NCBI GenBank assembly: GCA_029309925.1
Contig: JARKND010000004.1
Coordinates: 744,001 to 808,000, forward strand
Source: Fulvivirgaceae bacterium JP3-4
GTDB lineage: Bacteria > Bacteroidota > Bacteroidia > Cytophagales > Cyclobacteriaceae
DNA: 64,000 bases
Direction of reading: 5' to 3'
This document shows positions 1-64,000 of the stretch, piece after piece. Made by a program: the position numbers and the translations under genes. The number at the start of each line of letters is the position of its first letter. Positions within the stretch are counted from its first letter, which is position 1. The notes under the pieces were generated by a model. It made no database searches. It was given only the letters and a program-made list of their open reading frames with translations, and was not told the origin of the DNA.

Positions 1-1
1 T

Positions 2-436
2 GATAAAGCAAAAACAAGTTACATTTCGCACTCCAACCTCCGTTCATACATCAATAATATTTCATGCAATCATATTTTGCTAACGATGGACGTATGCTTC
101 GGAGGCACGTTGGACCCGGCAATTGCGCGCTCGCGCGGAGCTGATCCCAATGATGAACTCAGCAAGAACGAATTTCTTGCGCGGAAACTTTCAAAAAAAA
201 CCCGAAGGTACATTACATCGGGCGGGAAAGAATATGTTTCAGACGGAATCAACGGTAAGCATTCACCTTTCGCACTTCGTATTCTGGAAGCTTTAAAAAG
301 CCGTGGTGGAGACGATCGTATTCTCACCATAGGAGAAATCATACCTTTTTTGGAAAAGATAAAAGACCATGAGCCACGGTCTGGCGAGTTTGGCGATAAC
401 GAAAAAGGAAGCGACTTCGTGTTCGTTGCGCAGTAG
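2..436 (+). CDS. Caspase-like (peptidase C14) protein, C-terminal part, cut by window edge
   Basis: The frame is open from the first bases of the window to the TAG at 434-436, so the gene enters from the left and only about 144 C-terminal residues are visible. The sequence DVCFGGT fits the catalytic-cysteine motif of caspase/metacaspase p20 domains, and the following TSGGKEYVSDG and GKHSPFA segments are typical of the end of such domains in bacteria. The catalytic histidine (usually in a GHG motif) must lie upstream of the window. The protein ends soon after the domain, so any partner domains are N-terminal. The first possible internal start codon (a TTG at 77) lies directly before the catalytic cysteine and is not a real start. 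Function beyond cysteine peptidase is unknown. Confidence 0.85.
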   Translation, partial: DKAKTSYISHSNLRSYINNISCNHILLTMDVCFGGTLDPAIARSRGADPNDELSKNEFLARKLSKKTRRYITSGGKEYVSDGINGKHSPFALRILEALKSRGGDDRILTIGEIIPFLEKIKDHEPRSGEFGDNEKGSDFVFVAQ

Positions 437-540
437 GATTTCATTTTAGCACACATTGTTTATTCGAATACCGCATCATCCTTTCTCATTGTAGAAGCAA
501 ATCAACTTCAATCATTCATTCATTCCTTTCGGAAATAAAA

Positions 541-562
541 AAACCTCGCGAATGCGAGGTTT
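541..562 (-). terminator. Rho-independent terminator after ftsZ
   Basis: A perfect 9-bp stem (AAACCTCGC / GCGAGGTTT) with a 4-base loop is followed on the minus strand by a run of seven T. It lies about 130 bp after the ftsZ stop and probably ends the dcw transcript. Confidence 0.8.
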
Positions 563-576
563 AGGTTAAAAAATGT

Positions 577-602
577 CAGGTACGTCTTACCTGGATTTTT
601 TT
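577..602 (+). terminator. Terminator of the caspase-like gene
   Basis: A 6-bp stem (CAGGTA / TACCTG, 5-base loop) is followed on the plus strand by GA and seven T. It faces the ftsZ terminator, as expected between convergent genes. Confidence 0.65.
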
Positions 603-606
603 AATA

Positions 607-687
607 AGCATACCGGCACCGGCAAAAAATATTTACCACCAACAACCACTACGAATGGAGTAAATGACCAGTCGTGCCGGTAATGCT
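607..687 (-). repeat. Imperfect inverted repeat just downstream of ftsZ
   Basis: The arms AGCATACCGGCAC (607-619) and GTGCCGGTAATGCT (674-687) are reverse complements apart from one inserted base and are separated by 54 bases. On the ftsZ mRNA they would form a long-range stem a few bases after the stop codon. No T-run follows directly, so it is not a plain terminator. It may protect the 3' end or be a remnant of a small element. Confidence 0.5.
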
Positions 688-693
688 AGATCT

Positions 694-2256
694 TTAATCT
701 ACATTGTCGTGCAGGAATTTATTATTGCCCAACAATGAGTTATCATCATTCAAATTGTATTTCGAGATGTAAGGTTCAGAAGAATGCGGAACGTCATTCA
801 TCTTGACGCCTCTGCGAAGATACGCAGGCAACGACCACTTCTCATTAAATTCTTCTTTTGTCATTTCCTGCTTACGCTGCTTGAGGTGATTCTTGCGCTC
901 TTCCGCCTGTTGCTGAAGTCTCTCCTTCGTTTTACGGAGTTCCATCATGCCTTCATCGTTGATCACCTGATCTCCGTACTTTTCAGTCATGGGATCAAAG
1001 TCATCATCGCGCAGGAGGCTGTCATCGTCCTCCTGTGACTGTTCTACTTTGTTAAAGGGTCCGGAAAAGAAAAGCTCACGCTCATTGTTGCGCTCATCGA
1101 AACTTTCCTTCTTTGGTGGTGGAGGCGTTTGAGGCTGCTGAGGCTTCTGGCGCACCTGAATTTCTTTCGGCTGATTCATTGAATTGTCCTGCGCCTGATT
1201 CTGGAACAACCATCCCTGAGAGCGGTCGAGATCCATGACCTTCTTCTCTTCCTTTCTGTTGACCGGAAGTTTAGCCTCCATATGAAAACCAGTTGCAATC
1301 ACCGTGACGCGAATTCTGTCACCCAGGTCAGGGTCTACACCGTGACCGAAGATCATTTCGCCTTCGTCACCAGCCTGCTGCTGAATGTACTCCGTAATTT
1401 CCGTGAGTTCATCCATTTGCAGCTCGGCTTCAACACCTGAGATGATGGAAAGTAGAATCTTCTTCGCACCCATGATATCGCGGTTGTCGAGCAACGGAGA
1501 GGCTAGCGCACCTTCAGCAGCTTTTCTTGCGCGGTTCTCACCACGAGTTTCTGCAGAGCCCATTACAGCGGCACCGGCATTCAACATCACCGTGCGTACA
1601 TCCTGGAAGTCAACGTTGACATAACCAGCGAGCGTGATAATTTCAGCGATGCTTTTCGCAGCCGTAGTCAAGATGTTATCGGCTTGCGCGAATGCCTGGC
1701 CAATCGAAAGATTGCCGAAAATTTCGCGAAGCTTATCATTAAGAATTACCAGAACCGTATCACACGTCTGACGAAGTCCTTCGATACCGAGCTCTGCCTG
1801 TGAACCTTTCTTCTTTCCCTCGAATGAGAAAGGCGCAGTAACAATACCAACGGTGAGGATATCCATATCTTTAGCAATCTTGGCGATGACTGGTGCCGCT
1901 CCCGTTCCCGTTCCTCCACCCATACCCGCTGTGATGAACACCATCTTGGTGCCCGTCAACATCTCACGGATCTGGTCCTTGCTTTCCAGTGCTGCATTTT
2001 TTCCAACCTCAGGGTTTGCACCACACCCAAGTCCTTCAGTCAGGTTTGCACCGATCTGAAGTTTGTTGGGTACGGGACTCGCATTGAGTGCCTGGTTGTC
2101 AGTGTTGCAGACGACAAACTCAACATCCTTGATGCCTTGTTTGTACATGTGATTCACCGCATTGCTTCCTCCCCCGCCAACGCCAATCACTTTAATGATT
2201 GAGCGATGAACGCTATGTTTGGGGATTTCGAATTTGTAGGATCCTGTTTCAAACAT
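694..2256 (-). CDS. ftsZ: Cell division GTPase FtsZ
   Basis: FtsZ is the tubulin-like GTPase that polymerises into the Z-ring at mid-cell and recruits the division machinery. The 520-residue protein has the nucleotide-binding segment GGGGSNAVNHM near residue 27, the tubulin signature GGGTGTG at residues 113-119, and the T7 loop NVDFQDVR near residue 215. The conserved core ends near residue 320. A long Q/P/E-rich linker follows, and then an SLPAYLRRGVKMNDVPHSS block characteristic of the C-terminus in Bacteroidota. It is the last gene of the dcw cluster, 22 bp after ftsA. Its leader carries the ACAACCACTA motif also seen before ftsA and mraZ. Confidence 0.98.
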   Translation of the reverse strand: MFETGSYKFEIPKHSVHRSIIKVIGVGGGGSNAVNHMYKQGIKDVEFVVCNTDNQALNASPVPNKLQIGANLTEGLGCGANPEVGKNAALESKDQIREMLTGTKMVFITAGMGGGTGTGAAPVIAKIAKDMDILTVGIVTAPFSFEGKKKGSQAELGIEGLRQTCDTVLVILNDKLREIFGNLSIGQAFAQADNILTTAAKSIAEIITLAGYVNVDFQDVRTVMLNAGAAVMGSAETRGENRARKAAEGALASPLLDNRDIMGAKKILLSIISGVEAELQMDELTEITEYIQQQAGDEGEMIFGHGVDPDLGDRIRVTVIATGFHMEAKLPVNRKEEKKVMDLDRSQGWLFQNQAQDNSMNQPKEIQVRQKPQQPQTPPPPKKESFDERNNERELFFSGPFNKVEQSQEDDDSLLRDDDFDPMTEKYGDQVINDEGMMELRKTKERLQQQAEERKNHLKQRKQEMTKEEFNEKWSLPAYLRRGVKMNDVPHSSEPYISKYNLNDDNSLLGNNKFLHDNVD

Positions 2257-2266
2257 ATGATTTAAT

Positions 2267-2276
2267 TAGTGGTTGT
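2267..2276 (-). promoter_or_regulatory. Shared leader motif before ftsZ
   Basis: On the minus strand the decamer ACAACCACTA sits 11 bases before the ftsZ start. The same decamer lies before ftsA (3609-3618) and mraZ (17270-17279). It resembles no Shine-Dalgarno sequence. Its role is unknown, but repetition in front of three cluster genes suggests a translational or RNA-binding signal. Confidence 0.4.
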
Positions 2277-2278
2277 GC

Positions 2279-3592
2279 TTAGTATTCGTTTTTACCATCG
2301 AGGTCATCGATCAGCAAACTTTTTGTTTTGTTTAGAATATCATTGAAGAAATTCCGTGAAGGTGCAACTGGTTGTTGCTTTTTGATTTTGACTGCCTTAA
2401 CTGTCTCACGCGCTTCCTTGTAACGGTCTGCGCGTTCATCCAATGATCTGAAACCGCTAAGCACCAGACCAACGGAAGTTGCATACATTGGGCTCTTCAC
2501 CGCCTCGATCTTAGTCTTACCAAGATGTTCATTCGGATATCCTATCCGGGTATCCATGCCCGTCATATATTCTACAAGTTGTTTCAGGTTTGCCAGTTGA
2601 GCGCCACCACCAGTGATCACGATTCCACCAGCCAGGCGATTTTCGAAACCGGAGCTGATGATCTCAGCATGCGCCATCTCGATGATCTCCTCCATTCTTG
2701 CCTGGATAATGTTCGAAAGGTTTTTTACCGAGATCTCTTTCGCAGCGCGATTTCTGATCCCGGGAATGGAAACGATCTCGTTCGGGCTTGCTTCTTCAGC
2801 AATCGCTTTTCCGAAGCGTGTCTTGAGCTGCTCCGCCTGCTGCGGCAGAACCATCAGTCCCTGCTTAATGTCGTTCGTCACGATGTTTCCACCAAATGGA
2901 ATGACAGCCGTGTGACGGATAATGTTATCGTAGAAGATCGCGATGTCAGTTGTACCACCGCCAATGTCAATCAGACAAACACCGGCTTCTTTTTCTTCAT
3001 CGCTCAACACCGCAAGGCTTGACGCAAGTGGTTCAAGGATCAGGTCTTCGATCTCAAGGCCTGCTCTGCGAATACACTTGTTGATATTGTTGATCGCGTT
3101 GGTTTGCGCGGTGATGATGTGGAAATCAGCTTCCAGTCTGACACCGGACATGCCAACGGGTTCTTTAATTCCGTCTTCGTAGTCGACCATGTAATCCTGC
3201 GGCATTACGTGGATGATCTGGCTTCCCGGAGGAACAACCATGCGATACATGTCCTGCGTCAGGCGTTCAACATCGTCAATAGTAATCTCGTCTTCCTTCG
3301 AAGTGCGTGTAATGCCACCGTGCTGGATGAAGCTTCGGATGTGCTGACCTGCGATGCCAACATTCACGATACCGATGTCGATACCGGACTGATCGCTGGC
3401 TTCTTTAATTGCTTTTTCAATTGCATAGACAGTTTTGTCGATGTTAAAGACAATCCCCTTCACTACTCCTTCCGACTCTGCCTTGCCCATACCAAGCACT
3501 TCGAGTTTTCCGAACTCGTTCTTGCGACCCACGATAACACAAATTTTCGTTGTGCCAATGTCGAGTCCGACTACTATTTTTTCCTGTTCCAT
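2279..3592 (-). CDS. ftsA: Cell division protein FtsA
   Basis: FtsA is an actin-like ATPase that tethers FtsZ filaments to the membrane. The 437-residue protein shows the actin-family phosphate-1 motif GLDIGTTKICVIVG at residues 9-22, the phosphate-2 motif LIDIGGGTTDIAIF near residue 208, and the adenosine motif IVITGGGAQL near residue 325. These mark the interleaved 1A, 1C, 2A and 2B subdomains. It lies directly upstream of ftsZ, the usual arrangement. The gap to ftsQ is 111 bp, longer than elsewhere in the cluster, so an internal promoter or processing site is possible there. Confidence 0.97.
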   Translation of the reverse strand: MEQEKIVVGLDIGTTKICVIVGRKNEFGKLEVLGMGKAESEGVVKGIVFNIDKTVYAIEKAIKEASDQSGIDIGIVNVGIAGQHIRSFIQHGGITRTSKEDEITIDDVERLTQDMYRMVVPPGSQIIHVMPQDYMVDYEDGIKEPVGMSGVRLEADFHIITAQTNAINNINKCIRRAGLEIEDLILEPLASSLAVLSDEEKEAGVCLIDIGGGTTDIAIFYDNIIRHTAVIPFGGNIVTNDIKQGLMVLPQQAEQLKTRFGKAIAEEASPNEIVSIPGIRNRAAKEISVKNLSNIIQARMEEIIEMAHAEIISSGFENRLAGGIVITGGGAQLANLKQLVEYMTGMDTRIGYPNEHLGKTKIEAVKSPMYATSVGLVLSGFRSLDERADRYKEARETVKAVKIKKQQPVAPSRNFFNDILNKTKSLLIDDLDGKNEY

Positions 3593-3608
3593 GATCTGAT
3601 TTAATTAT

Positions 3609-3618
3609 TAGTGGTTGT
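3609..3618 (-). promoter_or_regulatory. Shared leader motif before ftsA
   Basis: This is the second copy of ACAACCACTA on the minus strand, 17 bases before the ftsA start. The flanking AATTAAATCA is also shared with the ftsZ leader, so the two leaders are related over about 20 bases. Confidence 0.4.
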
Positions 3619-3662
3619 GTGTTGTTCTAATTCGTTTATCAAATATTATGTTTTATCTCTCC

Positions 3663-3702
3663 TATTACGGGCTATGGCTTTTGGCTATGGCTATGGCCAA
3701 TT
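3663..3702. repeat. Short degenerate array of a GGCTAT unit
   Basis: The ftsA-ftsQ gap holds repeats of GGCTAT(GG) with a period of 6 to 7 bases, ending two bases before the ftsQ stop. It is less regular than the heptamer and octamer arrays elsewhere in the window and no facing partner array was found. Confidence 0.4.
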
Positions 3703-3703
3703 G

Positions 3704-4468
3704 CTATTCTGCTATTATCTGGCCATCGAATTCTAAGTTTATCTTGCTGTACTTGTTCCATCCTACGCGTGGAATGATCTCTTTATAAAAAATTGTCAGT
3801 TTCTTAAATTTTGTTTCAAGGTTATCAGGTGTTCCGAATTCAATGCGCTCGTCACCGATCTGCGGAAGCAAGGTTATCCTGGCCTTTCCATCAATATCAA
3901 GTTCGGTGATCTGTGCCTTCAGGAAATCGTCATCATTAATATGATTCAGCATTTCCATGAGCTGTCGGCCTTCGTCACTGTCGTTCATATTGTCCTGCCG
4001 AAGGAGCTCGCGTACTTTAGCTCCGCTTAACAGGATCACACGTGACGTGTACTTGTCGGACACGGGCATCACTGTTCCGTCCTCAGCGATGTAGCCATCC
4101 GGACCATCGTTTCTCATGATCCTGGCAACAGGTCTGCGCAGTGACGCTTTCACTGTAATGTTTCCTTTGAGATCACTATACAGTTCGGCATCTTTCACAA
4201 ACGGGTCGCTCTTTATCTTCTTTTCAATTGCCTTGAAATCGAGCTTGTCGATGCTTGCACCTTTGATGTTCTCGTTATCGAGATCCATCAGGTCTGCGAT
4301 ATCAGCTTCATCTAAAAAATGGTTCTCCTTTACATTCTCAATTTTAATCGAGATGTCACGGACGGCCACGTCACCTTTCATACGTTCCGCGAAAGCAATC
4401 AACCCAAACAACACCACCAACACCGCTGCAATTTTGAGCTTCCGCCCGATGTTGATTTTAATCTTCAT
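3704..4468 (-). CDS. ftsQ: Cell division protein FtsQ
   Basis: FtsQ is a bitopic membrane protein linking early and late divisome proteins through its periplasmic part. The 254-residue sequence has a short cytoplasmic N-terminus, one membrane segment near residues 12-26, then a POTRA-like region (about 38-110, including the SIDKLDFKAIEKKIKSDPFVKDAEL stretch spanning residues 72-96) and a beta domain to the end. Similarity across phyla is low, so the call rests on this topology and on the position between murC and ftsA. Its start overlaps the murC stop by 11 bp, suggesting translational coupling. Confidence 0.9.
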   Translation of the reverse strand: MKIKINIGRKLKIAAVLVVLFGLIAFAERMKGDVAVRDISIKIENVKENHFLDEADIADLMDLDNENIKGASIDKLDFKAIEKKIKSDPFVKDAELYSDLKGNITVKASLRRPVARIMRNDGPDGYIAEDGTVMPVSDKYTSRVILLSGAKVRELLRQDNMNDSDEGRQLMEMLNHINDDDFLKAQITELDIDGKARITLLPQIGDERIEFGTPDNLETKFKKLTIFYKEIIPRVGWNKYSKINLEFDGQIIAE

Positions 4469-5852
4469 ATTTACGTGTCAACATTTTTTGTATTGGCTGA
4501 ATAAAAGTATCGATATCGCCTGCCCCTACCGTTGCGAGTACTTCGATATCCATCGTCTCGAGTTTGTCCAGCAAATCGGCTTTGCTCGCACGCACCTTCA
4601 CCGGACTGGTAACGTCCTTGAAGATCATGTCCGAATCCACGCCCGGAATCGGAAGCTCTCTTGCCGGATAGATGTCCATCAGTACAAGTTGATCTGCGAT
4701 GCTGAGGCTTTTTGAAAAACCTTCCGCAAAATCACGCGTTCTGGAGTACAGATGAGGCTGAAAGATCACTGTCAGCTTCTTCGAACCATACATCGATTTC
4801 ATTGACTTCAGAAACGCTTCGATCTCTGCAGGATGATGAGCGTAGTCATCGACAAAGATCACACGTTTTCCTTTCATCACGAATTCAAATCTCCGCTTAA
4901 CGCCAGCGAAAGATTCCAACGCTTTCTTAATCGTTGGCAGATCAACTCCGCAATGCGTAGCTGCAACAGAGGCGGCAATCGCATTTTCAATGTTATGAAA
5001 ACCGGGGACACCGAGCCTAACGTGTTCGACTTTTCCAAATCCATGGAGGTCGAATTCAAAAAATCCGCTCTTCGCTTTTATGTTGCCGGCAAAAAATTGT
5101 CCCCGGCTCATGCTGTAAATATGTTTAGTGACGTGGCTGATATCAGAGGCGAGCAAGTCAGCAATCGACTCATGAATGATCAGATGACCACCCTTATTAA
5201 TCTGTTTGATAAAATCCTTGAACGATGTGATGACGCTGTTGTGATCACCATAGATGTCAAGATGATCGGCATCAGCTGACGTAACGATTGCGATCTGAGG
5301 AAAAAGCCTCAGGAAGGATCTGTCAAATTCATCGGCTTCCGCAACAGCGATGGTATCTTTCGTTACTTCACCGTTCATGATCAGGTTTGAATTATAGTTG
5401 GTAGTGATACCTCCTAAAAAGCCAACCATGCTTTTGTTCGCAGTCTTCAGGATGTGTGCCACCATTGAAGACGTTGTTGTCTTACCATGAGTGCCCGCTA
5501 CCGCCACCGTTGTATAATCCTTGGAAATCAATCCCAGAACTTCAGAGCGTTTCATGATAGCGTAGCCTTTCTCTTTCAGATAAGCGTGCTCCTTGTGATC
5601 TTTCGGAATTGCTGGAGTGAAAATCACAAGCGTTCTATCTTTTTTACTGATCACTTGCTGAGGAATGAATTTTACGTCATCATCATAATGCACAACCATT
5701 CCTTCTTTCTCAAGCTCTTTTGTGAGAACAGTAGACGTCTTATCATAACCGGCAACGAACAGCCCCTTCTTCATAAACCACCGCGCAAGGGCACTCATTC
5801 CGATTCCTCCGATTCCTAAAAAATAAATATTATCGTACTGCTCTAACTTCAC
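4458..5852 (-). CDS. murC: UDP-N-acetylmuramate--L-alanine ligase MurC
   Basis: MurC adds L-alanine to UDP-MurNAc with ATP, the first step of stem peptide assembly in the cytoplasm. The 464-residue protein begins with a Rossmann segment (FLGIGGIGMSALARWF, residues 11-26). It carries the Mur ligase ATP motif AGTHGKTTTSSMV near residue 119 and the central-domain residues EADEFDRSFL. The FVDDYAHHPAEIEAF stretch near residue 330 is characteristic of MurC. It starts 4 bp after murG and overlaps ftsQ, consistent with one polycistronic message. Confidence 0.97.
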   Translation of the reverse strand: MKLEQYDNIYFLGIGGIGMSALARWFMKKGLFVAGYDKTSTVLTKELEKEGMVVHYDDDVKFIPQQVISKKDRTLVIFTPAIPKDHKEHAYLKEKGYAIMKRSEVLGLISKDYTTVAVAGTHGKTTTSSMVAHILKTANKSMVGFLGGITTNYNSNLIMNGEVTKDTIAVAEADEFDRSFLRLFPQIAIVTSADADHLDIYGDHNSVITSFKDFIKQINKGGHLIIHESIADLLASDISHVTKHIYSMSRGQFFAGNIKAKSGFFEFDLHGFGKVEHVRLGVPGFHNIENAIAASVAATHCGVDLPTIKKALESFAGVKRRFEFVMKGKRVIFVDDYAHHPAEIEAFLKSMKSMYGSKKLTVIFQPHLYSRTRDFAEGFSKSLSIADQLVLMDIYPARELPIPGVDSDMIFKDVTSPVKVRASKADLLDKLETMDIEVLATVGAGDIDTFIQPIQKMLTRKYED

Positions 5853-5856
5853 CGTT

Positions 5857-6972
5857 CTATTCTTTAATCAGTTTTTCAATTTCGTTTACAATATCTTCCG
5901 TTGCTCTTGGTCTGGCGAGCTTCAGGATGTTCGCGCCAAGCTTAGCCGCGAGATTTTCGTCAAACAACAACTTCAGCGCTTCGTCAACCAGCTTTGCTTT
6001 TGCATCTTTATCTGCCACGAGCAAGGCTGCATCTTTATCAACCAAAGCCATCGCATTTTTCGTCTGATGGTCTTCAGCAACATTCGGTGACGGCACGAGG
6101 ATCGTTGGCTTTCCCGCGATACACAATTCTGAAACAGCAAGCGCACCAGAGCGTGAGATCACAACATCCGCGGCAGCGTAAGCCAGATCCATCTCTTTTA
6201 CAAAATCCTGCACGCGAATCCTCTTCATATCGTATTTACCCAGCGGAGCGCGGTATGTCTCGTAATATCCTTTCCCCGTTTGCCAGATCACCTGAACTCC
6301 CGCATCGATCAGTTTCTCAATGTTGTGGAGAATAGCCTCGTTAATGCTTCTGGCTCCGAGGCTTCCTCCGATGATCAACAATGTTTTTGTAGCACCATCG
6401 AATCCGAAGTGAGCAAGTCCTTTCGTACGTTTTTCGCCAACACTGATAATATCTTTTCTTACCGGGTTTCCGGTGAGAACAATTTTTTCTTTCGGAAAAT
6501 ATTTTTCCATTCCATCATAAGCCACACACACTTTGCTAGCCTTGTCAGCAACCTGTTTGTTCGCCAACCCTGCGAAGGAATTTTGTTCCTGGATGATCGC
6601 GGGAACACCGAAGCGGGTCGCAGCCATCATGATCGGGCCGCTCGCGTATCCACCCGTTCCAATGACAGCATGTGGCTTATAGCGCCTGATGATCACCGCA
6701 GCTCTGATGTAGCTGACGACAACTTTTACCGGGAAGAGTAAATTCGACAATGTGAGCTTGCGCTGGAGGCCACTGATCCACAGGCCGATGATCTTGTATC
6801 CGGCATCCGGCACACGTGTCATCTCCATTCGTCCTTTCGCGCCAACAAAAAGTATTTGCGCATTCGGATGACGCTCACGGAATGAATTCGCGATAGCAAT
6901 GGCTGGAAAGATGTGGCCACCGGTTCCTCCACCGCTAATGATCAAACGATATGGTTGCCCATTGGTACTCAA
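5857..6972 (-). CDS. murG: UDP-GlcNAc:lipid I N-acetylglucosamine transferase MurG
   Basis: MurG transfers GlcNAc from UDP-GlcNAc to lipid I, making lipid II at the inner face of the membrane. The 371-residue GT-B enzyme has the N-terminal glycine-rich loop ISGGGTGGHIFPA (residues 12-24), the second-domain loop IIGGSLGAR near residue 200, and the donor-binding SRSGALAVSELCIAGKPTIL stretch near residue 272. Its ATG overlaps the ftsW stop by 4 bp (ATGA), a sign of coupled translation. Length is normal for the family. Confidence 0.97.
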   Translation of the reverse strand: MSTNGQPYRLIISGGGTGGHIFPAIAIANSFRERHPNAQILFVGAKGRMEMTRVPDAGYKIIGLWISGLQRKLTLSNLLFPVKVVVSYIRAAVIIRRYKPHAVIGTGGYASGPIMMAATRFGVPAIIQEQNSFAGLANKQVADKASKVCVAYDGMEKYFPKEKIVLTGNPVRKDIISVGEKRTKGLAHFGFDGATKTLLIIGGSLGARSINEAILHNIEKLIDAGVQVIWQTGKGYYETYRAPLGKYDMKRIRVQDFVKEMDLAYAAADVVISRSGALAVSELCIAGKPTILVPSPNVAEDHQTKNAMALVDKDAALLVADKDAKAKLVDEALKLLFDENLAAKLGANILKLARPRATEDIVNEIEKLIKE

Positions 6973-8171
6973 GCTGCCTGTGCTGTTGAAACGGTTTTAC
7001 TTTCTTTAACTTTCTCTTTCGACTCTTCTTTCTCTTTGCCCTGATCCCATGCTTTGTCCTGTTCACCACGGCTCACACTCAACACGATACCGAGCGCAAG
7101 TCCTGTGAACACCATTGAAGTTCCTCCCATCGAGATCAGCGGAAGTGGCTGACCAGTTACCGGGCCTAGTCCAACAACAACTCCCATGTTTACCATTGCC
7201 TGACAGACAAGGTCGAAGCACAATCCTGCAGAGAGCAGTCCTCCGAACGCTCGCTCACTGTTGTACGCTGCTTTCATTCCGCGGTGCAGAAGGAGAAGGT
7301 ATAGTGCGATCAGCACCACAGCGCCAATCATTCCATATTCTTCAATGTATATCGCGAAGATGAAGTCGGCATAAGGGTTAGGAAGAATGTTGCGCTGATC
7401 GCTGTTGCCAGGACCTTTTCCCAACACTCCGCCAGTAGCCACCGCGATAAAGCCGTGCTTGTTCTGGAACGTTGGTTCTTTTTCTCCCTGACTGAATGCG
7501 ATAAAATCCTTGATACGGTTCACCATCGTACCACCGCGCGACCCGAACTTAAAGGCAAGTGCTCCGAATAAAATCCCTACGAAGAACAGCATCGCGAGGT
7601 ATTTCATTGGGACACGGCCAATGAACATGATCAGCATGCAGGTGATCAGCAGAAGAATCGCAGTTGACATGTTCGTCAATGCAATGAGCCCGCAGATGGT
7701 TCCACACCAGAACAAGATGGGTATCAATGATTCTTTAATGTCTTCAATATTCTGCTGGCGTTTTGAAAGCATTGCAGCCAGGTTCACGATCAGCGCCAGA
7801 CTTGCGAAGTCTGAAGGCTGAAATGAACCAACGAGTGGGACTTCAATCCAGCGTGCTGCATCGTTCACGGAAGTTCCATTCACAAACGTGTAGATCAAGA
7901 GTGGAATGCTGACAAGCAGGGCAAGCCTGGATATTTTTGAATAATATCTGTAGTCAACTTTGTGGGCGAACCACATCGCAGCAAGCCCGATCAATACATG
8001 CATGGTATGTCTCAGGAGCAAAGCTTCGGGAGAAGAAGTTTTCTTAAATGCCAGCGTTCCGATCGAGCTGTACACGACCAGGATGCTGATCATCGAGAGT
8101 GCAAACACAACTGCCCAGATCACCCTGTCTCCCTGCATGTGCTTGTCTGCCCATTCTTTCACTTTTGTCAT
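6969..8171 (-). CDS. ftsW: SEDS peptidoglycan polymerase FtsW
   Basis: FtsW is the septal glycosyltransferase of the SEDS family and works with the transpeptidase FtsI (encoded in the same cluster) to polymerise lipid II. The 400-residue protein has about ten hydrophobic segments. The conserved region KGPGNSDQRNILPNPYADFIFAIYIEEYG, around residues 252-280, includes the ExG motif of SEDS proteins, and GQPLPLISMGGTSM lies near residue 340. A charged K/E-rich tail follows the last membrane segment. It could be a RodA paralogue by sequence alone, but its location in the dcw cluster between murD and murG supports FtsW. Confidence 0.95.
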   Translation of the reverse strand: MTKVKEWADKHMQGDRVIWAVVFALSMISILVVYSSIGTLAFKKTSSPEALLLRHTMHVLIGLAAMWFAHKVDYRYYSKISRLALLVSIPLLIYTFVNGTSVNDAARWIEVPLVGSFQPSDFASLALIVNLAAMLSKRQQNIEDIKESLIPILFWCGTICGLIALTNMSTAILLLITCMLIMFIGRVPMKYLAMLFFVGILFGALAFKFGSRGGTMVNRIKDFIAFSQGEKEPTFQNKHGFIAVATGGVLGKGPGNSDQRNILPNPYADFIFAIYIEEYGMIGAVVLIALYLLLLHRGMKAAYNSERAFGGLLSAGLCFDLVCQAMVNMGVVVGLGPVTGQPLPLISMGGTSMVFTGLALGIVLSVSRGEQDKAWDQGKEKEESKEKVKESKTVSTAQAA

Positions 8172-8187
8172 AGGGGTTTGCTTTTGG

Positions 8188-9546
8188 TTAACCTTCTATT
8201 TGTTTTTTCAACTCGGAAACTGCCTCACGGAACTGGTTTCCACGGTCTTCATAATTCTTAAATAAGTCGAAGCTTGCACACGCTGGTGAAAGCAGCACGA
8301 TGTCGCCTTTCTGCGCTGCATTCAACGCCATCTTCACAAGCTCCCTCACACTTTGTGTTTCCATCACCTGGGGAACAACGCCACCAAAAGCCTTCTTCAA
8401 TTTTTCATTGTCCTTGCCCAGGCATATGAGTGTCTTCACTTTTTTCTTCACTTCATCTTTGATCAGGTTGTAATCGTTGCCTTTATCGACTCCGCCAGCG
8501 ATCCACACAAGGGGTTGATTATAACTTCCCAATGCATAAACAACGGAGTCGACATTGGTTGCTTTCGAATCATTGATGAATTCTACGCCTTTTATAACCC
8601 CGACCGGCTCGAGACGGTGAGGTGCGTTCTTGAATGTTTTAAGTCCCTCCTTAATCTGATCAACGCTTACGCCTGCCAGCACCGCAGCCGAAACTGCAGA
8701 CATTGTGTTGATCAGGTTGTGCGGGCCTTTCAATGTTGTTTCGTCCTGCCCAATCCTGAAGGCCTGACCTCCAATATTGAATGACATTTTGGTGCCATCG
8801 TATTTGACGCCAGCTTGTGAACTGTTTCTGAGAGACACAGGAACCTTTTTCGGAACGATGGCGCGGGTATCAAGCTCTTTTGCAATTACCGGATCGTCCT
8901 CGTAATAAATGAAGTGTTGCTGCGGCTCCATGTTTTCAACAATGAGAAACTTTGAGTTGACATAGTTCTGCATGTTGTATTCATAACGATCGAGGTGATC
9001 AGGAGTGATGTTTAATAGAACTGCAATGTCTGGCTTGAAGGTATCTGTACCGTCAAGCTGGAAACTGCTCAACTCCAGTACAAACCAGTCAAACTTTTTC
9101 TCAGCGACCTGGCGGGCCATGCTGAAACCAACGTTACCGGCAAGCGCAACATTCAGGCCTGCGCTTTTCATCAAATGATAGGTTAGCAGGGTTGTAGTTG
9201 TCTTTCCATTGGTGCCTGTGATAGCTACGATGTTCGCCTGACCGACATGTTGATACGCGAACTCAATCTCATCAATAATATTGATGTGAGCTGATTTCAC
9301 GGCTTTAATGATCGGTGCCTTGTCGGGAATGCCCGGGCTCTTGATCACGAGCGATGCATTGAGAATTTTGCTCTCGGTATGTTGCCCTTCTTCAAAATCA
9401 ATCCCGTTCGATGAAAGTTCGGCCTTGTATTTGTCCTTGATCGGTGCCTGATCAGATACAAAAACATCCATACCCTTTGCTTTTGCAAGCAAGGCTGCAC
9501 CAGTTCCGCTTTCTCCTGCGCCTAATATGACGATCCTTTCTTTCAT
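8188..9546 (-). CDS. murD: UDP-N-acetylmuramoylalanine--D-glutamate ligase MurD
   Basis: MurD adds D-glutamate to UDP-MurNAc-L-Ala. The 452-residue protein starts with a Rossmann loop ([15 protein letters not shown]) and has the ATP-binding motif [13 protein letters not shown] near residue 109. It also carries the [10 protein letters not shown] motif near residue 180 and [12 protein letters not shown] near residue 310, both typical of Mur ligases of the D type. The start overlaps the mraY stop by 4 bp (ATGA). Confidence 0.97.
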
Positions 9547-10793
9547 CGCAGCTTAAGTGTTGCCAGGGTTAAAATTGCCAACAGTATACCGATGATCCAG
9601 AAACGCGTGACAATCTTCGCCTCCGGAATGTTCATTTTCTGGTAATGGTGATGCAGAGGCGACATCAGGAAAATTCGCCTGCCTTCACCATATTTCTTTT
9701 TCGTGTATTTGAAGTAAGACACCTGAATGACCACGGAAAGATTTTCAACGAGGAAAATTCCGCAGAGAACAGGGATCAGCAGTTCTTTTCTCACCGCGAG
9801 CGCGAGTACAGCGATTACACCACCGAGTGTTAAACTGCCGGTGTCGCCCATGAACACCTGTGCCGGATACGCATTGTACCACAGGAAGCCGAGACAAGCT
9901 CCGACAAAGGCTGTACAGAAAATCACAAGCTCTGCAAGGTTCGGGATGTAGAGGATATTCAGGTAGCTACTGAAGTCAACACGACCCGAGAGATACGCAA
10001 GAATACCAATCGTAATTCCAATAATGCCAGATGTTCCTGCTGCCAGTCCATCAATGCCGTCTGTGATATTTGCTCCGTTGGATACGGCCGTAATAATTAC
10101 GATTACAACGAGCGTGTAGATCATCCATGTGTAGTCATCGGGAACAAACGGAAGCAGATTGTTGTAATCGAGTTCGTTGTTTTTAAAGAATGGAACAGTA
10201 GTCTTGGTAGACTTGACATCCCGGAACGTCAGTGTGTCGCTGCGACTTCCCTGGATCGCGTCAGCCTCTGCGGTTGTAATTTCTTCCGGTGCCACAGCAA
10301 TGCTATCAGTCTGAACTTCACGGATCACAACATCATCGCTGAAATACAGTGTAAGTCCCACGATCAACCCCAGGCCTACCTGACCGATGATCTTGAATCT
10401 TCCGGCAAGGCCTTTTTTATCTTTCTTAAAAACTTTGATGTAGTCATCCAAAAAACCGATCAATCCAAGCCATACGGTTGTGACGATCAGCAGGATCACA
10501 TACACGTTATCGAGTTTTGCAAACAATAAAGTGGGAATCAGGATAGCAGCAATGATAATCAGGCCGCCCATTGTAGGCGTTCCTTTCTTTGACATTTGCC
10601 CTTCGAGACCGAGGTCGCGGATATCTTCACCAACCTGTTTCTTCCTTAAGTAATTGATTAAATTTTTTCCAAAGGTGATCGTAATGACTAAAGAAATCAA
10701 TGCAGCCATCCCTGCACGGAAAGAAATGTATTGAAACACTCCCGCGCCCGGTACGTCAAGTTTATCTAAATAATCAAACAGGTAGTAAAGCAT
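9543..10793 (-). CDS. mraY: Phospho-N-acetylmuramoyl-pentapeptide transferase MraY with extra loop
   Basis: MraY transfers phospho-MurNAc-pentapeptide to undecaprenyl phosphate, making lipid I in the cytoplasmic membrane. Conserved signatures are the KKGTPTMGG stretch near residue 69, the [12 protein letters not shown] aspartate pair near 116-117, [10 protein letters not shown] near 245, and the HHHYQ histidine cluster near the C-terminus. At 416 residues it is about 55 longer than enterobacterial MraY. The surplus lies at residues 152-213 as a hydrophilic, acidic and Thr-rich insertion between two membrane segments, probably a periplasmic loop. Such long MraY forms are, to my knowledge, common in Bacteroidota. 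It is followed by murD with a 4-bp overlap. Confidence 0.97.
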
Positions 10794-10832
10794 CTCTCAG
10801 TGTTTATTCATGTGCCCAAACAGGCAATCCGT

Positions 10833-10882
10833 CAATTCGATTTTAATGTGCCAATTAGTCAATATGCCAATGTGCCAATTAT
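10833..10882. repeat. Octamer array, left arm of the element around the first four-helix-bundle gene
   Basis: Units read AATGTGCC, AATTAGTC, AATATGCC, AATGTGCC, AATT with an exact 8-base period. The reverse complement of this arm matches the array at 11303-11348, including the flanking TCAATTCGA / TCGAATTAA block, so the two arms can pair over roughly 45 bases. Confidence 0.8.
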
Positions 10883-11235
10883 TTTTTTCCACCTTTAGAA
10901 GTTGTAAGGATACTGTTCAATATTTTTAGAATCTCTTCAATCTTACCAAGCAGTAACTCCGGTTTTGGATACGACCTGGCTGCGTTACACAATTCTAACC
11001 AGTACTCCGTCTCTTCGGCCTCCTTGTAGGCCACTTTCATTTTGTGAATAAAATCAGCCTTGCTCTCTGCTCCTTGTGCCTCCCTGACATTTGCTCCAAT
11101 TGAACATCCTGAGCGAAGTAGTTGATCTGCTATTGCAAATCGCTTTTTCTCAATCAGAATGTCTGAAAATTCGACAACTAATACAGCGAATCGGAACGTC
11201 TTGTCTACGATTGGGTTATTCTTGTAATTTCTCAT
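10879..11235 (-). CDS. Four-helix-bundle protein, 23S rRNA intervening-sequence (S23/bIVS) family
   Basis: The protein is 118 residues from the ATG at 11235. The open frame extends further upstream, but that extension is translated repeat sequence, so the internal ATG (MRNYKNNPIVDKTFRF) is preferred. The pattern of an aromatic/basic N-terminus, a QLLRSGCSIGANVREAQGAES helix boundary (near residues 53-73), and KMKVAYKEAEETEYWLELC is diagnostic of the small four-helix-bundle family first found in 23S rRNA intervening sequences and related to the Avd accessory protein of diversity-generating retroelements. It sits between murE and mraY on the same strand and is enclosed by inverted octamer arrays. 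A function in RNA or nucleic-acid binding is likely from the family but unproven. Confidence 0.88.
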   Translation of the reverse strand: MRNYKNNPIVDKTFRFAVLVVEFSDILIEKKRFAIADQLLRSGCSIGANVREAQGAESKADFIHKMKVAYKEAEETEYWLELCNAARSYPKPELLLGKIEEILKILNSILTTSKGGKK

Positions 11236-11302
11236 ATAATGTGTATTTAAGTGATTTGCACCTAACTCCACATCTTTGGTTTCCGCATCTATATTCGAAC
11301 AC

Positions 11303-11348
11303 TCAATCATTGGCACATTGGCTAATCGGCACATTGGCACATTAATTC
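11303..11348. repeat. Octamer array, right arm of the element around the first four-helix-bundle gene
   Basis: Units read GGCACATT, GGCTAATC, GGCACATT, GGCACATT, AATTCGA with an 8-base period. It is the inverted partner of 10833-10882. The last bases overlap the murE stop codon at 11342-11344, so insertion at or next to the end of murE is likely. Confidence 0.8.
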
Positions 11349-12805
11349 GAAAACATTTTCAACATTCTTCCTACAACCTCTCTGTCATCAAAAGGATATT
11401 TCACCCCTTTAATCTCCTGGTAGGTCTCGTGTCCTTTGCCTGCGATTAGCACAATATCTTTCTCTTTCGCCATCATGCAGGCAGTCTTGATTGCTTCTTC
11501 CCGATCTGCGATCACCAAGGTCTTGCGCGCCTCTGTCGGAAGAATTCCTGATTGCATTTCTTTGATAATCTCCATCGGATCTTCATCACGGGGATTGTCC
11601 GAAGTAAGAACTACTTTATCGCTAAGCTTGCAGGCTATCGAAGCCATCAATGGTCTTTTTGTTTTGTCGCGATTTCCGCCACATCCAACCACGGTTATAA
11701 CGTGTTCGGTCCCTGTTCTGAATTGCGCGATCGTTTCGAGCACGTTCTTCAAAGCATCGGGTGTGTGAGCATAGTCAACAATTGCAGTGAACTTAGATCC
11801 AGGCGAAACAAGTTCAAATCGCCCCGGTGCGCCATTCAATGACGACAGATGCGTGAGCACCTCGTCTTCATTTTCGCCAAGCAGCACTGCTGCGCCAAAA
11901 ACGCCAAGCAGGTTGTACGCATTGAAATCACCGATCATTTTGAACCATACGTTCTTGTTCGCGACCTCCAGTTCTAATCCTTCAATTGAATTCGTAATGA
12001 TCTTGCCTTTGAAGTCGACCATCTTCTTCAGGCCGAAGGTATATTTCTTTGCTTTCGTATTCTGAAGCATCACCATTCCACGCTTGTCATCCGCATTAAC
12101 CAAAGCAAAGGCGTCTGATGGCAACTCATCAAAGAATTTTTTCTTTGCTTTGATGTAGTTTTCAAATGTTTTGTGGTAGTCGAGGTGGTCATGCGTGATG
12201 TTTGTAAACAACGCGCCCGCGAACTTCACTCCAGCGATTCTCTCCTGATCAACAGCGTGAGAGCTCACTTCCATAAAGGCGTGCGTACACCCTTCGTCTA
12301 CCATTTTTTTCAGTAGCTCGTTCAGCTGAATCTGATCCGGTGTAGTATGCGTGGATGGAATTGCTTTATCGAATATTCTGTTTTCAACGGTTGAGATGAG
12401 TCCCGCTTTTTTTCTCATCCTTGAGAACAGCTGATAAAGAAGCGTGACAGTTGTTGTCTTTCCGTTCGTTCCGGTTACCCCTACCAGTTTCAACTTCTCC
12501 GATGGGTTGCCAAAATAATTGGATGCAATGATTCCGAGCGCTGCCGCGCTATCTTTTACGGTAGCATAGACGATGCCATCCTTCACCGTATCCGGAAGTT
12601 TTTCGCAGATGATCACGGAAGCGCCAAGATCTATCGCCTTCTGAATGAACTGGTGCCCGTCAGAAAGTGTTCCTTTAACCGCCACAAATAAAAATCCTGG
12701 CTGCACTTTCCGTGAGTCAAAACAAATTCCTTTCACATCAGTGTTCATATCACCGAACGATGATGTTAAAGAAACTTTGTACAATATATTTTTTAAATCT
12801 GCCAT
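11342..12805 (-). CDS. murE: UDP-MurNAc-L-Ala-D-Glu:meso-diaminopimelate ligase MurE
   Basis: MurE adds the third residue of the stem peptide. The 487-residue protein carries the ATP motif [17 protein letters not shown] near residue 110 and the NITHDHLDYH motif. Near residue 400 it has TSDNPRDEDP, whose DNPR is the signature of enzymes that use meso-diaminopimelate rather than lysine. The peptidoglycan is therefore inferred to be of the DAP type. The start overlaps the ftsI stop by one base (TAATG). Downstream, the cluster is interrupted by the four-helix-bundle element before mraY. Confidence 0.97.
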   Translation of the reverse strand: MADLKNILYKVSLTSSFGDMNTDVKGICFDSRKVQPGFLFVAVKGTLSDGHQFIQKAIDLGASVIICEKLPDTVKDGIVYATVKDSAAALGIIASNYFGNPSEKLKLVGVTGTNGKTTTVTLLYQLFSRMRKKAGLISTVENRIFDKAIPSTHTTPDQIQLNELLKKMVDEGCTHAFMEVSSHAVDQERIAGVKFAGALFTNITHDHLDYHKTFENYIKAKKKFFDELPSDAFALVNADDKRGMVMLQNTKAKKYTFGLKKMVDFKGKIITNSIEGLELEVANKNVWFKMIGDFNAYNLLGVFGAAVLLGENEDEVLTHLSSLNGAPGRFELVSPGSKFTAIVDYAHTPDALKNVLETIAQFRTGTEHVITVVGCGGNRDKTKRPLMASIACKLSDKVVLTSDNPRDEDPMEIIKEMQSGILPTEARKTLVIADREEAIKTACMMAKEKDIVLIAGKGHETYQEIKGVKYPFDDREVVGRMLKMFSN

Positions 12806-14898
12806 TAACCTAACCTGATAAAAATGCGATCGCCCTTTCCAACTCTCCTGCCGGGATCAAGCGATTGCTGAACAACTCTTCCTTTCCCTTCGTAAAAAAC
12901 TTTCAACCCTGATTTCTCAAGCAAATAGATCGCATCACGGAAGGTCATTCCCTTGACGTCTGGAACGATGTCCCTTCCTTCGATATTTTTCTTCCAGTCA
13001 ACACCGGTACCGCTCCGTGTTGCGCGGACCCATTCTTCTTCTGTTTGCGAATGAGTCGAAATTCCCAACTCGTTGCAAAGCATTGTCAACTCTTCCTGAT
13101 TTCCTGCCTTGATAACCGGCAGCGCGTCATTCGCATGAACGAATTTTTTCTGCTGCATCGGCTCGTGGAGATTGATGTCGCGTGCATAAATATTGTCCGC
13201 GATTTCCTTGAACACAGGTGCCGCAACACTGCTTCCGTACTGATACCATCCGCGTGGGTTTTTGATCAGCACGATCGCGCTGTAGCGCGGTGCATGCGCA
13301 GGAAAATATCCTGCAAAGGAAGTAATGTACTTCTTCGTGTATCGTCCGTTCTCCAGGATTTGCGCGGTTCCTGTTTTTCCCGCGATGCGATAATGCGTTC
13401 CTTTGATGTTTTTAGCAGTTCCCCGCTCCACCACGCCTTCCAGCAGGAGCTTCAGCTTTTCAAGTGTGCTGCCTGAACAAATTTTGCTGTTGATCACATC
13501 TGTCTCGTACGATTCCTCTTCGTCATCAGCCTTCATCACCGACTTCACAAAAACAGGTCGGATCATTTTGCCGTCATTAGCGACCGCGTTGTAAAGTGCA
13601 AGAGTATGAAGCGGTGTATATTCGAATCCATAGCCGTACGCCATCCATGGAAGACTGATTCCACTCCACCCTTTTTCGCCCGGGCGTTTCAGCTTCGGAT
13701 AAGGCTCTCCTACCAGCTGGATTCCAAGCGGTTTAGAAAGATTAAGTTTATCGATGTAGGCGATGAATTTGTCCGGCTTGACTCCAAAATGCTTATCGAC
13801 CAGTTTCGCCATCGCCACGTTCGAAGAATGTTCAAAAGCTTCCTGGACGGAAACTGTCCCCAGTCCGCCTTCTTCATGATCTCGCACTGTGCGATTGTAA
13901 AACATGATCTCACCGCTGCCTGTGTCAATGCTGTCTGTCAGCTCTACGTTTGTATCTTCGAGCAGCGCCATCATCGTGACCAGCTTGAATGTCGATCCGG
14001 GTTCAAAGTTCATCCCGGCAGCGAAGTTCAATTTCTCGTAAAAATTTCCTGCACCATCACGACTGAGATTTGAAATCGCTTTTACTTCGCCTGTCTTCAC
14101 TTCCATCACCACCACAAGTCCGTCATCTGCATCATGTTTCAACATCGCATTATGTAATGCTGTCTCTGAAACATCCTGCAAATTAATATCAAGAGTGGTC
14201 TGTAGATCCAGTCCGTTCACTGCTTTTACATTATTTGCATCGAAAATCGGTTTCCAGATCCCACCGGCAATTTTTTGATAATAGGCGTAACCGTCCTGGC
14301 CACCGAGGTGTTGATTGAAGCTATACTCAAGGCCCGCACCCTTATCATTCTCATTGATAAATCCAACCGTTCTGCGGCTGAGGTTCGAAAACGGATTATA
14401 GCGCACGTCCATCTTTTCGAAAATCGCGCCACCCCTCAACCGGCCTTCGCGAAAGACAGGCCATTTCATCATCATCTTTTTTTCCTGGTAGTCGATTTTC
14501 CGTCTGCTGATCACTATATATTGCTTGCCGCTTGCCCGCGCATCGATGAGCATGCGCTTGTAGTCTTTCTGCGACTTGTCCTTAAAAAATGTTGCCAGAT
14601 GCCATGCGAGCGAGTCCACGCCTTTTTGGAAAATTTCATCCTTCGGCAGCGTTGCATCGAATGCGATCTTGTAGAACGGCAGCGAAGTCGCCAGCAGACT
14701 TCCGTTATCAGAGTAGATGTTACCACGTGTAGCCTTCACACGCTTGTAGTCGAATGAAATGCGCTCACCCATCTCAGCCCACTTCTTCCCTTCCGCAAAC
14801 TGAATGTGGCCGATCTTGGCAACCACCGCAATGGCAAACAGCATCACTGCAATAAATGCAACGCGAACCCGTAATAATATGGACTTCTTAATATTCAC
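12805..14898 (-). CDS. ftsI: Division transpeptidase (class B PBP, FtsI) with PASTA domain
   Basis: FtsI cross-links septal peptidoglycan and partners FtsW. The 697-residue protein has one N-terminal membrane segment (residues 12-28), a PBP dimerisation domain beginning near RVKATRGNIYSDNG (residue 53), and a transpeptidase domain. The active-site motifs are SxxK at residues 302-305 (PGSTFKL), SxN at 358-360 (HSSNVAMAK) and KTG at 508-510 (AGKTGTAQI). A single PASTA domain (about 636-697, DIVPDVKGMTFRDAIYLLEK) closes the protein, as in SpoVD-type enzymes. It overlaps ftsL by 11 bp and murE by 1 bp. Confidence 0.96.
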   Translation of the reverse strand: MNIKKSILLRVRVAFIAVMLFAIAVVAKIGHIQFAEGKKWAEMGERISFDYKRVKATRGNIYSDNGSLLATSLPFYKIAFDATLPKDEIFQKGVDSLAWHLATFFKDKSQKDYKRMLIDARASGKQYIVISRRKIDYQEKKMMMKWPVFREGRLRGGAIFEKMDVRYNPFSNLSRRTVGFINENDKGAGLEYSFNQHLGGQDGYAYYQKIAGGIWKPIFDANNVKAVNGLDLQTTLDINLQDVSETALHNAMLKHDADDGLVVVMEVKTGEVKAISNLSRDGAGNFYEKLNFAAGMNFEPGSTFKLVTMMALLEDTNVELTDSIDTGSGEIMFYNRTVRDHEEGGLGTVSVQEAFEHSSNVAMAKLVDKHFGVKPDKFIAYIDKLNLSKPLGIQLVGEPYPKLKRPGEKGWSGISLPWMAYGYGFEYTPLHTLALYNAVANDGKMIRPVFVKSVMKADDEEESYETDVINSKICSGSTLEKLKLLLEGVVERGTAKNIKGTHYRIAGKTGTAQILENGRYTKKYITSFAGYFPAHAPRYSAIVLIKNPRGWYQYGSSVAAPVFKEIADNIYARDINLHEPMQQKKFVHANDALPVIKAGNQEELTMLCNELGISTHSQTEEEWVRATRSGTGVDWKKNIEGRDIVPDVKGMTFRDAIYLLEKSGLKVFYEGKGRVVQQSLDPGRRVGKGDRIFIRLG

Positions 14899-15310
14899 CT
14901 TTCTCTACGACAACTTTATAAGGAGGTGTTAAACTTTCTTTTAGACCGTATGCTTTGACTTTCTTGGCTACTTCAGACTGCTTGCTCGAAAACATGAGGT
15001 CAGACTTTAGTGTAGTGTAATCGGCACGCAGGTCTTCAACCTCTGCCTGAATGTTATTAATCTTCCGCACTGTCTTTTCTGCATGATGGGTGTTACCGAT
15101 GTAAAACAATCCAAGCACCATGACGAACAGGATCTTGGGAACGTATTGAACAGGAAACCCCTCTTCGAAATACGTTTCGAGCTTCAGCTTCTTTTCGATG
15201 CCTGAAAAGACGCTGGAGCCTGATCCTCCGCTCGCCTTCACTTCCTTCGCCTGAACCTTGAACTTGTTTTCGGTCATGGCCTGCTGTTCAGTTCGTTGAT
15301 TAACTTTCAT
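14888..15310 (-). CDS. FtsL-like cell division protein
   Basis: This 140-residue bitopic protein has a basic/Gly-Ser cytoplasmic tail, one membrane segment near residues 58-75 (VPKILFVMVLGLFYIGNTHH) and a short coiled-coil-like periplasmic part (NNIQAEVEDLRADYTTLKSDLM). The topology and the position between rsmH and ftsI match FtsL, which with FtsB/DivIC activates FtsWI. Sequence similarity to enterobacterial FtsL is not visible, so the assignment is from context and topology. It starts one base before the rsmH stop ends and overlaps ftsI by 11 bp. Confidence 0.85.
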   Translation of the reverse strand: MKVNQRTEQQAMTENKFKVQAKEVKASGGSGSSVFSGIEKKLKLETYFEEGFPVQYVPKILFVMVLGLFYIGNTHHAEKTVRKINNIQAEVEDLRADYTTLKSDLMFSSKQSEVAKKVKAYGLKESLTPPYKVVVEKGEY

Positions 15311-16213
15311 CTATAACTTCTCGCCAATTCTAAGTTTTGCACTTCTAGCTCTTGGATTTTTTTCGATCTCCTCTTCTCTAGCTTCAATCGGTTTCCGATT
15401 CACTGCTTCAAAAGGTTTGATCTCGTTCCCATAAAAATCCTTATCAACCTCACCAAACACTTTCCCTTTATTAATGTAATTCTTCACCATTCTGTCTTCG
15501 AGGGAGTGGTATGACATGATTACCAATCTCCCACCGCTTTTTACCACTTCGCCCGATTGGTGCAAAAAATCTTCAAGCGCTTTCATCTCGTTGTTAACAA
15601 CGATACGCAAGGCTTGAAACACCTGGGCGAAGTATTTATTTTCTTTCCCCCTTGGAGCTACGGCTCGTAGTGCGTCTTTGAGGTCTTCAGTGCGTTCAAA
15701 TTTTTTGTTCGCCCTGTAGTTGACAATCTCTTTGGCAACTGTCCTCGCATTTTTCAGCTCACCGTACATTCCGAACAACTTATGCAGTTCGGCTTCCGGT
15801 AAGCTGTTCAGCAATGACGCGGCAGTCTGTGCGATGTTCTGGTCCATCCTCATATCGAGCGGGCCATCGAAACGGGTTGAGAAACCACGCTCCGGTGAAT
15901 CGATCTGGTGTGAGGAGATTCCGAGGTCAGCAAGGATGCCGTCTACTTGTGTTACTCCGTTCAACTTCAGGTATTTTTTCAGATACATGAAGTTGGCCTG
16001 ACAAAATGTTAAAGAACTACTTTCTATTTTTTCAGCTTCTCTCCGGGCGTCTTCATCCTGATCGAAAACAATCAGCCTGCCCGTTGTGAGATGCTTCAAT
16101 ATCTCTTTGCTATGTCCTCCCCCTCCGAAGGTGACGTCAACGTACGTTCCTTTCGGGTTGATTTGGAGTGCTTCGACGCATTCCCGGAGCATTACTGGTT
16201 TGTGGTATTCCAT
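15311..16213 (-). CDS. rsmH: 16S rRNA (cytosine-1402 N4) methyltransferase RsmH
   Basis: RsmH (formerly MraW) methylates N4 of C1402 in 16S rRNA using S-adenosylmethionine. The 300-residue protein begins EYHKPVMLRECVEAL, has the SAM-binding loop VDVTFGGGGHSKEIL at residues 25-39, DGILADLGISSHQID near residue 92, and the late motif SYHSLEDRMVKNYI near residue 235. It is the usual second gene of dcw clusters. Here it is separated from mraZ by about 600 bp that contain a four-helix-bundle element. Confidence 0.97.
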   Translation of the reverse strand: MEYHKPVMLRECVEALQINPKGTYVDVTFGGGGHSKEILKHLTTGRLIVFDQDEDARREAEKIESSSLTFCQANFMYLKKYLKLNGVTQVDGILADLGISSHQIDSPERGFSTRFDGPLDMRMDQNIAQTAASLLNSLPEAELHKLFGMYGELKNARTVAKEIVNYRANKKFERTEDLKDALRAVAPRGKENKYFAQVFQALRIVVNNEMKALEDFLHQSGEVVKSGGRLVIMSYHSLEDRMVKNYINKGKVFGEVDKDFYGNEIKPFEAVNRKPIEAREEEIEKNPRARSAKLRIGEKL

Positions 16214-16215
16214 CA

Positions 16216-16260
16216 GGGACCAATCTTAGCTTCAAGCTGCAAGCTGCAAGCTGCAAGCGG
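16216..16260. repeat. Heptamer array, left arm of the element around the second four-helix-bundle gene
   Basis: Units read AGCTTCA, AGCTGCA, AGCTGCA, AGCTGCA, AGCGGTG with an exact 7-base period, directly upstream of the rsmH start. The reverse complement matches 16628-16682, including a GGACCA block on the outer edge of both arms. Confidence 0.8.
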
Positions 16261-16268
16261 TGACACTC

Positions 16269-16616
16269 TCATAGCTTATCAATAAATTTTGAAATCATCC
16301 GTTGCTCCTGCTCTACTTTATTAAGCAGATCCTCTATCAATTCGGCTGGTGCCCAACCTTGTGATTCAACTACCAGGCTTTGAGTCTCCAACTCGTAGGC
16401 AGAACCCAATGAGATTTCAACATATCTGAGATAGTCCTTCTGACTTCTCTTTGCGCTGCCTTCAGCGATGTTTGACGGAATTGAGACTGCGCTTTTCGTC
16501 ATCTGAAGTTGTAAACCAAACCTTTCTTCTTTCGGTAGGTATTTCACAACGTTATACACCAACTTCACAATCTCCATCCCTCTTTGCCAAATCAAGAGCT
16601 GCTTAAAGTTTCGCAT
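16269..16616 (-). CDS. Four-helix-bundle protein, 23S rRNA intervening-sequence (S23/bIVS) family
   Basis: The protein is 115 residues from the ATG at 16616. The longer open frame upstream translates repeat DNA and is rejected. The sequence reads MRNFKQLLIWQRGMEIVKLV, then KEERFGLQLQMTKSAVSIPS, NIAEGSAKRSQKDYLRYVEI and SLGSAYELETQ, which is the classical consensus of this family. It is only distantly similar to the copy at 10879-11235, so the two are not a recent duplication. It lies between mraZ and rsmH on the cluster strand, within inverted heptamer arrays. A nucleic-acid-binding role is inferred from the family. Confidence 0.92.
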   Translation of the reverse strand: MRNFKQLLIWQRGMEIVKLVYNVVKYLPKEERFGLQLQMTKSAVSIPSNIAEGSAKRSQKDYLRYVEISLGSAYELETQSLVVESQGWAPAELIEDLLNKVEQEQRMISKFIDKL

Positions 16617-16627
16617 ATACTGAAAAA

Positions 16628-16682
16628 GTTTGCAGGCTTCGACTTGCAGCTTGTAGCTTGCAGCTTGCAGCCATGGTCCAAC
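16628..16682. repeat. Heptamer array, right arm of the element around the second four-helix-bundle gene
   Basis: Units read GCTTCGA, CTTGCAG, CTTGTAG, CTTGCAG, CTTGCAG followed by CCATGGTCCA, with a 7-base period. It is the inverted partner of 16216-16260. The unit is shared with the arrays at 34641-34680, 34750-34790 and 45927-45957. Confidence 0.8.
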
Positions 16683-16814
16683 ATTTATCAGCATCTTTTG
16701 GAACAATTATAATATCATCCGAAAGCAACGAACCACCAGCTCGCAGCTTCACTCAGAGACTCGTTACCTTTCAGCTTCACGCCAGATGTTGACTGTAGCC
16801 GATGGCAACTCCTC

Positions 16815-17264
16815 TCATTCATTCAAATATTTCTCAGCAAGTTTTGACAATTCACCCGGATCCTGAATGAGGTGCTTCTCGTAGATGGCTGGATTCCAAA
16901 CCTCAACTTTGTTTCCCATACCCACCAGGATCGCATCTTTGTCGATCGCGGCATACGTCAGCATGTTCTTCGGAATCAGAAATCGCCCGTTGTTATCCAA
17001 CTCGACTGTGACGACTCCCGAAAGAAAATTGCGCTGAAGCTTTCGGTACTCTTCGTTAAACTCATTAAGACCAGAAATTTTTGAGAAGACCTTTTTGAAC
17101 TCCACCATTGGGTAAACAATCAAGCATTGCTCGAACCCTCTGCGAATCACAAGCTCCTGACCGTCCCCGTCTGCAACGGGTAGCTGAGCCTTGATTCGCG
17201 CAGGAAGCACCAGCCTCCCTTTGGAATCGAGTTTACTTTCATATTCACTGGTGAAGAAAGTCAT
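16815..17264 (-). CDS. mraZ: Transcriptional regulator MraZ
   Basis: MraZ is a DNA-binding repressor of the dcw operon that acts on its own promoter. The 149-residue protein has two SpoVT/AbrB-like halves: FTSEYESKLDSKGRLVLPAR at residues 4-23 and FLSGVVTVELDNNGRFLIPKN near 75-95. Both contain the conserved D.(K/N)GR(L/F).(L/I)P pattern. As the first gene of the cluster it lies just behind a promoter overlapped by three decameric MraZ boxes. AGGAGG lies about 20 bases before the start, further than usual. Confidence 0.97.
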   Translation of the reverse strand: MTFFTSEYESKLDSKGRLVLPARIKAQLPVADGDGQELVIRRGFEQCLIVYPMVEFKKVFSKISGLNEFNEEYRKLQRNFLSGVVTVELDNNGRFLIPKNMLTYAAIDKDAILVGMGNKVEVWNPAIYEKHLIQDPGELSKLAEKYLNE

Positions 17265-17269
17265 AGACG

Positions 17270-17279
17270 TAGTGGTTGT
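17270..17279 (-). promoter_or_regulatory. Shared leader motif before mraZ
   Basis: This is the third minus-strand copy of ACAACCACTA, 5 bases before the mraZ start codon. The others precede ftsA and ftsZ. Confidence 0.4.
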
Positions 17280-17293
17280 CTTTTCCTCCTAAG

Positions 17294-17323
17294 CAAACAT
17301 AAGTATTTTCATGCCACTTTCAA
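17294..17323 (-). promoter_or_regulatory. dcw cluster promoter
   Basis: On the minus strand, TATGTTTG matches the Bacteroidota -7 consensus TAnnTTTG exactly. A TTG element lies 19 bases upstream. The predicted start would be about 20-25 bases before the mraZ ATG. The -33 part lies inside the MraZ boxes. Confidence 0.75.
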
Positions 17324-17340
17324 CCACTTTATGCCACTTT
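17311..17340 (-). promoter_or_regulatory. MraZ operator: three direct decamers
   Basis: Three consecutive 10-base units on the minus strand read AAAGTGGCAT, AAAGTGGTTG, AAAGTGGCAT. MraZ is known to bind direct repeats of a G-rich box with 10-base spacing near its own promoter (TGGGN in Escherichia coli, AAAGTG-type boxes in mollicutes). Overlap with the -33 region predicts autorepression. Confidence 0.85.
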
Positions 17341-17364
17341 TTTGCATTTTTTCGCATAAAACAC

Positions 17365-17392
17365 AAAAAAAGCCGCTAAAAACGGCCTTTTC
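17365..17392 (-). terminator. Terminator of the CoA-transferase gene, insulating the dcw promoter
   Basis: A GCCG/CGGC stem with flanking A/T pairs (one bulged C) is followed on the minus strand by seven T. It lies between the upstream CoA-transferase gene and the mraZ promoter. Confidence 0.65.
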
Positions 17393-17415
17393 CGAACAAA
17401 AATATTTCTCTTCGC

Positions 17416-18594
17416 TTATGCTACGATGCCCGTTTCCTTCAGGATTTGAGCCTTTTCTGGTGTGAAACTGAGGAATTCTGTCAGGATGAAATTGGTGTGT
17501 TCCCCAAAGTGAGGCGGTGGTAAGAAGTGGGAGGAAATCAAAGGAAACGGTTGAGAGACGACCGATCTTATTCCTGGCATTGGCTGATTTTCAAATAATA
17601 GCGTCCGGGACTCCGGAAGCTGAAATGCCTCTTCCATATTTTGAACCATTCCTGCAGGAACATTTGCGCTGGCAAGTGCTTCCAGCAATGACGAAGCGTA
17701 CATTAAGCTGATAGACTGGCTGAGGATCGGAATAAGTGCTTTTCGGTTGACAACACGCAGTGCGTTAGTCGTAAATTTATCTGAAAAGGCGAGTTCAGGA
17801 AGGCGGAGAATCCCGCAAAGCGTTTTGAACTGACTATCGCTGCCGACAGCCAGGATAATTTCTTTTTCATCCCTGGTTTTAAAGATGTCTCCGTAAGGCG
17901 CAATGTTCGGATGTGCCGATCCCTGTTTCTGCGGAAGCTTCTTATTAATGAGCCAGTTAGTTGCCTGGTTTACGAGTGAAGCAATTCCCGACTGTATTAA
18001 AGATACCTCAACAAGTTTGCCTTTCCCCGTTGTGGCCTTTTCGAGCATCGCAAGCAGCAGACCTTCTTTCAATTGATGCCCCGCCAGTACATCCATCAAT
18101 GCGACAGGCATTTTCAATGAAGGACCGCCCGGCTCTCCATTCATATACATAAAACCGGCCTCCGCCTGAATGAGCGCATCGTAACCAACGCGTGGGTTAT
18201 GCGAGCCATAGCCAGTAACCTGCCCGTAAATAAGACCAGGGTTTTCAGCTGACAGCGTTTTGAAATCTACCCTTAGTTTTTCTGCGTCACCAGGTTTAAA
18301 ACTGGCAATTACAATGTGAGACCTTCTCGCCAGCTGATAGACCACTTCCTGACCGTCAGGTGTTGACAAGTCTACCGCGATAGATCGCTTTCCCCAATTG
18401 ACTGAACAAAAGTAAGCGGAGCGATCATCAGTCAGTTCCCCGGATGATTTCCAGGTGCGCGTGACATCTCCGCCTGTCCTGAGATTTTCGGCTTTGATAA
18501 CGTTTGCACCCAACTCAGCAAAAAATTGGCCTACACCTGGTCCGGCAAGAACTGACGCCAACTCTAAAACCGTAATATCTGACAACTGACTCAC
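17416..18594 (-). CDS. CaiB/BaiF-type (family III) CoA-transferase
   Basis: Family III enzymes move CoA between carboxylic acids, often carnitine, bile-acid, oxalate or 2-methylacyl substrates. Typical features are the N-terminal DITVLELASVLAGPGVGQFFAELGANVIK stretch, GDVTRTWK, WGKRSIAVDL and a central YDALIQAEAGFM segment. The catalytic aspartate is likely the one in MPVALMDVLAGHQ. The frame can begin at a TTG (18633), but family proteins begin close to the ITVLEL strand, so the GTG at 18594 is preferred, giving 392 residues. The substrate cannot be told from sequence. It is transcribed toward mraZ but separated by a terminator. Confidence 0.85.
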   Translation of the reverse strand: MSQLSDITVLELASVLAGPGVGQFFAELGANVIKAENLRTGGDVTRTWKSSGELTDDRSAYFCSVNWGKRSIAVDLSTPDGQEVVYQLARRSHIVIASFKPGDAEKLRVDFKTLSAENPGLIYGQVTGYGSHNPRVGYDALIQAEAGFMYMNGEPGGPSLKMPVALMDVLAGHQLKEGLLLAMLEKATTGKGKLVEVSLIQSGIASLVNQATNWLINKKLPQKQGSAHPNIAPYGDIFKTRDEKEIILAVGSDSQFKTLCGILRLPELAFSDKFTTNALRVVNRKALIPILSQSISLMYASSLLEALASANVPAGMVQNMEEAFQLPESRTLLFENQPMPGIRSVVSQPFPLISSHFLPPPHFGEHTNFILTEFLSFTPEKAQILKETGIVA

Positions 18595-18687
18595 ACCGGT
18601 GTTTTTTAAGGGAAATCGGCCAACGAGCGTCAAAATTGTAAATCATTTCTCGCATTTTTGTGTTTTGAAGCCATATAAAATTGCATC

Positions 18688-19932
18688 ATGATTAAGTTTT
18701 TGGCCGCTACGGGGCTCGCCTTCGTTTTGTTATCCTGCTCAACCGATAAAGAATCCATTAACACACTCAAGACCGGCATCTGGAGGGCAACGGTTGAGAT
18801 CCAGGGGCAGGAGCTTCCATTCAATTTTGATCTTGTGAAGGACAACAATGGCGGCTATGACGTCTACATCATCAACGCGAGTGAAAGGCTTTTGCTTGAT
18901 GAGATAACAATTAAAGATGATTCCGTTGACATTGCGCTTCACGTGTTTGATGCAAACATCAAAGCGGAGATCAGTGGCGACTCGCTGATCGGAACATTCA
19001 TTAAGAATTACGATCGCAGAGCCGATGTTCCGTTCCTTGCAGTTTATGGCCAGCCGTACCGCTTCAAGAAATCCCAATTCTCAGATGAGATTCCTGACTT
19101 CTCAGGAAAATACGAAGTGACCTTCACAACAAAAGATGACACAACGCTAGCTGTCGGAATTTTCAATCAGGTGAAAGACAGTGTTACGGGCACTTTCCTG
19201 ACTGAAACCGGAGATTATCGATACCTGCAGGGCAATGTATCAGATGGCATGCTCAAACTCAGCACATTTGATGGCAATCATACTTATCTCTTTACAGCGT
19301 CAAAGCGTGCGGACGGAACGCTATCAGGTGAGTATTACAGTGGCAAAACATACATGGCGTTATGGAACGCCACCAAGAATGAAAAAGCGGCTTTGTCAGA
19401 TCCGGAATCACTTACTTACCTGAAGCCGGGCTACGAAAAGATTGAATTTACTTTTCCGGATGTAAACGGGAAACCGGTTTCACTTGCAGACGACAAGTAC
19501 AAAAACAAAGTTGTCATCCTTCAATTGTTTGGCACCTGGTGTCCCAACTGTATGGACGAAACTAAGTTTCTTGCTCCGTGGTACCGCGACAATCACGATC
19601 GCGGAATTGAGATCATCGGCCTTGCGTATGAGCGTAAACCAGAGTTCGATTATGCCAGTGCGCGAGTTAAGAAAATGATTGATAAATTTGATGTGCCGTA
19701 CGATTTCGTGATTGCCGGAACGAATAACAAAGAGGCTGCTGCCAAGACACTTCCGCAGTTGAATAAAGTGGTCGCATTTCCGACAACGATATTTATCGGG
19801 AAAGACGGAAAGGTAAAAAAGATTCACACCGGCTTCAGTGGTCCTGGCACAGGCGAGTACTACGATCAGTTCATTCAGCATTTTAATGAGACTGTAAATG
19901 AACTTTTAAGCGAGAATATCGCTTCTAGGTAG
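18688..19932 (+). CDS. TlpA-family thioredoxin-fold lipoprotein
   Basis: The protein is 414 residues with a lipoprotein signal peptide ([12 protein letters not shown], lipid-anchored Cys near residue 17). Residues 30-235 form a beta-rich domain with no firm match. From about 250 onward there is a thioredoxin fold of the TlpA/ResA type with the redox motif [10 protein letters not shown] near residue 286 and a cis-proline loop (VVAFPTTIF). Such proteins reduce disulfides or serve cytochrome maturation in the periplasm. It ends 4 bp before mnmA, so the two are probably co-transcribed, although no functional link is obvious. Confidence 0.85.
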
Positions 19933-19936
19933 GAAC

Positions 19937-21112
19937 ATGGCAAAACGTGTAGTAGTTGGATTGTCAGGCGGAGTGGACTCCAGCGTCACCGCATACCTGT
20001 TGCAACAGCAGGGGTATGAGGTGATTGGTATGTTTATGAAGAACTGGCATGACGATTCGGTTACCATCAGCAACGAATGTCCCTGGCTTGATGACAGCAA
20101 CGATGCGATGATTGTTGCACAGCATCTGGGAATTCCTTTTCAGGCGATTGACCTCAGCATTGAATATAAAGCGAGAATTGTCGACTACATGTTTGCCGAA
20201 TATCAGCGCGGCCGTACTCCGAACCCCGATGTTCTCTGCAACCGTGAAATCAAGTTCGATATTTTCCTGCACGCAGCGCTTAAACTTGGGGCCGACTTTG
20301 TAGCTACCGGGCACTATGCGCGCAAAGCAGAATTTCAGAAAGATGGTAAAACGATCTACCGTCTGCTGAGCGGAAAAGATCCGAATAAAGATCAGAGTTA
20401 TTTCCTTTGCCAACTGACACAAGAACAACTTTCGCGTTCACTTTTTCCTGTTGGTGAATTATTGAAGCCTGAAGTTCGCGAACTTGCAAAAAAGATCGGA
20501 CTTGTTACTGCAGAGAAAAAAGACTCACAAGGTTTGTGCTTCATTGGCAAAGTGCATTTGCCGGAATTCTTGCAGCAACGTCTTCAAACTAAAAAAGGAA
20601 AAGTAGTGGAGCTTCCCGCTTCAGCCGAAATTTTCAAAAACGGTTTCGCTGACGATGACCTCGCAGGCTTGTCGCAACCTTATGCGTTAAGTCCGTCACA
20701 GGGGCGTGAAATCGCTGAGCATAATGGTGCGCATTATTACACGATAGGTCAGCGCAAAGGTCTGAACCTTGGTGGGAATGCAAAGCCGATGTTTGTGATC
20801 GGAACAGACACGAACGAAAATATCATTTACACCGGCATGGGTGAAGATCATCCGGGTCTTTATAGAAAAGGATTGTTCATACCCAATACCGATGAGCATT
20901 GGATCCGTCCGGATCTCAAACTAAATAATGGAGAGACCCGTCAATACATGGCGCGTATTCGCTATCGTCAGAAACTCGAAGCATGCACGCTTCATCAAAA
21001 GGAGAATGGTCTGTACATCATTTTCGATCGTCCGCAGCGCAGTGTGACCCCCGGCCAGTTTGCAGCGTGGTATGATGGGGAAGAACTTGTTGGATCAGGT
21101 GTGATCAACTGA
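19937..21112 (+). CDS. mnmA: tRNA-specific 2-thiouridylase MnmA
   Basis: MnmA introduces the 2-thio group at U34 of Lys, Glu and Gln tRNAs using ATP and sulfur delivered as a persulfide. The 391-residue protein has the PP-loop [15 protein letters not shown] at residues 8-22, the catalytic Cys101 in [12 protein letters not shown], and the second cysteine in [25 protein letters not shown] lies in the central domain. It follows the TlpA-like gene by 4 bp. Length is slightly above the usual 360-370 residues. Confidence 0.97.
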
Positions 21113-21168
21113 TATTTCTGTGGTGTCACCAGGCACTGCCCTCGGCACAAAGCCGAATGCGGAATTAA

Positions 21169-21268
21169 AGAACCAGGAACATGGAATTTCGAATGTTGAA
21201 CGAGTCTGCGACTGACTGAGGGCGACTTCTAAATTCACTATTCCATGTTCGAAATTCATTATTCAATG
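21169..21268. repeat. Inverted pair of degenerate heptamer arrays, no gene inside
   Basis: The left array (21169-21204) reads GAACATG, GAATTTC, GAATGTT, GAACGAG. The right array (21229-21268) reads AAATTCA, CTATTCC, ATGTTCG, AAATTCA, TTATTCA. Both have a 7-base period and the arms are imperfect reverse complements. The 201-bp gap between mnmA and the DUF502 gene contains little else. Confidence 0.6.
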
Positions 21269-21313
21269 CCCGGGACTCGCACATGTAGCGATATCATGCT
21301 ATCAAAAAATGAC

Positions 21314-21877
21314 TCAATAGTCTTTAAATCCACTCACCCCACCGGATACGATAAACTTCATCGCGGTAGGTCCTGAAATGTTTAGTGGCTTAATATTCTC
21401 CTTTGGCACGAAGTAGTGGTAGCCGGAGAACGCGTAAGAGTGCGGGAAGTATACGACTACCATATCCGTAAGGCCTAGCTCCGACAGATCCGACTGCGTT
21501 ACAAAACCAATCTGGAAGAGACTATTTTCTTTGTTCATCCTTACGAGCACCGGCTTATTGAATTTCTTTTTATCACCGACAAACGCTCCGAGCAGATCCT
21601 TGACCGTTGCATAGATCAGCTTCACCAGCGGAATCTTGTTCATCCCGCGGTCGAAGAGCATACCGATCGTTTTGAAGATATAGTTTGTCGAGAGATAACC
21701 AATGAGTGTGATGACAGCGATGATGATCAGAAATCCCAGACCAGGGTAAGGCAGGTCGAGCCTACTGTCGAGCCACTGAAAAGAAATGAAGATGAAGTAG
21801 GCCGTTGCTACAAGGGGAACAATGAAGACCGTCCCGCTAAAAAAATACCGCAGTATTCGCCCTAAGATTGCATTCAT
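21314..21877 (-). CDS. DUF502 family membrane protein
   Basis: The protein is 187 residues from the ATG at 21877. The longer frame would need a TTG start. Two membrane segments (about 9-30 and 46-68) are followed by a soluble C-terminal region with VPLVKLIYATVKDLLGAF and VVVYFPHSYAFSGYHYFVPK, which are the conserved blocks of DUF502. The function of the family is unknown. It is on the same strand as cmk, 83 bp downstream of it, and may share its transcript. Confidence 0.8.
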   Translation of the reverse strand: MNAILGRILRYFFSGTVFIVPLVATAYFIFISFQWLDSRLDLPYPGLGFLIIIAVITLIGYLSTNYIFKTIGMLFDRGMNKIPLVKLIYATVKDLLGAFVGDKKKFNKPVLVRMNKENSLFQIGFVTQSDLSELGLTDMVVVYFPHSYAFSGYHYFVPKENIKPLNISGPTAMKFIVSGGVSGFKDY

Positions 21878-21960
21878 TGTTGATGGATGATCACCGGCTG
21901 GCAAGGAGTAGTGGATTAAGCAACCGAAAGTTAAAGAGTCGGTGAGAAGTATACTAACAA

Positions 21961-22647
21961 CTAGGGAACTATAGTTTTCGCAAGCGCAAGCCTTACCACT
22001 TCATCAACCTGCTCATCGATGGTAATGTGCGTTGTATCGATTATGATGGCATCTTCCGCCTGTTTAAGCGGACTTTCCAGGCGTGTTGTATCAATCTTGT
22101 CGCGCTGAACAAGATTCTCAATAACCTCATCAAGATCTACCATGCTGTTCCGCTGTAACAATTCCCTCTGCCTACGGAAAGCCCTTACGAGGATATCAGC
22201 GGTCATAAACAGTTTCAGTTCTGCGGTGGGAAATACAACAGTGCCGATATCTCTGCCGTCCATTACCACACCTCTCTCTTTCCCCATCTTGCGCTGCTGA
22301 TCAACCAGAAAAGTGCGCACTTCCTTGATCGCACTTACCTGGCTTACATTTTCAGAAACGCGCATTTTGCGAATATCGTTTTCAACATTTAGTCCATTGA
22401 GATATGTTTCTGACACGTTCTTAGAATTGACATTAAATGTGATGTTGATCTGGGTTAGTGCGCGAAAAATTTCTTTCGGATTTGTGAGCGCTATGTGATG
22501 ATCGAGAAAATAAAGTGTAACTGCGCGATACATTGCACCGGAGTCAATGTAGCGGTAGCCGAGAATTGCGGCCACTTGTTTGGCGGTTGTACTCTTCCCA
22601 CAGGCGGAGTAGCCATCTATCGCTATGACAATTTTTTTGAAACGCAT
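21961..22647 (-). CDS. cmk: Cytidylate kinase
   Basis: Cmk phosphorylates CMP and dCMP with ATP in pyrimidine salvage and CTP balance. The 228-residue protein has the P-loop IAIDGYSACGKSTTAKQVA at the N-terminus, YIDSGAMYRAVTLYFLDH for nucleotide recognition, and VVMDGRDIGTVVFPTAELKLF near residue 130. The ATG at 22647 is chosen over a TTG two codons upstream. This ATG overlaps the stop of the small upstream lipoprotein gene (TGATG), so the two are probably translationally coupled. Confidence 0.95.
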   Translation of the reverse strand: MRFKKIVIAIDGYSACGKSTTAKQVAAILGYRYIDSGAMYRAVTLYFLDHHIALTNPKEIFRALTQINITFNVNSKNVSETYLNGLNVENDIRKMRVSENVSQVSAIKEVRTFLVDQQRKMGKERGVVMDGRDIGTVVFPTAELKLFMTADILVRAFRRQRELLQRNSMVDLDEVIENLVQRDKIDTTRLESPLKQAEDAIIIDTTHITIDEQVDEVVRLALAKTIVP

Positions 22648-22784
22648 CAGCAATCTTTTAAAGGACAGGGAATCGGTTTTCCTGGTTTTAACTTCTTGTG
22701 CTTATGCTTACGCGGTGAGGCACAGCTTTCTGCAATCACTATCATTGCGATACAAAGAAAGATTATAATCGATCGTAGATTCAA
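22647..22784 (-). CDS. Small lipoprotein, translationally coupled to cmk
   Basis: This is a 45-codon frame ending in TGA at 22647-22649, overlapping the cmk ATG. Translation gives a hydrophobic stretch (RSIIIFLCIAMIVIAESC) that forms a lipoprotein-like signal peptide, then a very basic segment (SPRKHKHKKLKPGK), then PIPCPLKDC at the end. A TTG at 22784 is the furthest upstream start, because an in-frame TGA precedes it; the internal ATG would cut into the signal peptide. The PIPCP..DC ending resembles that of short Bacteroidota proteins I recall, but I cannot name a family. Confidence 0.6.
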   Translation of the reverse strand: MNLRSIIIFLCIAMIVIAESCASPRKHKHKKLKPGKPIPCPLKDC

Positions 22785-22825
22785 GCGTCAGAATATTGGT
22801 GTGCTGTAAAAATAGAAAAAAGATG

Positions 22826-23554
22826 CTAACCTTCCGTTTTATTTTCATAGCTCATCCGGAAGCCGATTTTCTGCCCTCCGCCAAGTTCTGGCGTGTGTTC
22901 ACGCTTCTGGTAAAGCGTAATAGATTTTACTTCCTTGAATGGAGGCGCAATAAGGTCATTTTCAATAGCCATGCGCAAAACAATTTTCACAATTTGCCTA
23001 AGAATGTCATCGGTAATCGGTGTGTCAGAAATTTTATTGTACTCAGATAATTCTTTTTCTCCCTCAATAAAAAAACGATTGTCGTGGTTGATCATTATCC
23101 TGGCCAGGAGATATCCAGGGTCATTCGACCGGTTAAACTTAAGGGAGTCCGCCATAAAGTTGTAGATCATAATCTGACCGAAATAGCGGTTTACATCGTT
23201 TTGAAGGATGTATTCTTCCTTCATGATCGGATGCGTGTCTTCGAAGGTCACCACATTGGTATGCATGACAAAGATCAACATGTCACCGGCAAGCTTTACA
23301 TCAAACTCATGCTCACTGACAGTGTTGTATTCAACGGTCACATCCTGATCATCGGGATGAGCCCGCTTCAACAGCTCATCAACGACACGTTTCGCTTCCG
23401 TGGAAATGACGGAGAACGCCTCCACAATATGCCGGTACGTTGCCTGTTTTGCAGTTGACTTATTTTCCAACAAATTCTTTATGCAATCAATTGGATCCTT
23501 TTCCGAATTCATAGCAACGGTTTTGTTATTGTAAAAAACCATCTCTAATTTCAT
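22826..23554 (-). CDS. Conserved-looking hypothetical protein
   Basis: The protein is 242 residues from the ATG at 23554 (MKLEMVFYNNKTV). An upstream extension of the frame overlaps the divergent gene and is rejected. The sequence is soluble with no signal peptide or membrane segment, and it is acidic and mixed alpha/beta. The stretch QNDVNRYFGQIMIYNFMADSLKFNRSNDPGYLLARIMINHDNRFFIEGEKEL (about residues 135-185) looks like a conserved core. It is not recognised as any named family. It is divergent from the small coiled-coil gene with only 19 bp between the starts, so the two probably share control sequences. Confidence 0.7.
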   Translation of the reverse strand: MKLEMVFYNNKTVAMNSEKDPIDCIKNLLENKSTAKQATYRHIVEAFSVISTEAKRVVDELLKRAHPDDQDVTVEYNTVSEHEFDVKLAGDMLIFVMHTNVVTFEDTHPIMKEEYILQNDVNRYFGQIMIYNFMADSLKFNRSNDPGYLLARIMINHDNRFFIEGEKELSEYNKISDTPITDDILRQIVKIVLRMAIENDLIAPPFKEVKSITLYQKREHTPELGGGQKIGFRMSYENKTEG

Positions 23555-23573
23555 ACCACTAACACGTAACGAT

Positions 23574-23840
23574 ATGGAACCTAAAGACGAAGGAAAAAAC
23601 GAAAAAGCATTTAAGAATTTCGGCAAGCGGGTGGATGAATTTGTGTCCGAGCTCAACGAAGCGGGCGAAAAACTGCAGAAAGAATTTCAGGAGCGATATG
23701 AAGAGCTCAAAGTGTCTGCCGAAAAAATGAAAAAGGAGGCTGAGAACAAGGAGCGCTGGAAGGAGGTTGAAGCAAGTCTAAAAAAAGCTGGCGAAGAATT
23801 GAAAAACGCTTTCAATGCAGCTTTTAAAAAAGGCTCCTGA
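23574..23840 (+). CDS. Small charged coiled-coil protein
   Basis: The protein is 88 residues, almost entirely Lys/Glu-rich with heptad-like hydrophobic spacing (KRVDEFVSELNEAGEKLQKEFQERYEELK), predicted as one or two long helices. There is no signal peptide. Its start is 19 bp from that of the divergent unknown gene and its stop is 9 bp from the end of the convergent barrel gene. Function is unknown; a structural or chaperone-like role is only a guess. Confidence 0.65.
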   Translation: MEPKDEGKNEKAFKNFGKRVDEFVSELNEAGEKLQKEFQERYEELKVSAEKMKKEAENKERWKEVEASLKKAGEELKNAFNAAFKKGS

Positions 23841-23849
23841 ACGTTTGGT

Positions 23850-24557
23850 TCATAGCGCGAGCGGAACCGAGACTCCGGCTGAGAGAACTCTGAAGGCACC
23901 GCGCCCGGCATATACCATCTCAATATCATCGAGTCCATACAGATAACGGACATCAACGCTAAATTTCTTAAAGAGTTTTCCTTCAAAACCGATGCAAAGC
24001 CCGGGATGAAAGAATCGTGAAAAATACCGATCATCTGAAGATGCCTCGTAGCGCTCGTAGACAATCTGACCGGTGGAACTGCCCTGCATAATCTGTCCTC
24101 CAACCAGGACGCGATTAAATTTCTCAATGCTCCCGCTCATTCCAAAGGAAAGTACTGGCCCCGCCTTGATACCAACTTCGAATGACTTAAGCTTCGTTCT
24201 CCACTTAAACATCACAGGTAAAGTAAGTGTGCGATACCTGGTAGTTTCACGATAGAAGTATACCTCGTTTCGCGCGCTCTCCTCAAATCGATATTTTCTT
24301 TGATCAAGGAAAAGCCCCGTCTCAAAGTATAAGTCCTGATTAACCTCAACTTCTAATAACGCTCCAATTGCCAGACCGGTGCCGGATGATTTGTCACGCT
24401 CATGTGTTTGATCACTGGAAAATGGTGCGCTGCTGCCCGTTACGGTAACTGCTGCGTAGGGCATCAGTACCTGCCCGTGCACCGCCAAATTTCCAAGTTG
24501 AAAAAGAACCGTTGCGCAAAACATTTTTAGCGCTAACATTTGATGCGACCCTTTCAT
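23850..24557 (-). CDS. Outer membrane beta-barrel protein
   Basis: The protein is 235 residues with an N-terminal signal peptide ending near AVHGQ. It has alternating aromatic and polar strands with turns (LYFETGLFLDQRKYRF, FEVGIKAGPVLSFGM, KFSVDVRYLYGLDDIEMV), the pattern of small PorT/OmpW-like 8-strand barrels of Bacteroidota. The substrate or role cannot be read from sequence. Confidence 0.7.
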   Translation of the reverse strand: MKGSHQMLALKMFCATVLFQLGNLAVHGQVLMPYAAVTVTGSSAPFSSDQTHERDKSSGTGLAIGALLEVEVNQDLYFETGLFLDQRKYRFEESARNEVYFYRETTRYRTLTLPVMFKWRTKLKSFEVGIKAGPVLSFGMSGSIEKFNRVLVGGQIMQGSSTGQIVYERYEASSDDRYFSRFFHPGLCIGFEGKLFKKFSVDVRYLYGLDDIEMVYAGRGAFRVLSAGVSVPLAL

Positions 24558-24640
24558 GATTGAAAAAGGGGAAGATAGGATTTCTGGATGGTATAGGAAA
24601 GGGGATGCGATATCCCCCTCCTCAACCTGCTATTATAATT

Positions 24641-26089
24641 TTAGATTTTAACGGTTTTCCACTTTCCCTTGCGAAAGATCAAAATTGCCGCTATCGCAAT
24701 AAACGACTCCGCAATAGAGATGGCCGCATAAACTCCTGGCGATCCAATATCAAGAACCAGTGCAAGCGAATACGCCAGCGGAATTTGAAACAGCCAGAAG
24801 CCAATGAAGTTGATTATCGTTGGCGTCCTTGTGTCACCCGCCCCGTTAAACGACTGCCCGATGACCATCCCGTATGCATAAAAGGCATAGCCCAAACAAA
24901 CGATTTGCAAGCATTGTACACCGTTGCGCAGTACCTCCTTATCAGTTGTGAAAAATCCAATGAAGAATTCTGCAAACAAGATAAAGATGACGCCCACCGT
25001 CCCGAGGAAGATCATGTTCAGAAATGCGCTACGCCACACCGATTTCTCTGCGCGATCCGGATGACCCGCACCGAGGTTCTGTCCTACCAGTGTCGCTGAC
25101 GCATTCGCCATTCCCCACGCTGGAAGAATAGCAAACACAATGAGCCGAATGGCGATCGTATAACCCGCAACGGTAGCGCTGCCGAAGTCAGACATGATCC
25201 GCACGAGAAAGATCCAGCTTGCTGACCCAATGATAAACTGCAGCATTCCTCCGATGGAAACATTAATGAGCTTAACGATAATATCAAACCGAAGCGGGAT
25301 ATTGACGCTGTTGAATTTGATCAGGCCCTTTCCACGGAACAAATGGTACACCTGATAGATCACACCCGAGCCTCTTCCAATTGTAGTGGCAATGGCAGCA
25401 CCTTCAACACCCATGGCCGGAATCGGACCAAGTCCGAAAATGAAGACTGGTCCCAGACCGATGTTCAGGAAATTCGCTAGCCAGAGCGAACGCATTGCCA
25501 GCGATGCATCGCCTGCTCCGCGAAACACAGCGTTGATCAGGAACAACATCATAATTGTGATGTTCCCGGTGAGCATCCAGCGTGTATAACCTGAGTTGTT
25601 AGCGATCAGTGCCTCACTGGCACCCATCAACCTGAGAATCTCTTCTGCGAAAAATATCCCGACAATTGAGATCGCAAGCGAGATCGCGAGTCCAATGTAG
25701 ATAGCCTGAGCCGCTGCCACCTTTGCCGCAGCAAAGTCTTTTTCACCAACCCTGCGCGCAACCATCGCAGTAGCTCCCATGCTCAATCCGATCGCCAGTG
25801 AATACACCAAAGTAAGAACGGATTCGGTCAGGCCTATCGTGGCAACAGCATCGTTGTCGTTCAGCCTGCTTACCCAGTAGACATCGACAACGGCAAACAA
25901 TGATTCCATGACCATCTCCAGGATCATCGGGATTGAAAGCATGAAGATCGCGCGGTCGATGCTCAGCGCAGTATAGTCCTGCTCTGTGCCTTTGACGGCT
26001 TCTTTGAATAACTTAAAAAAAGAAGAAAATTTATTGGTAGTAGACGAAGTTATGTGATTGTATTTTAGAATGAAAAATATATTCAACAC
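24641..26089 (-). CDS. MATE family efflux transporter
   Basis: MATE proteins export drugs and metabolites in exchange for Na+ or H+. About twelve membrane segments are visible in two homologous halves. The first begins IDRAIFMLSIPMILEMVMESLFAVVDVYWVSRLN and the second begins near FDIIVKLINVSIGGMLQF. The QSFNGAGDTRTPT motif of the family lies near residue 420. The start is uncertain. The frame opens at a GTG (26089), which would give an unusually long N-terminus before EAVKGTEQDYTALSI, so a non-ATG start nearer that point is possible. Confidence 0.9.
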   Translation of the reverse strand: MLNIFFILKYNHITSSTTNKFSSFFKLFKEAVKGTEQDYTALSIDRAIFMLSIPMILEMVMESLFAVVDVYWVSRLNDNDAVATIGLTESVLTLVYSLAIGLSMGATAMVARRVGEKDFAAAKVAAAQAIYIGLAISLAISIVGIFFAEEILRLMGASEALIANNSGYTRWMLTGNITIMMLFLINAVFRGAGDASLAMRSLWLANFLNIGLGPVFIFGLGPIPAMGVEGAAIATTIGRGSGVIYQVYHLFRGKGLIKFNSVNIPLRFDIIVKLINVSIGGMLQFIIGSASWIFLVRIMSDFGSATVAGYTIAIRLIVFAILPAWGMANASATLVGQNLGAGHPDRAEKSVWRSAFLNMIFLGTVGVIFILFAEFFIGFFTTDKEVLRNGVQCLQIVCLGYAFYAYGMVIGQSFNGAGDTRTPTIINFIGFWLFQIPLAYSLALVLDIGSPGVYAAISIAESFIAIAAILIFRKGKWKTVKI

Positions 26090-26231
26090 CGCAGCATTGA
26101 ATAAACTTATCGTGTGACATTATGGTCAGCAAACGATATCTAAAATACGATCTTCATGGCATTTAATGGTTAGCAATAGTTCGGGATACGGACGATCAAC
26201 TGTCTAAGTTTCATAAATGAGGATTTTTTTT

Positions 26232-26262
26232 AAAAAAAAAGCCAACCACGAAGGTTGGCTTT
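26232..26262 (-). terminator. Terminator of the repeat-lipoprotein gene
   Basis: A perfect 10-bp stem (AAAGCCAACC / GGTTGGCTTT, 5-base loop) is followed on the minus strand by nine T, 20 bp after the stop codon. Confidence 0.85.
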
Positions 26263-26281
26263 TATTATTGGTATGCTTGAA

Positions 26282-28579
26282 TTAATTAGGGTTGCGGATT
26301 GCTCCGGTTCCGAAATAAACGTCATTCACATAAGTCATTCCTGATTTCACGTCAATCGAAGTGCCTTTAGTAGCTGAGAAACGCTCAGCAGCACCTGGCG
26401 TGTTTCCTTCAAGATAACCTGAGCCGCCTGAAGTTACTGTTACGCCTGTGATCTGGCCGTTAGCAACAGTTGCTGTCGCGGTAGCGCCACCACCATCACC
26501 TGATGAAATAACAACTCTAGGTGCGCCAGTGAAATTTCTACCACCATCCGTTACTGTGATGCCAGTGATCGCTCCATTAGTCACGGTAGCGTAAGCGTTA
26601 GCATTGTCGCCATCAACGAACAGAACGTCAGGTGTACCAGTGTAACCAGTTCCACCGTTGGTGATGTTCACACCAATGATCTTTCCATCCTGCAGTATTG
26701 CAGTACCAGTCGCGCCCTGGCCACCGCCAGATGTTGTCGAACCGATTACAACCAACGGAGGATACGCGTACCGCGTGCCTTGTGTGACGATATCGATATT
26801 GGTCACTGAACCTCCTGTGAGGAAAGCATCTGCTGAAGCACCGCTACCAGCGTCAAGCGTCACGTTCGGCACGCCCAAATATCCGGAACCTGCGTTTGTA
26901 ATCTGGATACCAGTTACCTGTCTTGTCACCGGATCGAATGTTGCAACGGCAGTTGCAGGAGTTCCGTTTGGACGCTGACCTGCCACGCCAGGAGTGATAA
27001 TAACACGAGGTGCGTAAGTATAATTAGAGCCAGGTGTCACCGTTACAAAACTAAGCGAACGGCCTGAATAGAAGCCAGAAGCTGTAGCTGTTACGTTGCC
27101 TACGCCACCTGGTGCAGCAATAGTAACAGTAGGGTTGAATGTATAACCACTGCCTGGGTTTGTGATGCTTACCGAGGTAACACGACCGTTGGCATCTACG
27201 TTCGCTGTTCCAAGCGCTGTAGTTCCAGAGACCGGTGCCTGGATTGTAACAGCTGGAGGAGCAGCAGCACTGTATCCCGTACCGGAGTTTGTGATACCAA
27301 TTGAAATGACAGTTCCATTGTCCTGAAGACCTGCAGTTGCGGTAGCACCGCTACCAGAGATAATGCTGACTGTTGGAATTGACGTATAACCGGTTCCTGG
27401 GTTGGTCAGGGTAATCCCGGTAACACGACCGTTTGCGCCTACCGTAGCCGTTGCAGTTGCACCGGATCCGCCACCACCTGTGATTTCAACCAGCGGAGGA
27501 GTTGCGGCAATGTATCCTGAACCATCATCAATCAAATTGATCCGGCTCAAGGTACCGGCATTCTCAGAAACAACTGCTAACGCAGTAGCTCCGGTTCCGT
27601 TCTCGAACGATACAGATACGGTCGAGCTGGTCGGAAGGCCCGCCAGAGGAGTAGTTGACGTATTTGAGTTGTCGTTGAAGATTGCGCGCTGAACAACTGT
27701 GCGCTGACCATTAGCCGCAGTTGTTTCGAACAGTGTCTGATCGGCTGCGATTTCACCGTATTGCAGATTCAATGGAAGTCCATCGATGGCAGCAGGAACT
27801 GTCAGTGAATAACTTCCGTTTGTCACAGTTCCGATGATACCAGTCGAATAAGTTGCCTGCAGGATGTTTCCGACATACACGAACTGGCAACCACAAGTGC
27901 TTTTGAAGGTGCGGTCTGTCACGTTCTTAGTAAGGAAACGGTTTGCAAATTGCGATCCCACTGTAGCGTTGATCGAAGCTGAGACTTTCGTTCCATCAGG
28001 AGCATTCTCACGAGTTTTGTTTGTGAGGTTTGTCTGAATTGTTGCACGTCCGGAAATTGTTGCCGTGTTGTTGCCTGTTAATGGGAATACCGGTATCAAA
28101 TTTCCAACGAAACTGATCGTACCTGTACGTGTTGAATCTGAAATGTTAACACCACTGATATAGCTGACGGTAGTGTAGTCAGTTTTCTTGATAGTGATAT
28201 TCACAGCGCTGCGGAAGAAACCATTGAAGACAACCATACCAGAAGCATCGGTTGTGTCAGTGAAGGTCTTTCCATATTGGCTGATCGTCACGATCGCTCC
28301 ATCCAGTGCAGATTGTACATCCTCAGTTCTGCTTCCGTTCTGGAAAATACTCGAGGTTGCACCATCCACTACGGTGATCGCATAATTCACAACACCCGCA
28401 TTTCCGATCAGGCGAAGTGAATCACTAATACGCAGAGAGTCTTCAAGGTATTGAAGTTTGTCTTCACGCAAGTCTGCTAAAGACGGATCATCATCTTTAT
28501 TACAAGACACCGCGAAGGCCGCGAAGACCGCAACGATGCCCGCCATCAAGAGATAATGGGGTTTGTTTTTCGTTTTCAT
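26282..28579 (-). CDS. Large lipoprotein with about ten GSGY-type repeats
   Basis: The protein is 765 residues from the ATG at 28579, with a lipoprotein signal (IVAVFAAFAVSC) and then an acidic NKDDD segment. Residues about 60-150 resemble a carboxypeptidase-regulatory-like beta-sandwich (VVDGATSSIFQNGSRTE to GFFRSAVNITIKKTDYTTV). From about 345 to the end, a unit of 40-50 residues recurs about ten times, each with a core like TNPGTGYTSIPTVSI and a Gly/Ala/Thr-rich spacer (SGATATA). The repeats predict a long beta-rich rod, probably surface exposed. It is preceded 23 bp upstream by a barrel gene on the same strand. Base composition is shifted by the repeats but codon use looks native. Confidence 0.75.
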   Translation of the reverse strand: MKTKNKPHYLLMAGIVAVFAAFAVSCNKDDDPSLADLREDKLQYLEDSLRISDSLRLIGNAGVVNYAITVVDGATSSIFQNGSRTEDVQSALDGAIVTISQYGKTFTDTTDASGMVVFNGFFRSAVNITIKKTDYTTVSYISGVNISDSTRTGTISFVGNLIPVFPLTGNNTATISGRATIQTNLTNKTRENAPDGTKVSASINATVGSQFANRFLTKNVTDRTFKSTCGCQFVYVGNILQATYSTGIIGTVTNGSYSLTVPAAIDGLPLNLQYGEIAADQTLFETTAANGQRTVVQRAIFNDNSNTSTTPLAGLPTSSTVSVSFENGTGATALAVVSENAGTLSRINLIDDGSGYIAATPPLVEITGGGGSGATATATVGANGRVTGITLTNPGTGYTSIPTVSIISGSGATATAGLQDNGTVISIGITNSGTGYSAAAPPAVTIQAPVSGTTALGTANVDANGRVTSVSITNPGSGYTFNPTVTIAAPGGVGNVTATASGFYSGRSLSFVTVTPGSNYTYAPRVIITPGVAGQRPNGTPATAVATFDPVTRQVTGIQITNAGSGYLGVPNVTLDAGSGASADAFLTGGSVTNIDIVTQGTRYAYPPLVVIGSTTSGGGQGATGTAILQDGKIIGVNITNGGTGYTGTPDVLFVDGDNANAYATVTNGAITGITVTDGGRNFTGAPRVVISSGDGGGATATATVANGQITGVTVTSGGSGYLEGNTPGAAERFSATKGTSIDVKSGMTYVNDVYFGTGAIRNPN

Positions 28580-28602
28580 ACTTGGACGATTTATCATAGG
28601 GG

Positions 28603-29322
28603 TTAAAAATAAAACAAGGTGACGCCTACATTAATGCTAAGGGTATGAAGTTTGAGTTCGTTACCCCACTTCTCCGTTGTATTGCGCAGGTTGTAAGAGT
28701 TCTGAGTACCGGGTTTGTTTGCGCGATTCATATTATACTGGTAGCGAAACTCAAGCGAGACTGGCTGATTGAATACTTTGAGTTCCGCTGCGAGCGCCCC
28801 GATGATTCCGTATTGCGCCCGGTTATATTGATCCTGCACGTTCAGGAATCCGTCATACTCAATTTTATCACGACCGCTGATCTTGACAATATTTGTAAAC
28901 GATTCACGCGCATACACCGTGTAGCTGTAGAATCCACCGATCAGTAATTTCGGTTGCAACGGATCTTCATTCAGGGAGGGAATACCCAACTCGGCAAGAA
29001 TCGGCACCTCGAAATTATGGAAAGTGGTCTTTGCACCACTGCGGTACATCTCGCTGATCACACGATAATCATAGATGTTTCCGCCTTGCTGGAAATACAA
29101 GATCTCCGCGCGTGCTTTCAGAAAATCAGTGACCGTGTATTTTGCAAAACCTCCAAGGTTGAAGCCTGCTGTCGGATCAAAATAATTCCGGAAACTTTTA
29201 CTCTTGCGAAATGAATTGAAGTTGACTCCGGCTTTCGGGCCTACAGCGATTTGTGCAGAGGCTGGAATGATGACAACGATGGCCAGCAAAGCCATCATGA
29301 GGGGGATTAGATGTCTTTTCAT
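28603..29322 (-). CDS. Outer membrane beta-barrel protein (PorT-like)
   Basis: The protein is 239 residues from the ATG at 29322, with signal peptide (LIPLMMALLAIVVIIPASAQ). The start of the mature part, IAVGPKAGVNFNSF, is the common opening of Bacteroidota outer-membrane beta-barrel (porin family) proteins, and the C-terminus LHTLSINVGVTLFYF has the terminal aromatic expected for barrel insertion. The longer frame upstream is rejected. It heads an apparent operon with the repeat lipoprotein (23 bp). A TACATTTG box lies 15 bp before the start. Confidence 0.75.
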   Translation of the reverse strand: MKRHLIPLMMALLAIVVIIPASAQIAVGPKAGVNFNSFRKSKSFRNYFDPTAGFNLGGFAKYTVTDFLKARAEILYFQQGGNIYDYRVISEMYRSGAKTTFHNFEVPILAELGIPSLNEDPLQPKLLIGGFYSYTVYARESFTNIVKISGRDKIEYDGFLNVQDQYNRAQYGIIGALAAELKVFNQPVSLEFRYQYNMNRANKPGTQNSYNLRNTTEKWGNELKLHTLSINVGVTLFYF

Positions 29323-29336
29323 AGTTAATGGGGACT

Positions 29337-29344
29337 CAAATGTA
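29337..29344 (-). promoter_or_regulatory. -7 promoter box before the barrel/lipoprotein operon
   Basis: TACATTTG on the minus strand matches TAnnTTTG. A clear -33 TTG is not seen at the usual distance, so this is a moderate call. Confidence 0.45.
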
Positions 29345-29598
29345 GATTTTTCCAGCGAGACTGAAACGCTTTGTCGAGATAAAAATTGAAAATACCGAGT
29401 TTTTGGTAGCAAAATCGTAAGAACTGAATATCATATTTGCTTTTGAATTCGTAATTTTTGATTGCGTTCAAGAAAATAAGTAGTTGTCGCAACAAACAAT
29501 TATTTTTTACGTAGAAAAGAAATTGTGAACTTTGTTTCCTCGCCAACGGTATGGCTACGGCTTCCAGTGTGAGATAAATAATAAGTAACCCCCCTTGC

Positions 29599-30186
29599 AT
29601 GAAAAATATTTTTACCCTCTGCGCCCTCGTGGTTTCACTTGGCGCCTTTGCGCAGCAACAAAAAGGTGATCTGTCAATTCAGTTTTCCGGCAATTACTAT
29701 CAACAGCGTGTAGTGCTGGACAACAAGAATTATCGATTCGGGCTCGGCAACATCTACCTCAAAGTGGGAAAGTATTTTACTGACAATGTTGAGATGGGCT
29801 TAAAACCAAATGCTGCGTTTGCATTATCCACAGAAGAGAAAACATCAAAAAGCGGTGAAGTTACTTCAACAAAAAGCAAACTCACGACAAGTCTCGGTTT
29901 TGGTATTTATGGAACGTACTCTTTCTTAACAGCCAATGGCAAATTCCTTCCATACGCAGGCGCTGAATTAGCCTATGCTCCGATAGAAAAGGAGAAGGTT
30001 ATCAATCTCGGTCCTTATGCTGGCGTAAAATATTTCGTTTCTGAAAGAATTAACGTTGATGCCAACTTGAGCTGGCTCATGAACCTTGGCTCGACCTACG
30101 AAGAACCACGCGATGCTTATCTGGTAAAGCCTATGTGGAACTTCAACATCGGTATCGGTGTATTAATCGGAAAACTAAACGACTAG
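29599..30186 (+). CDS. Outer membrane beta-barrel protein
   Basis: The protein is 195 residues with a signal peptide ending near LGAFAQ. It has beta-hairpin-rich sequence (DLSIQFSGNYYQQRVVL, NIYLKVGKYFTDNVEMGLKPNAAF, TSLGFGIYGTYSFLT, MWNFNIGIGVLIGKLND), a typical small 8-strand barrel. It precedes the caspase/propeller gene by 10 bp on the same strand, so the two likely form an operon. Confidence 0.7.
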   Translation: MKNIFTLCALVVSLGAFAQQQKGDLSIQFSGNYYQQRVVLDNKNYRFGLGNIYLKVGKYFTDNVEMGLKPNAAFALSTEEKTSKSGEVTSTKSKLTTSLGFGIYGTYSFLTANGKFLPYAGAELAYAPIEKEKVINLGPYAGVKYFVSERINVDANLSWLMNLGSTYEEPRDAYLVKPMWNFNIGIGVLIGKLND

Positions 30187-30196
30187 ACTACCAAAT

Positions 30197-32194
30197 ATGC
30201 TTCGGATCAAAATTACAATGGTCGCCTGCCTGGCGGCCTTTTCGTGCTTAGGCCAGGATGTGTATCTGGCACCTTTCAAAAAAATAAAAGCAAGTGAAAA
30301 AGAAATCACTGCTATATCATTCTCGTCCGATTCAAAATGGGTCGCAGTCTCTGACGCCAAAGGAGAAGTATCATTACGTACACTTGCCTCTGACGAAGTG
30401 CTTGGAAAAGTGATATCACCAAACGTGGTTCTCCACGACTTCATTGACGAAAACAAGAAGTTCTTTGTACTTGACCAGTCCGGACGTTACGCGGTTTTCA
30501 ACACATCAACCAAGGAGATTCAAAATTCACAATTCACGAAAGGTATTAAGTCTGCCTGTCTCGATCCGAACAGTCACTACCTGACTTTCCTCACGAAAGA
30601 AGATAACATCGAGATCCAGGACCTTAAGGCGAACATGACACTCGGGAGAATTACCAAGCTTGCGGGAATGTCAAACGCGCTGTACATGGGTTACGATCGT
30701 TTCGGTCAGCAACTTGCCGCGATCAATAAGATCGGTGAATCACTCACCTTCAATCCATACAATCAGCAACTTCTCAGACAGTTGAAACTGCAGAGTGGTG
30801 AATACGCTGGATCGAAATCAGTTATTCATTCGGTATCAACTAATAGCGGAGGTGACAAATTTGTTGTTGGCCTTCAGGAAGTGTTTATTCCAAAAGGTGG
30901 GATGCAGGGTCGTTCGCAACCCGAGCGCAGAAATATGCTGATCAGCTACGATTGGGCTACTGGACAAGAAACCAAACGGGTACCGCTCCGTTTTCGTCCG
31001 GACGGAATGGCGATGGGCCCCGGCCCTGCGAATGTAGCATTCTTTTCAACTGACAGCCGAACGATCAACATGCTCAATATGGACAATGCTGTAGTAAGCA
31101 GTAGTGTATCGGTTGATGAGAAACCAAATGCTATAGCGCTGTCGGATGACAACGACTATCTCGCAGTTGGCACCGTTGCAGGAAACGTTTATATCTATGA
31201 AGTGATTCGCAACAATCCGGCAGAGATAAAAATTCACAAGCCCGCTATCAACAGAAACTATGGCGAACAAGTAATCACCGAACCAGTTCTCAATATTGAA
31301 GGGCAGATCGACAGCAAAGACCGCGTGGCGAAAGTTTTCGTCAACGGTGAGCCTGCAACGCTCGATATGAACCAGGGATTCACCTCTTCAGTTCCACTTG
31401 AAAAAGGAAAGAACAGAATCAAAATTTCAGTACAAAACACACAAAACGTTGTTACTGAAAAAGACATCTATGTCACTTGCGAGCCGCACGCAGTGAAGGA
31501 ACACAAAGCGTCACAGAATTTTAACAAACGCCTGGCGCTCGTTATTGGAAATGCCAATTATGCACAGGCCGGAAAGCTGAACAACACGCTCAACGATGCC
31601 AACGCCATGGCGAAGGTGCTGCAGGAACTTGGCTTCGAAGTGATCAAGGTTACGGATGGCAACTACGAGCAGATGAAGACTGCCATTTACACTTTTGGCG
31701 ACCGTATTCAGGATGTCAACGTCTCTATCTTCTACTATGCCGGACACGGATTGGAGGTAGACGGGACGAACTATCTTGTCCCGGTGGATGCCAATATCCA
31801 GTCCGCACTTGACGTGAAACTTAAGACGATTCCTCTTACAGGCATCATTCGGACAATGGAATTCACAAATGACGAAGGGCTGAATATGCTGATTCTTGAT
31901 GCGTGCCGGAACAACCCCTTCCCTACTGGCAAACGTAGCAGTGGTTCAGGACTGGCATCAATTCAACCACCAAGTGGGACGTTGATCGCTTATGCAACCG
32001 ATCCGGGTTCAGTAGCTTCCGATGGCGATGCGCAGAATGGATTATATACCGGAGAGCTTGTTAAACAGCTGAGACAATCTCAGCGGATCGAAGATATTTT
32101 TATGAACACGCGTAATGCAGTTGAAAAAATCTCTGGTGGAAAACAGAGGCCGTGGGAAGAGGCAAGGTTGAAGGGCGTGTTTTATTTGAAATAA
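30197..32194 (+). CDS. Secreted beta-propeller protein with C-terminal caspase domain
   Basis: The protein is 665 residues: a signal peptide ending near SCLGQ, a WD40/YVTN-like propeller region from about 35 to 340 (ITAISFSSDSKWVAVSDAKGEVSL and later NAIALSDDNDYLAVGTVAGNVYIYEV), a short beta-sandwich linker (about 360-430), then a peptidase C14 p20 domain from about 443. The catalytic pair is complete: His517 in YYAGHG and Cys570 in LILDACRNNPF. Such proteins are predicted Lys/Arg- or Asp-specific cysteine peptidases, but the substrate is unknown. It is co-directional with the barrel gene 10 bp upstream. A second caspase-like gene is cut at the left edge of this window. Confidence 0.85.
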   Translation: MLRIKITMVACLAAFSCLGQDVYLAPFKKIKASEKEITAISFSSDSKWVAVSDAKGEVSLRTLASDEVLGKVISPNVVLHDFIDENKKFFVLDQSGRYAVFNTSTKEIQNSQFTKGIKSACLDPNSHYLTFLTKEDNIEIQDLKANMTLGRITKLAGMSNALYMGYDRFGQQLAAINKIGESLTFNPYNQQLLRQLKLQSGEYAGSKSVIHSVSTNSGGDKFVVGLQEVFIPKGGMQGRSQPERRNMLISYDWATGQETKRVPLRFRPDGMAMGPGPANVAFFSTDSRTINMLNMDNAVVSSSVSVDEKPNAIALSDDNDYLAVGTVAGNVYIYEVIRNNPAEIKIHKPAINRNYGEQVITEPVLNIEGQIDSKDRVAKVFVNGEPATLDMNQGFTSSVPLEKGKNRIKISVQNTQNVVTEKDIYVTCEPHAVKEHKASQNFNKRLALVIGNANYAQAGKLNNTLNDANAMAKVLQELGFEVIKVTDGNYEQMKTAIYTFGDRIQDVNVSIFYYAGHGLEVDGTNYLVPVDANIQSALDVKLKTIPLTGIIRTMEFTNDEGLNMLILDACRNNPFPTGKRSSGSGLASIQPPSGTLIAYATDPGSVASDGDAQNGLYTGELVKQLRQSQRIEDIFMNTRNAVEKISGGKQRPWEEARLKGVFYLK

Positions 32195-32198
32195 ATTC

Positions 32199-32287
32199 AT
32201 AGCCACCAAGACACTAAGACACTAAGGAACACCAAGAATGCATTTCTTTGTGAAACTTTGTGACTTGGTGTCTTAGTGGCTATTGCA
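32199..32287. repeat. Inverted pair of octamer arrays
   Basis: The left array (32199-32236) reads CCACCAAG, ACACTAAG, ACACTAAG, GAACACCA. The right array (32250-32287) reads CTTTGTGA, CTTGGTGT, CTTAGTGG, CTATTG. Both have an 8-base period and pair as reverse complements. It fills the gap between two convergent genes and could act as a bidirectional stop. Confidence 0.75.
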
Positions 32288-32289
32288 TT

Positions 32290-33642
32290 TTAAGCCACGA
32301 AAATCGTCTTCGCATTGACGAATTCTTTGATACCAAGTTCTGAAAGCTCACGACCGTAGCCGGATTTTTTTATCCCACCGAAAGGGAGTCGCTGATCAGA
32401 ACGCATAAGCGAATTAACAAATACAGAACCCGATTCAATCTCTCGCGCAACACGCTCACCACGTTGTTTATCTTGTGTCCAGACGGAAGAACCCAAACCA
32501 TAACGATGGCGATTGGCCATGGCAATGGCTTCAGTTTCATTTTGAACGGTAATAACTGCGGCTATTGGGCCAAACATTTCCTCATCGAAGGCTTTCATTC
32601 CCGGCTTCACCTTGTCAAGAAGCGTTGGTTGAAAATTCGCTCCGTTGCGTTTCCCTCCGCTGACAACAACTGCGCCTGCATCGATTGAATCTTTCAATTG
32701 CTTTTCGAGATCCTCGGCCAGGTCAACGCGGGCAAGTGGGCCTGTGGTTGTCTTCTCGTCCAGTTGATTTCCCTGAACAAGTTTCTCAATATTTGTTTGG
32801 AACTTGCTCATGAATTCTTCTTTGATCTTCTGAACAACAATGAATCGTTTTGCAGCAATACAAGATTGTCCTGCGTTCTGCATTCGGGACTGCGTTGCAA
32901 TTTTTGCCGTCAACTCAAGGTCCGCATCTTCGAGAACGATGAATGGATCGCTTCCTCCCAGCTCGAGGACACACTTTTTCAAATTGCGCCCTGCGGCTTC
33001 TGCGACCTTCTTCCCGGCAAATTCACTTCCCGTAAGCGTGACCGCTGCGATTTCATCACGCGCAATAATTCCTTCAATGTTTTTTGAGTCAACAAGAAGA
33101 GATTGGAACGTGCCCTCAGGAAACCCTGCCTGTTTAAAAACATCCTCAATCAGCAGCGAACATTGGCTTACGTTCGAAGCATGTTTCAGCAGTCCAACGT
33201 TTCCTGCCATCAACCCAGGCGCAGCAAAACGGAACACCTGCCACAACGGAAAGTTCCAGGGCATGATCGCAAGAACAGGACCGAGAGGCTGAAACGCAAT
33301 CAGGCTTTTTGATGCCTCTGTTTTTATCGGAATATCCTTCAAAAAAGCTTCCGCATTTTCCGCGAAGTAATCACATCCATTGGCACACTTGTCGATTTCT
33401 GCACGCGATTCATTGAGCACTTTTCCCATCTCACTCGACATGATTACAGCATACTTTTCACGATTCTCGCGCAATACGCGTGCTGCCTTCTTCAATAAAT
33501 CACTGCGATGTTGGAACGAAGTCTTTTTCCACAATGAAAAGCTTCCTGCCGCCATCTTTATCTTTTTGTCCACAGCGACTTGATCATGTGGTCGAAATTC
33601 TGCGATCAGTTTCTGATCATAGGGATTGATGGATTTGAACAT
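32290..33642 (-). CDS. NAD(P)-dependent aldehyde dehydrogenase, succinate-semialdehyde type
   Basis: The enzyme oxidises an aldehyde to the acid. The 450-residue protein has the NAD-binding segment PWNFPLWQVFR near residue 128, the general-base Glu227 in CVLELGGSDPF, and the nucleophile Cys261 in NAGQSCIAAKRF. Length and the INPYDQKLI opening match the short succinate-semialdehyde dehydrogenase group found in many bacteria, but the substrate is inferred. It is bounded on both sides by inverted 7/8-base arrays. Stand-alone gene. Confidence 0.9.
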   Translation of the reverse strand: MFKSINPYDQKLIAEFRPHDQVAVDKKIKMAAGSFSLWKKTSFQHRSDLLKKAARVLRENREKYAVIMSSEMGKVLNESRAEIDKCANGCDYFAENAEAFLKDIPIKTEASKSLIAFQPLGPVLAIMPWNFPLWQVFRFAAPGLMAGNVGLLKHASNVSQCSLLIEDVFKQAGFPEGTFQSLLVDSKNIEGIIARDEIAAVTLTGSEFAGKKVAEAAGRNLKKCVLELGGSDPFIVLEDADLELTAKIATQSRMQNAGQSCIAAKRFIVVQKIKEEFMSKFQTNIEKLVQGNQLDEKTTTGPLARVDLAEDLEKQLKDSIDAGAVVVSGGKRNGANFQPTLLDKVKPGMKAFDEEMFGPIAAVITVQNETEAIAMANRHRYGLGSSVWTQDKQRGERVAREIESGSVFVNSLMRSDQRLPFGGIKKSGYGRELSELGIKEFVNAKTIFVA

Positions 33643-33705
33643 AAATGTACTTTCGATTAAGAGTACACTAAGTTCAGTGATTGTTCTCGAAGAAAATAGG
33701 GGTGT

Positions 33706-33831
33706 GAGATTTTAGATTTTAGAATTATGATTTAAGATTTAAAGGCAATTGACGTCATTGTGAAACAGTGACGTCAATTGGAATACCAGCAACGTCTAAA
33801 TCCAAAATCTTAAATCTTAAATCTTAAATCA
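33706..33831. repeat. Large inverted pair of heptamer arrays with a 12-bp central palindrome
   Basis: The left array (33706-33744) reads GAGATTT, TAGATTT, TAGAATT, ATGATTT, AAGATTT. The right array (33792-33831) reads GTCTAAA, TCCAAAA, TCTTAAA, three times, with a 7-base period. Between them CAATTGACGTCA (33746-33757) and TGACGTCAATTG (33769-33780) are perfect inverted repeats around an 11-base loop. The whole structure can fold into one long hairpin. It lies between two co-directional genes. Confidence 0.8.
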
Positions 33832-33833
33832 CT

Positions 33834-34553
33834 TTACTCTTGCCGCACCGAGCTCGAGCCCGACACCTCAGAACTAACTGTAGGATTACCACGATAGGTC
33901 ACTGAACTCGCTCCGCTGGCAACTGCCTTCAGTTGATCAGAAACAGTGATGCTTGCATGACTTGCACCGGTTGCGAGGATATCGGACATACCAACAGGAA
34001 AGTTGAAGGCTTTCAACACCGAAGCGCCTGTTACTTCAGCATTCATTACGGTGGCGGAGCCTCTCAAGTTAAGGACAGATGCACCTGAAATGACTGTCTC
34101 AAACTCACTTGCTACAACATCAACCTGTGAAGTTGATGCGCCTGAGAGATAAAGATCGAATTTAGTAAGCTCGTCAAAACCCGAGATGCGTGAGTTGGAT
34201 GCACCTGAGAAGTTAGCGCCAACGATGGTCGGCATGGTGATCGTCACATAGGTTTCGTGTCTGCGATTTTCCCACTCGTCAAATCGCACAATCAGCGTTG
34301 ATCCTTCTTTGAATACTTCGAGATCATTGATATTTCTTCTATCCCCACGAACAGAAATTTCAAAAAAATTACCTTGCTCAACATCAACCTGAAGTGCATC
34401 GCCCATCTCCAGGCGGTCAAAATCGGTTTCATTGAACTCCTTCTCGACTTCCTGCAGCGGACCTGGATCTTCTGAATAATCGCATGAAGCAAAGACTAGG
34501 GTAGCGGAAAGAATCACCGTATAGGTCAGGAGGTTTGTCAATTTTGTTGTCAT
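33834..34553 (-). CDS. Head-GIN domain (DUF2807) lipoprotein
   Basis: The protein is 239 residues from the ATG at 34553, with a lipoprotein signal (TYTVILSATLVFASC). The longer frame translates array DNA and is rejected. The mature part is a single DUF2807 domain (ETDFDRLEMGDALQVDVEQGNFFEISVRG onward) built of short beta repeats with recurring SGAS/TGAS turns (DLYLSGASTSQVDV, VISGASVLNLRG, VTGASVLKAF), as in right-handed beta-helix adhesin-like proteins. The family is widespread in Bacteroidota and its role is unknown. Confidence 0.85.
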   Translation of the reverse strand: MTTKLTNLLTYTVILSATLVFASCDYSEDPGPLQEVEKEFNETDFDRLEMGDALQVDVEQGNFFEISVRGDRRNINDLEVFKEGSTLIVRFDEWENRRHETYVTITMPTIVGANFSGASNSRISGFDELTKFDLYLSGASTSQVDVVASEFETVISGASVLNLRGSATVMNAEVTGASVLKAFNFPVGMSDILATGASHASITVSDQLKAVASGASSVTYRGNPTVSSEVSGSSSVRQE

Positions 34554-34640
34554 AATTAATGGATTTGGGGATATGACAACGGGGGAAGGGTTTACCCCTA
34601 GTCGCGGTTGGGGCTTTTTTGCAAGATTTATCTTCGAGAA

Positions 34641-34790
34641 AGGCTGCAAGCTGCACGCTACAAGCTGCAAGCCTTGGCGCACGTTGATTAATGTTGACTA
34701 CCTAGAAATAAAAAAGGGCCGCCAGGCCCTCTTGTAAACTATTCAATGAACATGCATCTGCTTGTAGCTTGCGGCTTGCAGCTTGCAGCT
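34641..34790. repeat. Inverted pair of heptamer arrays enclosing the tsf terminator
   Basis: The left array (34641-34680) reads GGCTGCA, AGCTGCA, CGCTACA, AGCTGCA, AGCCTTG. The right array (34750-34790) reads GCTTGTA, GCTTGCG, GCTTGCA, GCTTGCA, GCTCTTA. The unit is the same as at 16216-16682 and 45927-45957. The right arm touches the tsf stop codon and the interior (about 70 bp) holds only the terminator hairpin. Confidence 0.75.
34711..34730 (-). terminator. Terminator after tsf
   Basis: A 6-bp G/C stem (AGGGCC / GGCCCT, 4-base loop) is followed on the minus strand by six T. It lies within the array pair 34641-34790. Confidence 0.75.
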
Positions 34791-34791
34791 C

Positions 34792-35625
34792 TTACCCGAT
34801 AGCTACCCTCTTAAACTCCGCCACCGTCAACCCCTTCGATACGCTGTCAAGATACTGAGCAACGGTTTTCGAGTTGTCTTTTACGAAAATCTGGTGAAGC
34901 AATGTGCTGTCTTTGTAGAACTTCTGAAGCTTTCCTTGCGCAATCTTGTCGACCATGTTTGCAGGTTTTCCTTCAGCGATGATCTGCGCTTTCGCGATCT
35001 CAAGTTCCTTTTCGATCACGCTCTTGTCGACTGACTTTTCATCAACCGCTACAGGGTTCATGGCAGCGATCTGCATACCAACGTCTTTACCTGCTTCTGT
35101 TACGTCTTTGCCGTTGACACCTTTCAATGAAACGAGAACACCAAGCTTAGAACCAGCGTGGATGTATGCTACAACAGCTTCACCTTTCATGTGAATGTAT
35201 TCGCTGATCTCAATCTTCTCGCCAATCTTACCAACCAGCTCAGTGATCTTCTCTGCGACAGTCAGGTTACCTGCTTTCAGGTTCAACAATTCGTCTTTTG
35301 TAGCAGGCTTGTGAGCAAAAGCAGTTTCAGCGATCAGTTTTCCAAGGCCCTGGAATTCTTCGTTCTTTCCTACGAAGTCAGTTTCGCAGTTCAGCGCAAC
35401 CAATACAGCTTCTTTCTTGTCATCGCTTGTCTTCACAAACACTGAACCTTCCTTTGTCTCTCTGTCAGAGCGGGAAGCAGAAACTTTCTGGCCCTTCTTG
35501 CGAAGGATCTCGATCGCTTTTTCAAAATCTCCATCGGCTTCGGTGAGTGCTTTTTTACAATCCATCATACCTGCACCGGTCATTGTGCGGAGTTTGTTTA
35601 CATCTTGTGCTGAAATAGCTGACAT
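34792..35625 (-). CDS. tsf: Translation elongation factor Ts
   Basis: EF-Ts is the guanine-nucleotide exchange factor for EF-Tu. The 277-residue protein begins AISAQDVNKLRTMTGAGMMDCKKALTEADGDFEKAIEILRKKG, the conserved UBA-like N-domain, followed by the core TDFVGKNEEFQ region and the C-terminal QIFVKDNSKTVAQYLD helix. It is the last gene of the rplM-rpsI-rpsB-tsf group and is followed by a terminator. A heptamer array and a hairpin lie between it and rpsB. Confidence 0.97.
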   Translation of the reverse strand: MSAISAQDVNKLRTMTGAGMMDCKKALTEADGDFEKAIEILRKKGQKVSASRSDRETKEGSVFVKTSDDKKEAVLVALNCETDFVGKNEEFQGLGKLIAETAFAHKPATKDELLNLKAGNLTVAEKITELVGKIGEKIEISEYIHMKGEAVVAYIHAGSKLGVLVSLKGVNGKDVTEAGKDVGMQIAAMNPVAVDEKSVDKSVIEKELEIAKAQIIAEGKPANMVDKIAQGKLQKFYKDSTLLHQIFVKDNSKTVAQYLDSVSKGLTVAEFKRVAIG

Positions 35626-35633
35626 ATCGTGAT

Positions 35634-35674
35634 TTAAAATTTAAGATTTAAGATTTGAGATTTTAAAATTTGGT
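35634..35674. repeat. A/T-rich heptamer array between rpsB and tsf
   Basis: Units such as TAAAATT, TAAGATT, TAAGATT, TGAGATT recur with a 7-base period 10 bp upstream of tsf. The unit resembles that of 33706-33831. Its ends are weakly self-complementary. Confidence 0.6.
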
Positions 35675-35683
35675 CAAAAACAC

Positions 35684-35710
35684 AAAACATCGGCTTGCGA
35701 CCGATGTTTT
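35684..35710 (-). terminator. Hairpin between rpsB and tsf, possible attenuator
   Basis: A perfect 10-bp stem (AAAACATCGG / CCGATGTTTT) has a 7-base loop, followed on the minus strand by GTGTTTTTG. The T-tract is interrupted, so it may only partly stop transcription or be a processing site between rpsB and tsf. Another dyad, TCCCGA/TCGGGA, lies at 35727-35745. Confidence 0.5.
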
Positions 35711-35789
35711 TCGTTGTGTTATTATCCCGACAAGTTATCGGGACCGAATGCCTGCACTTCCTTAAAAGTGCACATCGGCATGTATTCGT

Positions 35790-36560
35790 TTATGAATTCT
35801 CTTCTACCGGCTCGTCAACTCTTCTCTTCTCGTCTTCTTCCTTCTTGTGAGCTGCGTCTTCCTTGTCCTTCTTACGCTCCATCAAACCTTCTTCGATCAC
35901 TTTACCAATGTGCCTGGTAAGGATAGAGATTGATTTGAAAGCATCGTCATTTGCCGGTACAGGGAAATCAACATCTGTAGGATCAGAGTTAGTATCCACA
36001 AGGGCAAATACAGGGATATTCAATTTCTTGGCTTCTGTAACTGCGATGTGCTCGCGCTTCACGTCAATTACAAAAAGAGCAGCAGGAAGTCTGTTCAGGT
36101 CAGCAATACCGCCCAACAATTTCTCAAGCTTTGCTTTTTCCCGGGTGATCATGAGACGCTCGCGCTTTGCCAGGTTTGTGAAAGCTTCATCTTTCATAAG
36201 CTTTTCAATCTGAGAAAGTTTCTTCAGCGACTTACGGATCGTAGCGAAGTTTGTAAGCATACCACCCAACCAACGCTCTGTTACGAACGGCATGTTAAGT
36301 CTCTTTGCCTCTTCAGTTACGATATCTTTCGCCTGCTTCTTCGTAGCAACGAACATGATCTTACGGCCTGAGCGAACAATGTTCTTCAATGCGAACGATG
36401 CTTCCTCAAGTCTTGCAAGAGTTTTGTTAAGATCGATGATGTGGATACCATTGTTTTCCATGAAGATGTACTCGGCCATCTTTGGGTTCCACTTGCGGGT
36501 GAGGTGACCAAAGTGAACACCTGCATCCAACAGATCCTGATATGTTAATTTTTCAGCCAT
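35790..36560 (-). CDS. rpsB: 30S ribosomal protein S2
   Basis: S2 binds the 16S rRNA head/body junction and is needed for S1 recruitment. The 256-residue protein from the ATG at 36560 (MAEKLTYQDLLDAGVHFGH) contains the conserved RKWNPKMAEYIF, MFVATKKQAKDIV, ERWLGGMLTNFATIRKSL and PALFVIDVKREHIAV blocks. A TTG two codons upstream is rejected. The C-terminal tail is rich in Lys/Glu (KKDKEDAAHKKEEDEKRR). Ten base pairs separate it from rpsI. Confidence 0.97.
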   Translation of the reverse strand: MAEKLTYQDLLDAGVHFGHLTRKWNPKMAEYIFMENNGIHIIDLNKTLARLEEASFALKNIVRSGRKIMFVATKKQAKDIVTEEAKRLNMPFVTERWLGGMLTNFATIRKSLKKLSQIEKLMKDEAFTNLAKRERLMITREKAKLEKLLGGIADLNRLPAALFVIDVKREHIAVTEAKKLNIPVFALVDTNSDPTDVDFPVPANDDAFKSISILTRHIGKVIEEGLMERKKDKEDAAHKKEEDEKRRVDEPVEENS

Positions 36561-36570
36561 TTTCAATTGA

Positions 36571-36957
36571 TTAACGCTTGCTAAACTGGAATCTTCTCCT
36601 TGCTTTTCTTCTTCCTGGCTTCTTACGTTCCACCATTCTTGAATCGCGGGTTACGAGGCCTTCCTTGCGCAAAGCGGGTTTGTGTTCTGCGTTGATCTCA
36701 ACCAATGCACGGGCGATACCAAGTCTCACAGCTTCCGCCTGACCTTTGATTCCACCACCTTCAACGTTAACTGTAACATCGTACTGACCATCTGCTTTCA
36801 CAAGGGTCAATGCCTGTCTTACTGTTGTTTGATGAATTTCTGAAAGAAAGTACTCTTTCAAATCACGGTCATTCACCTTGATATCACCCTTACCAGGTTG
36901 TACATACACTCTGGCAACGGATGTTTTTCTTCTACCGATTTTGTTGATGATCTGCAT
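36571..36957 (-). CDS. rpsI: 30S ribosomal protein S9
   Basis: S9 contacts P-site tRNA through its basic C-terminus. The 128-residue protein begins MQIINKIGRRKTSVARVYVQPGKG and ends RKKPGRRKARRRFQFSKR, the canonical S9 ends. It lies 3 bp after rplM, the standard L13-S9 pair. Confidence 0.98.
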   Translation of the reverse strand: MQIINKIGRRKTSVARVYVQPGKGDIKVNDRDLKEYFLSEIHQTTVRQALTLVKADGQYDVTVNVEGGGIKGQAEAVRLGIARALVEINAEHKPALRKEGLVTRDSRMVERKKPGRRKARRRFQFSKR

Positions 36958-36960
36958 TTA

Positions 36961-37404
36961 TCAGAACTTTAATTCTTTTGGTTGTTGTGCTTCATGAGGA
37001 TGTTCTGAACCTGCATACACATGAAGGCTTCTGAACAACTGGTTTCCAAGTCTGTTTTTAGGGAGCATACCGCGAACGGCCCACTCGATCAGACGCTCAG
37101 GGTGCTTTGAACGAAGCTGAGATGGAGTGTGCTCGCGCTGACCGCCATTGTATCCGGAGTGTGTGAAAATTGTGCGGTCTGTCCACTTCTTGCCTGTCAT
37201 CTTTACCTTTTCAGCATTGATAACAATAACATGATCACCACAATCAACGTGCGGTGAGTAGCTTGGCTTGTGCTTTCCACGTATAACCTTAGCGATCTGG
37301 CTGGCCACACGACCCAACACCTGTGCGTTGGCATCCACTATAACCCAGTTTTTCTCAACTGTTGCCTTGTTGGCGTAAGTGGTTTTATAACTGTTATGAT
37401 CCAT
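36961..37404 (-). CDS. rplM: 50S ribosomal protein L13
   Basis: L13 is an early-assembly protein of the large subunit. The 147-residue protein carries NWVIVDANAQVLGRVASQIA, HVDCGDHVIVINAEKVKMTGKKW and GMLPKNRLGNQLFRSLHVYAG. It heads the ribosomal group and has a clear promoter at 37456-37486. Confidence 0.98.
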   Translation of the reverse strand: MDHNSYKTTYANKATVEKNWVIVDANAQVLGRVASQIAKVIRGKHKPSYSPHVDCGDHVIVINAEKVKMTGKKWTDRTIFTHSGYNGGQREHTPSQLRSKHPERLIEWAVRGMLPKNRLGNQLFRSLHVYAGSEHPHEAQQPKELKF

Positions 37405-37455
37405 CTTTTTACTTGAAATTCAATAAAACGCGACCCTTCCTATTAAAAAGGGACA

Positions 37456-37486
37456 CAAAGGTAATTCGACTCTACATTAAATGCAA
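37456..37486 (-). promoter_or_regulatory. Promoter of the rplM-rpsI-rpsB-tsf group
   Basis: On the minus strand, TTG and then 20 bases and then TACCTTTG match the Bacteroidota pattern (-33 TTG, -7 TAnnTTTG). The leader before rplM is about 45 bases. Confidence 0.7.
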
Positions 37487-37525
37487 GCTAGTAGTAGAAA
37501 TTGGCCTTCGAATCATTTTGAATGC

Positions 37526-37560
37526 ACGGGCATTGGGCATTAGGCATTGGGCATTAGGCA
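37526..37560. repeat. Heptamer array upstream of the rplM promoter
   Basis: Units read GGCATTG, GGCATTA, GGCATTG, GGCATTA, GGCAG. This is within the 306-bp gap between rplM and the pseudouridine synthase gene, which otherwise holds only the promoter. A weak inverted echo (AAGCCCAACTGCCTA) lies at 37699-37713, touching the neighbouring gene's stop. Confidence 0.65.
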
Positions 37561-37710
37561 GATTATCAATGTGTTAACGAGTGGACATTCGGTTGGGATT
37601 CTCCAAATAATCCGCGCTTTTTTGCATCCATTGCCTTAAAATGCATGTTTTGGATAATAATTTCCCATGCCTCTGCCAATTGGCTACGCCAACTATTTAA
37701 GCCCAACTGC

Positions 37711-38430
37711 CTACTTGTTTGCCTCTAGTTGTCTCAACAGAGCCTGAAAATCCTTGGGATACGGGGCTTCGACCTTTTGGCGATTTCCGGCAAGGTCATT
37801 GAATTCAAGAGAAAAGGCGTGCAAAGCCATTCGCTTCATAAATGACGCCTCCTCGGTGTCTTTTTTAAGGTTAAACCCTCTTTTAATATCCGATAGCAAG
37901 AACGGCTTTCCACCATAGATCTCATCACCCGTGATGGACGCTTTCAGTGTTGCGAGGTGAATTCTGATCTGGTGCATACGGCCGGTTACAGGGCGACATT
38001 CTACCAGGGTGTGCGCCCGAAACGACTGGATCGTATCAAAATACGTCTGGGCTGGCTTGCCATCGCGTTTGCTGATCTTAACCACGCCATCATCTGCCTT
38101 CAAAATCGGGAGATCTACGAGGACGTTTTGAAAACCGTGAATTCCATCAACCACAGCATGATAGGTTTTCACGACCTGACGATGCTCGAACTGCATGCTC
38201 AAATGCCGGTAGGCGTCCGGATTCTTTGCAATGGCCAATACGCCAGATGTGTCTTTATCCAAACGGTGACAAACCTGCGCATCGCCAGCATAATTCCTCG
38301 CCAGTGCCAGAATATTTATTTTATCATGACGATCCTCCAGGGTAGAGACAAATGGCGGCTTGTTGATCAGCAGGTAATCACTGTCCTCAAACAAAATTCT
38401 GTCTTCAATATTGACTTTAGTCGCCTTCAC
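37711..38430 (-). CDS. RluA-family RNA pseudouridine synthase
   Basis: The enzyme converts uridines in rRNA or tRNA to pseudouridine. The 239-residue protein has the catalytic motif HRLDKDTSGVLAIAK (Asp near residue 59), the LVECRPVTGRMHQIRIHLA block near 140, and the final LHAFSLEF. There is no S4 domain, so it is a short RluA/RluC-like or TruC-like form. The precise target position cannot be told. Confidence 0.9.
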   Translation of the reverse strand: MKATKVNIEDRILFEDSDYLLINKPPFVSTLEDRHDKINILALARNYAGDAQVCHRLDKDTSGVLAIAKNPDAYRHLSMQFEHRQVVKTYHAVVDGIHGFQNVLVDLPILKADDGVVKISKRDGKPAQTYFDTIQSFRAHTLVECRPVTGRMHQIRIHLATLKASITGDEIYGGKPFLLSDIKRGFNLKKDTEEASFMKRMALHAFSLEFNDLAGNRQKVEAPYPKDFQALLRQLEANK

Positions 38431-38461
38431 TGATTATTGATCTTATACCTAATCTAAATCC

Positions 38462-39523
38462 TCACTCTGTCTTTTCCTGCCCATCCGCTTTCTCCGTCTT
38501 CGCCTTAGGCAATTTGAAGCTGAACGAACTTCCCTTACCTGCTTTGCTTTCCACTTCAGCTTTTGTGTGATGGCCTTCAAGAATGTGTTTAACAATCGCA
38601 AGACCGAGTCCGGTTCCGCCTTTCTCGCGGCTGCGACTTTTATCTACCCGGTAGAACCGCTCAAAGATTCGCGGCTGATGTTCCTCCGGAATCCCTTCAC
38701 CAAAATCGGTCACAATAGTAGTGACATTTTTCTTACCGATTTCAAACGAGACAATAACCTCCCCTCCATCATGCGAGTGTTTAATTGCATTTGAAATCAG
38801 ATTCGTCATCACCTGCCCTATTCGCTGCCTGTCGGCATGAACGAGCACCTTGCGGGATTTCGAATCGATGCGACAATTCACGTCCTTCTTGTCTGCTTTC
38901 GTTTCGAACTGTTCAAACACTTCTTCCGTCAGCTGAATCATATCAACGGTATCGAAACGCATTTTGATCTGCCCTGTTTCGATTTGTGACAGGGTGAGAA
39001 GATCCTGAACGAGCATATCGAGTCCATCGAGACTACGTGCCGCCTTTTTCAGGAATTTACTACGAACAGCTTTGTCATTCACAGCGCCATCGAGCAGCGT
39101 GTGCACAAATCCCTGTGCTGCGAAGATCGGTGTCTTGAGCTCATGAGAAACATCGGCAATGAATTCCCTGCGAAAGGCTTCGAGTTTCTTTAGGTCGTCA
39201 ATTTCTTTTTGCTTGAGATCAGCAAAGTCGAAAATTTCCTCGGTGATATTTTTTAGGGGATTGAGTTTGGCTGATTTTGCCTGCGCCACGTTGAGTTCAC
39301 GCTTCTTGAGCTTATCCAAAAGTTTGTAGATCTCTTTTATCTCGCGGAAGATCAGGAATTCGAGAATAACGAAGGTGAGCAGGTACGATACTGAAAAGCT
39401 GATGAAAAACGTTACTGCCAGTGCAGTGGAATTGACGTTTTCAAAAAGCGACAGGAAAAGGGTTGTGATTACCGCGATGCAAACCGCCAGAAGGAGCGCC
39501 AGAGACCGCGAATTGTACAACAT
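38462..39523 (-). CDS. Two-component sensor histidine kinase (PhoR-like)
   Basis: This 353-residue membrane kinase has two hydrophobic segments (about 7-24 and 33-56) with little periplasmic sequence between them. The HisKA phosphoacceptor is His127 (FIADVSHELKTPIFAAQGF), and the HATPase domain contains NLISNAIKHS, VTDFGEGIPEEHQPRIFERF and GTGLGLAIVKHI. Lacking a sensory periplasmic domain, it probably senses membrane state or a partner protein. The response regulator gene lies 51 bp upstream on the same strand. The order RR-HK and the domain set resemble PhoB/PhoR. Confidence 0.93.
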   Translation of the reverse strand: MLYNSRSLALLLAVCIAVITTLFLSLFENVNSTALAVTFFISFSVSYLLTFVILEFLIFREIKEIYKLLDKLKKRELNVAQAKSAKLNPLKNITEEIFDFADLKQKEIDDLKKLEAFRREFIADVSHELKTPIFAAQGFVHTLLDGAVNDKAVRSKFLKKAARSLDGLDMLVQDLLTLSQIETGQIKMRFDTVDMIQLTEEVFEQFETKADKKDVNCRIDSKSRKVLVHADRQRIGQVMTNLISNAIKHSHDGGEVIVSFEIGKKNVTTIVTDFGEGIPEEHQPRIFERFYRVDKSRSREKGGTGLGLAIVKHILEGHHTKAEVESKAGKGSSFSFKLPKAKTEKADGQEKTE

Positions 39524-39537
39524 GCCAACAAATATAC

Positions 39538-39573
39538 ATCCCGGAAACGCATAAATGTGCGTCTCGACCCGGG
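39538..39573 (-). other. Two-part stem between the response regulator and the kinase gene
   Basis: An outer stem TCCCGG/CCGGGA encloses an inner stem ACGCA/TGCGT. It may set the ratio of kinase to regulator by attenuation or processing. Next to it, TATATTTG (39528-39535, minus) matches the -7 box but would give an almost leaderless kinase mRNA. Confidence 0.35.
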
Positions 39574-39574
39574 A

Positions 39575-40264
39575 CTAAACCAAATTAAACTTGTATCCCA
39601 CGCCCTTCACAGTGGCAATATAATCATCGCCAATTTTTTCCCGCACCTTCCTGATGTGTACGTCAACAGTTCGCGCCAGCACATATACATCCGTTCCCCA
39701 GATATTGTGCAGCAGGTCTTCCCGGCTGAATACCTTGTTTGGATTCTGAGCAAGAAAAAACAAGAGTTCAAATTCCTTTTTCGGAAGGTTGATCTCTTTG
39801 TTGCGGAGTTTTATCGTATAGCTGGTGCGGTCGATCATGAGGTCGCCAATGGTAATCAGCGATTGTGGTGCTTCTTTTTTCGAATCCCTGCGAAACAAAG
39901 CACTGATCCGGCTCATCAACGCCCTCGGTTTGATCGGCTTGGTGATGTAATCATCCGCCCCCACATCAAAAGCCGCCACTTCAGAATATTCCTCAGAGCG
40001 GGCAGTGAGAAACACTACAAATGATTTCTGCATTTCCGGGATCTCGCGAATCTGACGGCATGTTTCAACGCCATCCATCTTCGGCATCATGATATCGAGC
40101 AGCACCAGGTCGGGTGTGAACTTTTTGGCAATTTCCACCGCCTTCATTCCGTTTTCCGCTGTCTTCACATCATAGCCACCCTTCTCGAGATTGTATTTGA
40201 GCAATTCGAGAATCGGTTCCTCATCGTCAACAACTAAAACCTTTTGCATCGGCTTGTTTGCCAT
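39575..40264 (-). CDS. OmpR/PhoB-family response regulator
   Basis: The protein is 229 residues. The receiver domain (1-120) has the acidic pair DDEE, phospho-acceptor Asp57 in LVLLDIMMPKMDG, and Lys in DDYITKPIKP. It is followed by a winged-helix domain (about 130-229) with LPKKEFELLFFLAQNPNKVFSREDLL and RTVDVHIRKVREKIGDDYI. It is the partner of the kinase 51 bp downstream. A TAACTTTG promoter box lies at 40281-40288. Confidence 0.95.
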   Translation of the reverse strand: MANKPMQKVLVVDDEEPILELLKYNLEKGGYDVKTAENGMKAVEIAKKFTPDLVLLDIMMPKMDGVETCRQIREIPEMQKSFVVFLTARSEEYSEVAAFDVGADDYITKPIKPRALMSRISALFRRDSKKEAPQSLITIGDLMIDRTSYTIKLRNKEINLPKKEFELLFFLAQNPNKVFSREDLLHNIWGTDVYVLARTVDVHIRKVREKIGDDYIATVKGVGYKFNLV

Positions 40265-40280
40265 AATTTCACGTTTGAGT

Positions 40281-40288
40281 CAAAGTTA
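40281..40288 (-). promoter_or_regulatory. -7 promoter box before the response regulator gene
   Basis: TAACTTTG on the minus strand matches TAnnTTTG, 17 bases before the start codon. No good -33 element is seen. Confidence 0.5.
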
Positions 40289-40398
40289 GCCTGCCCAGCG
40301 GTGGTATAAAAACCGAAAAGATGATCTTAACAATTCCTTAATAAAGGGTTCATACACAAAACACCCGGCAGCTGCAAAGTGTTCAATGTAAACGTTTT

Positions 40399-41439
40399 CT
40401 AAAGGAACGGATGTTTCTCGCTCAGATACCTGATGTATGCTTTGAGGTCTTCATGGAAAGCGTTTTTGTACTCATCCCAGAATGCGTCCTGCTTCGCCTG
40501 ATACCTTCTGAAATTCATAAAAAACGCATTATTGGGAAGCACCTTGGTGTAACGGGCCGAAGGGTTGTTATTGTCAGTGAGTGTGAGCGTGTCAAGGGTT
40601 TGAACGATGTGGCGGATCATGCTTTCCTTACGCGATTTTTTTTCTTCGAGCGGCTGCTCTTCCGTCATGGTGGAATAAAGGCTGTCAAGCGTCTCTGACC
40701 CGCGAAGCATGTGATCGGCAAACTTCAGGTAATCTTCATCTTCGGAAAAATATTGCCTGTATTCCTTCGAACCTGTTCCATACTTAAACGCCAGAAACTT
40801 TTCCGCACCGCGGTCACCGATGAACGTGGCGAGATTTTCATTGAAGTCTATACTGTCTTTTACGAAAATGGTAGCGTGCGACATCTCGTGAATGATCAGG
40901 TTTGCGAGATCCCCCTCTGAACGTTCGAGCATCTTGCTTAGAATGGGATCCGTAAACCATCCGAGCGTGGACCAGCCACCGGGATTCCTGATACTCACAT
41001 CCCATCCCTCTTTGACAAGTTCCTCGCGGAGATCCAGCGCAAGCCTTTTGTCGAAAAAACCTTTATAGGGAACGGAGCCGAGCACGGGAAAATCCCACTC
41101 TTTCGCTTTCAGCCTGAAAGGTTCACTCGCAGTAACCACCCACATGATCTCCTCTCCTTTCTGATCGTAAAGTGTCTTGTAGTTTTTTGTGTCTTTCAAC
41201 CCGAGCGAATCGATCGCGTATTTTCTTACCTCATTAATCAGTACAAGTTTTTGCTTGAGCGAATCGGGAAAATCAGGATTCTCAAGAAATTCTTCTACCG
41301 GTCTTGCGTTCCAGATGATATTCAGCTGACCAGTTCCCTGGCGAATGCCATAAACGACCAGATCCCAGTAAGCGACCGTCAGCACAGCGAGGATCAGAAA
41401 GACCGCAAGGAGAACTCGTTTGATTTTACCTGGCTTCAC
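40399..41439 (-). CDS. Membrane-anchored zinc aminopeptidase-like protein (DUF2265)
   Basis: From the GTG at 41439 the protein is 346 residues. The frame continues upstream to a TTG at 41523, but that extension looks non-coding. One N-terminal membrane segment (IKRVLLAVFLILAVLTVAYW) is followed by a large periplasmic domain. LIIHEMSHATIF near residue 184 is a zinc-binding HExxH motif, with a downstream glutamate in FNENLATFIGDRGAEKFL. The ASEPFRLKAKEWDFPVLGSVPYKGFF and NPGGWSTLGWFTDPIL blocks match the family annotated as putative aminopeptidase. The peptide substrate is unknown. Confidence 0.8.
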   Translation of the reverse strand: MKPGKIKRVLLAVFLILAVLTVAYWDLVVYGIRQGTGQLNIIWNARPVEEFLENPDFPDSLKQKLVLINEVRKYAIDSLGLKDTKNYKTLYDQKGEEIMWVVTASEPFRLKAKEWDFPVLGSVPYKGFFDKRLALDLREELVKEGWDVSIRNPGGWSTLGWFTDPILSKMLERSEGDLANLIIHEMSHATIFVKDSIDFNENLATFIGDRGAEKFLAFKYGTGSKEYRQYFSEDEDYLKFADHMLRGSETLDSLYSTMTEEQPLEEKKSRKESMIRHIVQTLDTLTLTDNNNPSARYTKVLPNNAFFMNFRRYQAKQDAFWDEYKNAFHEDLKAYIRYLSEKHPFL

Positions 41440-41698
41440 GGAGATTGAGATGTCTGAAATTGTAAATAGTAATTCGCAATATACATGTTTAAAAAAATTT
41501 GCGAACCGCGGCTCCGCTGACAACTGTTTGATTGATTTGAAATTACAATGAGCGTCTTAAAGTTTGGAACGATACAAACCCTGAAAACAGTGTCAGCAAT
41601 TGACAAAACTTCGTTATTAATTTGAATTCGAAAAGGACATTTCATTGTTACCTTGCCTGATGCAGGAGCTTTGAGAGAGCCTGGACAGAAAATTGTAA

Positions 41699-41736
41699 AG
41701 CTAAAATTATTAGCTTTAAATACTAATCATATTAGT
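41699..41736 (+). promoter_or_regulatory. Twin CTAA-N5-TTAG dyads before recA
   Basis: CTAA and TTAG half-sites are separated by exactly five bases at 41701-41713 and again at 41723-41735. The centres are 22 bp apart, about two helical turns, and both sit just upstream of the recA -7 box. This arrangement suggests a repressor operator, possibly damage-inducible. The binding protein is unknown. Confidence 0.55.
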
Positions 41737-41744
41737 TTTTATAC

Positions 41745-41752
41745 TATCTTTG
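41745..41752 (+). promoter_or_regulatory. recA promoter -7 box
   Basis: TATCTTTG matches TAnnTTTG, 22 bases before the recA ATG. The region where -33 should lie is occupied by the second dyad and contains no TTG. Confidence 0.6.
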
Positions 41753-41774
41753 AAAAACCTAACAAACGAGCCTC

Positions 41775-42803
41775 ATGAATGACGCAAAAGAAAAATTAAA
41801 GGCACTTCAGCTGACCATCGATAAACTCGAGAAGACCTACGGAAAGGGAACGGTTATGAAGTTGAGTGATGAGAAAGTGCAGGACATTCCTGCCATTCCA
41901 ACAGGCTCGCTTGGACTTGACATCGCACTGGGTATTGGTGGAATTCCGCGCGGTCGCGTTATCGAAATTTATGGTCCGGAATCGTCAGGTAAGACAACGC
42001 TAACGATGCATTGTATCGCGGAAGCACAAAAGCGTGGCGGACTTGCTGCCTTCATCGATGCAGAACACGCATTTGATAAGAGCTACGCGGAAAGACTTGG
42101 AATCGACACGGAAAACCTTCTGATTTCCCAGCCGGACAACGGTGAGCAGGCTCTTGAAATTGCTGATCACCTGATCCGTTCAGGTGCTATCGATATCATT
42201 GTTATCGACTCCGTTGCTGCCCTCGTGCCGAAAGGTGAATTGGAAGGCGAGATGGGAGAAAGCAAGATGGGTCTTCAGGCGCGCTTGATGTCGCAGGCGC
42301 TGAGAAAGCTCACTGGTACGATCAGCAAAACAGGATGCTGCTGTATCTTCATCAACCAGTTGCGTGAAAAAATAGGTGTGATGTTTGGAAACCCTGAAAC
42401 AACAACGGGTGGTAATGCTTTGAAGTTCTACGCATCAGTTCGCCTTGATATCCGGAGAATCGGCCAGATCAAAGAAGCTGCGGATGATATCACCGGTAAC
42501 CGTGTGAAAGTGAAAGTTGTGAAGAACAAAGTTGCTCCTCCATTCAAGGTGGTGGAGTTCGATATCATGTATGGAAAAGGGATTTCGAAATCGGGTGAGA
42601 TCGTTGACCTTGGTGTGGAAGTCGAAGTAATCCAGAAATCAGGTTCATGGTTCTCTTATGCCGGCAACAAACTCGGCCAGGGGCGTGATGCCGTGAAACA
42701 ACTGATCGAAGACAATCCTGAATTAATGGAGGAACTCGAGAAGAAGATCAAGGAAAAGATCGGTGGCGATGTAAAAGTTGCTGTTGCTGAAGAGAAGGAC
42801 TAA
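41775..42803 (+). CDS. recA: Recombinase RecA
   Basis: RecA forms filaments on single-stranded DNA, drives homologous recombination and triggers damage responses. The 342-residue protein has Walker A GPESSGKT at residues 67-74, Walker [12 protein letters not shown] near 140, the L1/L2 loop regions ([23 protein letters not shown] and [22 protein letters not shown]) and the C-terminal domain. Length is normal. It is a stand-alone gene with its own promoter, operator-like dyads and terminator. Confidence 0.99.
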
Positions 42804-42828
42804 ATAGTTATACAGGTTTGACAATAGG

Positions 42829-42854
42829 AAGTGAGGACGCGAGTTCTCACTTTT
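42829..42854 (+). terminator. Terminator after recA
   Basis: A 10-pair stem (AAGTGAGGAC / GTTCTCACTT with one G-T pair) is capped by a GCGA tetraloop and followed by TTCGTGTTTT. Confidence 0.65.
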
Positions 42855-42884
42855 CGTGTTTTATGCAGATGCGGTTTAAAGCAC

Positions 42885-43139
42885 CAATAATCAATGATCA
42901 ATGATCAATAATCAATAATCAATAATCAAATAGCATCGCAGCGAACTAGTCGGCATCAAACATCCAAAAATCAAAAAACAAATAGCAAACGAGGTTGCTA
43001 CAAATGAAGAAGAGTATTCAAACTTGAATACTCCCCTTTGATTTTTGTTTTTTGATCTTTTGAAATTTCTCATCTTAGGTGAACCCCGGATGTTCCGGTA
43101 GTCATAACACGCTTTGATAATTGATAATTAATCATTGTA
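42885..43139. repeat. Nested inverted arrays and hairpins filling the recA-permease gap
   Basis: The 339-bp gap contains an outer pair of heptamer arrays: AATGATC/AATAATC units at 42885-42932 and TGATAAT, TGATAAT, TAATCAT at 43110-43139. Inside is an inner pair of A-rich and T-rich blocks (42962-42984 and 43036-43063). At the centre is a perfect 10-bp hairpin (GAGTATTCAA / TTGAATACTC, 43012-43033). All three pairs are inverted, giving a concentric fold. No coding sequence is seen. Confidence 0.7.
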
Positions 43140-43142
43140 GCA

Positions 43143-44402
43143 TTAATTGGCGCGTATCGCTACTACCGGATCCAGTCTTGCTGCCATTGCTGCAGGAACA
43201 ATTCCGGAAACAAGTCCGATAACAGATGATACACCAAGTCCAAGCACAATGTTTTCAATCGTGAGTGTCACAACCAGGTCGCCTAACGGAATGAACGTGA
43301 TGAACCAGACCAGTACAAGTCCGGCAAGGCCACCGATAAGACTAAGGAAAATCGCTTCAAAGAGGAACTGGAAAAGTATGAAGTAATTCTTCGCGCCAAG
43401 CGATTTTTGCAAACCGATAATACTTGTCCTTTCTTTTACCGACACAAACATGATGTTGGCAATTCCGAAACCACCGACAAGCATGGAAAATCCTCCAATG
43501 ATCCAGCCTGCAAGGCCTACCACATCGAAGAGCTGACCGATAGCGTTCGCAATTGCTTCAGGTCTGTTCATGGCGAAGTTGTCTTCTTCGGTAGGCTTCA
43601 GTCCGCGTCTCACGCGAAGCATTCCACGTAACTCATTTTCCAGTTCAACAAGTCCGATGTCAGTATCATAACCTTTGATGCCGATGCGCGAAGTAGTTTC
43701 CCAAACTGCACCAGTACCCGTCTGGTAAAGTTTACGGAACGCCTGATAAGGAACAATGGTTGTGTAGTCGTTGCTCGTGTTTCCAAGAAAACTCTGACCT
43801 TCGCGTTTAATCACTCCTACAACCGAAAATTTCAGGCTTTTGATTTTGATGCTGGCCCCGATCGGGTCGCCACCATTTGGAAAAAGTACATTTGCGACTT
43901 CATGGCCAATAACCACCACGTTGCGGCCACCCTCGAGTTCTTCAGCGGTAAAAAAGCGTCCCTTTTCAACGTTCACCTCAAATACTTTGTCATACCCCTG
44001 CGAGCCCCCCACAAGCCTCACCTGGCCAATGCTGTTGCTTTTATACTTCACGACCTGGTTTCCACGGCCTGCGAAAATTGCCATACCGTTTTCGTGACGG
44101 AGGTTTGCCTCAAGAAACTTAAATTCATTGAAGGACGCGTTTGGCCTTCTGATGTATTCCCACCACTTGCGCTCGCCATCGGCAACAAACGGCCACTTTT
44201 CAACATAGATCACTCCGGTTCCGAGGAAATTAAGACTGTCTTTGATGTTCTTTTCAAGCGAGTCAACGAGCGTTAATACCGTGATGATGGCAAAAATGCC
44301 GACAGTAACACCCAACAATGAGAGTATCGTCCTTAGCAAGTTAGACCGCAATGCCCGCCAGGCGAAGCGGAAACTTTCATAAATCTGCCCAAGGGTTTTC
44401 AT
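43143..44402 (-). CDS. MacB/FtsX-type ABC transporter permease
   Basis: The protein is 419 residues from the ATG at 44402. One membrane segment near residues 27-49 is followed by a large periplasmic MacB-like domain (about 50-280) and three C-terminal membrane segments (starting near 292, 340 and 385). The final region, VVSSVIGLVSGIVPAAMAARLDPVVAIRAN in general outline, is typical of the FtsX superfamily. Such permeases act with an ATPase and often a membrane-fusion protein in export or lipoprotein handling. No ATPase gene is adjacent, so the partner must be encoded elsewhere. Confidence 0.9.
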   Translation of the reverse strand: MKTLGQIYESFRFAWRALRSNLLRTILSLLGVTVGIFAIITVLTLVDSLEKNIKDSLNFLGTGVIYVEKWPFVADGERKWWEYIRRPNASFNEFKFLEANLRHENGMAIFAGRGNQVVKYKSNSIGQVRLVGGSQGYDKVFEVNVEKGRFFTAEELEGGRNVVVIGHEVANVLFPNGGDPIGASIKIKSLKFSVVGVIKREGQSFLGNTSNDYTTIVPYQAFRKLYQTGTGAVWETTSRIGIKGYDTDIGLVELENELRGMLRVRRGLKPTEEDNFAMNRPEAIANAIGQLFDVVGLAGWIIGGFSMLVGGFGIANIMFVSVKERTSIIGLQKSLGAKNYFILFQFLFEAIFLSLIGGLAGLVLVWFITFIPLGDLVVTLTIENIVLGLGVSSVIGLVSGIVPAAMAARLDPVVAIRAN

Positions 44403-44517
44403 CAAAAGGGATTAAACGGGTAATGAGATATCGGGTATGTCGATGGTTTTACACCGAAATTACTGTATTAGACTAAAAAACGGCCTTTTTGTTACAAAAA
44501 TGAAAAATAGGGGGTCG

Positions 44518-44551
44518 TTTGTCGGAAAAGTTAAATCTGACCTTATTTTTG
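44518..44551 (+). promoter_or_regulatory. Promoter of queA
   Basis: TTTG and then 22 bases and then TATTTTTG fit the -33/-7 pattern, with the predicted start about 45 bases before the ATG. Confidence 0.5.
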
Positions 44552-44603
44552 CAACCTTATTTAAAAAAATTAGCCTTTCATTGGGCTTACTCTGCTAATA
44601 CAT

Positions 44604-45650
44604 ATGAAGTTATCCGAATTCAAATTTGAGCTTCCTCAAAACCTTATCGCCAACAGACCATCTGAGAACCGGGACGAATCCCGCCTGATGGTTGTGCACA
44701 AAGACACAGGCAAAATCGAGCATAAGGTTTTCAAAGACATTGTCGGATATCTTAACGAGGGAGATGTCATGGTTGGTAATGACACGATGGTGTTCCCTGC
44801 CCGCCTGTATGGCCGCAAAGAAAAGACTGGGGCAAAAATTGAAGTCTTCCTGCTTCGCGAACTCAATGCTGAAATGCACCTTTGGGATGTATTGGTAGAT
44901 CCCGCCAGAAAAATCCGCGTAGGCAACAAACTGTATTTCGGCAATGGCGACCTGGTTGCTGAAGTGATCGATAACACAACGTCACGTGGAAGAACGATCC
45001 GATTCCTTTTTGATGGTGACTCCACTGCTTTCGATAAAGTAATTGAAACACTTGGCGAAACTCCACTTCCAAAATATATCAAGCGTAAGGTTGAACCGGA
45101 AGACAAGGAGCGCTTCCAGACTATTTATGCTAAGAATAAAGGTGCCGTCTCTGCACCGACAGCAGGTTTGCACTTTACACGTCAGTTGCTGAAGCGTCTT
45201 CAGATCAAGGGTGTCGATATGACCTACGTGACCCTTCACATCGGTCTCGGCACGTTCCGCCCGGTTGACGTGGAAGACCTCACGAAACATAAAATGGATT
45301 CCGAGAACTTCATCGTTAGCCAGGAAGCTGTTGATAAAGTGAACAAAGCTCTCGACAACAAGAATCGCGTTGTTGCTATCGGAACAACTACGATGCGCGC
45401 GCTCGAATCTTCTGTATCCGCTACAAACCGTCTGAAGCCACGCGAAGGCTGGACTGACAAATTCATTTTCCCTCCATACGATTTCAAGATCTGTACCGGC
45501 ATGGTAACAAACTTTCATATGCCCGAGTCCACGCTTCTGATGATGGCCGCAGCATTCGGAGGATATGACCTGATCATGGAAGCCTACAAGGTTGCCAAGA
45601 AAGAGAAGTATAAATTCCTCACGTACGGGGATGCCATGCTGATTCTCTGA
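44604..45650 (+). CDS. queA: S-adenosylmethionine:tRNA ribosyltransferase-isomerase QueA
   Basis: QueA transfers and isomerises the ribosyl group of SAM onto 7-aminomethyl-7-deazaguanine in tRNA, forming epoxyqueuosine. The 348-residue protein begins [20 protein letters not shown] and carries [48 protein letters not shown] and [17 protein letters not shown], all conserved QueA blocks. Stand-alone gene; other queuosine genes are not in the window. Confidence 0.97.
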
Positions 45651-45652
45651 GT

Positions 45653-45957
45653 CACTAGTCACTGGTCACTAGTCATTAGGAGTCTGTCGAGAAGACGCGT
45701 TTTACCTTCCAGTTACAAGGAATTTGAGCAAGCTCGCGAATGCGGCATGCGCTCATCCCGATCGGCATTGTCCGCATCGGGAAGGCATAAGTCACGAGTC
45801 ACTGGTCATTAGGGGAGTTTCCAAAAGTTTGACGTTTTGGTCTTCGGTGCTCCAAGGCATTAGGAATTAGGCATTAGGAATTAGGCATTGGGAATTAGGA
45901 ATCAGTCATTTTGAGCACCACGCAAGAGGCTTGAAGCTTGCAGCTTGCAGCCCTTTC
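45653..45957. repeat. Pile-up of three different heptamer arrays
   Basis: The 339-bp gap between queA and the small membrane protein gene holds arrays with three different units: AGTCACT (45653-45682 and again about 45787-45815), CATTAGG/AATTAGG (45857-45912), and GCTTGCA (45927-45957). All have a 7-base period. The first two copies are in direct rather than inverted orientation. A dyad around CCCGATCGG lies at about 45756-45784. No gene is seen in this stretch. Confidence 0.7.
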
Positions 45958-45989
45958 AGAAAGCGATATACTCCGCGCTCAAATGTCTC

Positions 45990-46238
45990 TCAAACTCGTT
46001 TTGTCAGATACAGGAACATAAATATTGCCACCGGGTAAATCAGGAAATACTGTGGCGATGGTGCGAAGAAACGGAAGAACATTCCCAGCGGTGCAAGTAG
46101 TAACAAAGTACCACCGATCAGTAACAATCTCTTCTTACTCTTCTCCTGTGGACGCTGCACCGCATCGACCATCTTGTAGATCAGAAATCCGATCACAGCA
46201 ACGTTGAAGGCGATTAGCAGGAACCGAAGAAGAATCAT
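45990..46238 (-). CDS. Small membrane protein
   Basis: The protein is 82 residues with two or three hydrophobic segments (about 1-22, 37-55 and 62-78) separated by a basic loop (QRPQEKSKKR). It begins directly with a membrane segment. There is no recognised family. It is divergent from the nucleotidyltransferase gene with 52 bp between. Confidence 0.6.
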   Translation of the reverse strand: MILLRFLLIAFNVAVIGFLIYKMVDAVQRPQEKSKKRLLLIGGTLLLLAPLGMFFRFFAPSPQYFLIYPVAIFMFLYLTKRV

Positions 46239-46290
46239 ACCTTAAAGATAGAGTATTTCTGTGCGTCAGTGAATTCCATACTTCCGGGAT

Positions 46291-46581
46291 GTGAAAACAA
46301 GAGAAGAAGTAATTGATTGTCTCAGGAAAAACAAACCACACCTTCAGTCCAGGTTTCCATTAAAGAGCATCGCACTGTATGGCTCTTATGCCAGGAACGA
46401 TCAGACAGAAACCAGCGACAAAGATTTGCTGGTCGAATTTTCTGAACCAGTAGGGTTTGAATTTCTTGATTTGCATGAAGCCCTGGAAAACCTTTTAGAA
46501 AACAAAATCGATCTCACCACCCGCAATGCGATTAAAGCACATTACCTTCCCTATATTGAGGACGATTTGATCGATATCTGA
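46291..46581 (+). CDS. MNT-type nucleotidyltransferase domain protein
   Basis: This 96-residue protein is of the minimal nucleotidyltransferase (MNT) family. The GSYARN motif near residue 32 and the SDKDLLVEF acidic pair near 43-45 form the metal/nucleotide site, and DLTTRNAIK carries a later conserved position. In many genomes such proteins are antitoxins that adenylylate a HEPN toxin encoded next door. Here no HEPN gene is adjacent; the next gene is ispD, 14 bp downstream. The start is GTG. Confidence 0.8.
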   Translation: MKTREEVIDCLRKNKPHLQSRFPLKSIALYGSYARNDQTETSDKDLLVEFSEPVGFEFLDLHEALENLLENKIDLTTRNAIKAHYLPYIEDDLIDI

Positions 46582-46595
46582 AAAGCAAGATCACT

Positions 46596-47276
46596 TTGAA
46601 CCAAACTGAATACGCACTCATCGTTGCCGGAGGAAAAGGAACGCGCATCAAAAGTTCCGTCCCGAAACAATTCCTCGAATTGAACGGCCTCCCCATTCTC
46701 ATGCATACCATCAATGCATTTTACCGATACAATGAGCACATCAAAATAATTCTGGTCCTGCCAAAAGACGATTTTGCGTTGTGGGATGAGCTTATTAAAA
46801 AGCATCATTACAACAAGAAGTTCATTCTGCAGGAAGGTGGTGACACGCGTTTCCAGTCCGTCAGGAAAGGACTTTCGAAAATCGAAGGTGACGGACTCGT
46901 TGCAATCCACGATGGTGTGCGTCCACTGGTCAGCGAAGACATTATCGGTGCATCCTTCAGGCTTGCCGCGGTGCACAAGTCTGCAGTCGCTGCTGTCCGG
47001 CTAAAAGAATCTATCCGCGTAAGCGATCAGGATAATACAAAAGCAGTTGAGCGTTCAAAGTTCAGGCTCATCCAAACCCCACAGACTTTTGTGGTGTCGG
47101 TTATAAAGAAGGCATATGAGATGAGAGAAGACGAAACCCTCACGGATGACGCAAGTGTTGCGGAACGCTCTGGACTAACGATTTCCTTATTTGAAGGAAG
47201 TTACCGCAATATCAAGATCACAACCGAGGAGGATCTTATCATCGCCAGCGCCCTGCTAAACGCGAACCAACTGTAG
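46596..47276 (+). CDS. ispD: 2-C-methyl-D-erythritol 4-phosphate cytidylyltransferase IspD
   Basis: IspD makes CDP-methylerythritol in the MEP isoprenoid pathway. The 226-residue protein has the nucleotide-binding IVAGGKGTRIKSSVPKQFLELNGLP near the N-terminus, IHDGVRPLVS near residue 107, and TPQTF followed by the late EGSYRNIKITTEEDL. The TTG at 46596 is used as start because it is the only one ahead of the first beta strand. It may be translated together with the 14-bp-upstream nucleotidyltransferase gene. Confidence 0.95.
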   Translation: MNQTEYALIVAGGKGTRIKSSVPKQFLELNGLPILMHTINAFYRYNEHIKIILVLPKDDFALWDELIKKHHYNKKFILQEGGDTRFQSVRKGLSKIEGDGLVAIHDGVRPLVSEDIIGASFRLAAVHKSAVAAVRLKESIRVSDQDNTKAVERSKFRLIQTPQTFVVSVIKKAYEMREDETLTDDASVAERSGLTISLFEGSYRNIKITTEEDLIIASALLNANQL

Positions 47277-47369
47277 AGATACTTCTACCTTTTAAACAAG
47301 AATTGCCACGAATTGCCGCTTCAGGTTCCGTAAACGATTGAAATGGTGCAAAGGAACGGTTTTTTGAAT

Positions 47370-47385
47370 GTGTGTCGCTACACAC
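47370..47385 (+). other. Short hairpin in the ppsA leader
   Basis: A perfect 6-bp stem (GTGTGT / ACACAC, loop CGCT) lies 13 bases before the preferred ppsA ATG and could influence ribosome access. Confidence 0.35.
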
Positions 47386-47398
47386 TAAACACCATTTT

Positions 47399-49837
47399 AT
47401 GTCAAGCCGTTATACTGTTGAGCTGCACGAGGTCACGTTGAAAGACCTTCCGCGCGTTGGAGGGAAAAATGCTTCCCTGGGCGAAATGATGCGAAACCTC
47501 GGATCGCTCGGGATCAGCATCCCGCTTGGATTCGCCATCACCGTTGATGCCTACTGGGAATTCCTGAAATACAATAACCTTGAAGGTGGTATCAGGAAGG
47601 TAGTAGCCGAAATGGACATGAACAACCTCATCTCGCTTCGCAAAGGCGGCATGCAGATCCGGCAGATGATCCGCAACGGAAAGTTTCCGGACGCCCTCGA
47701 AAGGGAAATTGCTTCGCGCTACAAGAAGCTCTCGAATTATTATAACCAGGATGCAACGGATGTGGCTGTACGCTCCAGCGCTACAGCAGAAGACCTTCCC
47801 GATACATCATTCGCTGGTCAACAGGAAACGTATCTGAACGTTCGTGGTCCCGAAGGAATTCTTGATGCGGTGAGAAACTGTATTGCCTCGCTGTTTACAG
47901 ATCGCGCCATCTCCTATCGCGAACATTTCAAGTTTGATCACTTTGACGTTGCACTTTCGGTTTGTGTGCAGAAGATGGTTCGTTCAGACCTTGCTTCGTC
48001 CGGAGTGGCATTCTCCCTTGATACAGAATCGGGTTTTAAAAATGCCGTCATCATCAACGCATCGTATGGCCTTGGCGAAATGATCGTCCAGGGATCTGTT
48101 TCACCGGATGAATACATCGTGTTCAAGCCAACGCTCGAGAAGGGATTTGCATCCATCATTGAAAAAAACCTGGGCAAGAAGGATAAAAAAATGATCTATG
48201 GTGACGATCCTGGTCAGCTTACAAAAGTAGTGAACGTTCAGCGCGAACACCAGAAGAAGTTTTGTCTCGATGACGAACAGATTCTCGAGCTGTCGAAGTG
48301 GGTGTGTGCCATCGAAAAGTACTACAGCGATCTCAAGGGCCACTGGTGTCCAATGGATGTAGAGTGGGCTGTCGATGGATTGACAAACCAGTTGTTCATC
48401 GTCCAGGCGCGACCTGAAACGATTCACTCCAGAAAAGATGAAACGAAACTTGTTGAATATAAACTTGCAGCCACATCGCCAGTAGAAAAGATCCTTCAGG
48501 GGATTGCGGTTGGAAGCAAGGCTGCCAGTGGCCGTGTCGTTATTATGTACTCACTGGACGGACGCGATGGCTCACATGACGGAGTTGATTTCCATGAAGG
48601 CGATATCCTTGTCACAGAAATGACGGACCCAGACTGGGAGCCTATCATGAAGAAAGCGTCTGCCATCGTTACGAACAAAGGCGGAAGAACATGTCATGCA
48701 GCCATCGTAGCGCGCGAGCTGGGCGTTCCCGCTATTGTGGGAACAGGCACGGGAACAGATGTATTGAAAGATGGTGACGTGATTACAGTGTCGTGCTGCG
48801 AAGGCGAAGTCGGGTTCATCTACAAGGGTGAGGTTCCTTTCGAAAAAATCGAAACTGACCTCAACGATCTTCCAAAAATCGAAACGCCAATCATGCTGAA
48901 CGTTGCATCACCGGAACTCGCTTTCAAATTTTCGCATATTCCGAATGCGGGTGTAGGCTTGGCGCGCGAAGAATTCATCATCAACAATTACATCCAGGCA
49001 CATCCGCTGGCATTGCTGCACCACCGCGAACTTGGCGATGCCGCGCTCACAGAAAAAATAAACACGCTGACAACCGGTTATGAATCGGAGGAAGCATTCT
49101 TCATTCAGAAATTGTCTTACGGCATTGGAAAAATTGCATCTGCTTTCTATCCGAACAAGGTGATCGTTCGTTTCTCCGACTTCAAGACAAACGAATATGA
49201 AAATCTTTTGGGTGGAAACTATTTTGAACCGAAAGAAGAAAATCCGATGATTGGCTGGCGCGGTGCTTCGCGTTACTATTCTGAAAAGTATCGTCATGCC
49301 TTCGGACTGGAATGCCTTGCCATCAAGCGTGTTCGCGAAAAGATGGGATTGTCGAATGTTGTGGTAATGATTCCGTTCTGTCGCACGGTGAAAGAACTTC
49401 AGCGCGTCTACGATGTGATGAAAGCCTACGGATTGCAACGTGGCCAGAACGGACTTGAAGTATTCCTGATGGCAGAAGTTCCGTCAAACATTATTCTCGC
49501 AGACGAATTCTGTAAGCATATCGATGGATTCTCGATCGGGTCCAACGACCTGACGCAGCTTACATTGGGGCTTGATCGCGACTCCGCCCTGGTGGCCGAA
49601 CTTTACGATGAACGAAATCTTGCGGTGAAGCGGTTTATCTCAAGCCTTATTAAAACGGCAAAGGCAAATGGTGTGAAGGTGGGCATTTGTGGTCAGGGGC
49701 CTTCTGACTTCCCGGACTTTGCGGCATTCCTTGTAGATGAAGGTATCGACAGCATTTCTGTTACACCTGACTCGGTTTTGAAAACCATCAGGACCCTTTC
49801 CGCTACACGCGTGCGAAAGGAAGAACTGGTATCATAG
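47399..49837 (+). CDS. ppsA: Phosphoenolpyruvate synthase
   Basis: PEP synthase converts pyruvate, ATP and water to PEP, AMP and phosphate for gluconeogenesis. The protein is 812 residues from the ATG at 47399. A GTG nine codons earlier is rejected. The N-terminal PEP/pyruvate-binding domain includes LPRVGGKNASLGEMMRNL and VAVRSSATAEDLPDTSFAGQQ. The swivelling phosphohistidine domain includes TNKGGRTCHAAIVARELGVPAIVG, with the catalytic His near residue 430. The C-terminal TIM barrel includes FSIGSNDLTQLTLGLDRDS and GICGQGPSDFPDFAAFL. A strong terminator follows. Confidence 0.97.
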   Translation: MSSRYTVELHEVTLKDLPRVGGKNASLGEMMRNLGSLGISIPLGFAITVDAYWEFLKYNNLEGGIRKVVAEMDMNNLISLRKGGMQIRQMIRNGKFPDALEREIASRYKKLSNYYNQDATDVAVRSSATAEDLPDTSFAGQQETYLNVRGPEGILDAVRNCIASLFTDRAISYREHFKFDHFDVALSVCVQKMVRSDLASSGVAFSLDTESGFKNAVIINASYGLGEMIVQGSVSPDEYIVFKPTLEKGFASIIEKNLGKKDKKMIYGDDPGQLTKVVNVQREHQKKFCLDDEQILELSKWVCAIEKYYSDLKGHWCPMDVEWAVDGLTNQLFIVQARPETIHSRKDETKLVEYKLAATSPVEKILQGIAVGSKAASGRVVIMYSLDGRDGSHDGVDFHEGDILVTEMTDPDWEPIMKKASAIVTNKGGRTCHAAIVARELGVPAIVGTGTGTDVLKDGDVITVSCCEGEVGFIYKGEVPFEKIETDLNDLPKIETPIMLNVASPELAFKFSHIPNAGVGLAREEFIINNYIQAHPLALLHHRELGDAALTEKINTLTTGYESEEAFFIQKLSYGIGKIASAFYPNKVIVRFSDFKTNEYENLLGGNYFEPKEENPMIGWRGASRYYSEKYRHAFGLECLAIKRVREKMGLSNVVVMIPFCRTVKELQRVYDVMKAYGLQRGQNGLEVFLMAEVPSNIILADEFCKHIDGFSIGSNDLTQLTLGLDRDSALVAELYDERNLAVKRFISSLIKTAKANGVKVGICGQGPSDFPDFAAFLVDEGIDSISVTPDSVLKTIRTLSATRVRKEELVS

Positions 49838-49862
49838 CTCTCTCTCTGGTCGGTTTATAAAC

Positions 49863-49894
49863 GAAAACGGACATCGTTACTGATGTCCGTTTTC
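49863..49894 (+). terminator. Terminator after ppsA
   Basis: A perfect 13-bp stem (GAAAACGGACATC / GATGTCCGTTTTC, 6-base loop) is followed by ATTTTA. The flanking A/T pairs make it usable on both strands, so it may also serve the convergent DUF2795 gene. Confidence 0.8.
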
Positions 49895-49934
49895 ATTTTA
49901 TCGGCAGGCTGCAGTTTTCTACGCCTGAATTCAG

Positions 49935-50156
49935 TCAATATTCATCTTCATTGAAGAAGAAATCTTCCTTGGTCGGATAATCCGGCCAGATTTCTTCGAT
50001 GCTTTCATAGGGCTGACCGTCATCCTCAAGTTCCTGAAGATTCTCAACCACTTCTAAAGGAGCACCAGAGCGGATAGAATAGTCGATTAGCTCGTCTTTC
50101 GTTGCAGGCCAGGGCGCATCTTCCAGGTAAGAGGCAAGTTCGAGTGTCCAATACAT
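49935..50156 (-). CDS. DUF2795 family small acidic protein
   Basis: The protein is 73 residues. It begins MYWTLELASYLEDAPWPATKDELIDYSIRSGAP in outline, matching DUF2795 proteins, which are short helical proteins of unknown function that are nearly universal in this phylum. The second half is acidic (DYPTKEDFFFNEDEY). A strong AAGGAGGA ribosome site and a good promoter lie upstream. Confidence 0.85.
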   Translation of the reverse strand: MYWTLELASYLEDAPWPATKDELIDYSIRSGAPLEVVENLQELEDDGQPYESIEEIWPDYPTKEDFFFNEDEY

Positions 50157-50182
50157 AGCTTTTAGTCCTCCTTAATTTTTCG

Positions 50183-50212
50183 CAAAAATAAACTTTAATT
50201 GATCAAATCAAA
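50183..50212 (-). promoter_or_regulatory. Promoter of the DUF2795 gene
   Basis: TTTG and then 18 bases and then TATTTTTG on the minus strand match the -33/-7 consensus. The start site would lie close to the AAGGAGGA ribosome site at 50166-50173. Confidence 0.65.
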
Positions 50213-50332
50213 CATCCGGTTTCTTTATTTAATCAAAGCAAAAAACAGGCAGAAAAGTCCGTTTTTAAATCGATTTCAACCTAAAAATGTAACCAGCGCA
50301 CCATTCTCCACGAAACTTATTCGCCATATTGC

Positions 50333-50374
50333 GCCTCAATTCTCACGCTGCGCGGAATAAATTGAGGTATTAAC
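50333..50374. other. Dyad in the ettA upstream region
   Basis: CCTCAATT and AATTGAGG form an 8-bp inverted repeat around an 18-base interior. It lies about 60 bp before ettA and could be a stem or a protein site. No -7 box was found for ettA. Confidence 0.35.
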
Positions 50375-50429
50375 GTAGTGAGTACGGGAGAATTGTTTAA
50401 AAGTTACTTCTCGCATTTTATCATGGTAT

Positions 50430-52112
50430 ATGGCTGACGAAAAAATCATCTTTTCAATGGCTGGGGTCAATAAGATTTACCCTCCCAGCAAACAGGTTTT
50501 AAAAAATATCTATCTCTCGTTCTTCTACGGAGCGAAAATAGGTGTGCTTGGTCTTAACGGATCGGGAAAGTCGTCATTGCTCAGAATTATTGCCGGTATC
50601 GACAAGGAGTTTCAGGGCGAGGTCGTGTCCGATCTGAGCTTCTCGGTTGGCTTGCTCGAACAGGAACCTCAACTTGATAAGAGTAAAACGGTGAAGGAGA
50701 TCGTTGAGGAAGGCGTGCTGGAGATTTCTTCGCTCCTGAAAGAATTTGAGGCTATCAATGAAAAATTCGGTGATCCTGCAGTGTTAGAGAACCCTGACGC
50801 CATGGACAAACTTATCCAGAAGCAGGGCGAAATTCAGGAAAAGCTCGATGCTGTGAACGCATGGGAACTTGATCACAAACTCGAGCGCGCGATGGATGCA
50901 CTCCGCTGCCCTCCGCCCGATGCTAAGATCGAATACTTATCCGGTGGTGAAAAAAGACGCGTGGCATTATGCCGTCTTCTGCTGCAGGAACCCGATGTTC
51001 TCCTGCTTGATGAACCAACCAACCACCTGGACGCAGAATCCGTTCATTGGCTCGAACAACACCTGAAGCAATATAAGGGAACTGTAATCGCAGTGACCCA
51101 CGACCGTTATTTCCTCGACAACGTTGCCGGCTGGATCCTCGAACTAGATCGTGGCGAAGGAATTCCATGGAAAGGAAATTATTCTTCCTGGCTTGAGCAG
51201 AAGCAGAAGCGCCTGCAGCAGGAAGAGAAGACAGAATCGAAACGCCAGAAAGCGCTCGAGCGTGAATTGGAATGGGTTCGCATGAGTCCAAAGGGAAGAC
51301 ATGCAAAAGGAAAAGCCCGTCTGAATGCTTACGACAAGCTGATGAGCCAGGAGACACGAGAGAAGGAAGAAAAGCTTGAACTCTTTATCCCACCAGGACC
51401 ACGTCTCGGAAATAAAGTTATTGAGGCAACCGGTGTTGCGAAAGCCTATGGTGACAAGCTGCTCTACGAAAATCTGAACTTCACGTTGCCACCGGCTGGC
51501 ATTGTCGGAATCATCGGACCCAACGGTGCGGGTAAGACCACCCTGTTCAAAATGATTACGGGCAAAGAGAAGCCGGATGCTGGTAAGTTTGAAGTCGGTG
51601 ACACCGTAAAGATCGCATACGTAGATCAGGAGCACGATGATCTGAAGCCGGAGGAAACAGTCTTCCAGGCGATCACGGGTGGAAATGATCTCATGATGAT
51701 TGGCGGGAAGGAAATCAATTCACGGGCATACGTTGGAAAGTTCAACTTCAACGGAACTGATCAGCAAAAGAAAGTGAAAGAGCTTTCGGGTGGTATGCGC
51801 AACCGCGTACACTTAGCGATTGCATTGAAGCAAGGCGGAAACCTTCTGCTTCTTGACGAGCCTACCAACGACCTTGACGTGAACACACTCCGCGCGCTGG
51901 AAGAAGCGCTTGAAAACTTCGGAGGCTGCGCTGTAATCATCTCTCACGATCGCTGGTTCCTTGACCGCGTCTGCACGCACATCCTTGCTTTTGAAGGCGA
52001 TTCACAAGTGTTCTGGTACGAAGGAACATTCAGTGAGTACGAAGAAAACAAGAAGAAGAGACTGGGTGATGATCAGCCGCACAGGATTCGGTATAAAAAA
52101 CTGGTGAAGTAA
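50430..52112 (+). CDS. ettA: Energy-dependent translational throttle protein EttA (ABC-F)
   Basis: EttA is an ABC-F ATPase that binds the ribosomal E site and gates the first elongation steps according to the ATP/ADP ratio. The 560-residue protein has two ABC domains: Walker A GLNGSGKSSLLRI near residue 41 and signature LSGGEKRRVALCRLL near 171; second Walker A GPNGAGKTTLFKM near 362 and signature LSGGMRNRVHLAIAL near 453. The arm and linker region between them (SKRQKALERELEWVRMSPKGRHAKGKARLNAYDKL) is that of EttA rather than a transporter. There are no membrane segments. Confidence 0.96.
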   Translation: MADEKIIFSMAGVNKIYPPSKQVLKNIYLSFFYGAKIGVLGLNGSGKSSLLRIIAGIDKEFQGEVVSDLSFSVGLLEQEPQLDKSKTVKEIVEEGVLEISSLLKEFEAINEKFGDPAVLENPDAMDKLIQKQGEIQEKLDAVNAWELDHKLERAMDALRCPPPDAKIEYLSGGEKRRVALCRLLLQEPDVLLLDEPTNHLDAESVHWLEQHLKQYKGTVIAVTHDRYFLDNVAGWILELDRGEGIPWKGNYSSWLEQKQKRLQQEEKTESKRQKALERELEWVRMSPKGRHAKGKARLNAYDKLMSQETREKEEKLELFIPPGPRLGNKVIEATGVAKAYGDKLLYENLNFTLPPAGIVGIIGPNGAGKTTLFKMITGKEKPDAGKFEVGDTVKIAYVDQEHDDLKPEETVFQAITGGNDLMMIGGKEINSRAYVGKFNFNGTDQQKKVKELSGGMRNRVHLAIALKQGGNLLLLDEPTNDLDVNTLRALEEALENFGGCAVIISHDRWFLDRVCTHILAFEGDSQVFWYEGTFSEYEENKKKRLGDDQPHRIRYKKLVK

Positions 52113-52144
52113 TTTCTTCTTTTGTAAGTAACTATAGAGTATTT

Positions 52145-52252
52145 GTGCTCATGTGTTCAGGTGCTCATGTGCTCATGTTCAGTGATGGGTTAGACGTTTA
52201 AGTTTACACCGCCCTACATGAGCACCTGAACACACGCGCACATGAGCACAAT
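52145..52252. repeat. Inverted pair of octamer arrays upstream of the DUF486 gene
   Basis: The left array (52145-52182) reads GTGCTCAT, GTGTTCAG, GTGCTCAT, GTGCTCAT. The right array (52216-52252) reads ATGAGCAC, CTGAACAC, ACGCGCAC, ATGAGCAC. The 8-base period is exact and the arms are near-perfect reverse complements around a 33-base interior. Confidence 0.85.
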
Positions 52253-52274
52253 GATTTAAGACTGCAGTCAGAAT

Positions 52275-52643
52275 ATGAAACCACTCATTACAATCGGTCT
52301 CCTCATCCTCTCCAACGCCTTCATGACACTCGCCTGGTATGGGCATCTCAAGTTTAAGGATATGAAGTGGAGTGAGAATCTTCCATTGATCACGATTATT
52401 CTGATCAGCTGGGGGATCGCGTTATTCGAATATATTTTGCAAGTCCCAGCGAATCGTATCGGATCGAAGGAGTACGGTGGGCCGTTTTCGCTCATTCAGC
52501 TGAAAGTAATTCAGGAAGTGATCACGCTCGTTGTCTTCGTGGGATTTTCCCTGTTGTTTTTTAAGAACGAAACGTTTCGGCTAAATCACCTGATTGGGTT
52601 TGTGTTTCTCGTTCTGGCTGTGTATTTTATTTTTAAGAAATAA
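52275..52643 (+). CDS. DUF486 / DMT-like small membrane protein
   Basis: The protein is 122 residues with four membrane segments (about 3-20, 37-54, 73-92 and 98-117) and the conserved ISWGIALFEYILQVPANRIG block of DUF486. This family belongs to the drug/metabolite transporter clan, and its substrate is unknown. The gene is bracketed by two related octamer array pairs (52145-52252 and 52647-52766), so it may have been carried or exchanged as a cassette. Confidence 0.85.
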   Translation: MKPLITIGLLILSNAFMTLAWYGHLKFKDMKWSENLPLITIILISWGIALFEYILQVPANRIGSKEYGGPFSLIQLKVIQEVITLVVFVGFSLLFFKNETFRLNHLIGFVFLVLAVYFIFKK

Positions 52644-52646
52644 TGG

Positions 52647-52766
52647 AGCATGTGTTAATGTGCTGATGTGTTAATCTTGAAAGCATAGGTAATGTTGGAC
52701 CATACCACAACATTAACACATTAACACTTTAGCACCTTAACACAACTCGAGCACCTGAGCACAATT
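52647..52766. repeat. Inverted pair of octamer arrays downstream of the DUF486 gene
   Basis: The left array (52647-52675) reads ATGTGTTA, ATGTGCTG, ATGTGTTA. The right array (52705-52766) reads ACATTAAC, ACATTAAC, ACTTTAGC, ACCTTAAC, ACAACTCG, AGCACCTG, AGCACAAT. The last two units of the right array reproduce the unit of the upstream pair (52145-52252), so the two elements are related. The array reaches the stop of the acyltransferase gene. Confidence 0.8.
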
Positions 52767-53677
52767 CAACCCTCCTGTGTCTTCCACCGCTCGTGCATCC
52801 ACACCCACTGGTCGGGATATTTTCGGATGGTTTCCTCGATGAAGTTTGTGAGGATCTGGGTATTGAATACAACATCTTTTTCTTCATCTCCGGTGATGGT
52901 CATCGGAATTTCCGGAAGTAGGTACATGTGCTGGAGTCCGTCTTCGCCCAGGTGAATGTAAGTCGGGATTACCGCAGCACCAGTTTTTAATGCAAGGATT
53001 GTTGCACCTGCAGGAGTTGCTGCCTTCATTCCGAAGAAGTCGACAAACACGCTTTTCACTTTTGTGTCCTGATCGATCAGCAACGCTACCGATCCACCTG
53101 ATTTGAGAACTTTGATCAACTTGAATGTTTCTTTTCCACGGGCAATTGGAATAGCTCCGTGAGCGTTTCTATATTCCCACAGCAACTCATTCAGCTTCTT
53201 ATTTTTCAGCGGAGTGCCAATAATGTTTGGGTCGAGTCCACGCATCGCCATGTTGGTGATCTGCATGTCAAACGCTCCAAGATGACATGTGAGGAAGATC
53301 ACTCCCTTACCTTTCTTATGTGCCACTTCATAGTTCTCAAGTCCATCCGTGACGAGAAATTTTTCAAGATCTTTCAGCGATCTGACCGAACGGCTGCTTC
53401 GCAGAATATCCCCAGCGTTTTTTCCAAGCATTTTGAACGTGCTCTTCGCCAACGCTTTCACTTCTTGCTGACTTTTGGTTGGATAGGCCATTGACAGGTG
53501 GCGAATGGTGAGTTTGCGCGTTTTCGTGGCAACATAATAGGCCAGTTGGCCGAGAACGCCACAGACCTTAAGCCATGATTTTCTGGACATCATCATCGAA
53601 ATGGCGATGAGGAGCCTCACAAACCAGTAAACGATTTCGTATTGAATGTAGCGCCTGATGCGCTTAGCATTTGCCAT
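52766..53677 (-). CDS. LpxL/HtrB-like lysophospholipid or lipid A acyltransferase
   Basis: These inner-membrane enzymes add a secondary acyl chain to lipid A precursors or related lipids. The protein is 303 residues from the ATG at 53677. An N-terminal amphipathic/hydrophobic segment is followed by the catalytic HX4D motif in FLTCHLGAFDMQI, then IGTPLKNKKLNELLWEYRNAHG, FVDFFGMKAATPAGATILALKTGAAVIPTYIHL and a C-terminal YPDQWVWMHERWK, the usual end of this family. It is divergent from the SixA-like gene. Confidence 0.92.
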   Translation of the reverse strand: MANAKRIRRYIQYEIVYWFVRLLIAISMMMSRKSWLKVCGVLGQLAYYVATKTRKLTIRHLSMAYPTKSQQEVKALAKSTFKMLGKNAGDILRSSRSVRSLKDLEKFLVTDGLENYEVAHKKGKGVIFLTCHLGAFDMQITNMAMRGLDPNIIGTPLKNKKLNELLWEYRNAHGAIPIARGKETFKLIKVLKSGGSVALLIDQDTKVKSVFVDFFGMKAATPAGATILALKTGAAVIPTYIHLGEDGLQHMYLLPEIPMTITGDEEKDVVFNTQILTNFIEETIRKYPDQWVWMHERWKTQEG

Positions 53678-53719
53678 GGCTGCGAAGATATAATAAATTG
53701 AGTTTCTTATCTTCAGGAA

Positions 53720-54226
53720 ATGAAAACCGTTTATCTCGTCAGGCACGCAAAATCAAGCTGGGAGGATGACTCGCTGGCCGACTTCGATCGTCCCCTGAAC
53801 GAACGCGGTAAAATCGATGCACCCCGCATGGGAAAACGGTTGAAGGAAAAAGGGGTAACGCCCGATCTTTTTCTTTCAAGTCCTGCAAAACGCGCGCTTT
53901 CGACAGCGAAACGAATCGCGGCTGTTCTGGAATACCCCAAAGAGAAAATTAAGACCGAGCAGGCACTCTATCATGCAGATGAAGATGAGATCCTCAACGT
54001 AATACGGTCCAACAACGACAAGAATGACTGCATTCTTCTTTTTGCACACAACCCGGGGCTGACGGATTTCGTGAACACAATGAACAACGACCGCAAGCAA
54101 TTTATCGGAAACGTTCCAACGTGCGGGATAGCTGCTTTCCGGTTTGACGTCAGTTCATGGAGGCAGATCGATTTCGGGAAGGGCGAACTTGTGTATTACG
54201 ATTTCCCGAAAAGTAAAAATGATTAG
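53720..54226 (+). CDS. SixA-like histidine phosphatase
   Basis: The 168-residue protein begins MKTVYLVRHAKSSWED, the RHG-type phosphohistidine motif with catalytic His9. DRPLNERGKIDAPRMGKRL and a second histidine in LFAHNPGLTDF complete the active site. SixA enzymes remove phosphate from histidine-phosphotransfer proteins. The true substrate here is not known. Its stop overlaps the end of the convergent outer-membrane gene by 4 bp. Confidence 0.88.
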   Translation: MKTVYLVRHAKSSWEDDSLADFDRPLNERGKIDAPRMGKRLKEKGVTPDLFLSSPAKRALSTAKRIAAVLEYPKEKIKTEQALYHADEDEILNVIRSNNDKNDCILLFAHNPGLTDFVNTMNNDRKQFIGNVPTCGIAAFRFDVSSWRQIDFGKGELVYYDFPKSKND

Positions 54227-55269
54227 AGCTTGAGTGGGATGGCATCCCATGCGCGCTTCTTCAGCTTGCCGAATTCCCTGAAGCGATACCCCATCAGAAT
54301 CTTAAAGGAAGCGTTGTTGTTCGAAAACCTAACTTCATCAAATTTCACATTGCTGCCTTGCGTGATGAATGAGATTCCTCCAAAGATGCGATCTCCATTG
54401 TAGCCAATGCCAATGCGGGCAGCAACAAATGAGTTGATGCCGATCTCTCTTTCTTCAGCGCCTCCCTCCTGCTTGTAATAGATCCAGTGATGTGCCGGGC
54501 CGATGCCCAATGTGCCATTGAGAAAAAAGCTTCGATAGATCAGGTTGTATGAGTACCCTGGCGCAACACTAAACGTGGAGTATCGCAGTTTTTGAAATGC
54601 GACATCCGATCCGAAGTCGATCTGCTGAGACGGATCGATGATGGATGAGTCGGCCTCGAGGGTAAATCTGCCGAGATTAACCAGCGCGAGAAACGAACCT
54701 CTTCTGTAAATCTGGCGTTCGGAAAAATTATAAACTGACCGAAGCGAAAACTTTTTGTAGTTGAAGATGTAGCTTCCCGTGAGGCCGATATTCCTGGAAA
54801 TGATGTCACTCCGCTGTGGGTATGGAAGATCTCTCCCAGGTTCGTTATCGCGGTCGGTGATATAAAATCCGCGATAGCGCTGATAGTAGGCATCAAGACC
54901 AAACTTTTTTCCCAGTGCGTTCAATTGAATATCCCGTGCTTTTGAGTTTCCGAACAGATCTGTTTTTCTTTCTGCCACTGGAATCGCAAATGCAAGCTCC
55001 GCCCCGACCTCAAACAGGTAGACACCGAGGCCGAAACTGTAGGTATTGTTGGGCCTGTACGTTAGCAGGCGTGAACGATCTGTTTTTTCCAACTCAAAGC
55101 TTAATGTGCGCTGCTTGAGGACCGGGTAAACAAAAAAATCATTTGGAAAGAGTTGAATGTGCCCGTTCCGTATCGAGTCTTTCGAAGGCTCTGGCGCAGT
55201 GATTCCAATTTCCTGTGCCGCACAAATTCCGCTGGCTAGAAAAAGACATATCACCAATAACAGACGCAT
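54223..55269 (-). CDS. Outer-membrane protein, DUF4421-like
   Basis: The protein is 348 residues from the ATG at 55269, with a signal peptide ending near GICAAQ. The mature sequence is beta-rich with aromatic girdle patterns (FGLGVYLFEVGAELAFAIP, NIGLTGSYIFNYKKFSLRSVYNF, FLNGTLGIGPAHHWIYYK) typical of outer-membrane barrels. I believe it resembles DUF4421. The start overlaps the hslU stop (TGATG), so it is probably translated with hslU although no functional link is evident. Confidence 0.65.
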   Translation of the reverse strand: MRLLLVICLFLASGICAAQEIGITAPEPSKDSIRNGHIQLFPNDFFVYPVLKQRTLSFELEKTDRSRLLTYRPNNTYSFGLGVYLFEVGAELAFAIPVAERKTDLFGNSKARDIQLNALGKKFGLDAYYQRYRGFYITDRDNEPGRDLPYPQRSDIISRNIGLTGSYIFNYKKFSLRSVYNFSERQIYRRGSFLALVNLGRFTLEADSSIIDPSQQIDFGSDVAFQKLRYSTFSVAPGYSYNLIYRSFFLNGTLGIGPAHHWIYYKQEGGAEEREIGINSFVAARIGIGYNGDRIFGGISFITQGSNVKFDEVRFSNNNASFKILMGYRFREFGKLKKRAWDAIPLKL

Positions 55270-56654
55270 CAAAGAATATATTGGCTGAGGTCTTTGTTTT
55301 TCACCAATCCGCTTAACTTTTCTTTCACGAGGTTGGCATTGATCGGCACCACCGAATTTGCCGGGATCTTATCAGGGACATCGAACAACAGCTCATTCAA
55401 AAGTTTGCTCATCACTGTGTGAAGCCTTCTCGCACCGATGTTCTCCACTTCAGCGTTGATTGTGAACGCAGTGTTCGCAATTTCTTCCATTGCATCCTCC
55501 TCAAACGTCACTTTCACGCCTTCGGCTTCAAACAGCGCCTCATATTGTTTCGTCAAAGCGTTCTTTGGCTCTTTCAGAATCCGGATGAAGTCGTCCTTCG
55601 TGAGGTTATTCAACTCGACACGAATCGGAAAACGTCCCTGCAACTCGGGAATCAAATCGGACGGCTTTGAAATATGGAACGCACCGGCAGCAACAAAAAG
55701 GATGTGATCGGTTTTGATAACACCGTGCTTTGTGTTCACCGTGCTTCCTTCAACTATCGGCAACAGGTCTCTCTGCACGCCTTCGCGACTGACATCCGGT
55801 CCACCGCCACCTTTTTTTGATCCGGACGCGATCTTATCGATTTCATCGATGAAAATAATTCCGGCATCTTCTGCTCTTCGGATCGCTTCTTCCTTCACTT
55901 CGTCCATATCGATGAGCTTTGCAGCTTCCTCTTCGAGCAGAAGTTTGCGCGCTTCAGCCACTGTCACTTTGCGTTTCTTGCTTTTCTTCGGAAGCATACC
56001 ATTGAGCATTTCCTGCAAGTTCATCATCGAAACTTCATCCATCATGCCCGCGCCCACCATTCCGACATTCGGGCCAGAGCTTCCCTTTATGTGGATATCA
56101 ATCTTGCGTTCCTCAAGTTCTCCGTTCCTGATCTTCTCGCGAAACAGCGTTCTGGTTTTTTCATTCAGCTCTTCATCAGAAGAAGGTGCATCGGAGGAAA
56201 AACCAGCCGGCTTGGTTGAATGTGTTTTGATTGGCGGAATGAGCGCATCGAGAATAATATCTTCAACCACAACGGCAGCTTTCTCCTTCACTTCTTCCTT
56301 TTTCTTCGCCTTCACCATATTCACCGACTGCTCAACAAGATCACGCACCATGCTTTCCACATCCCGGCCTACGTAACCGACTTCAGTAAACTTCGAAGCC
56401 TCAACTTTAACAAAGGGCGCGTCAGCAATCTTAGCGAGGCGCCTGGCGATTTCAGTTTTACCCACACCAGTTGCACCGATCATCAGAATATTGTTCGGGA
56501 TGATATCGCCTTTGATATCACTCTTTACATTCATTCTGCGCCAGCGGTTTCGCAATGCGATAGCCACGTTGCGCTTAGCATCATCCTGACCAATTATATA
56601 TTTATCCAGTTCCTGAACGATCTGTCGCGGAGTAAGATATCTTGGATCCATCAT
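55269..56654 (-). CDS. hslU: ATP-dependent protease ATPase subunit HslU
   Basis: HslU is the AAA+ unfoldase that feeds proteins to the HslV peptidase. The protein is 461 residues from the ATG at 56654. It begins [38 protein letters not shown] in outline, Walker A is [14 protein letters not shown] near residue 60, Walker B is [11 protein letters not shown] near 270, and the pore loop [16 protein letters not shown] is present. The I-domain spans about 110-245. HslV is not adjacent, contrary to the common hslVU arrangement. It lies downstream of lon on the same strand. Confidence 0.96.
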
Positions 56655-56756
56655 ACGAGTCAAACTTTAAAAAATGTAACGGCCGCAGCCGATTGTTGTA
56701 AAATCTGTTTTATGTTTTAGAATTCCGTGCCCGGGGGAAAGCGCACTCTCACCTGA

Positions 56757-59228
56757 TCAGTTGTTCACATAGTTTTGAAACTTCGGTTCGGTAAGCGAGA
56801 AGACAAGCGGCTGCTTCACCTTCTCCCTAAGCAATGCGATCTTCAAAACCTCTTCGACAGTGTCGACAAAATGAAACGTCAATCCTTTGATATACTGCTT
56901 CTCAATTTCATCAATGTCCCTGCGGTTTTTGCCACTCAGAATGATTTCCTTGATTCCACTGCGCTTGGCTGCCAGGATCTTTTCCTTAATGCCGCCCACC
57001 GGAAGCACTTTACCTCGCAGGGTGATCTCACCTGTCATGGCCAATTTTGCTTTCACCTTACGTTGCGTAAAAATTGAAGCCAGTGATGTGAGCATCGTGA
57101 TACCTGCCGAAGGTCCGTCTTTCGGAACCGCCCCTGCCGGTACGTGAATGTGGAGGTCGTATTGCTGAAAAATACGGTGATCAATACCAAGCGCGTCAGC
57201 GTTGAACTTCAGATATGACAATGCAGCCATTGCGGACTCTTTCATTACATCGCCCAACTGACCAGAAATCGTCAATGCGCCCTTTCCTTTGCTCAGACTG
57301 GATTCAACAAAAAGAATTTCACCGCCAACCTGCGTCCATGCAAGGCCTGTGACAACACCAGCGATCTCATTGTCCTGGTATAACTCCTCATCGTGAATTT
57401 CAAGTCCCAATATTTTCCGAACCGATTCTTCAGTGATCGTCTTATCGTACTCCTCCTCCATCGCTACAGACTTCGCAATGTTTCTTACAAGCGTTCCGAT
57501 CTTCCGCTCGAGATTTCGCACACCAGACTCACGCGTGTAGCTGTTGATGATCTTCGCGATTGCCTGACGGGTGATCTTCACCTGAGACGACTTGAGGCCA
57601 TGCTCTTTGAGCTGCTTTGGAACAAGGTGCTTGAGCGCGATTTCAATTTTTTCTTCCTGGGTATACCCGGTGATCTCAATGATCTCCATGCGATCGCGCA
57701 AAGCCGGATGAATTGTATCGAGCGAATTTGCTGTCGCGATGAAAAGGACTTTCGAAAGATCGTAGTCGACTTCGAGATAGTTGTCACCGAACGCGTTGTT
57801 CTGCTCAGGGTCAAGCACCTCAAGCAAAGCCGATGACGGATCGCCACGGAAATCAGATTTTACTTTATCGATCTCATCGAGGATGAAAACCGGATTTGAT
57901 GACTGTGACTTTTTGATGTTTTGCAGAATTTTTCCTGGCATCGCACCGACATAGGTTTTGCGATGACCCCGGATCTCCGCTTCATCATGCACACCCCCGA
58001 GCGACATACGAATATATTTCCGCTTTAGTGCCTTCGCGATGGAGCGACCGAGTGATGTCTTTCCCACGCCAGGAGGACCATAAAGACATAAGATCGGGCC
58101 TTTCATATCCTGCTTCAGCTTGAGCACAGCGAGATATTCCAGAATCCTGGTCTTTACTTTCTCGAGCCCGAAGTGATCGTGATCGAGAATCTTTTTCGCT
58201 TTGTTGAGATCAAAGTCATCGACCGTGAATTCATTCCACGGAAGGTCGAGCATGAACTCAACGTAGTTCATAGCCACGGGATACTCGGCAGCCATCGGGT
58301 TGATGCGAAGCAGTTTATCGAGCTCCTTGTTAAAATGATCCTGAACCTGCTTTGGCCACTTCTTCGCCTCAGCTCGCTTGCGCAGCTTTTCAACTTCCTT
58401 ATCGGGACCATCATATCCCAATTCATCCTGCAAAACTTTTATCTGCTGGCGGAGGAAGTAATCTCTCTGTTGCTGATCGATATCTGTGTGCACTTTCTTC
58501 TGGATCTCATGTTTGATCTCCAGCATCTGAATATCGCGAAGCATATATTGCAGCAGCAATGTTCCACGGTCATTCAGGTTTTGTGTCTCGAGAATTTTCT
58601 GTTTGTCTGAAACATCCACGCTCAGGTTGGACGCGAGAAAATGGATAAGAAATGACATGCTGGAAATGTTCTCCAGCGCTACCTGCGCCTCCTGTGGTAT
58701 CTCCGGATTCAGCTTCAGGATTTTCAAAGCAGAATCTTTCAGTGACTGCACAAGCGCTTTCGCCTCTTTGCTGTTAACATTCAGCATTGGCTCAGTGAGC
58801 AAATCGATTCGCGCAGTGAGATACGGATCTTCCTGAACAAACTCACGAATTGAAAAACGGTTCTTGCCCTGAATGATGATCGTTGTGTTTCCATCGGGCA
58901 GAACAAGCATCTTAATGATTCGTGCAACGGTACCTGTGCGATACAAATCTTCGACTGAAGGTTCTTCGGCTTGTGAATTTTTCTGAGCCACAACACCGAT
59001 GATGCGATTGCCCTGATATGCTTTCTTCACCAGCTTGATTGACTTTTGTCTTCCAACAGTGATCGGAATGACAACACCGGGGAAGAGGACAGTATTTTTG
59101 ATCGGCAGAATGGAAAGTTCTTCGGGTAAATCTTCAGGCTTGAGGTCGCTTTCCTGCTCCGGATTTATCATCTGGATCAAGTCATCATTTTCTTCCTGAA
59201 CGAGCTGTATAGGCAATGTATTGAACAT
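56757..59228 (-). CDS. lon: ATP-dependent protease Lon
   Basis: Lon degrades damaged and regulatory proteins. From the ATG at 59228 it is 823 residues. A GTG six codons earlier is rejected. The N-terminal LAN domain (about 35-240) begins [20 protein letters not shown]. The AAA+ domain has Walker [12 protein letters not shown] near residue 385 and Walker B FILDEIDK near 448. The protease domain carries the Ser-Lys dyad: Ser707 in [11 protein letters not shown] and Lys750 in [15 protein letters not shown] 15-bp palindrome lies directly upstream of the start codon. Confidence 0.97.
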
Positions 59229-59239
59229 GAAATGCAAAG

Positions 59240-59254
59240 GTGCCACTTTGGCAC
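59240..59254. promoter_or_regulatory. Perfect dyad at the lon start
   Basis: GTGCCA and TGGCAC are perfect inverted repeats with a 3-base centre, about 11 bases before the lon ATG. It could be a repressor site or a small mRNA hairpin over the ribosome site. Confidence 0.4.
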
Positions 59255-59386
59255 AGTTAAAGGGTTACCAGTAATACAAAAAATAGAACTTCTTAACGGG
59301 ACAATACTAGTGCCAGCGGTGTTGTAAAAGAAGCAAAAATGTGGCAACTTTAACTACTTAGGTTATTTTTTAATGCCCCACGGTCA

Positions 59387-61363
59387 GTGAAAACCTACTT
59401 TTCAATCTGCTTAACGGCTTTTTTCCTGATCAGCACGACCTTGCTGATGGCGCAAAAACCTAAAAAAACATTTAAGAAGGCGAGCCAGGTCGAACTCAAT
59501 GACACCCTGACAACGTATAGCCAGTCTGACATCTTCAGCTTTCCCAATCTTGATTCAAAAACGCTCTATCGCGATGAAGAAAAGCTGAAGAAGATCAAAC
59601 AACTTGAAGCCAGCGGTGCCGAGGAGCAACTTTACGGTGAGCTTCGCAGGTACGTCAAGAACTTCAGTGTCGGAAATTTTGGAGCACAAACAGACCTGCT
59701 CTGGAAACTTGCGCGTCTTTCAGAAAAGCATGGGGAACCAGGCGAATCGATCCTGCTTTATAAGCTGGTGCTGAAGCATCATCGGCAGCCAGTAAATGCG
59801 AGACTGGCAAAGGCAGAGTTCGACACGATCGCAAAAAACCAGAAAGACTATTACGTTCCGCTTGAAGAATACTATGAGCTCGTAGCTTACCGCAAGGAAA
59901 TTGACACACTGCGACCACCACACGGTGTCTTGCTTAAGATGGATCAGTGGGTGAATTCCGAAAAAGCAGACTACGGTCCGACAATCGGCAACCTCGACTA
60001 CATTTTACTTTTTACTTCCAAGCGCAATTCTCACTTCAGCAATTCCGAAAAGAAATACGATGAAGATCTTTTCTTCACGAAGCGCGAAGGTGACCAGTGG
60101 GGAGAAGCGCAACAGTTCAAAACCATCAACACGCAATACAACGAAGGATCAGCGTGTCTTTCGAAGGATGGCAAAAGTCTGTTCTTTGCGCGATGCAATT
60201 CTCCTGATTCACACGGCAACTGCGATATCTTCCGCGCTCAGCTCAAACCTGACAGTACGTGGGGTGACGTCAAGAACCTCGGGCTCAATGTAAACTCGCC
60301 AGCATGGGATTCACATCCTTCGCTGTCGCATACCGGTGACACACTCTTCTTTGCTTCAGATCGTCTCGGTGGCTTTGGACTTTCTGATATTTATTACGCA
60401 GTAAAGAACAGCAAGGGTGAATGGGGAAAGGCGCAGAACCTTGGCCCGATCATCAACACACACGGAAGCGAGGTTAGTCCATTCTTTCACCATCGTTTCA
60501 ACGTACTCTATTTCAGCTCAAATGGACAGCCACTGAACTTCGGTGATTTTGATATTTATAAATCATACCGAAAAGACAATGCGTGGAGTGAGCCGAAAAA
60601 TATCGGCCCGCTGGTGAATGGCAAAGGCAGTGAATATTATTTTACCATCGACTCGCAATCGAGCCGACTCTACTATGCGAGATCAGAAGAGGAAGATCGT
60701 CAGAACCTGGACCTGCACTCGTTCCCTGTACCCATGGAAGCGCAACCGGAGGCGATTGCAAACCTGAAGGGATCATTGACCGACACCAACACAAAAAAGC
60801 CTTTGCGCGGCATCGTATCGATCATCGATCTTGACCACGGAGTGGAAGTAGCACCGAAGTTTTTAAGACCGGACGGAAGTTTTGATTTTCAGCTCATTAA
60901 CAAGCGCAATTACTTGCTGATCATCCAGGGCGAGGATTTCTTCAGAATTGAGGAGACGTTCTTCATGGATGGAGACCGCGAGATCAACAAGGAGACCGAA
61001 CCGATCGAAAGTAAAATTGCATTTGAAACACTTGAATTTGAAAACGGCAAAGCTGACATCCTTCCGGCCATGCATAAGGATCTGGACCGGCTGGCAAACT
61101 TCCTCCTCGACCATCCGCGTTTGAAAGTGAATATCTCCGGCCATACTGATTCCCAAGGGAAAGAGGATTCAAACCTAAGACTGTCGCAGGCGCGCGCGGA
61201 TGCGATCAAAGCCTATCTCATCTACGAATTTAAGATTGAAGCCTCACGAATAGAAGCGCATGGTTATGGCAGCGCCAAACCTATCGTGAAGGAAGAAAGT
61301 GACGACCACCGAAAACTGAATCGAAGGGTAGAGTTTGAGATTTCAAGGATAGTCAATCATTAA
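59387..61363 (+). CDS. OmpA-family protein with PD40 beta-propeller repeats
   Basis: The protein is 658 residues with a signal peptide ending near LLMAQ. An alpha-helical, TPR-like region (about 60-185) is followed by WD40-like PD40 repeats (about 200-450; units such as EGSACLSKDGKSLFFARC and HPSLSHTGDTLFFASDRLGGFGLSDIYY). Next comes a short beta-sandwich (about 460-540). The C-terminal OmpA domain (about 545-655) has ISGHTDSQGKEDSNLRLSQARADAIKAYL and a YGSAKPI loop, and would bind peptidoglycan. It is an outer-membrane-associated protein of a type common in Bacteroidota, including relatives of type IX secretion accessory proteins. The start is GTG. Confidence 0.88.
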   Translation: MKTYFSICLTAFFLISTTLLMAQKPKKTFKKASQVELNDTLTTYSQSDIFSFPNLDSKTLYRDEEKLKKIKQLEASGAEEQLYGELRRYVKNFSVGNFGAQTDLLWKLARLSEKHGEPGESILLYKLVLKHHRQPVNARLAKAEFDTIAKNQKDYYVPLEEYYELVAYRKEIDTLRPPHGVLLKMDQWVNSEKADYGPTIGNLDYILLFTSKRNSHFSNSEKKYDEDLFFTKREGDQWGEAQQFKTINTQYNEGSACLSKDGKSLFFARCNSPDSHGNCDIFRAQLKPDSTWGDVKNLGLNVNSPAWDSHPSLSHTGDTLFFASDRLGGFGLSDIYYAVKNSKGEWGKAQNLGPIINTHGSEVSPFFHHRFNVLYFSSNGQPLNFGDFDIYKSYRKDNAWSEPKNIGPLVNGKGSEYYFTIDSQSSRLYYARSEEEDRQNLDLHSFPVPMEAQPEAIANLKGSLTDTNTKKPLRGIVSIIDLDHGVEVAPKFLRPDGSFDFQLINKRNYLLIIQGEDFFRIEETFFMDGDREINKETEPIESKIAFETLEFENGKADILPAMHKDLDRLANFLLDHPRLKVNISGHTDSQGKEDSNLRLSQARADAIKAYLIYEFKIEASRIEAHGYGSAKPIVKEESDDHRKLNRRVEFEISRIVNH

Positions 61364-61548
61364 TTTTGTGAACATGTTTCTGACAAGCGTGGCAATATCT
61401 CGTGCAACACGATGTGATATTTTCCGAGGGATGCTGAGCCGCGGAAGGTGACTTTATTGTTCAATCGAAAGCTCAAATAAAAAACACTAGAGACGGGTGA
61501 ATTCGCTTTACTCGCACGTCTCAAACGGTAAACCATATAGCGGATTGA

Positions 61549-61572
61549 GGCTTTAGCCGGGCACCACTGTAA
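61549..61572. repeat. Outermost REP-like hairpin
   Basis: GGCTTTAGCC at 61549-61558 matches the GGCTWWAGCC core of the REP-like block to the right. It marks the left end of that block. The stretch 61364-61548 before it shows no gene and no clear repeat. Confidence 0.55.
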
Positions 61573-61831
61573 CCCCCGGCTTAAGCCGGGGGTTAACACA
61601 CCCAGTTTGCAACACCCGACTTTGTAAGTGCCCTTCGGCTAAAGCCGATCATTGCATTGGTTCGCTTCTGAATTCATATCTTTAGCAACCAATGATGCAT
61701 GACTTGCAGGAAACACTTGCAAGGTGGCGACTTAATATGCATTATCAGCTTTGTCAGGATTGACCGCTAATATGGTTGCTCTACCGAAGAACCACAGGGC
61801 GGTGGAGGCTTTAGCCTGATATCTTGAGTAA
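61573..61831. repeat. REP-like unit, copy 1 (259 bp)
   Basis: The unit begins with a perfect 20-base palindrome (CCCCCGGCTT and its complement, 61573-61592). It has a second hairpin TCGGCT/AGCCGA at 61635-61648 and a third GGCTTTAGCC near its end. Between them it carries a leader nearly identical to that of the transposase gene at 62259, but the start codon is changed (ATC for ATG) and the coding region is missing. It looks like a non-autonomous derivative. Confidence 0.8.
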
Positions 61832-62088
61832 CCCCCGGCTTAAGCCGGGGTTAACACACCCAGTTTGCAACACCCGACTTTGTAAGTGCCCTTCGGCTAA
61901 AGCCGATCATTGCATGGTGCGCTTCTGAATTCATATCTTTAGCTACCAATGATGCATGACTTGCAGGAAACACTTGCAAGGTGGCGACTTAATATGCATT
62001 ATCAGCTTTGTCAGGATTGACCGCTAATATGGTTGCTCTACCGAAGAACCACAGGGCGGTGGAGGCTTTAGCCTGATATCTTGAGTAA
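61832..62088. repeat. REP-like unit, copy 2 (257 bp)
   Basis: This is a direct tandem copy of 61573-61831, nearly identical, again with the altered transposase start and no coding region. The first palindrome has lost one G and a T is missing near 61918. Confidence 0.8.
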
Positions 62089-62272
62089 CCCCCGGCTTAA
62101 GCCGGGGGTTAACACACCCAGTTTGCAATCCCCGACTTTATGACTGCCCTTCGGCTAAAGCCGATCATTGCATGGTTCGCTTCTGAATTCATATCTTTAG
62201 CTACCAATGATGCATGACTTGCAGGAAACTCTTGCAAGGTGCCGACTTAATATGCATTATGAGCTTTGTCAG
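62089..62272. repeat. REP-like unit, copy 3, running into the transposase gene
   Basis: This copy matches the first about 184 bp of copies 1 and 2 and continues into the intact transposase start. Its divergence from the others begins at about codon 5 of the gene, which shows that copies 1 and 2 derive from the 5' end of this element. Confidence 0.75.
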
Positions 62273-62693
62273 AATCCTCGTGCACGTGGTGTGGAGTACT
62301 AAATACCGAGAGCCGGTGCTCTCAAACGAAAAACGACAACTCCTGTTTGATCATATCTATCAAAATGCCAAATCAAAAAACATTCGTTTACTATCAATTG
62401 GTGGATTTGTTGACCATGTCCATTGTCTGATTAGTTTGAATAAAGATGATAGCATCGCCAGGACTATTCAGTTACTAAAAGGCGAATCCTCAAACTGGGC
62501 GAACAAGAGAAACATTTTTCCTAGCAGGTTAATGTGGGCAGAAGACTATTTTGCAGTTTCAGTTAGTGTAGGCGCAGTGAACTCCATCAAAAATTATATT
62601 GCTAATCAAGAAGCTCATCATTCAAACATGTCGTTTGATGATGAGTTCGAAAGCTTTAAAATACGGCTCGCTTTGGACAGTTTGAATGAGTGA
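62259..62693 (+). CDS. REP-associated tyrosine transposase (IS200-like, RAYT)
   Basis: This is a single-strand DNA transposase of the Y1/HUH family. The protein is 144 residues from the ATG at 62259, because the frame's earlier ATG lies in the repeat leader. It has the N-terminal strand RILVHVVWSTKYREPVL, the HUH-type metal motif GGFVDHVHCLISL near residue 53 and the nucleophile Tyr in SIKNYIANQEAHH near residue 112. The small size and the adjacent GGCTWWAGCC hairpins fit the RAYT group, which mobilises REP-like palindromes. The gene appears intact. Copies of its leader without the gene stand in tandem just upstream. Confidence 0.9.
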   Translation: MSFVRILVHVVWSTKYREPVLSNEKRQLLFDHIYQNAKSKNIRLLSIGGFVDHVHCLISLNKDDSIARTIQLLKGESSNWANKRNIFPSRLMWAEDYFAVSVSVGAVNSIKNYIANQEAHHSNMSFDDEFESFKIRLALDSLNE

Positions 62694-62750
62694 TTCCGTA
62701 TGTGAACATTTATCGGGAGCAACTCTAACCCTCAGCTACAAATACAAAAC

Positions 62751-62782
62751 AAAAAAGGCCAACCATTGCTGATCGACCTTTT
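62751..62782 (-). terminator. Terminator of rseP
   Basis: An 8-pair stem (AAAAGGTC / GGCCTTTT with one G-T pair) is followed on the minus strand by a T-run (TTTTTTGTTTTG), 23 bp after the rseP stop. Confidence 0.75.
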
Positions 62783-62804
62783 CAATGTCGTGATATAAAT
62801 TCTT

Positions 62805-64000
62805 CTAATTAAAGATCTTGATGATATCGTTCGCGAAGATGAAGACCATCAGCGCCAGCAGGAACACCATGCCGACTTTCTGTGCGTTCTCCAGGAACTT
62901 GTCCGAAGGTTTTCTTCTGGAGATGATCTCGTAGCTCAGAAACATCACGTGTCCACCATCAAGTGCCGGGATTGGCAGGAGGTTCATGAATGCAAGCACC
63001 AGTGAAAGAACTCCCGTTAGTTGCCAGAAGCGCTCCCAGTCCCAGTTTGAACCGAAGGCCTGCATGATCCCGATAGGGCCTGACAATGACTCCTTAGGTG
63101 AAAGGACTCCGGAGATCACTTTGCCAAAGGCTGTGATCTGCGTCTTCAATGTGGTGAAGGCTCTTTCTGTGCCCAGTGGAATGGATTCAATAAATCCGTA
63201 TTTAATGTGAACCTTGGCGTGATCGAGATAGTTTTCGTCAATCATCGGAGTGTAACCGATCTGGTTTTTCTCGTTCCTGAAATCTTCTTTGAAAGTCAGC
63301 ACCTGCTCGCCACGCACGATCTTGAACGAGATTGTATCGCCCTGAAAGCTTTTAGTTGCATCGTAAACCTCATCAAAATACTTTACCGGTTTCCCGTTGA
63401 ACTCGATGAAGCGGTCGCCTTGCTGCAGACTGATGCGATCGGCTAGCGTGTTCTCTGCTACTTTGCCTACAACAGGGGGAAATCGGAAGAGCACGAAGTT
63501 CTGTGCGTTCTCCTTCTTATTGAATTTTTGAATAAAGTTTGCAGGAATGTTGATGTCAACGAGCTTGCCATCACGCTCTACCGTGTAGTAGGCATCGGTG
63601 CCAAGCAGTGTCTCCGGCTTGATGATGTCCTCAAGGTATTTAAAATCCTTACCGTTGATCTTAACGATCTTGTCTCCGGTCTTCAGGCCGATCTCCTGGC
63701 CGACCGAGCCTACGTGAAAGCCACCGGCTTCATTTATTGCATCTTTAAGAATGTATGTATCTCCATACGTGTAAGTGATTCCGATAAAGATGAGCACACC
63801 AACGATGACGTTGACAAAAATACCTCCAAGCATAACGATCAATCGCTGCCAGGCCGGTTTAGACCGGAATTCCCACGGCTGCGGTTCCTGCTTCATAGTC
63901 TCGGTATCGAGCGACTCATCGATCATTCCCGAAATCTTAACATATCCACCCAGTGGAATTGCGCTGATGGCATATTCCGTTTCACCTTTTTTAAATGACC
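62805..64000 (-). CDS. rseP: Site-2 metalloprotease RseP, N-terminus cut by window edge
   Basis: RseP is an intramembrane zinc protease that cleaves anti-sigma factors and signal peptides in the inner membrane. The frame is open to the right edge (visible start FKKGETEYAISAIPLGGYVKISGM), so about the first 50-60 residues, including the HExxH motif, lie outside. Visible parts are a membrane segment (LIVMLGGIFVNVIVGVLIFI), two PDZ domains (about DAINEAGGFHVGSVGQEIGLKTGD and PPVVGKVAENTLADRISLQQGD), and the C-terminal LLPIPALDGGHVMFL with the third zinc ligand. A final membrane helix follows. Confidence 0.95.
   Translation of the reverse strand, partial: SFKKGETEYAISAIPLGGYVKISGMIDESLDTETMKQEPQPWEFRSKPAWQRLIVMLGGIFVNVIVGVLIFIGITYTYGDTYILKDAINEAGGFHVGSVGQEIGLKTGDKIVKINGKDFKYLEDIIKPETLLGTDAYYTVERDGKLVDINIPANFIQKFNKKENAQNFVLFRFPPVVGKVAENTLADRISLQQGDRFIEFNGKPVKYFDEVYDATKSFQGDTISFKIVRGEQVLTFKEDFRNEKNQIGYTPMIDENYLDHAKVHIKYGFIESIPLGTERAFTTLKTQITAFGKVISGVLSPKESLSGPIGIMQAFGSNWDWERFWQLTGVLSLVLAFMNLLPIPALDGGHVMFLSYEIISRRKPSDKFLENAQKVGMVFLLALMVFIFANDIIKIFN

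Follow-up and report, generated by a model that had tools for sequence, protein, structure and literature searches.

Candidate IVS-type mobile elements outside rRNA genes: four-helix-bundle genes between convergent short tandem repeats in bacterial operons

Introduction

Intervening sequences (IVSs) within 23S rRNA genes are among the long-known small insertions of bacteria. The IVS of Coxiella, as given in the accessible part of one account, is 428-444 nt long and carries tandem heptamers (GACAGAT) upstream of its ORF; the same source relays an older suggestion that IVSs are mobile elements or remnants of them, and describes the related structure 2GSC as a homopentamer (PMC4990558). Where 23S rRNA IVSs come from and whether they move, what four-helix-bundle (4HB)/S23 proteins do, and how bacterial heptamer repeats arose are all long-standing questions.

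REPIN/RAYT systems consist of a gene flanked by convergent repeats, together with an extragenic population of gene-less pairs built from the same repeat. Short tandem repeats have also been described on their own. Convergent pairs of the heptamer GGGAATC number 70 in Xcc and 75 in Xac among the Xanthomonas genomes; the accessible text of that report names no linked gene, finds generally no association with mobile elements, and notes few inverted pairs in one Nostoc genome (PMC4692102). In Beggiatoaceae, the TAACTGA repeats run in direct orientation apart from one that is inverted, in the portion of the source available (PMC4679880). Finally, Avd (4DWL), the accessory protein of diversity-generating retroelements, has been structurally aligned with 2GSC, according to the accessible part of PMC10053308.

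Here we analyse a 64,000-nucleotide stretch of DNA from Fulvivirgaceae bacterium JP3-4 (the window; its genome, G000, is the source genome; G and L handles denote genomes and loci), in which a first-pass annotation had placed an IVS-like mobile element between the cell-wall genes murE and mraY. Among the matches listed in literature searches, with bioRxiv and most subscription papers beyond their reach, none described PF05635 genes that lie in convergent heptamer arrays at places other than rRNA.

Results

Anatomy of the unit between murE and mraY

The sole gene of this unit (element A, Table 1) encodes a protein that matches both PF05635 (E 4.6e-22, 78.7 bits, cut-off 33.8) and TIGR02436 (E 3.3e-26, 91.6 bits, cut-off 24) in profile searches, and hence passes the curated cut-offs of 23S_rRNA_IVP and TIGR02436 for the four-helix-bundle family. 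It is enclosed by convergent arrays of AATGTGCC and its complement, with a period of 8; taken without gaps, the arms span 10843-10883 and 11305-11345, are 41 nt long and are 83% complementary. The first-pass annotation was correct in its anatomy: the bIVS-family gene is borne out by both profiles on the minus strand, as are the pairing of the arms over about 45 bases, a unit of about 515 bp (measured at 516 bp with one gap) and the overlap with the murE stop codon. The arm score of element A is 23.5, as compared with a best value of 12.5 among 24 scored murE loci of relatives. In the predicted RNA fold the arms pair (MFE -148.9 kcal/mol, z -6.25 against 100 shuffles); a strong predicted stem is, however, what any such inverted repeat would be expected to give.

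Set against the described IVSs, element A has terminal inverted repeats that form a long predicted stem around an S23-type ORF, and short tandem repeats near its 5' end of the kind seen as heptamers in Coxiella, with a period of 8 in element A itself. It does not lie inside a 16S or 23S rRNA gene.

Table 1. Positions of the elements, genes and array pairs in the 64,000-nt window
Feature	Position	Strand	Remarks
Element A (entire 4HB unit, murE-mraY junction)	10836-11351	-	516 bp, one gap allowed between arms
Element A octamer array, mraY-proximal arm	10836-10883	+	AATGTGCC type
Element A octamer array, murE-proximal arm	11305-11351	-	overlaps murE stop codon
4HB gene of element A	10879-11235	-	118 aa from ATG; ORF open 10879-11340
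murE	11342-12805	-	stop codon overlapped by right end of element A
Element B (second 4HB unit, mraZ-mraW junction)	16229-16671	-	AAGCTGC heptamer arms
4HB gene of element B	16269-16616	-	115 aa from ATG; ORF open to 16706
Gene-less array pair	32199-32283		CCAAGACA type; no cognate own 4HB arm found
Gene-less heptamer pair	33715-33830		GATTTAA type; no cognate own 4HB arm found
Gene-less pair	34643-34789		AAGCTGC (element B unit); apparently around host terminator
Gene-less heptamer pair	42892-43137		AATGATC type, nearest L016; second pair nested at 42963-43063
Gene-less octamer pair	52144-52242		GTGCTCAT type, nearest L013; different array at G002 site
Gene-less octamer pair	52651-52744		TTAATGTG, unit of 4HB element L013; short site in G001, G017

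Two elements of different age in the dcw cluster

Searches for murE covered 28 relatives, one of which (G004) yielded only a weak paralogue. At the 25 loci, in 24 relatives, where both genes could be placed, murE and mraY are separated by 2-73 nt between tblastn-aligned ends; the junction was inspected closely for 10 loci, and the spacing is 36, 15 and 6 nt in the three closest relatives (G002, G001 and G017, respectively). Among the placed loci, a match to the element A protein at this junction (E 1e-3) occurs in the source genome's own locus only.

About 5 kb away in the same dcw cluster lies a second 4HB unit, element B, absent from the first-pass annotation. Its protein matches PF05635 with E 2e-31 and, below cut-off, bAvd (E 4e-4) and DivGenRetAVD (E 4.5e-6). 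Seventeen of the 20 mraZ-mraW junctions fetched were resolved. The site is filled in G002 by an orthologous element whose protein is 59% identical, as compared with 95% for mraZ and 80% for mraW; it measures 20 nt in G001, a same-genus relative, and 11 to 104 nt at the remaining 15 junctions, none of which has a 4HB match. Given the G002 ortholog and the short junctions elsewhere, element B is the older of the two and more diverged than its neighbours, while element A is seen in the source genome alone among those examined.

Arms around 4HB genes are widespread

Four-helix-bundle/S23 proteins were found in 52 of 60 genomes of the same family and in none of 14 control genomes. The source genome has 12 PF05635 matches, 10 of them above the Pfam cut-off, and all 12 lie between inverted short-repeat arms, each with its own unit; the best matches among these proteins are mostly 28-48% identical. 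Over 169 scored loci (three more, L074, L121 and L144, were left out for their short flanks), 126 reached the arm threshold and 43 fell below it. By set, the numbers were 12/12 for the source genome, 17/29 for the family, 9/13 for the genus, 58/78 for named GTDB genomes and 30/37 for IMG/VR. Neither the family set nor the named set is random: the former takes one best match per genome from 30 genomes, and the latter is made up of the 80 best among at least 591 relatives. Some IMG/VR loci are near-duplicates, and identical arms were merged into 127 distinct elements for the arm statistics. Armed loci in the named set include Clostridia, Omnitrophota, Planctomycetota, Patescibacteria and Xanthomonas.

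We set the threshold at 13 after viewing controls of like kind; position-shifted flanks reached it in 3 of 295 cases and flanks in direct orientation in 15 of 169. These two controls replace a mismatched-pairing control, which was set aside (mean 13, 95th percentile 30.6 and maximum 162, versus an observed median of 14.75) and is suspected of having been inflated by homologous flanks in opposite orientation.

Across the 127 distinct armed elements the period is 7: self-match within arms reaches 0.67 for a lag of 7 and 0.64 for one of 14, as compared with 0.24-0.32 for the remaining lags in the range 3-15. Pairing between arms is 87% in register and 67% when slid by one unit, and G outnumbers C in the left arm of 105 of the 127. 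Armed units have a median length of 475 bp and matched arms one of 29 nt, although some arrays, such as that of L237, exceed 10 units. Elements tend to occupy the gap from a stop codon to the following start. The median distance from the upstream stop to the start of the left arm is 3 nt (n=102, with 70 values from -10 to +15), and that from the end of the right arm to the next start is 12.5 nt (n=92), with ORF ends assigned mechanically and some stops perhaps supplied by the arm itself, as in L252. Where both neighbours were called, 67 of 95 elements are co-directional with both.

The repeat unit goes with the protein

We compared the arms of 4HB elements whose flanking ORFs are non-homologous, counting arms as alike at an arm score of at least 12. 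Alike arms made up at most 0.8% of pairs with proteins less than 50% identical, 1.8% at 50-60% identity, 14 of 58 pairs at 60-80% and two of three above 80%. Eight of those 14 are pairs of IMG/VR contigs; with IMG/VR removed, the counts are 24/4190, 12/510, 6/25 and 2/2 for the same four classes. One example is L077, from G004 of the source genome's own family, and L235, from Trichormus plasmid C, whose proteins are 69% identical. By this comparison, each element has its own 7- or 8-mer, which accompanies the protein across unrelated loci.

Empty sites and dispersal

A search with one 4HB protein gave matches in 39 plasmid records, mainly cyanobacterial; for the one protein searched, a phage collection gave no 4HB match. 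Seven of eight plasmid regions reached the arm threshold (L239 fell below), and the plasmid elements include one between cas6 and cas4 and another between nrdB and nrdA.

A clean empty site is that of L235, represented by three plasmids with 97-98% flank identity. The insert lies at the upstream stop codon and is bordered on each side by GTAAT or TAAT, a duplication of 4-5 bp. The element recurs in L252 and L253 (82.5% and 77.8% DNA identity), whose flanks have no match to those of L235, and gene-less copies with L235-type arms and a shared core occupy three further sites (L249, L250 and L254). Array length differs between L235 and L236. In Nostoc sp. C052, L243 holds a decayed L235-type remnant (~1650-1785) at the identical insertion point. 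Since this decayed copy sits in a more distant plasmid, the empty sister plasmids may reflect precise excision or recombination instead of the ancestral state.

Filled and empty sites compared in this way yield clean empty sites for the plasmid relatives. Further duplications read CG (a gene-less unit), TACAA (an insert that extends beyond the arms) and, tentatively, TTAG (L238, 85% identity), and the comparison found no clear one at L233, L252 or L253; duplications of 2-5 bp, or none clear, are thus not uniform.

The three cyanobacterial gene-less units (L249, L250, L254) have a conserved hairpin-like core of about 100 nt, which had no Rfam match at E 0.1. At 2880-3600 of L237, the gap from cas6 to cas4 of a type I-D cas operon holds a 4HB element with more than 10 heptamers in one arm. 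This element may bear on the 23S rRNA IVP that is named in a figure legend, in the accessible part of PMC10910872.

Gene-less array pairs share the units of resident 4HB elements

Scanning of 464 kb of the source genome (20 stretches plus the 64-kb window) listed 45 convergent 6-8-mer array pairs, only two of which enclose a 4HB gene; a control shuffled by single bases within 200-base blocks gave one. A stricter threshold left 38 gene-less pairs, of which 21 match an arm among the 12 resident 4HB elements and 17 do not; when 12 arms were drawn at random from other genomes, and so with a different base composition too, the matches had a mean of 1.04 and a maximum of 6. In G002, nine of 14 gene-less pairs are cognate (null mean 0.97, maximum 6), three pairs sharing one site. 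Both tests were free of hand picking and counted overlapping pairs at one site separately (L257 in the source genome, L355 in G002); an earlier, hand-picked test of 32 of the 45 pairs, from which the two with 4HB genes, overlaps and low scores had been removed, gave 19/32 (null mean 0.77, maximum 5). At the stricter threshold, 300 kb of G059 held no gene-less pairs, though four of the six 4HB genes read there reach the arm threshold.

The octamer of element A occurs in tandem 49 times in the source genome, and its reversed pattern not at all. Elsewhere it occurs at most four times in 58 of 59 other family genomes and 10 times in G042; none of these 59 belongs to the same genus, and G001 and G002, the latter with a related array at one site, are outside the sample. 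Sixteen of 18 octamer loci inspected in the source genome form a pair, and no octamer pair examined by eye is in reverse order. The unit of the X. codiaei 4HB element is found 95 times in that genome, versus three for the reversed pattern.

The loops of the 16 octamer pairs in the source genome share no 11-mer beyond words of the repeat unit. In the window, arrays of the element B unit at 34643-34789 seem to flank the host's native terminator, judging from G002 and G001. Unrelated loops and an apparent loop of host DNA mean that a simple unit transposon would explain the plasmid cases and not the gene-less arrays of the source genome, for which one might add a process that synthesises or converts arrays at hairpins.

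Two of the window's gene-less sites have counterparts in G002. That of 52144-52242 (L306, 8814-8968) is a heptamer array resembling G002's own 4HB units L224/L226; at the site of the 52651 array, L306 9336-10148 holds about 800 bp that by eye resemble an HTH/toxin-antitoxin pair.

RNA signals and candidate enzymes

Mismatches within the arms of the 127 armed elements show no excess of G-U over A-C (101 versus 120, p 0.23). Selection on the arms at the RNA level was therefore discarded as a candidate, and the processing of the dcw transcript that the first-pass annotation had raised is not claimed here. Rfam gave no match in 20 loci (five of the source genome) at the gathering threshold, nor in eight loci at E 0.1. 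The source assembly has no LSU rRNA match.

Reverse transcriptases were searched with RVT_1 in five genomes. There was no match in G002 or G072, one below cut-off in the source genome, and matches above cut-off in G001 and G059; the first three genomes carry cognate arrays, and thus a partner reverse transcriptase, as expected of a diversity-generating retroelement, was not found above cut-off in any of them. The match in the source genome (L361, 924-4010, G000:C5) has a nitrilase-like part, and its best PADLOC profile is RT_UG5-nitrilase (DRT; E 8.3e-196). A reverse transcriptase acting in trans is disfavoured by this distribution.

Y1 transposases match in all five genomes. Five Y1 genes of the source genome lack array flanks (arm scores 8-12.5), and G059 has 19 matches yet no gene-less pairs seen, for which reasons we rejected a Y1 transposase as the mobiliser. 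One Y1 (IS200-like) gene without array flanks, encoding 159 aa, lies in the window at 62214-62693.

The only solved relatives of the 4HB proteins found by sequence are 2gsc and 2rld, with five chains each. We know of no enzyme with this fold.

Discussion

Element A resembles the 23S rRNA IVSs of Coxiella and Leptospira, as far as the accessible text describes them, in protein family, similar size, inverted-repeat stem, sense-strand gene and sporadic distribution (PMC4990558). It differs from them in that its kind sits in protein operons, with element-specific units and cognate gene-less arrays. Like REPIN/RAYT, the system has a repeat-flanked gene and an extragenic population of gene-less pairs, cognate to the flanks of gene-bearing units in the source genome and G002, with none in G059. 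Unlike REPIN/RAYT, the gene encodes a 4HB protein instead of a Y1 (HUH) transposase, the repeat is a tandem array of 7/8-mers, and the loops are unrelated. Element A is thus IVS-type by anatomy without being an rRNA IVS by place, and its population works like RAYT/REPIN without being one. Convergent heptamer pairs are shared with Xanthomonas and with Nostoc and other cyanobacteria, whose arrays flank 4HB genes here, whereas the accessible account links no gene to them (PMC4692102). The element B protein has weak profile matches to Avd, in keeping with the published Avd-2GSC alignment (PMC10053308, accessible part), but unlike Avd it has no partner reverse transcriptase above cut-off in three array-bearing genomes.

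We consider it rather probable that element A is a small IVS-type mobile element located outside rRNA, that the lineage of its species acquired it at the murE stop codon, and that its 4HB protein serves as a specificity factor for its repeat. The mobile unit would be one 4HB gene between two convergent tandem arrays, usually of 7 bp and of 8 bp in element A. Its protein, a relative of 2GSC/2RLD and more distantly of Avd, would recognise its own repeat as hairpin DNA or RNA and, by analogy with RAYT and REPINs, direct movement or array maintenance, with catalysis left to host or trans-acting enzymes. Placed between a stop codon and the next start, such an element would be tolerated by the operon. 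RNase III, which is reported to excise the IVSs of 23S rRNA, may likewise remove the long stem from the mRNA. Comparison of sequences establishes the anatomy, which recurs in several phyla, the insertion and dispersal, the linkage of unit to protein and the cognate gene-less arrays; mobility is what we infer from it, no transposition having been observed.

Short junctions in relatives and the concentration of inverted 7/8-mer arrays around bIVS genes, both checks that the first-pass annotation had proposed, favour its IVS-like mobile element, as do the empty plasmid sites and the heptamers of Coxiella (PMC4990558, accessible part). Arms around unrelated cargo, with no bIVS association, were to count against it: gene-less arrays with unrelated loops are indeed common, but their units are those of the genome's 4HB elements, and the association holds. 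Several observations speak against a mobile element: the duplications are not uniform, G059 has no gene-less pairs, loops are unrelated, 17 of 38 gene-less pairs are non-cognate, and 43 of 169 loci fall below threshold.

Some of the same features would suit a regulatory system, in which the arrays act as 3' UTR hairpins to terminate, stabilise or cleave transcripts, the 4HB protein regulates its cognate hairpins by binding their RNA, and mobility is slow and incidental. Arms begin just past upstream stops, most elements are co-directional with both neighbours, predicted RNA stems are strong, orthologous sites in relatives hold terminator-like hairpins or other arrays, and Avd, a relative, is a retroelement accessory protein (PMC10053308, accessible part). 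The lack of a G-U excess in the arms, the clean empty sites and the dispersal to unrelated loci nevertheless make this explanation unlikely, and a unit that differs between sister species at one site is hard to reconcile with a conserved regulon. If, on the other hand, slippage and hairpin correction simply lengthen the heptamer arrays and 4HB genes do no more than reside in them, one would expect the variable array lengths (L235 versus L236) and unrelated loops that we see; heptamer repeats are common in bacteria, and those of Beggiatoaceae (TAACTGA) and one Nostoc genome are mostly not inverted (accessible parts of PMC4679880 and PMC4692102). Such passive growth does not account for units that are element-specific and common to a protein's relatives at other loci, for gene-less arrays that match the genome's own 4HB arms, or for a fixed orientation, with no reverse-order octamer pair by eye and a G-rich left arm in most elements; we regard it as quite improbable. 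Very improbable, in our estimate, is a retroelement in trans, in which the Avd-like 4HB protein works with a reverse transcriptase to copy the hairpin RNA to new sites. Co-directional placement makes transcription of the element probable, and the bAvd/Avd matches of element B and the alignment of 4DWL with 2GSC (PMC10053308, accessible part) point the same way; RVT_1 is nevertheless absent or below cut-off in three array carriers, the single match in the source genome is a defence-type enzyme, and of the two genomes above cut-off, G059 lacks gene-less pairs.

More tentatively, with a likelihood that we put somewhat short of even, the IVS-type mobile element may exemplify a single system: 4HB proteins of many phyla would be specificity factors of transposase-less mobile DNA, each with its own 7/8-mer code and with arrays, with or without the gene, at operon stop codons, and 23S IVSs, cyanobacterial heptamers and Xanthomonas hairpins would all belong to it. 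If so, a class of mobile DNA without a recognisable transposase resides in the operons of many bacteria, essential cell-wall clusters included. The family is widespread and little recognised, and seems to include the long-known insertions of rRNA genes. A code-specific link between protein and repeat joins the old questions about IVSs, S23 proteins and heptamer repeats, and makes them testable.

A fit of one heptamer to each subunit of the pentamer was considered; matched arms have a median of 29 nt, but arrays of more than 10 units, such as that of L237, leave this as an idea. In L322 and other genomes of the family, two 4HB genes lie about 1.6-1.8 kb apart, an arrangement that recurs in several genera and is perhaps a conserved paired locus.
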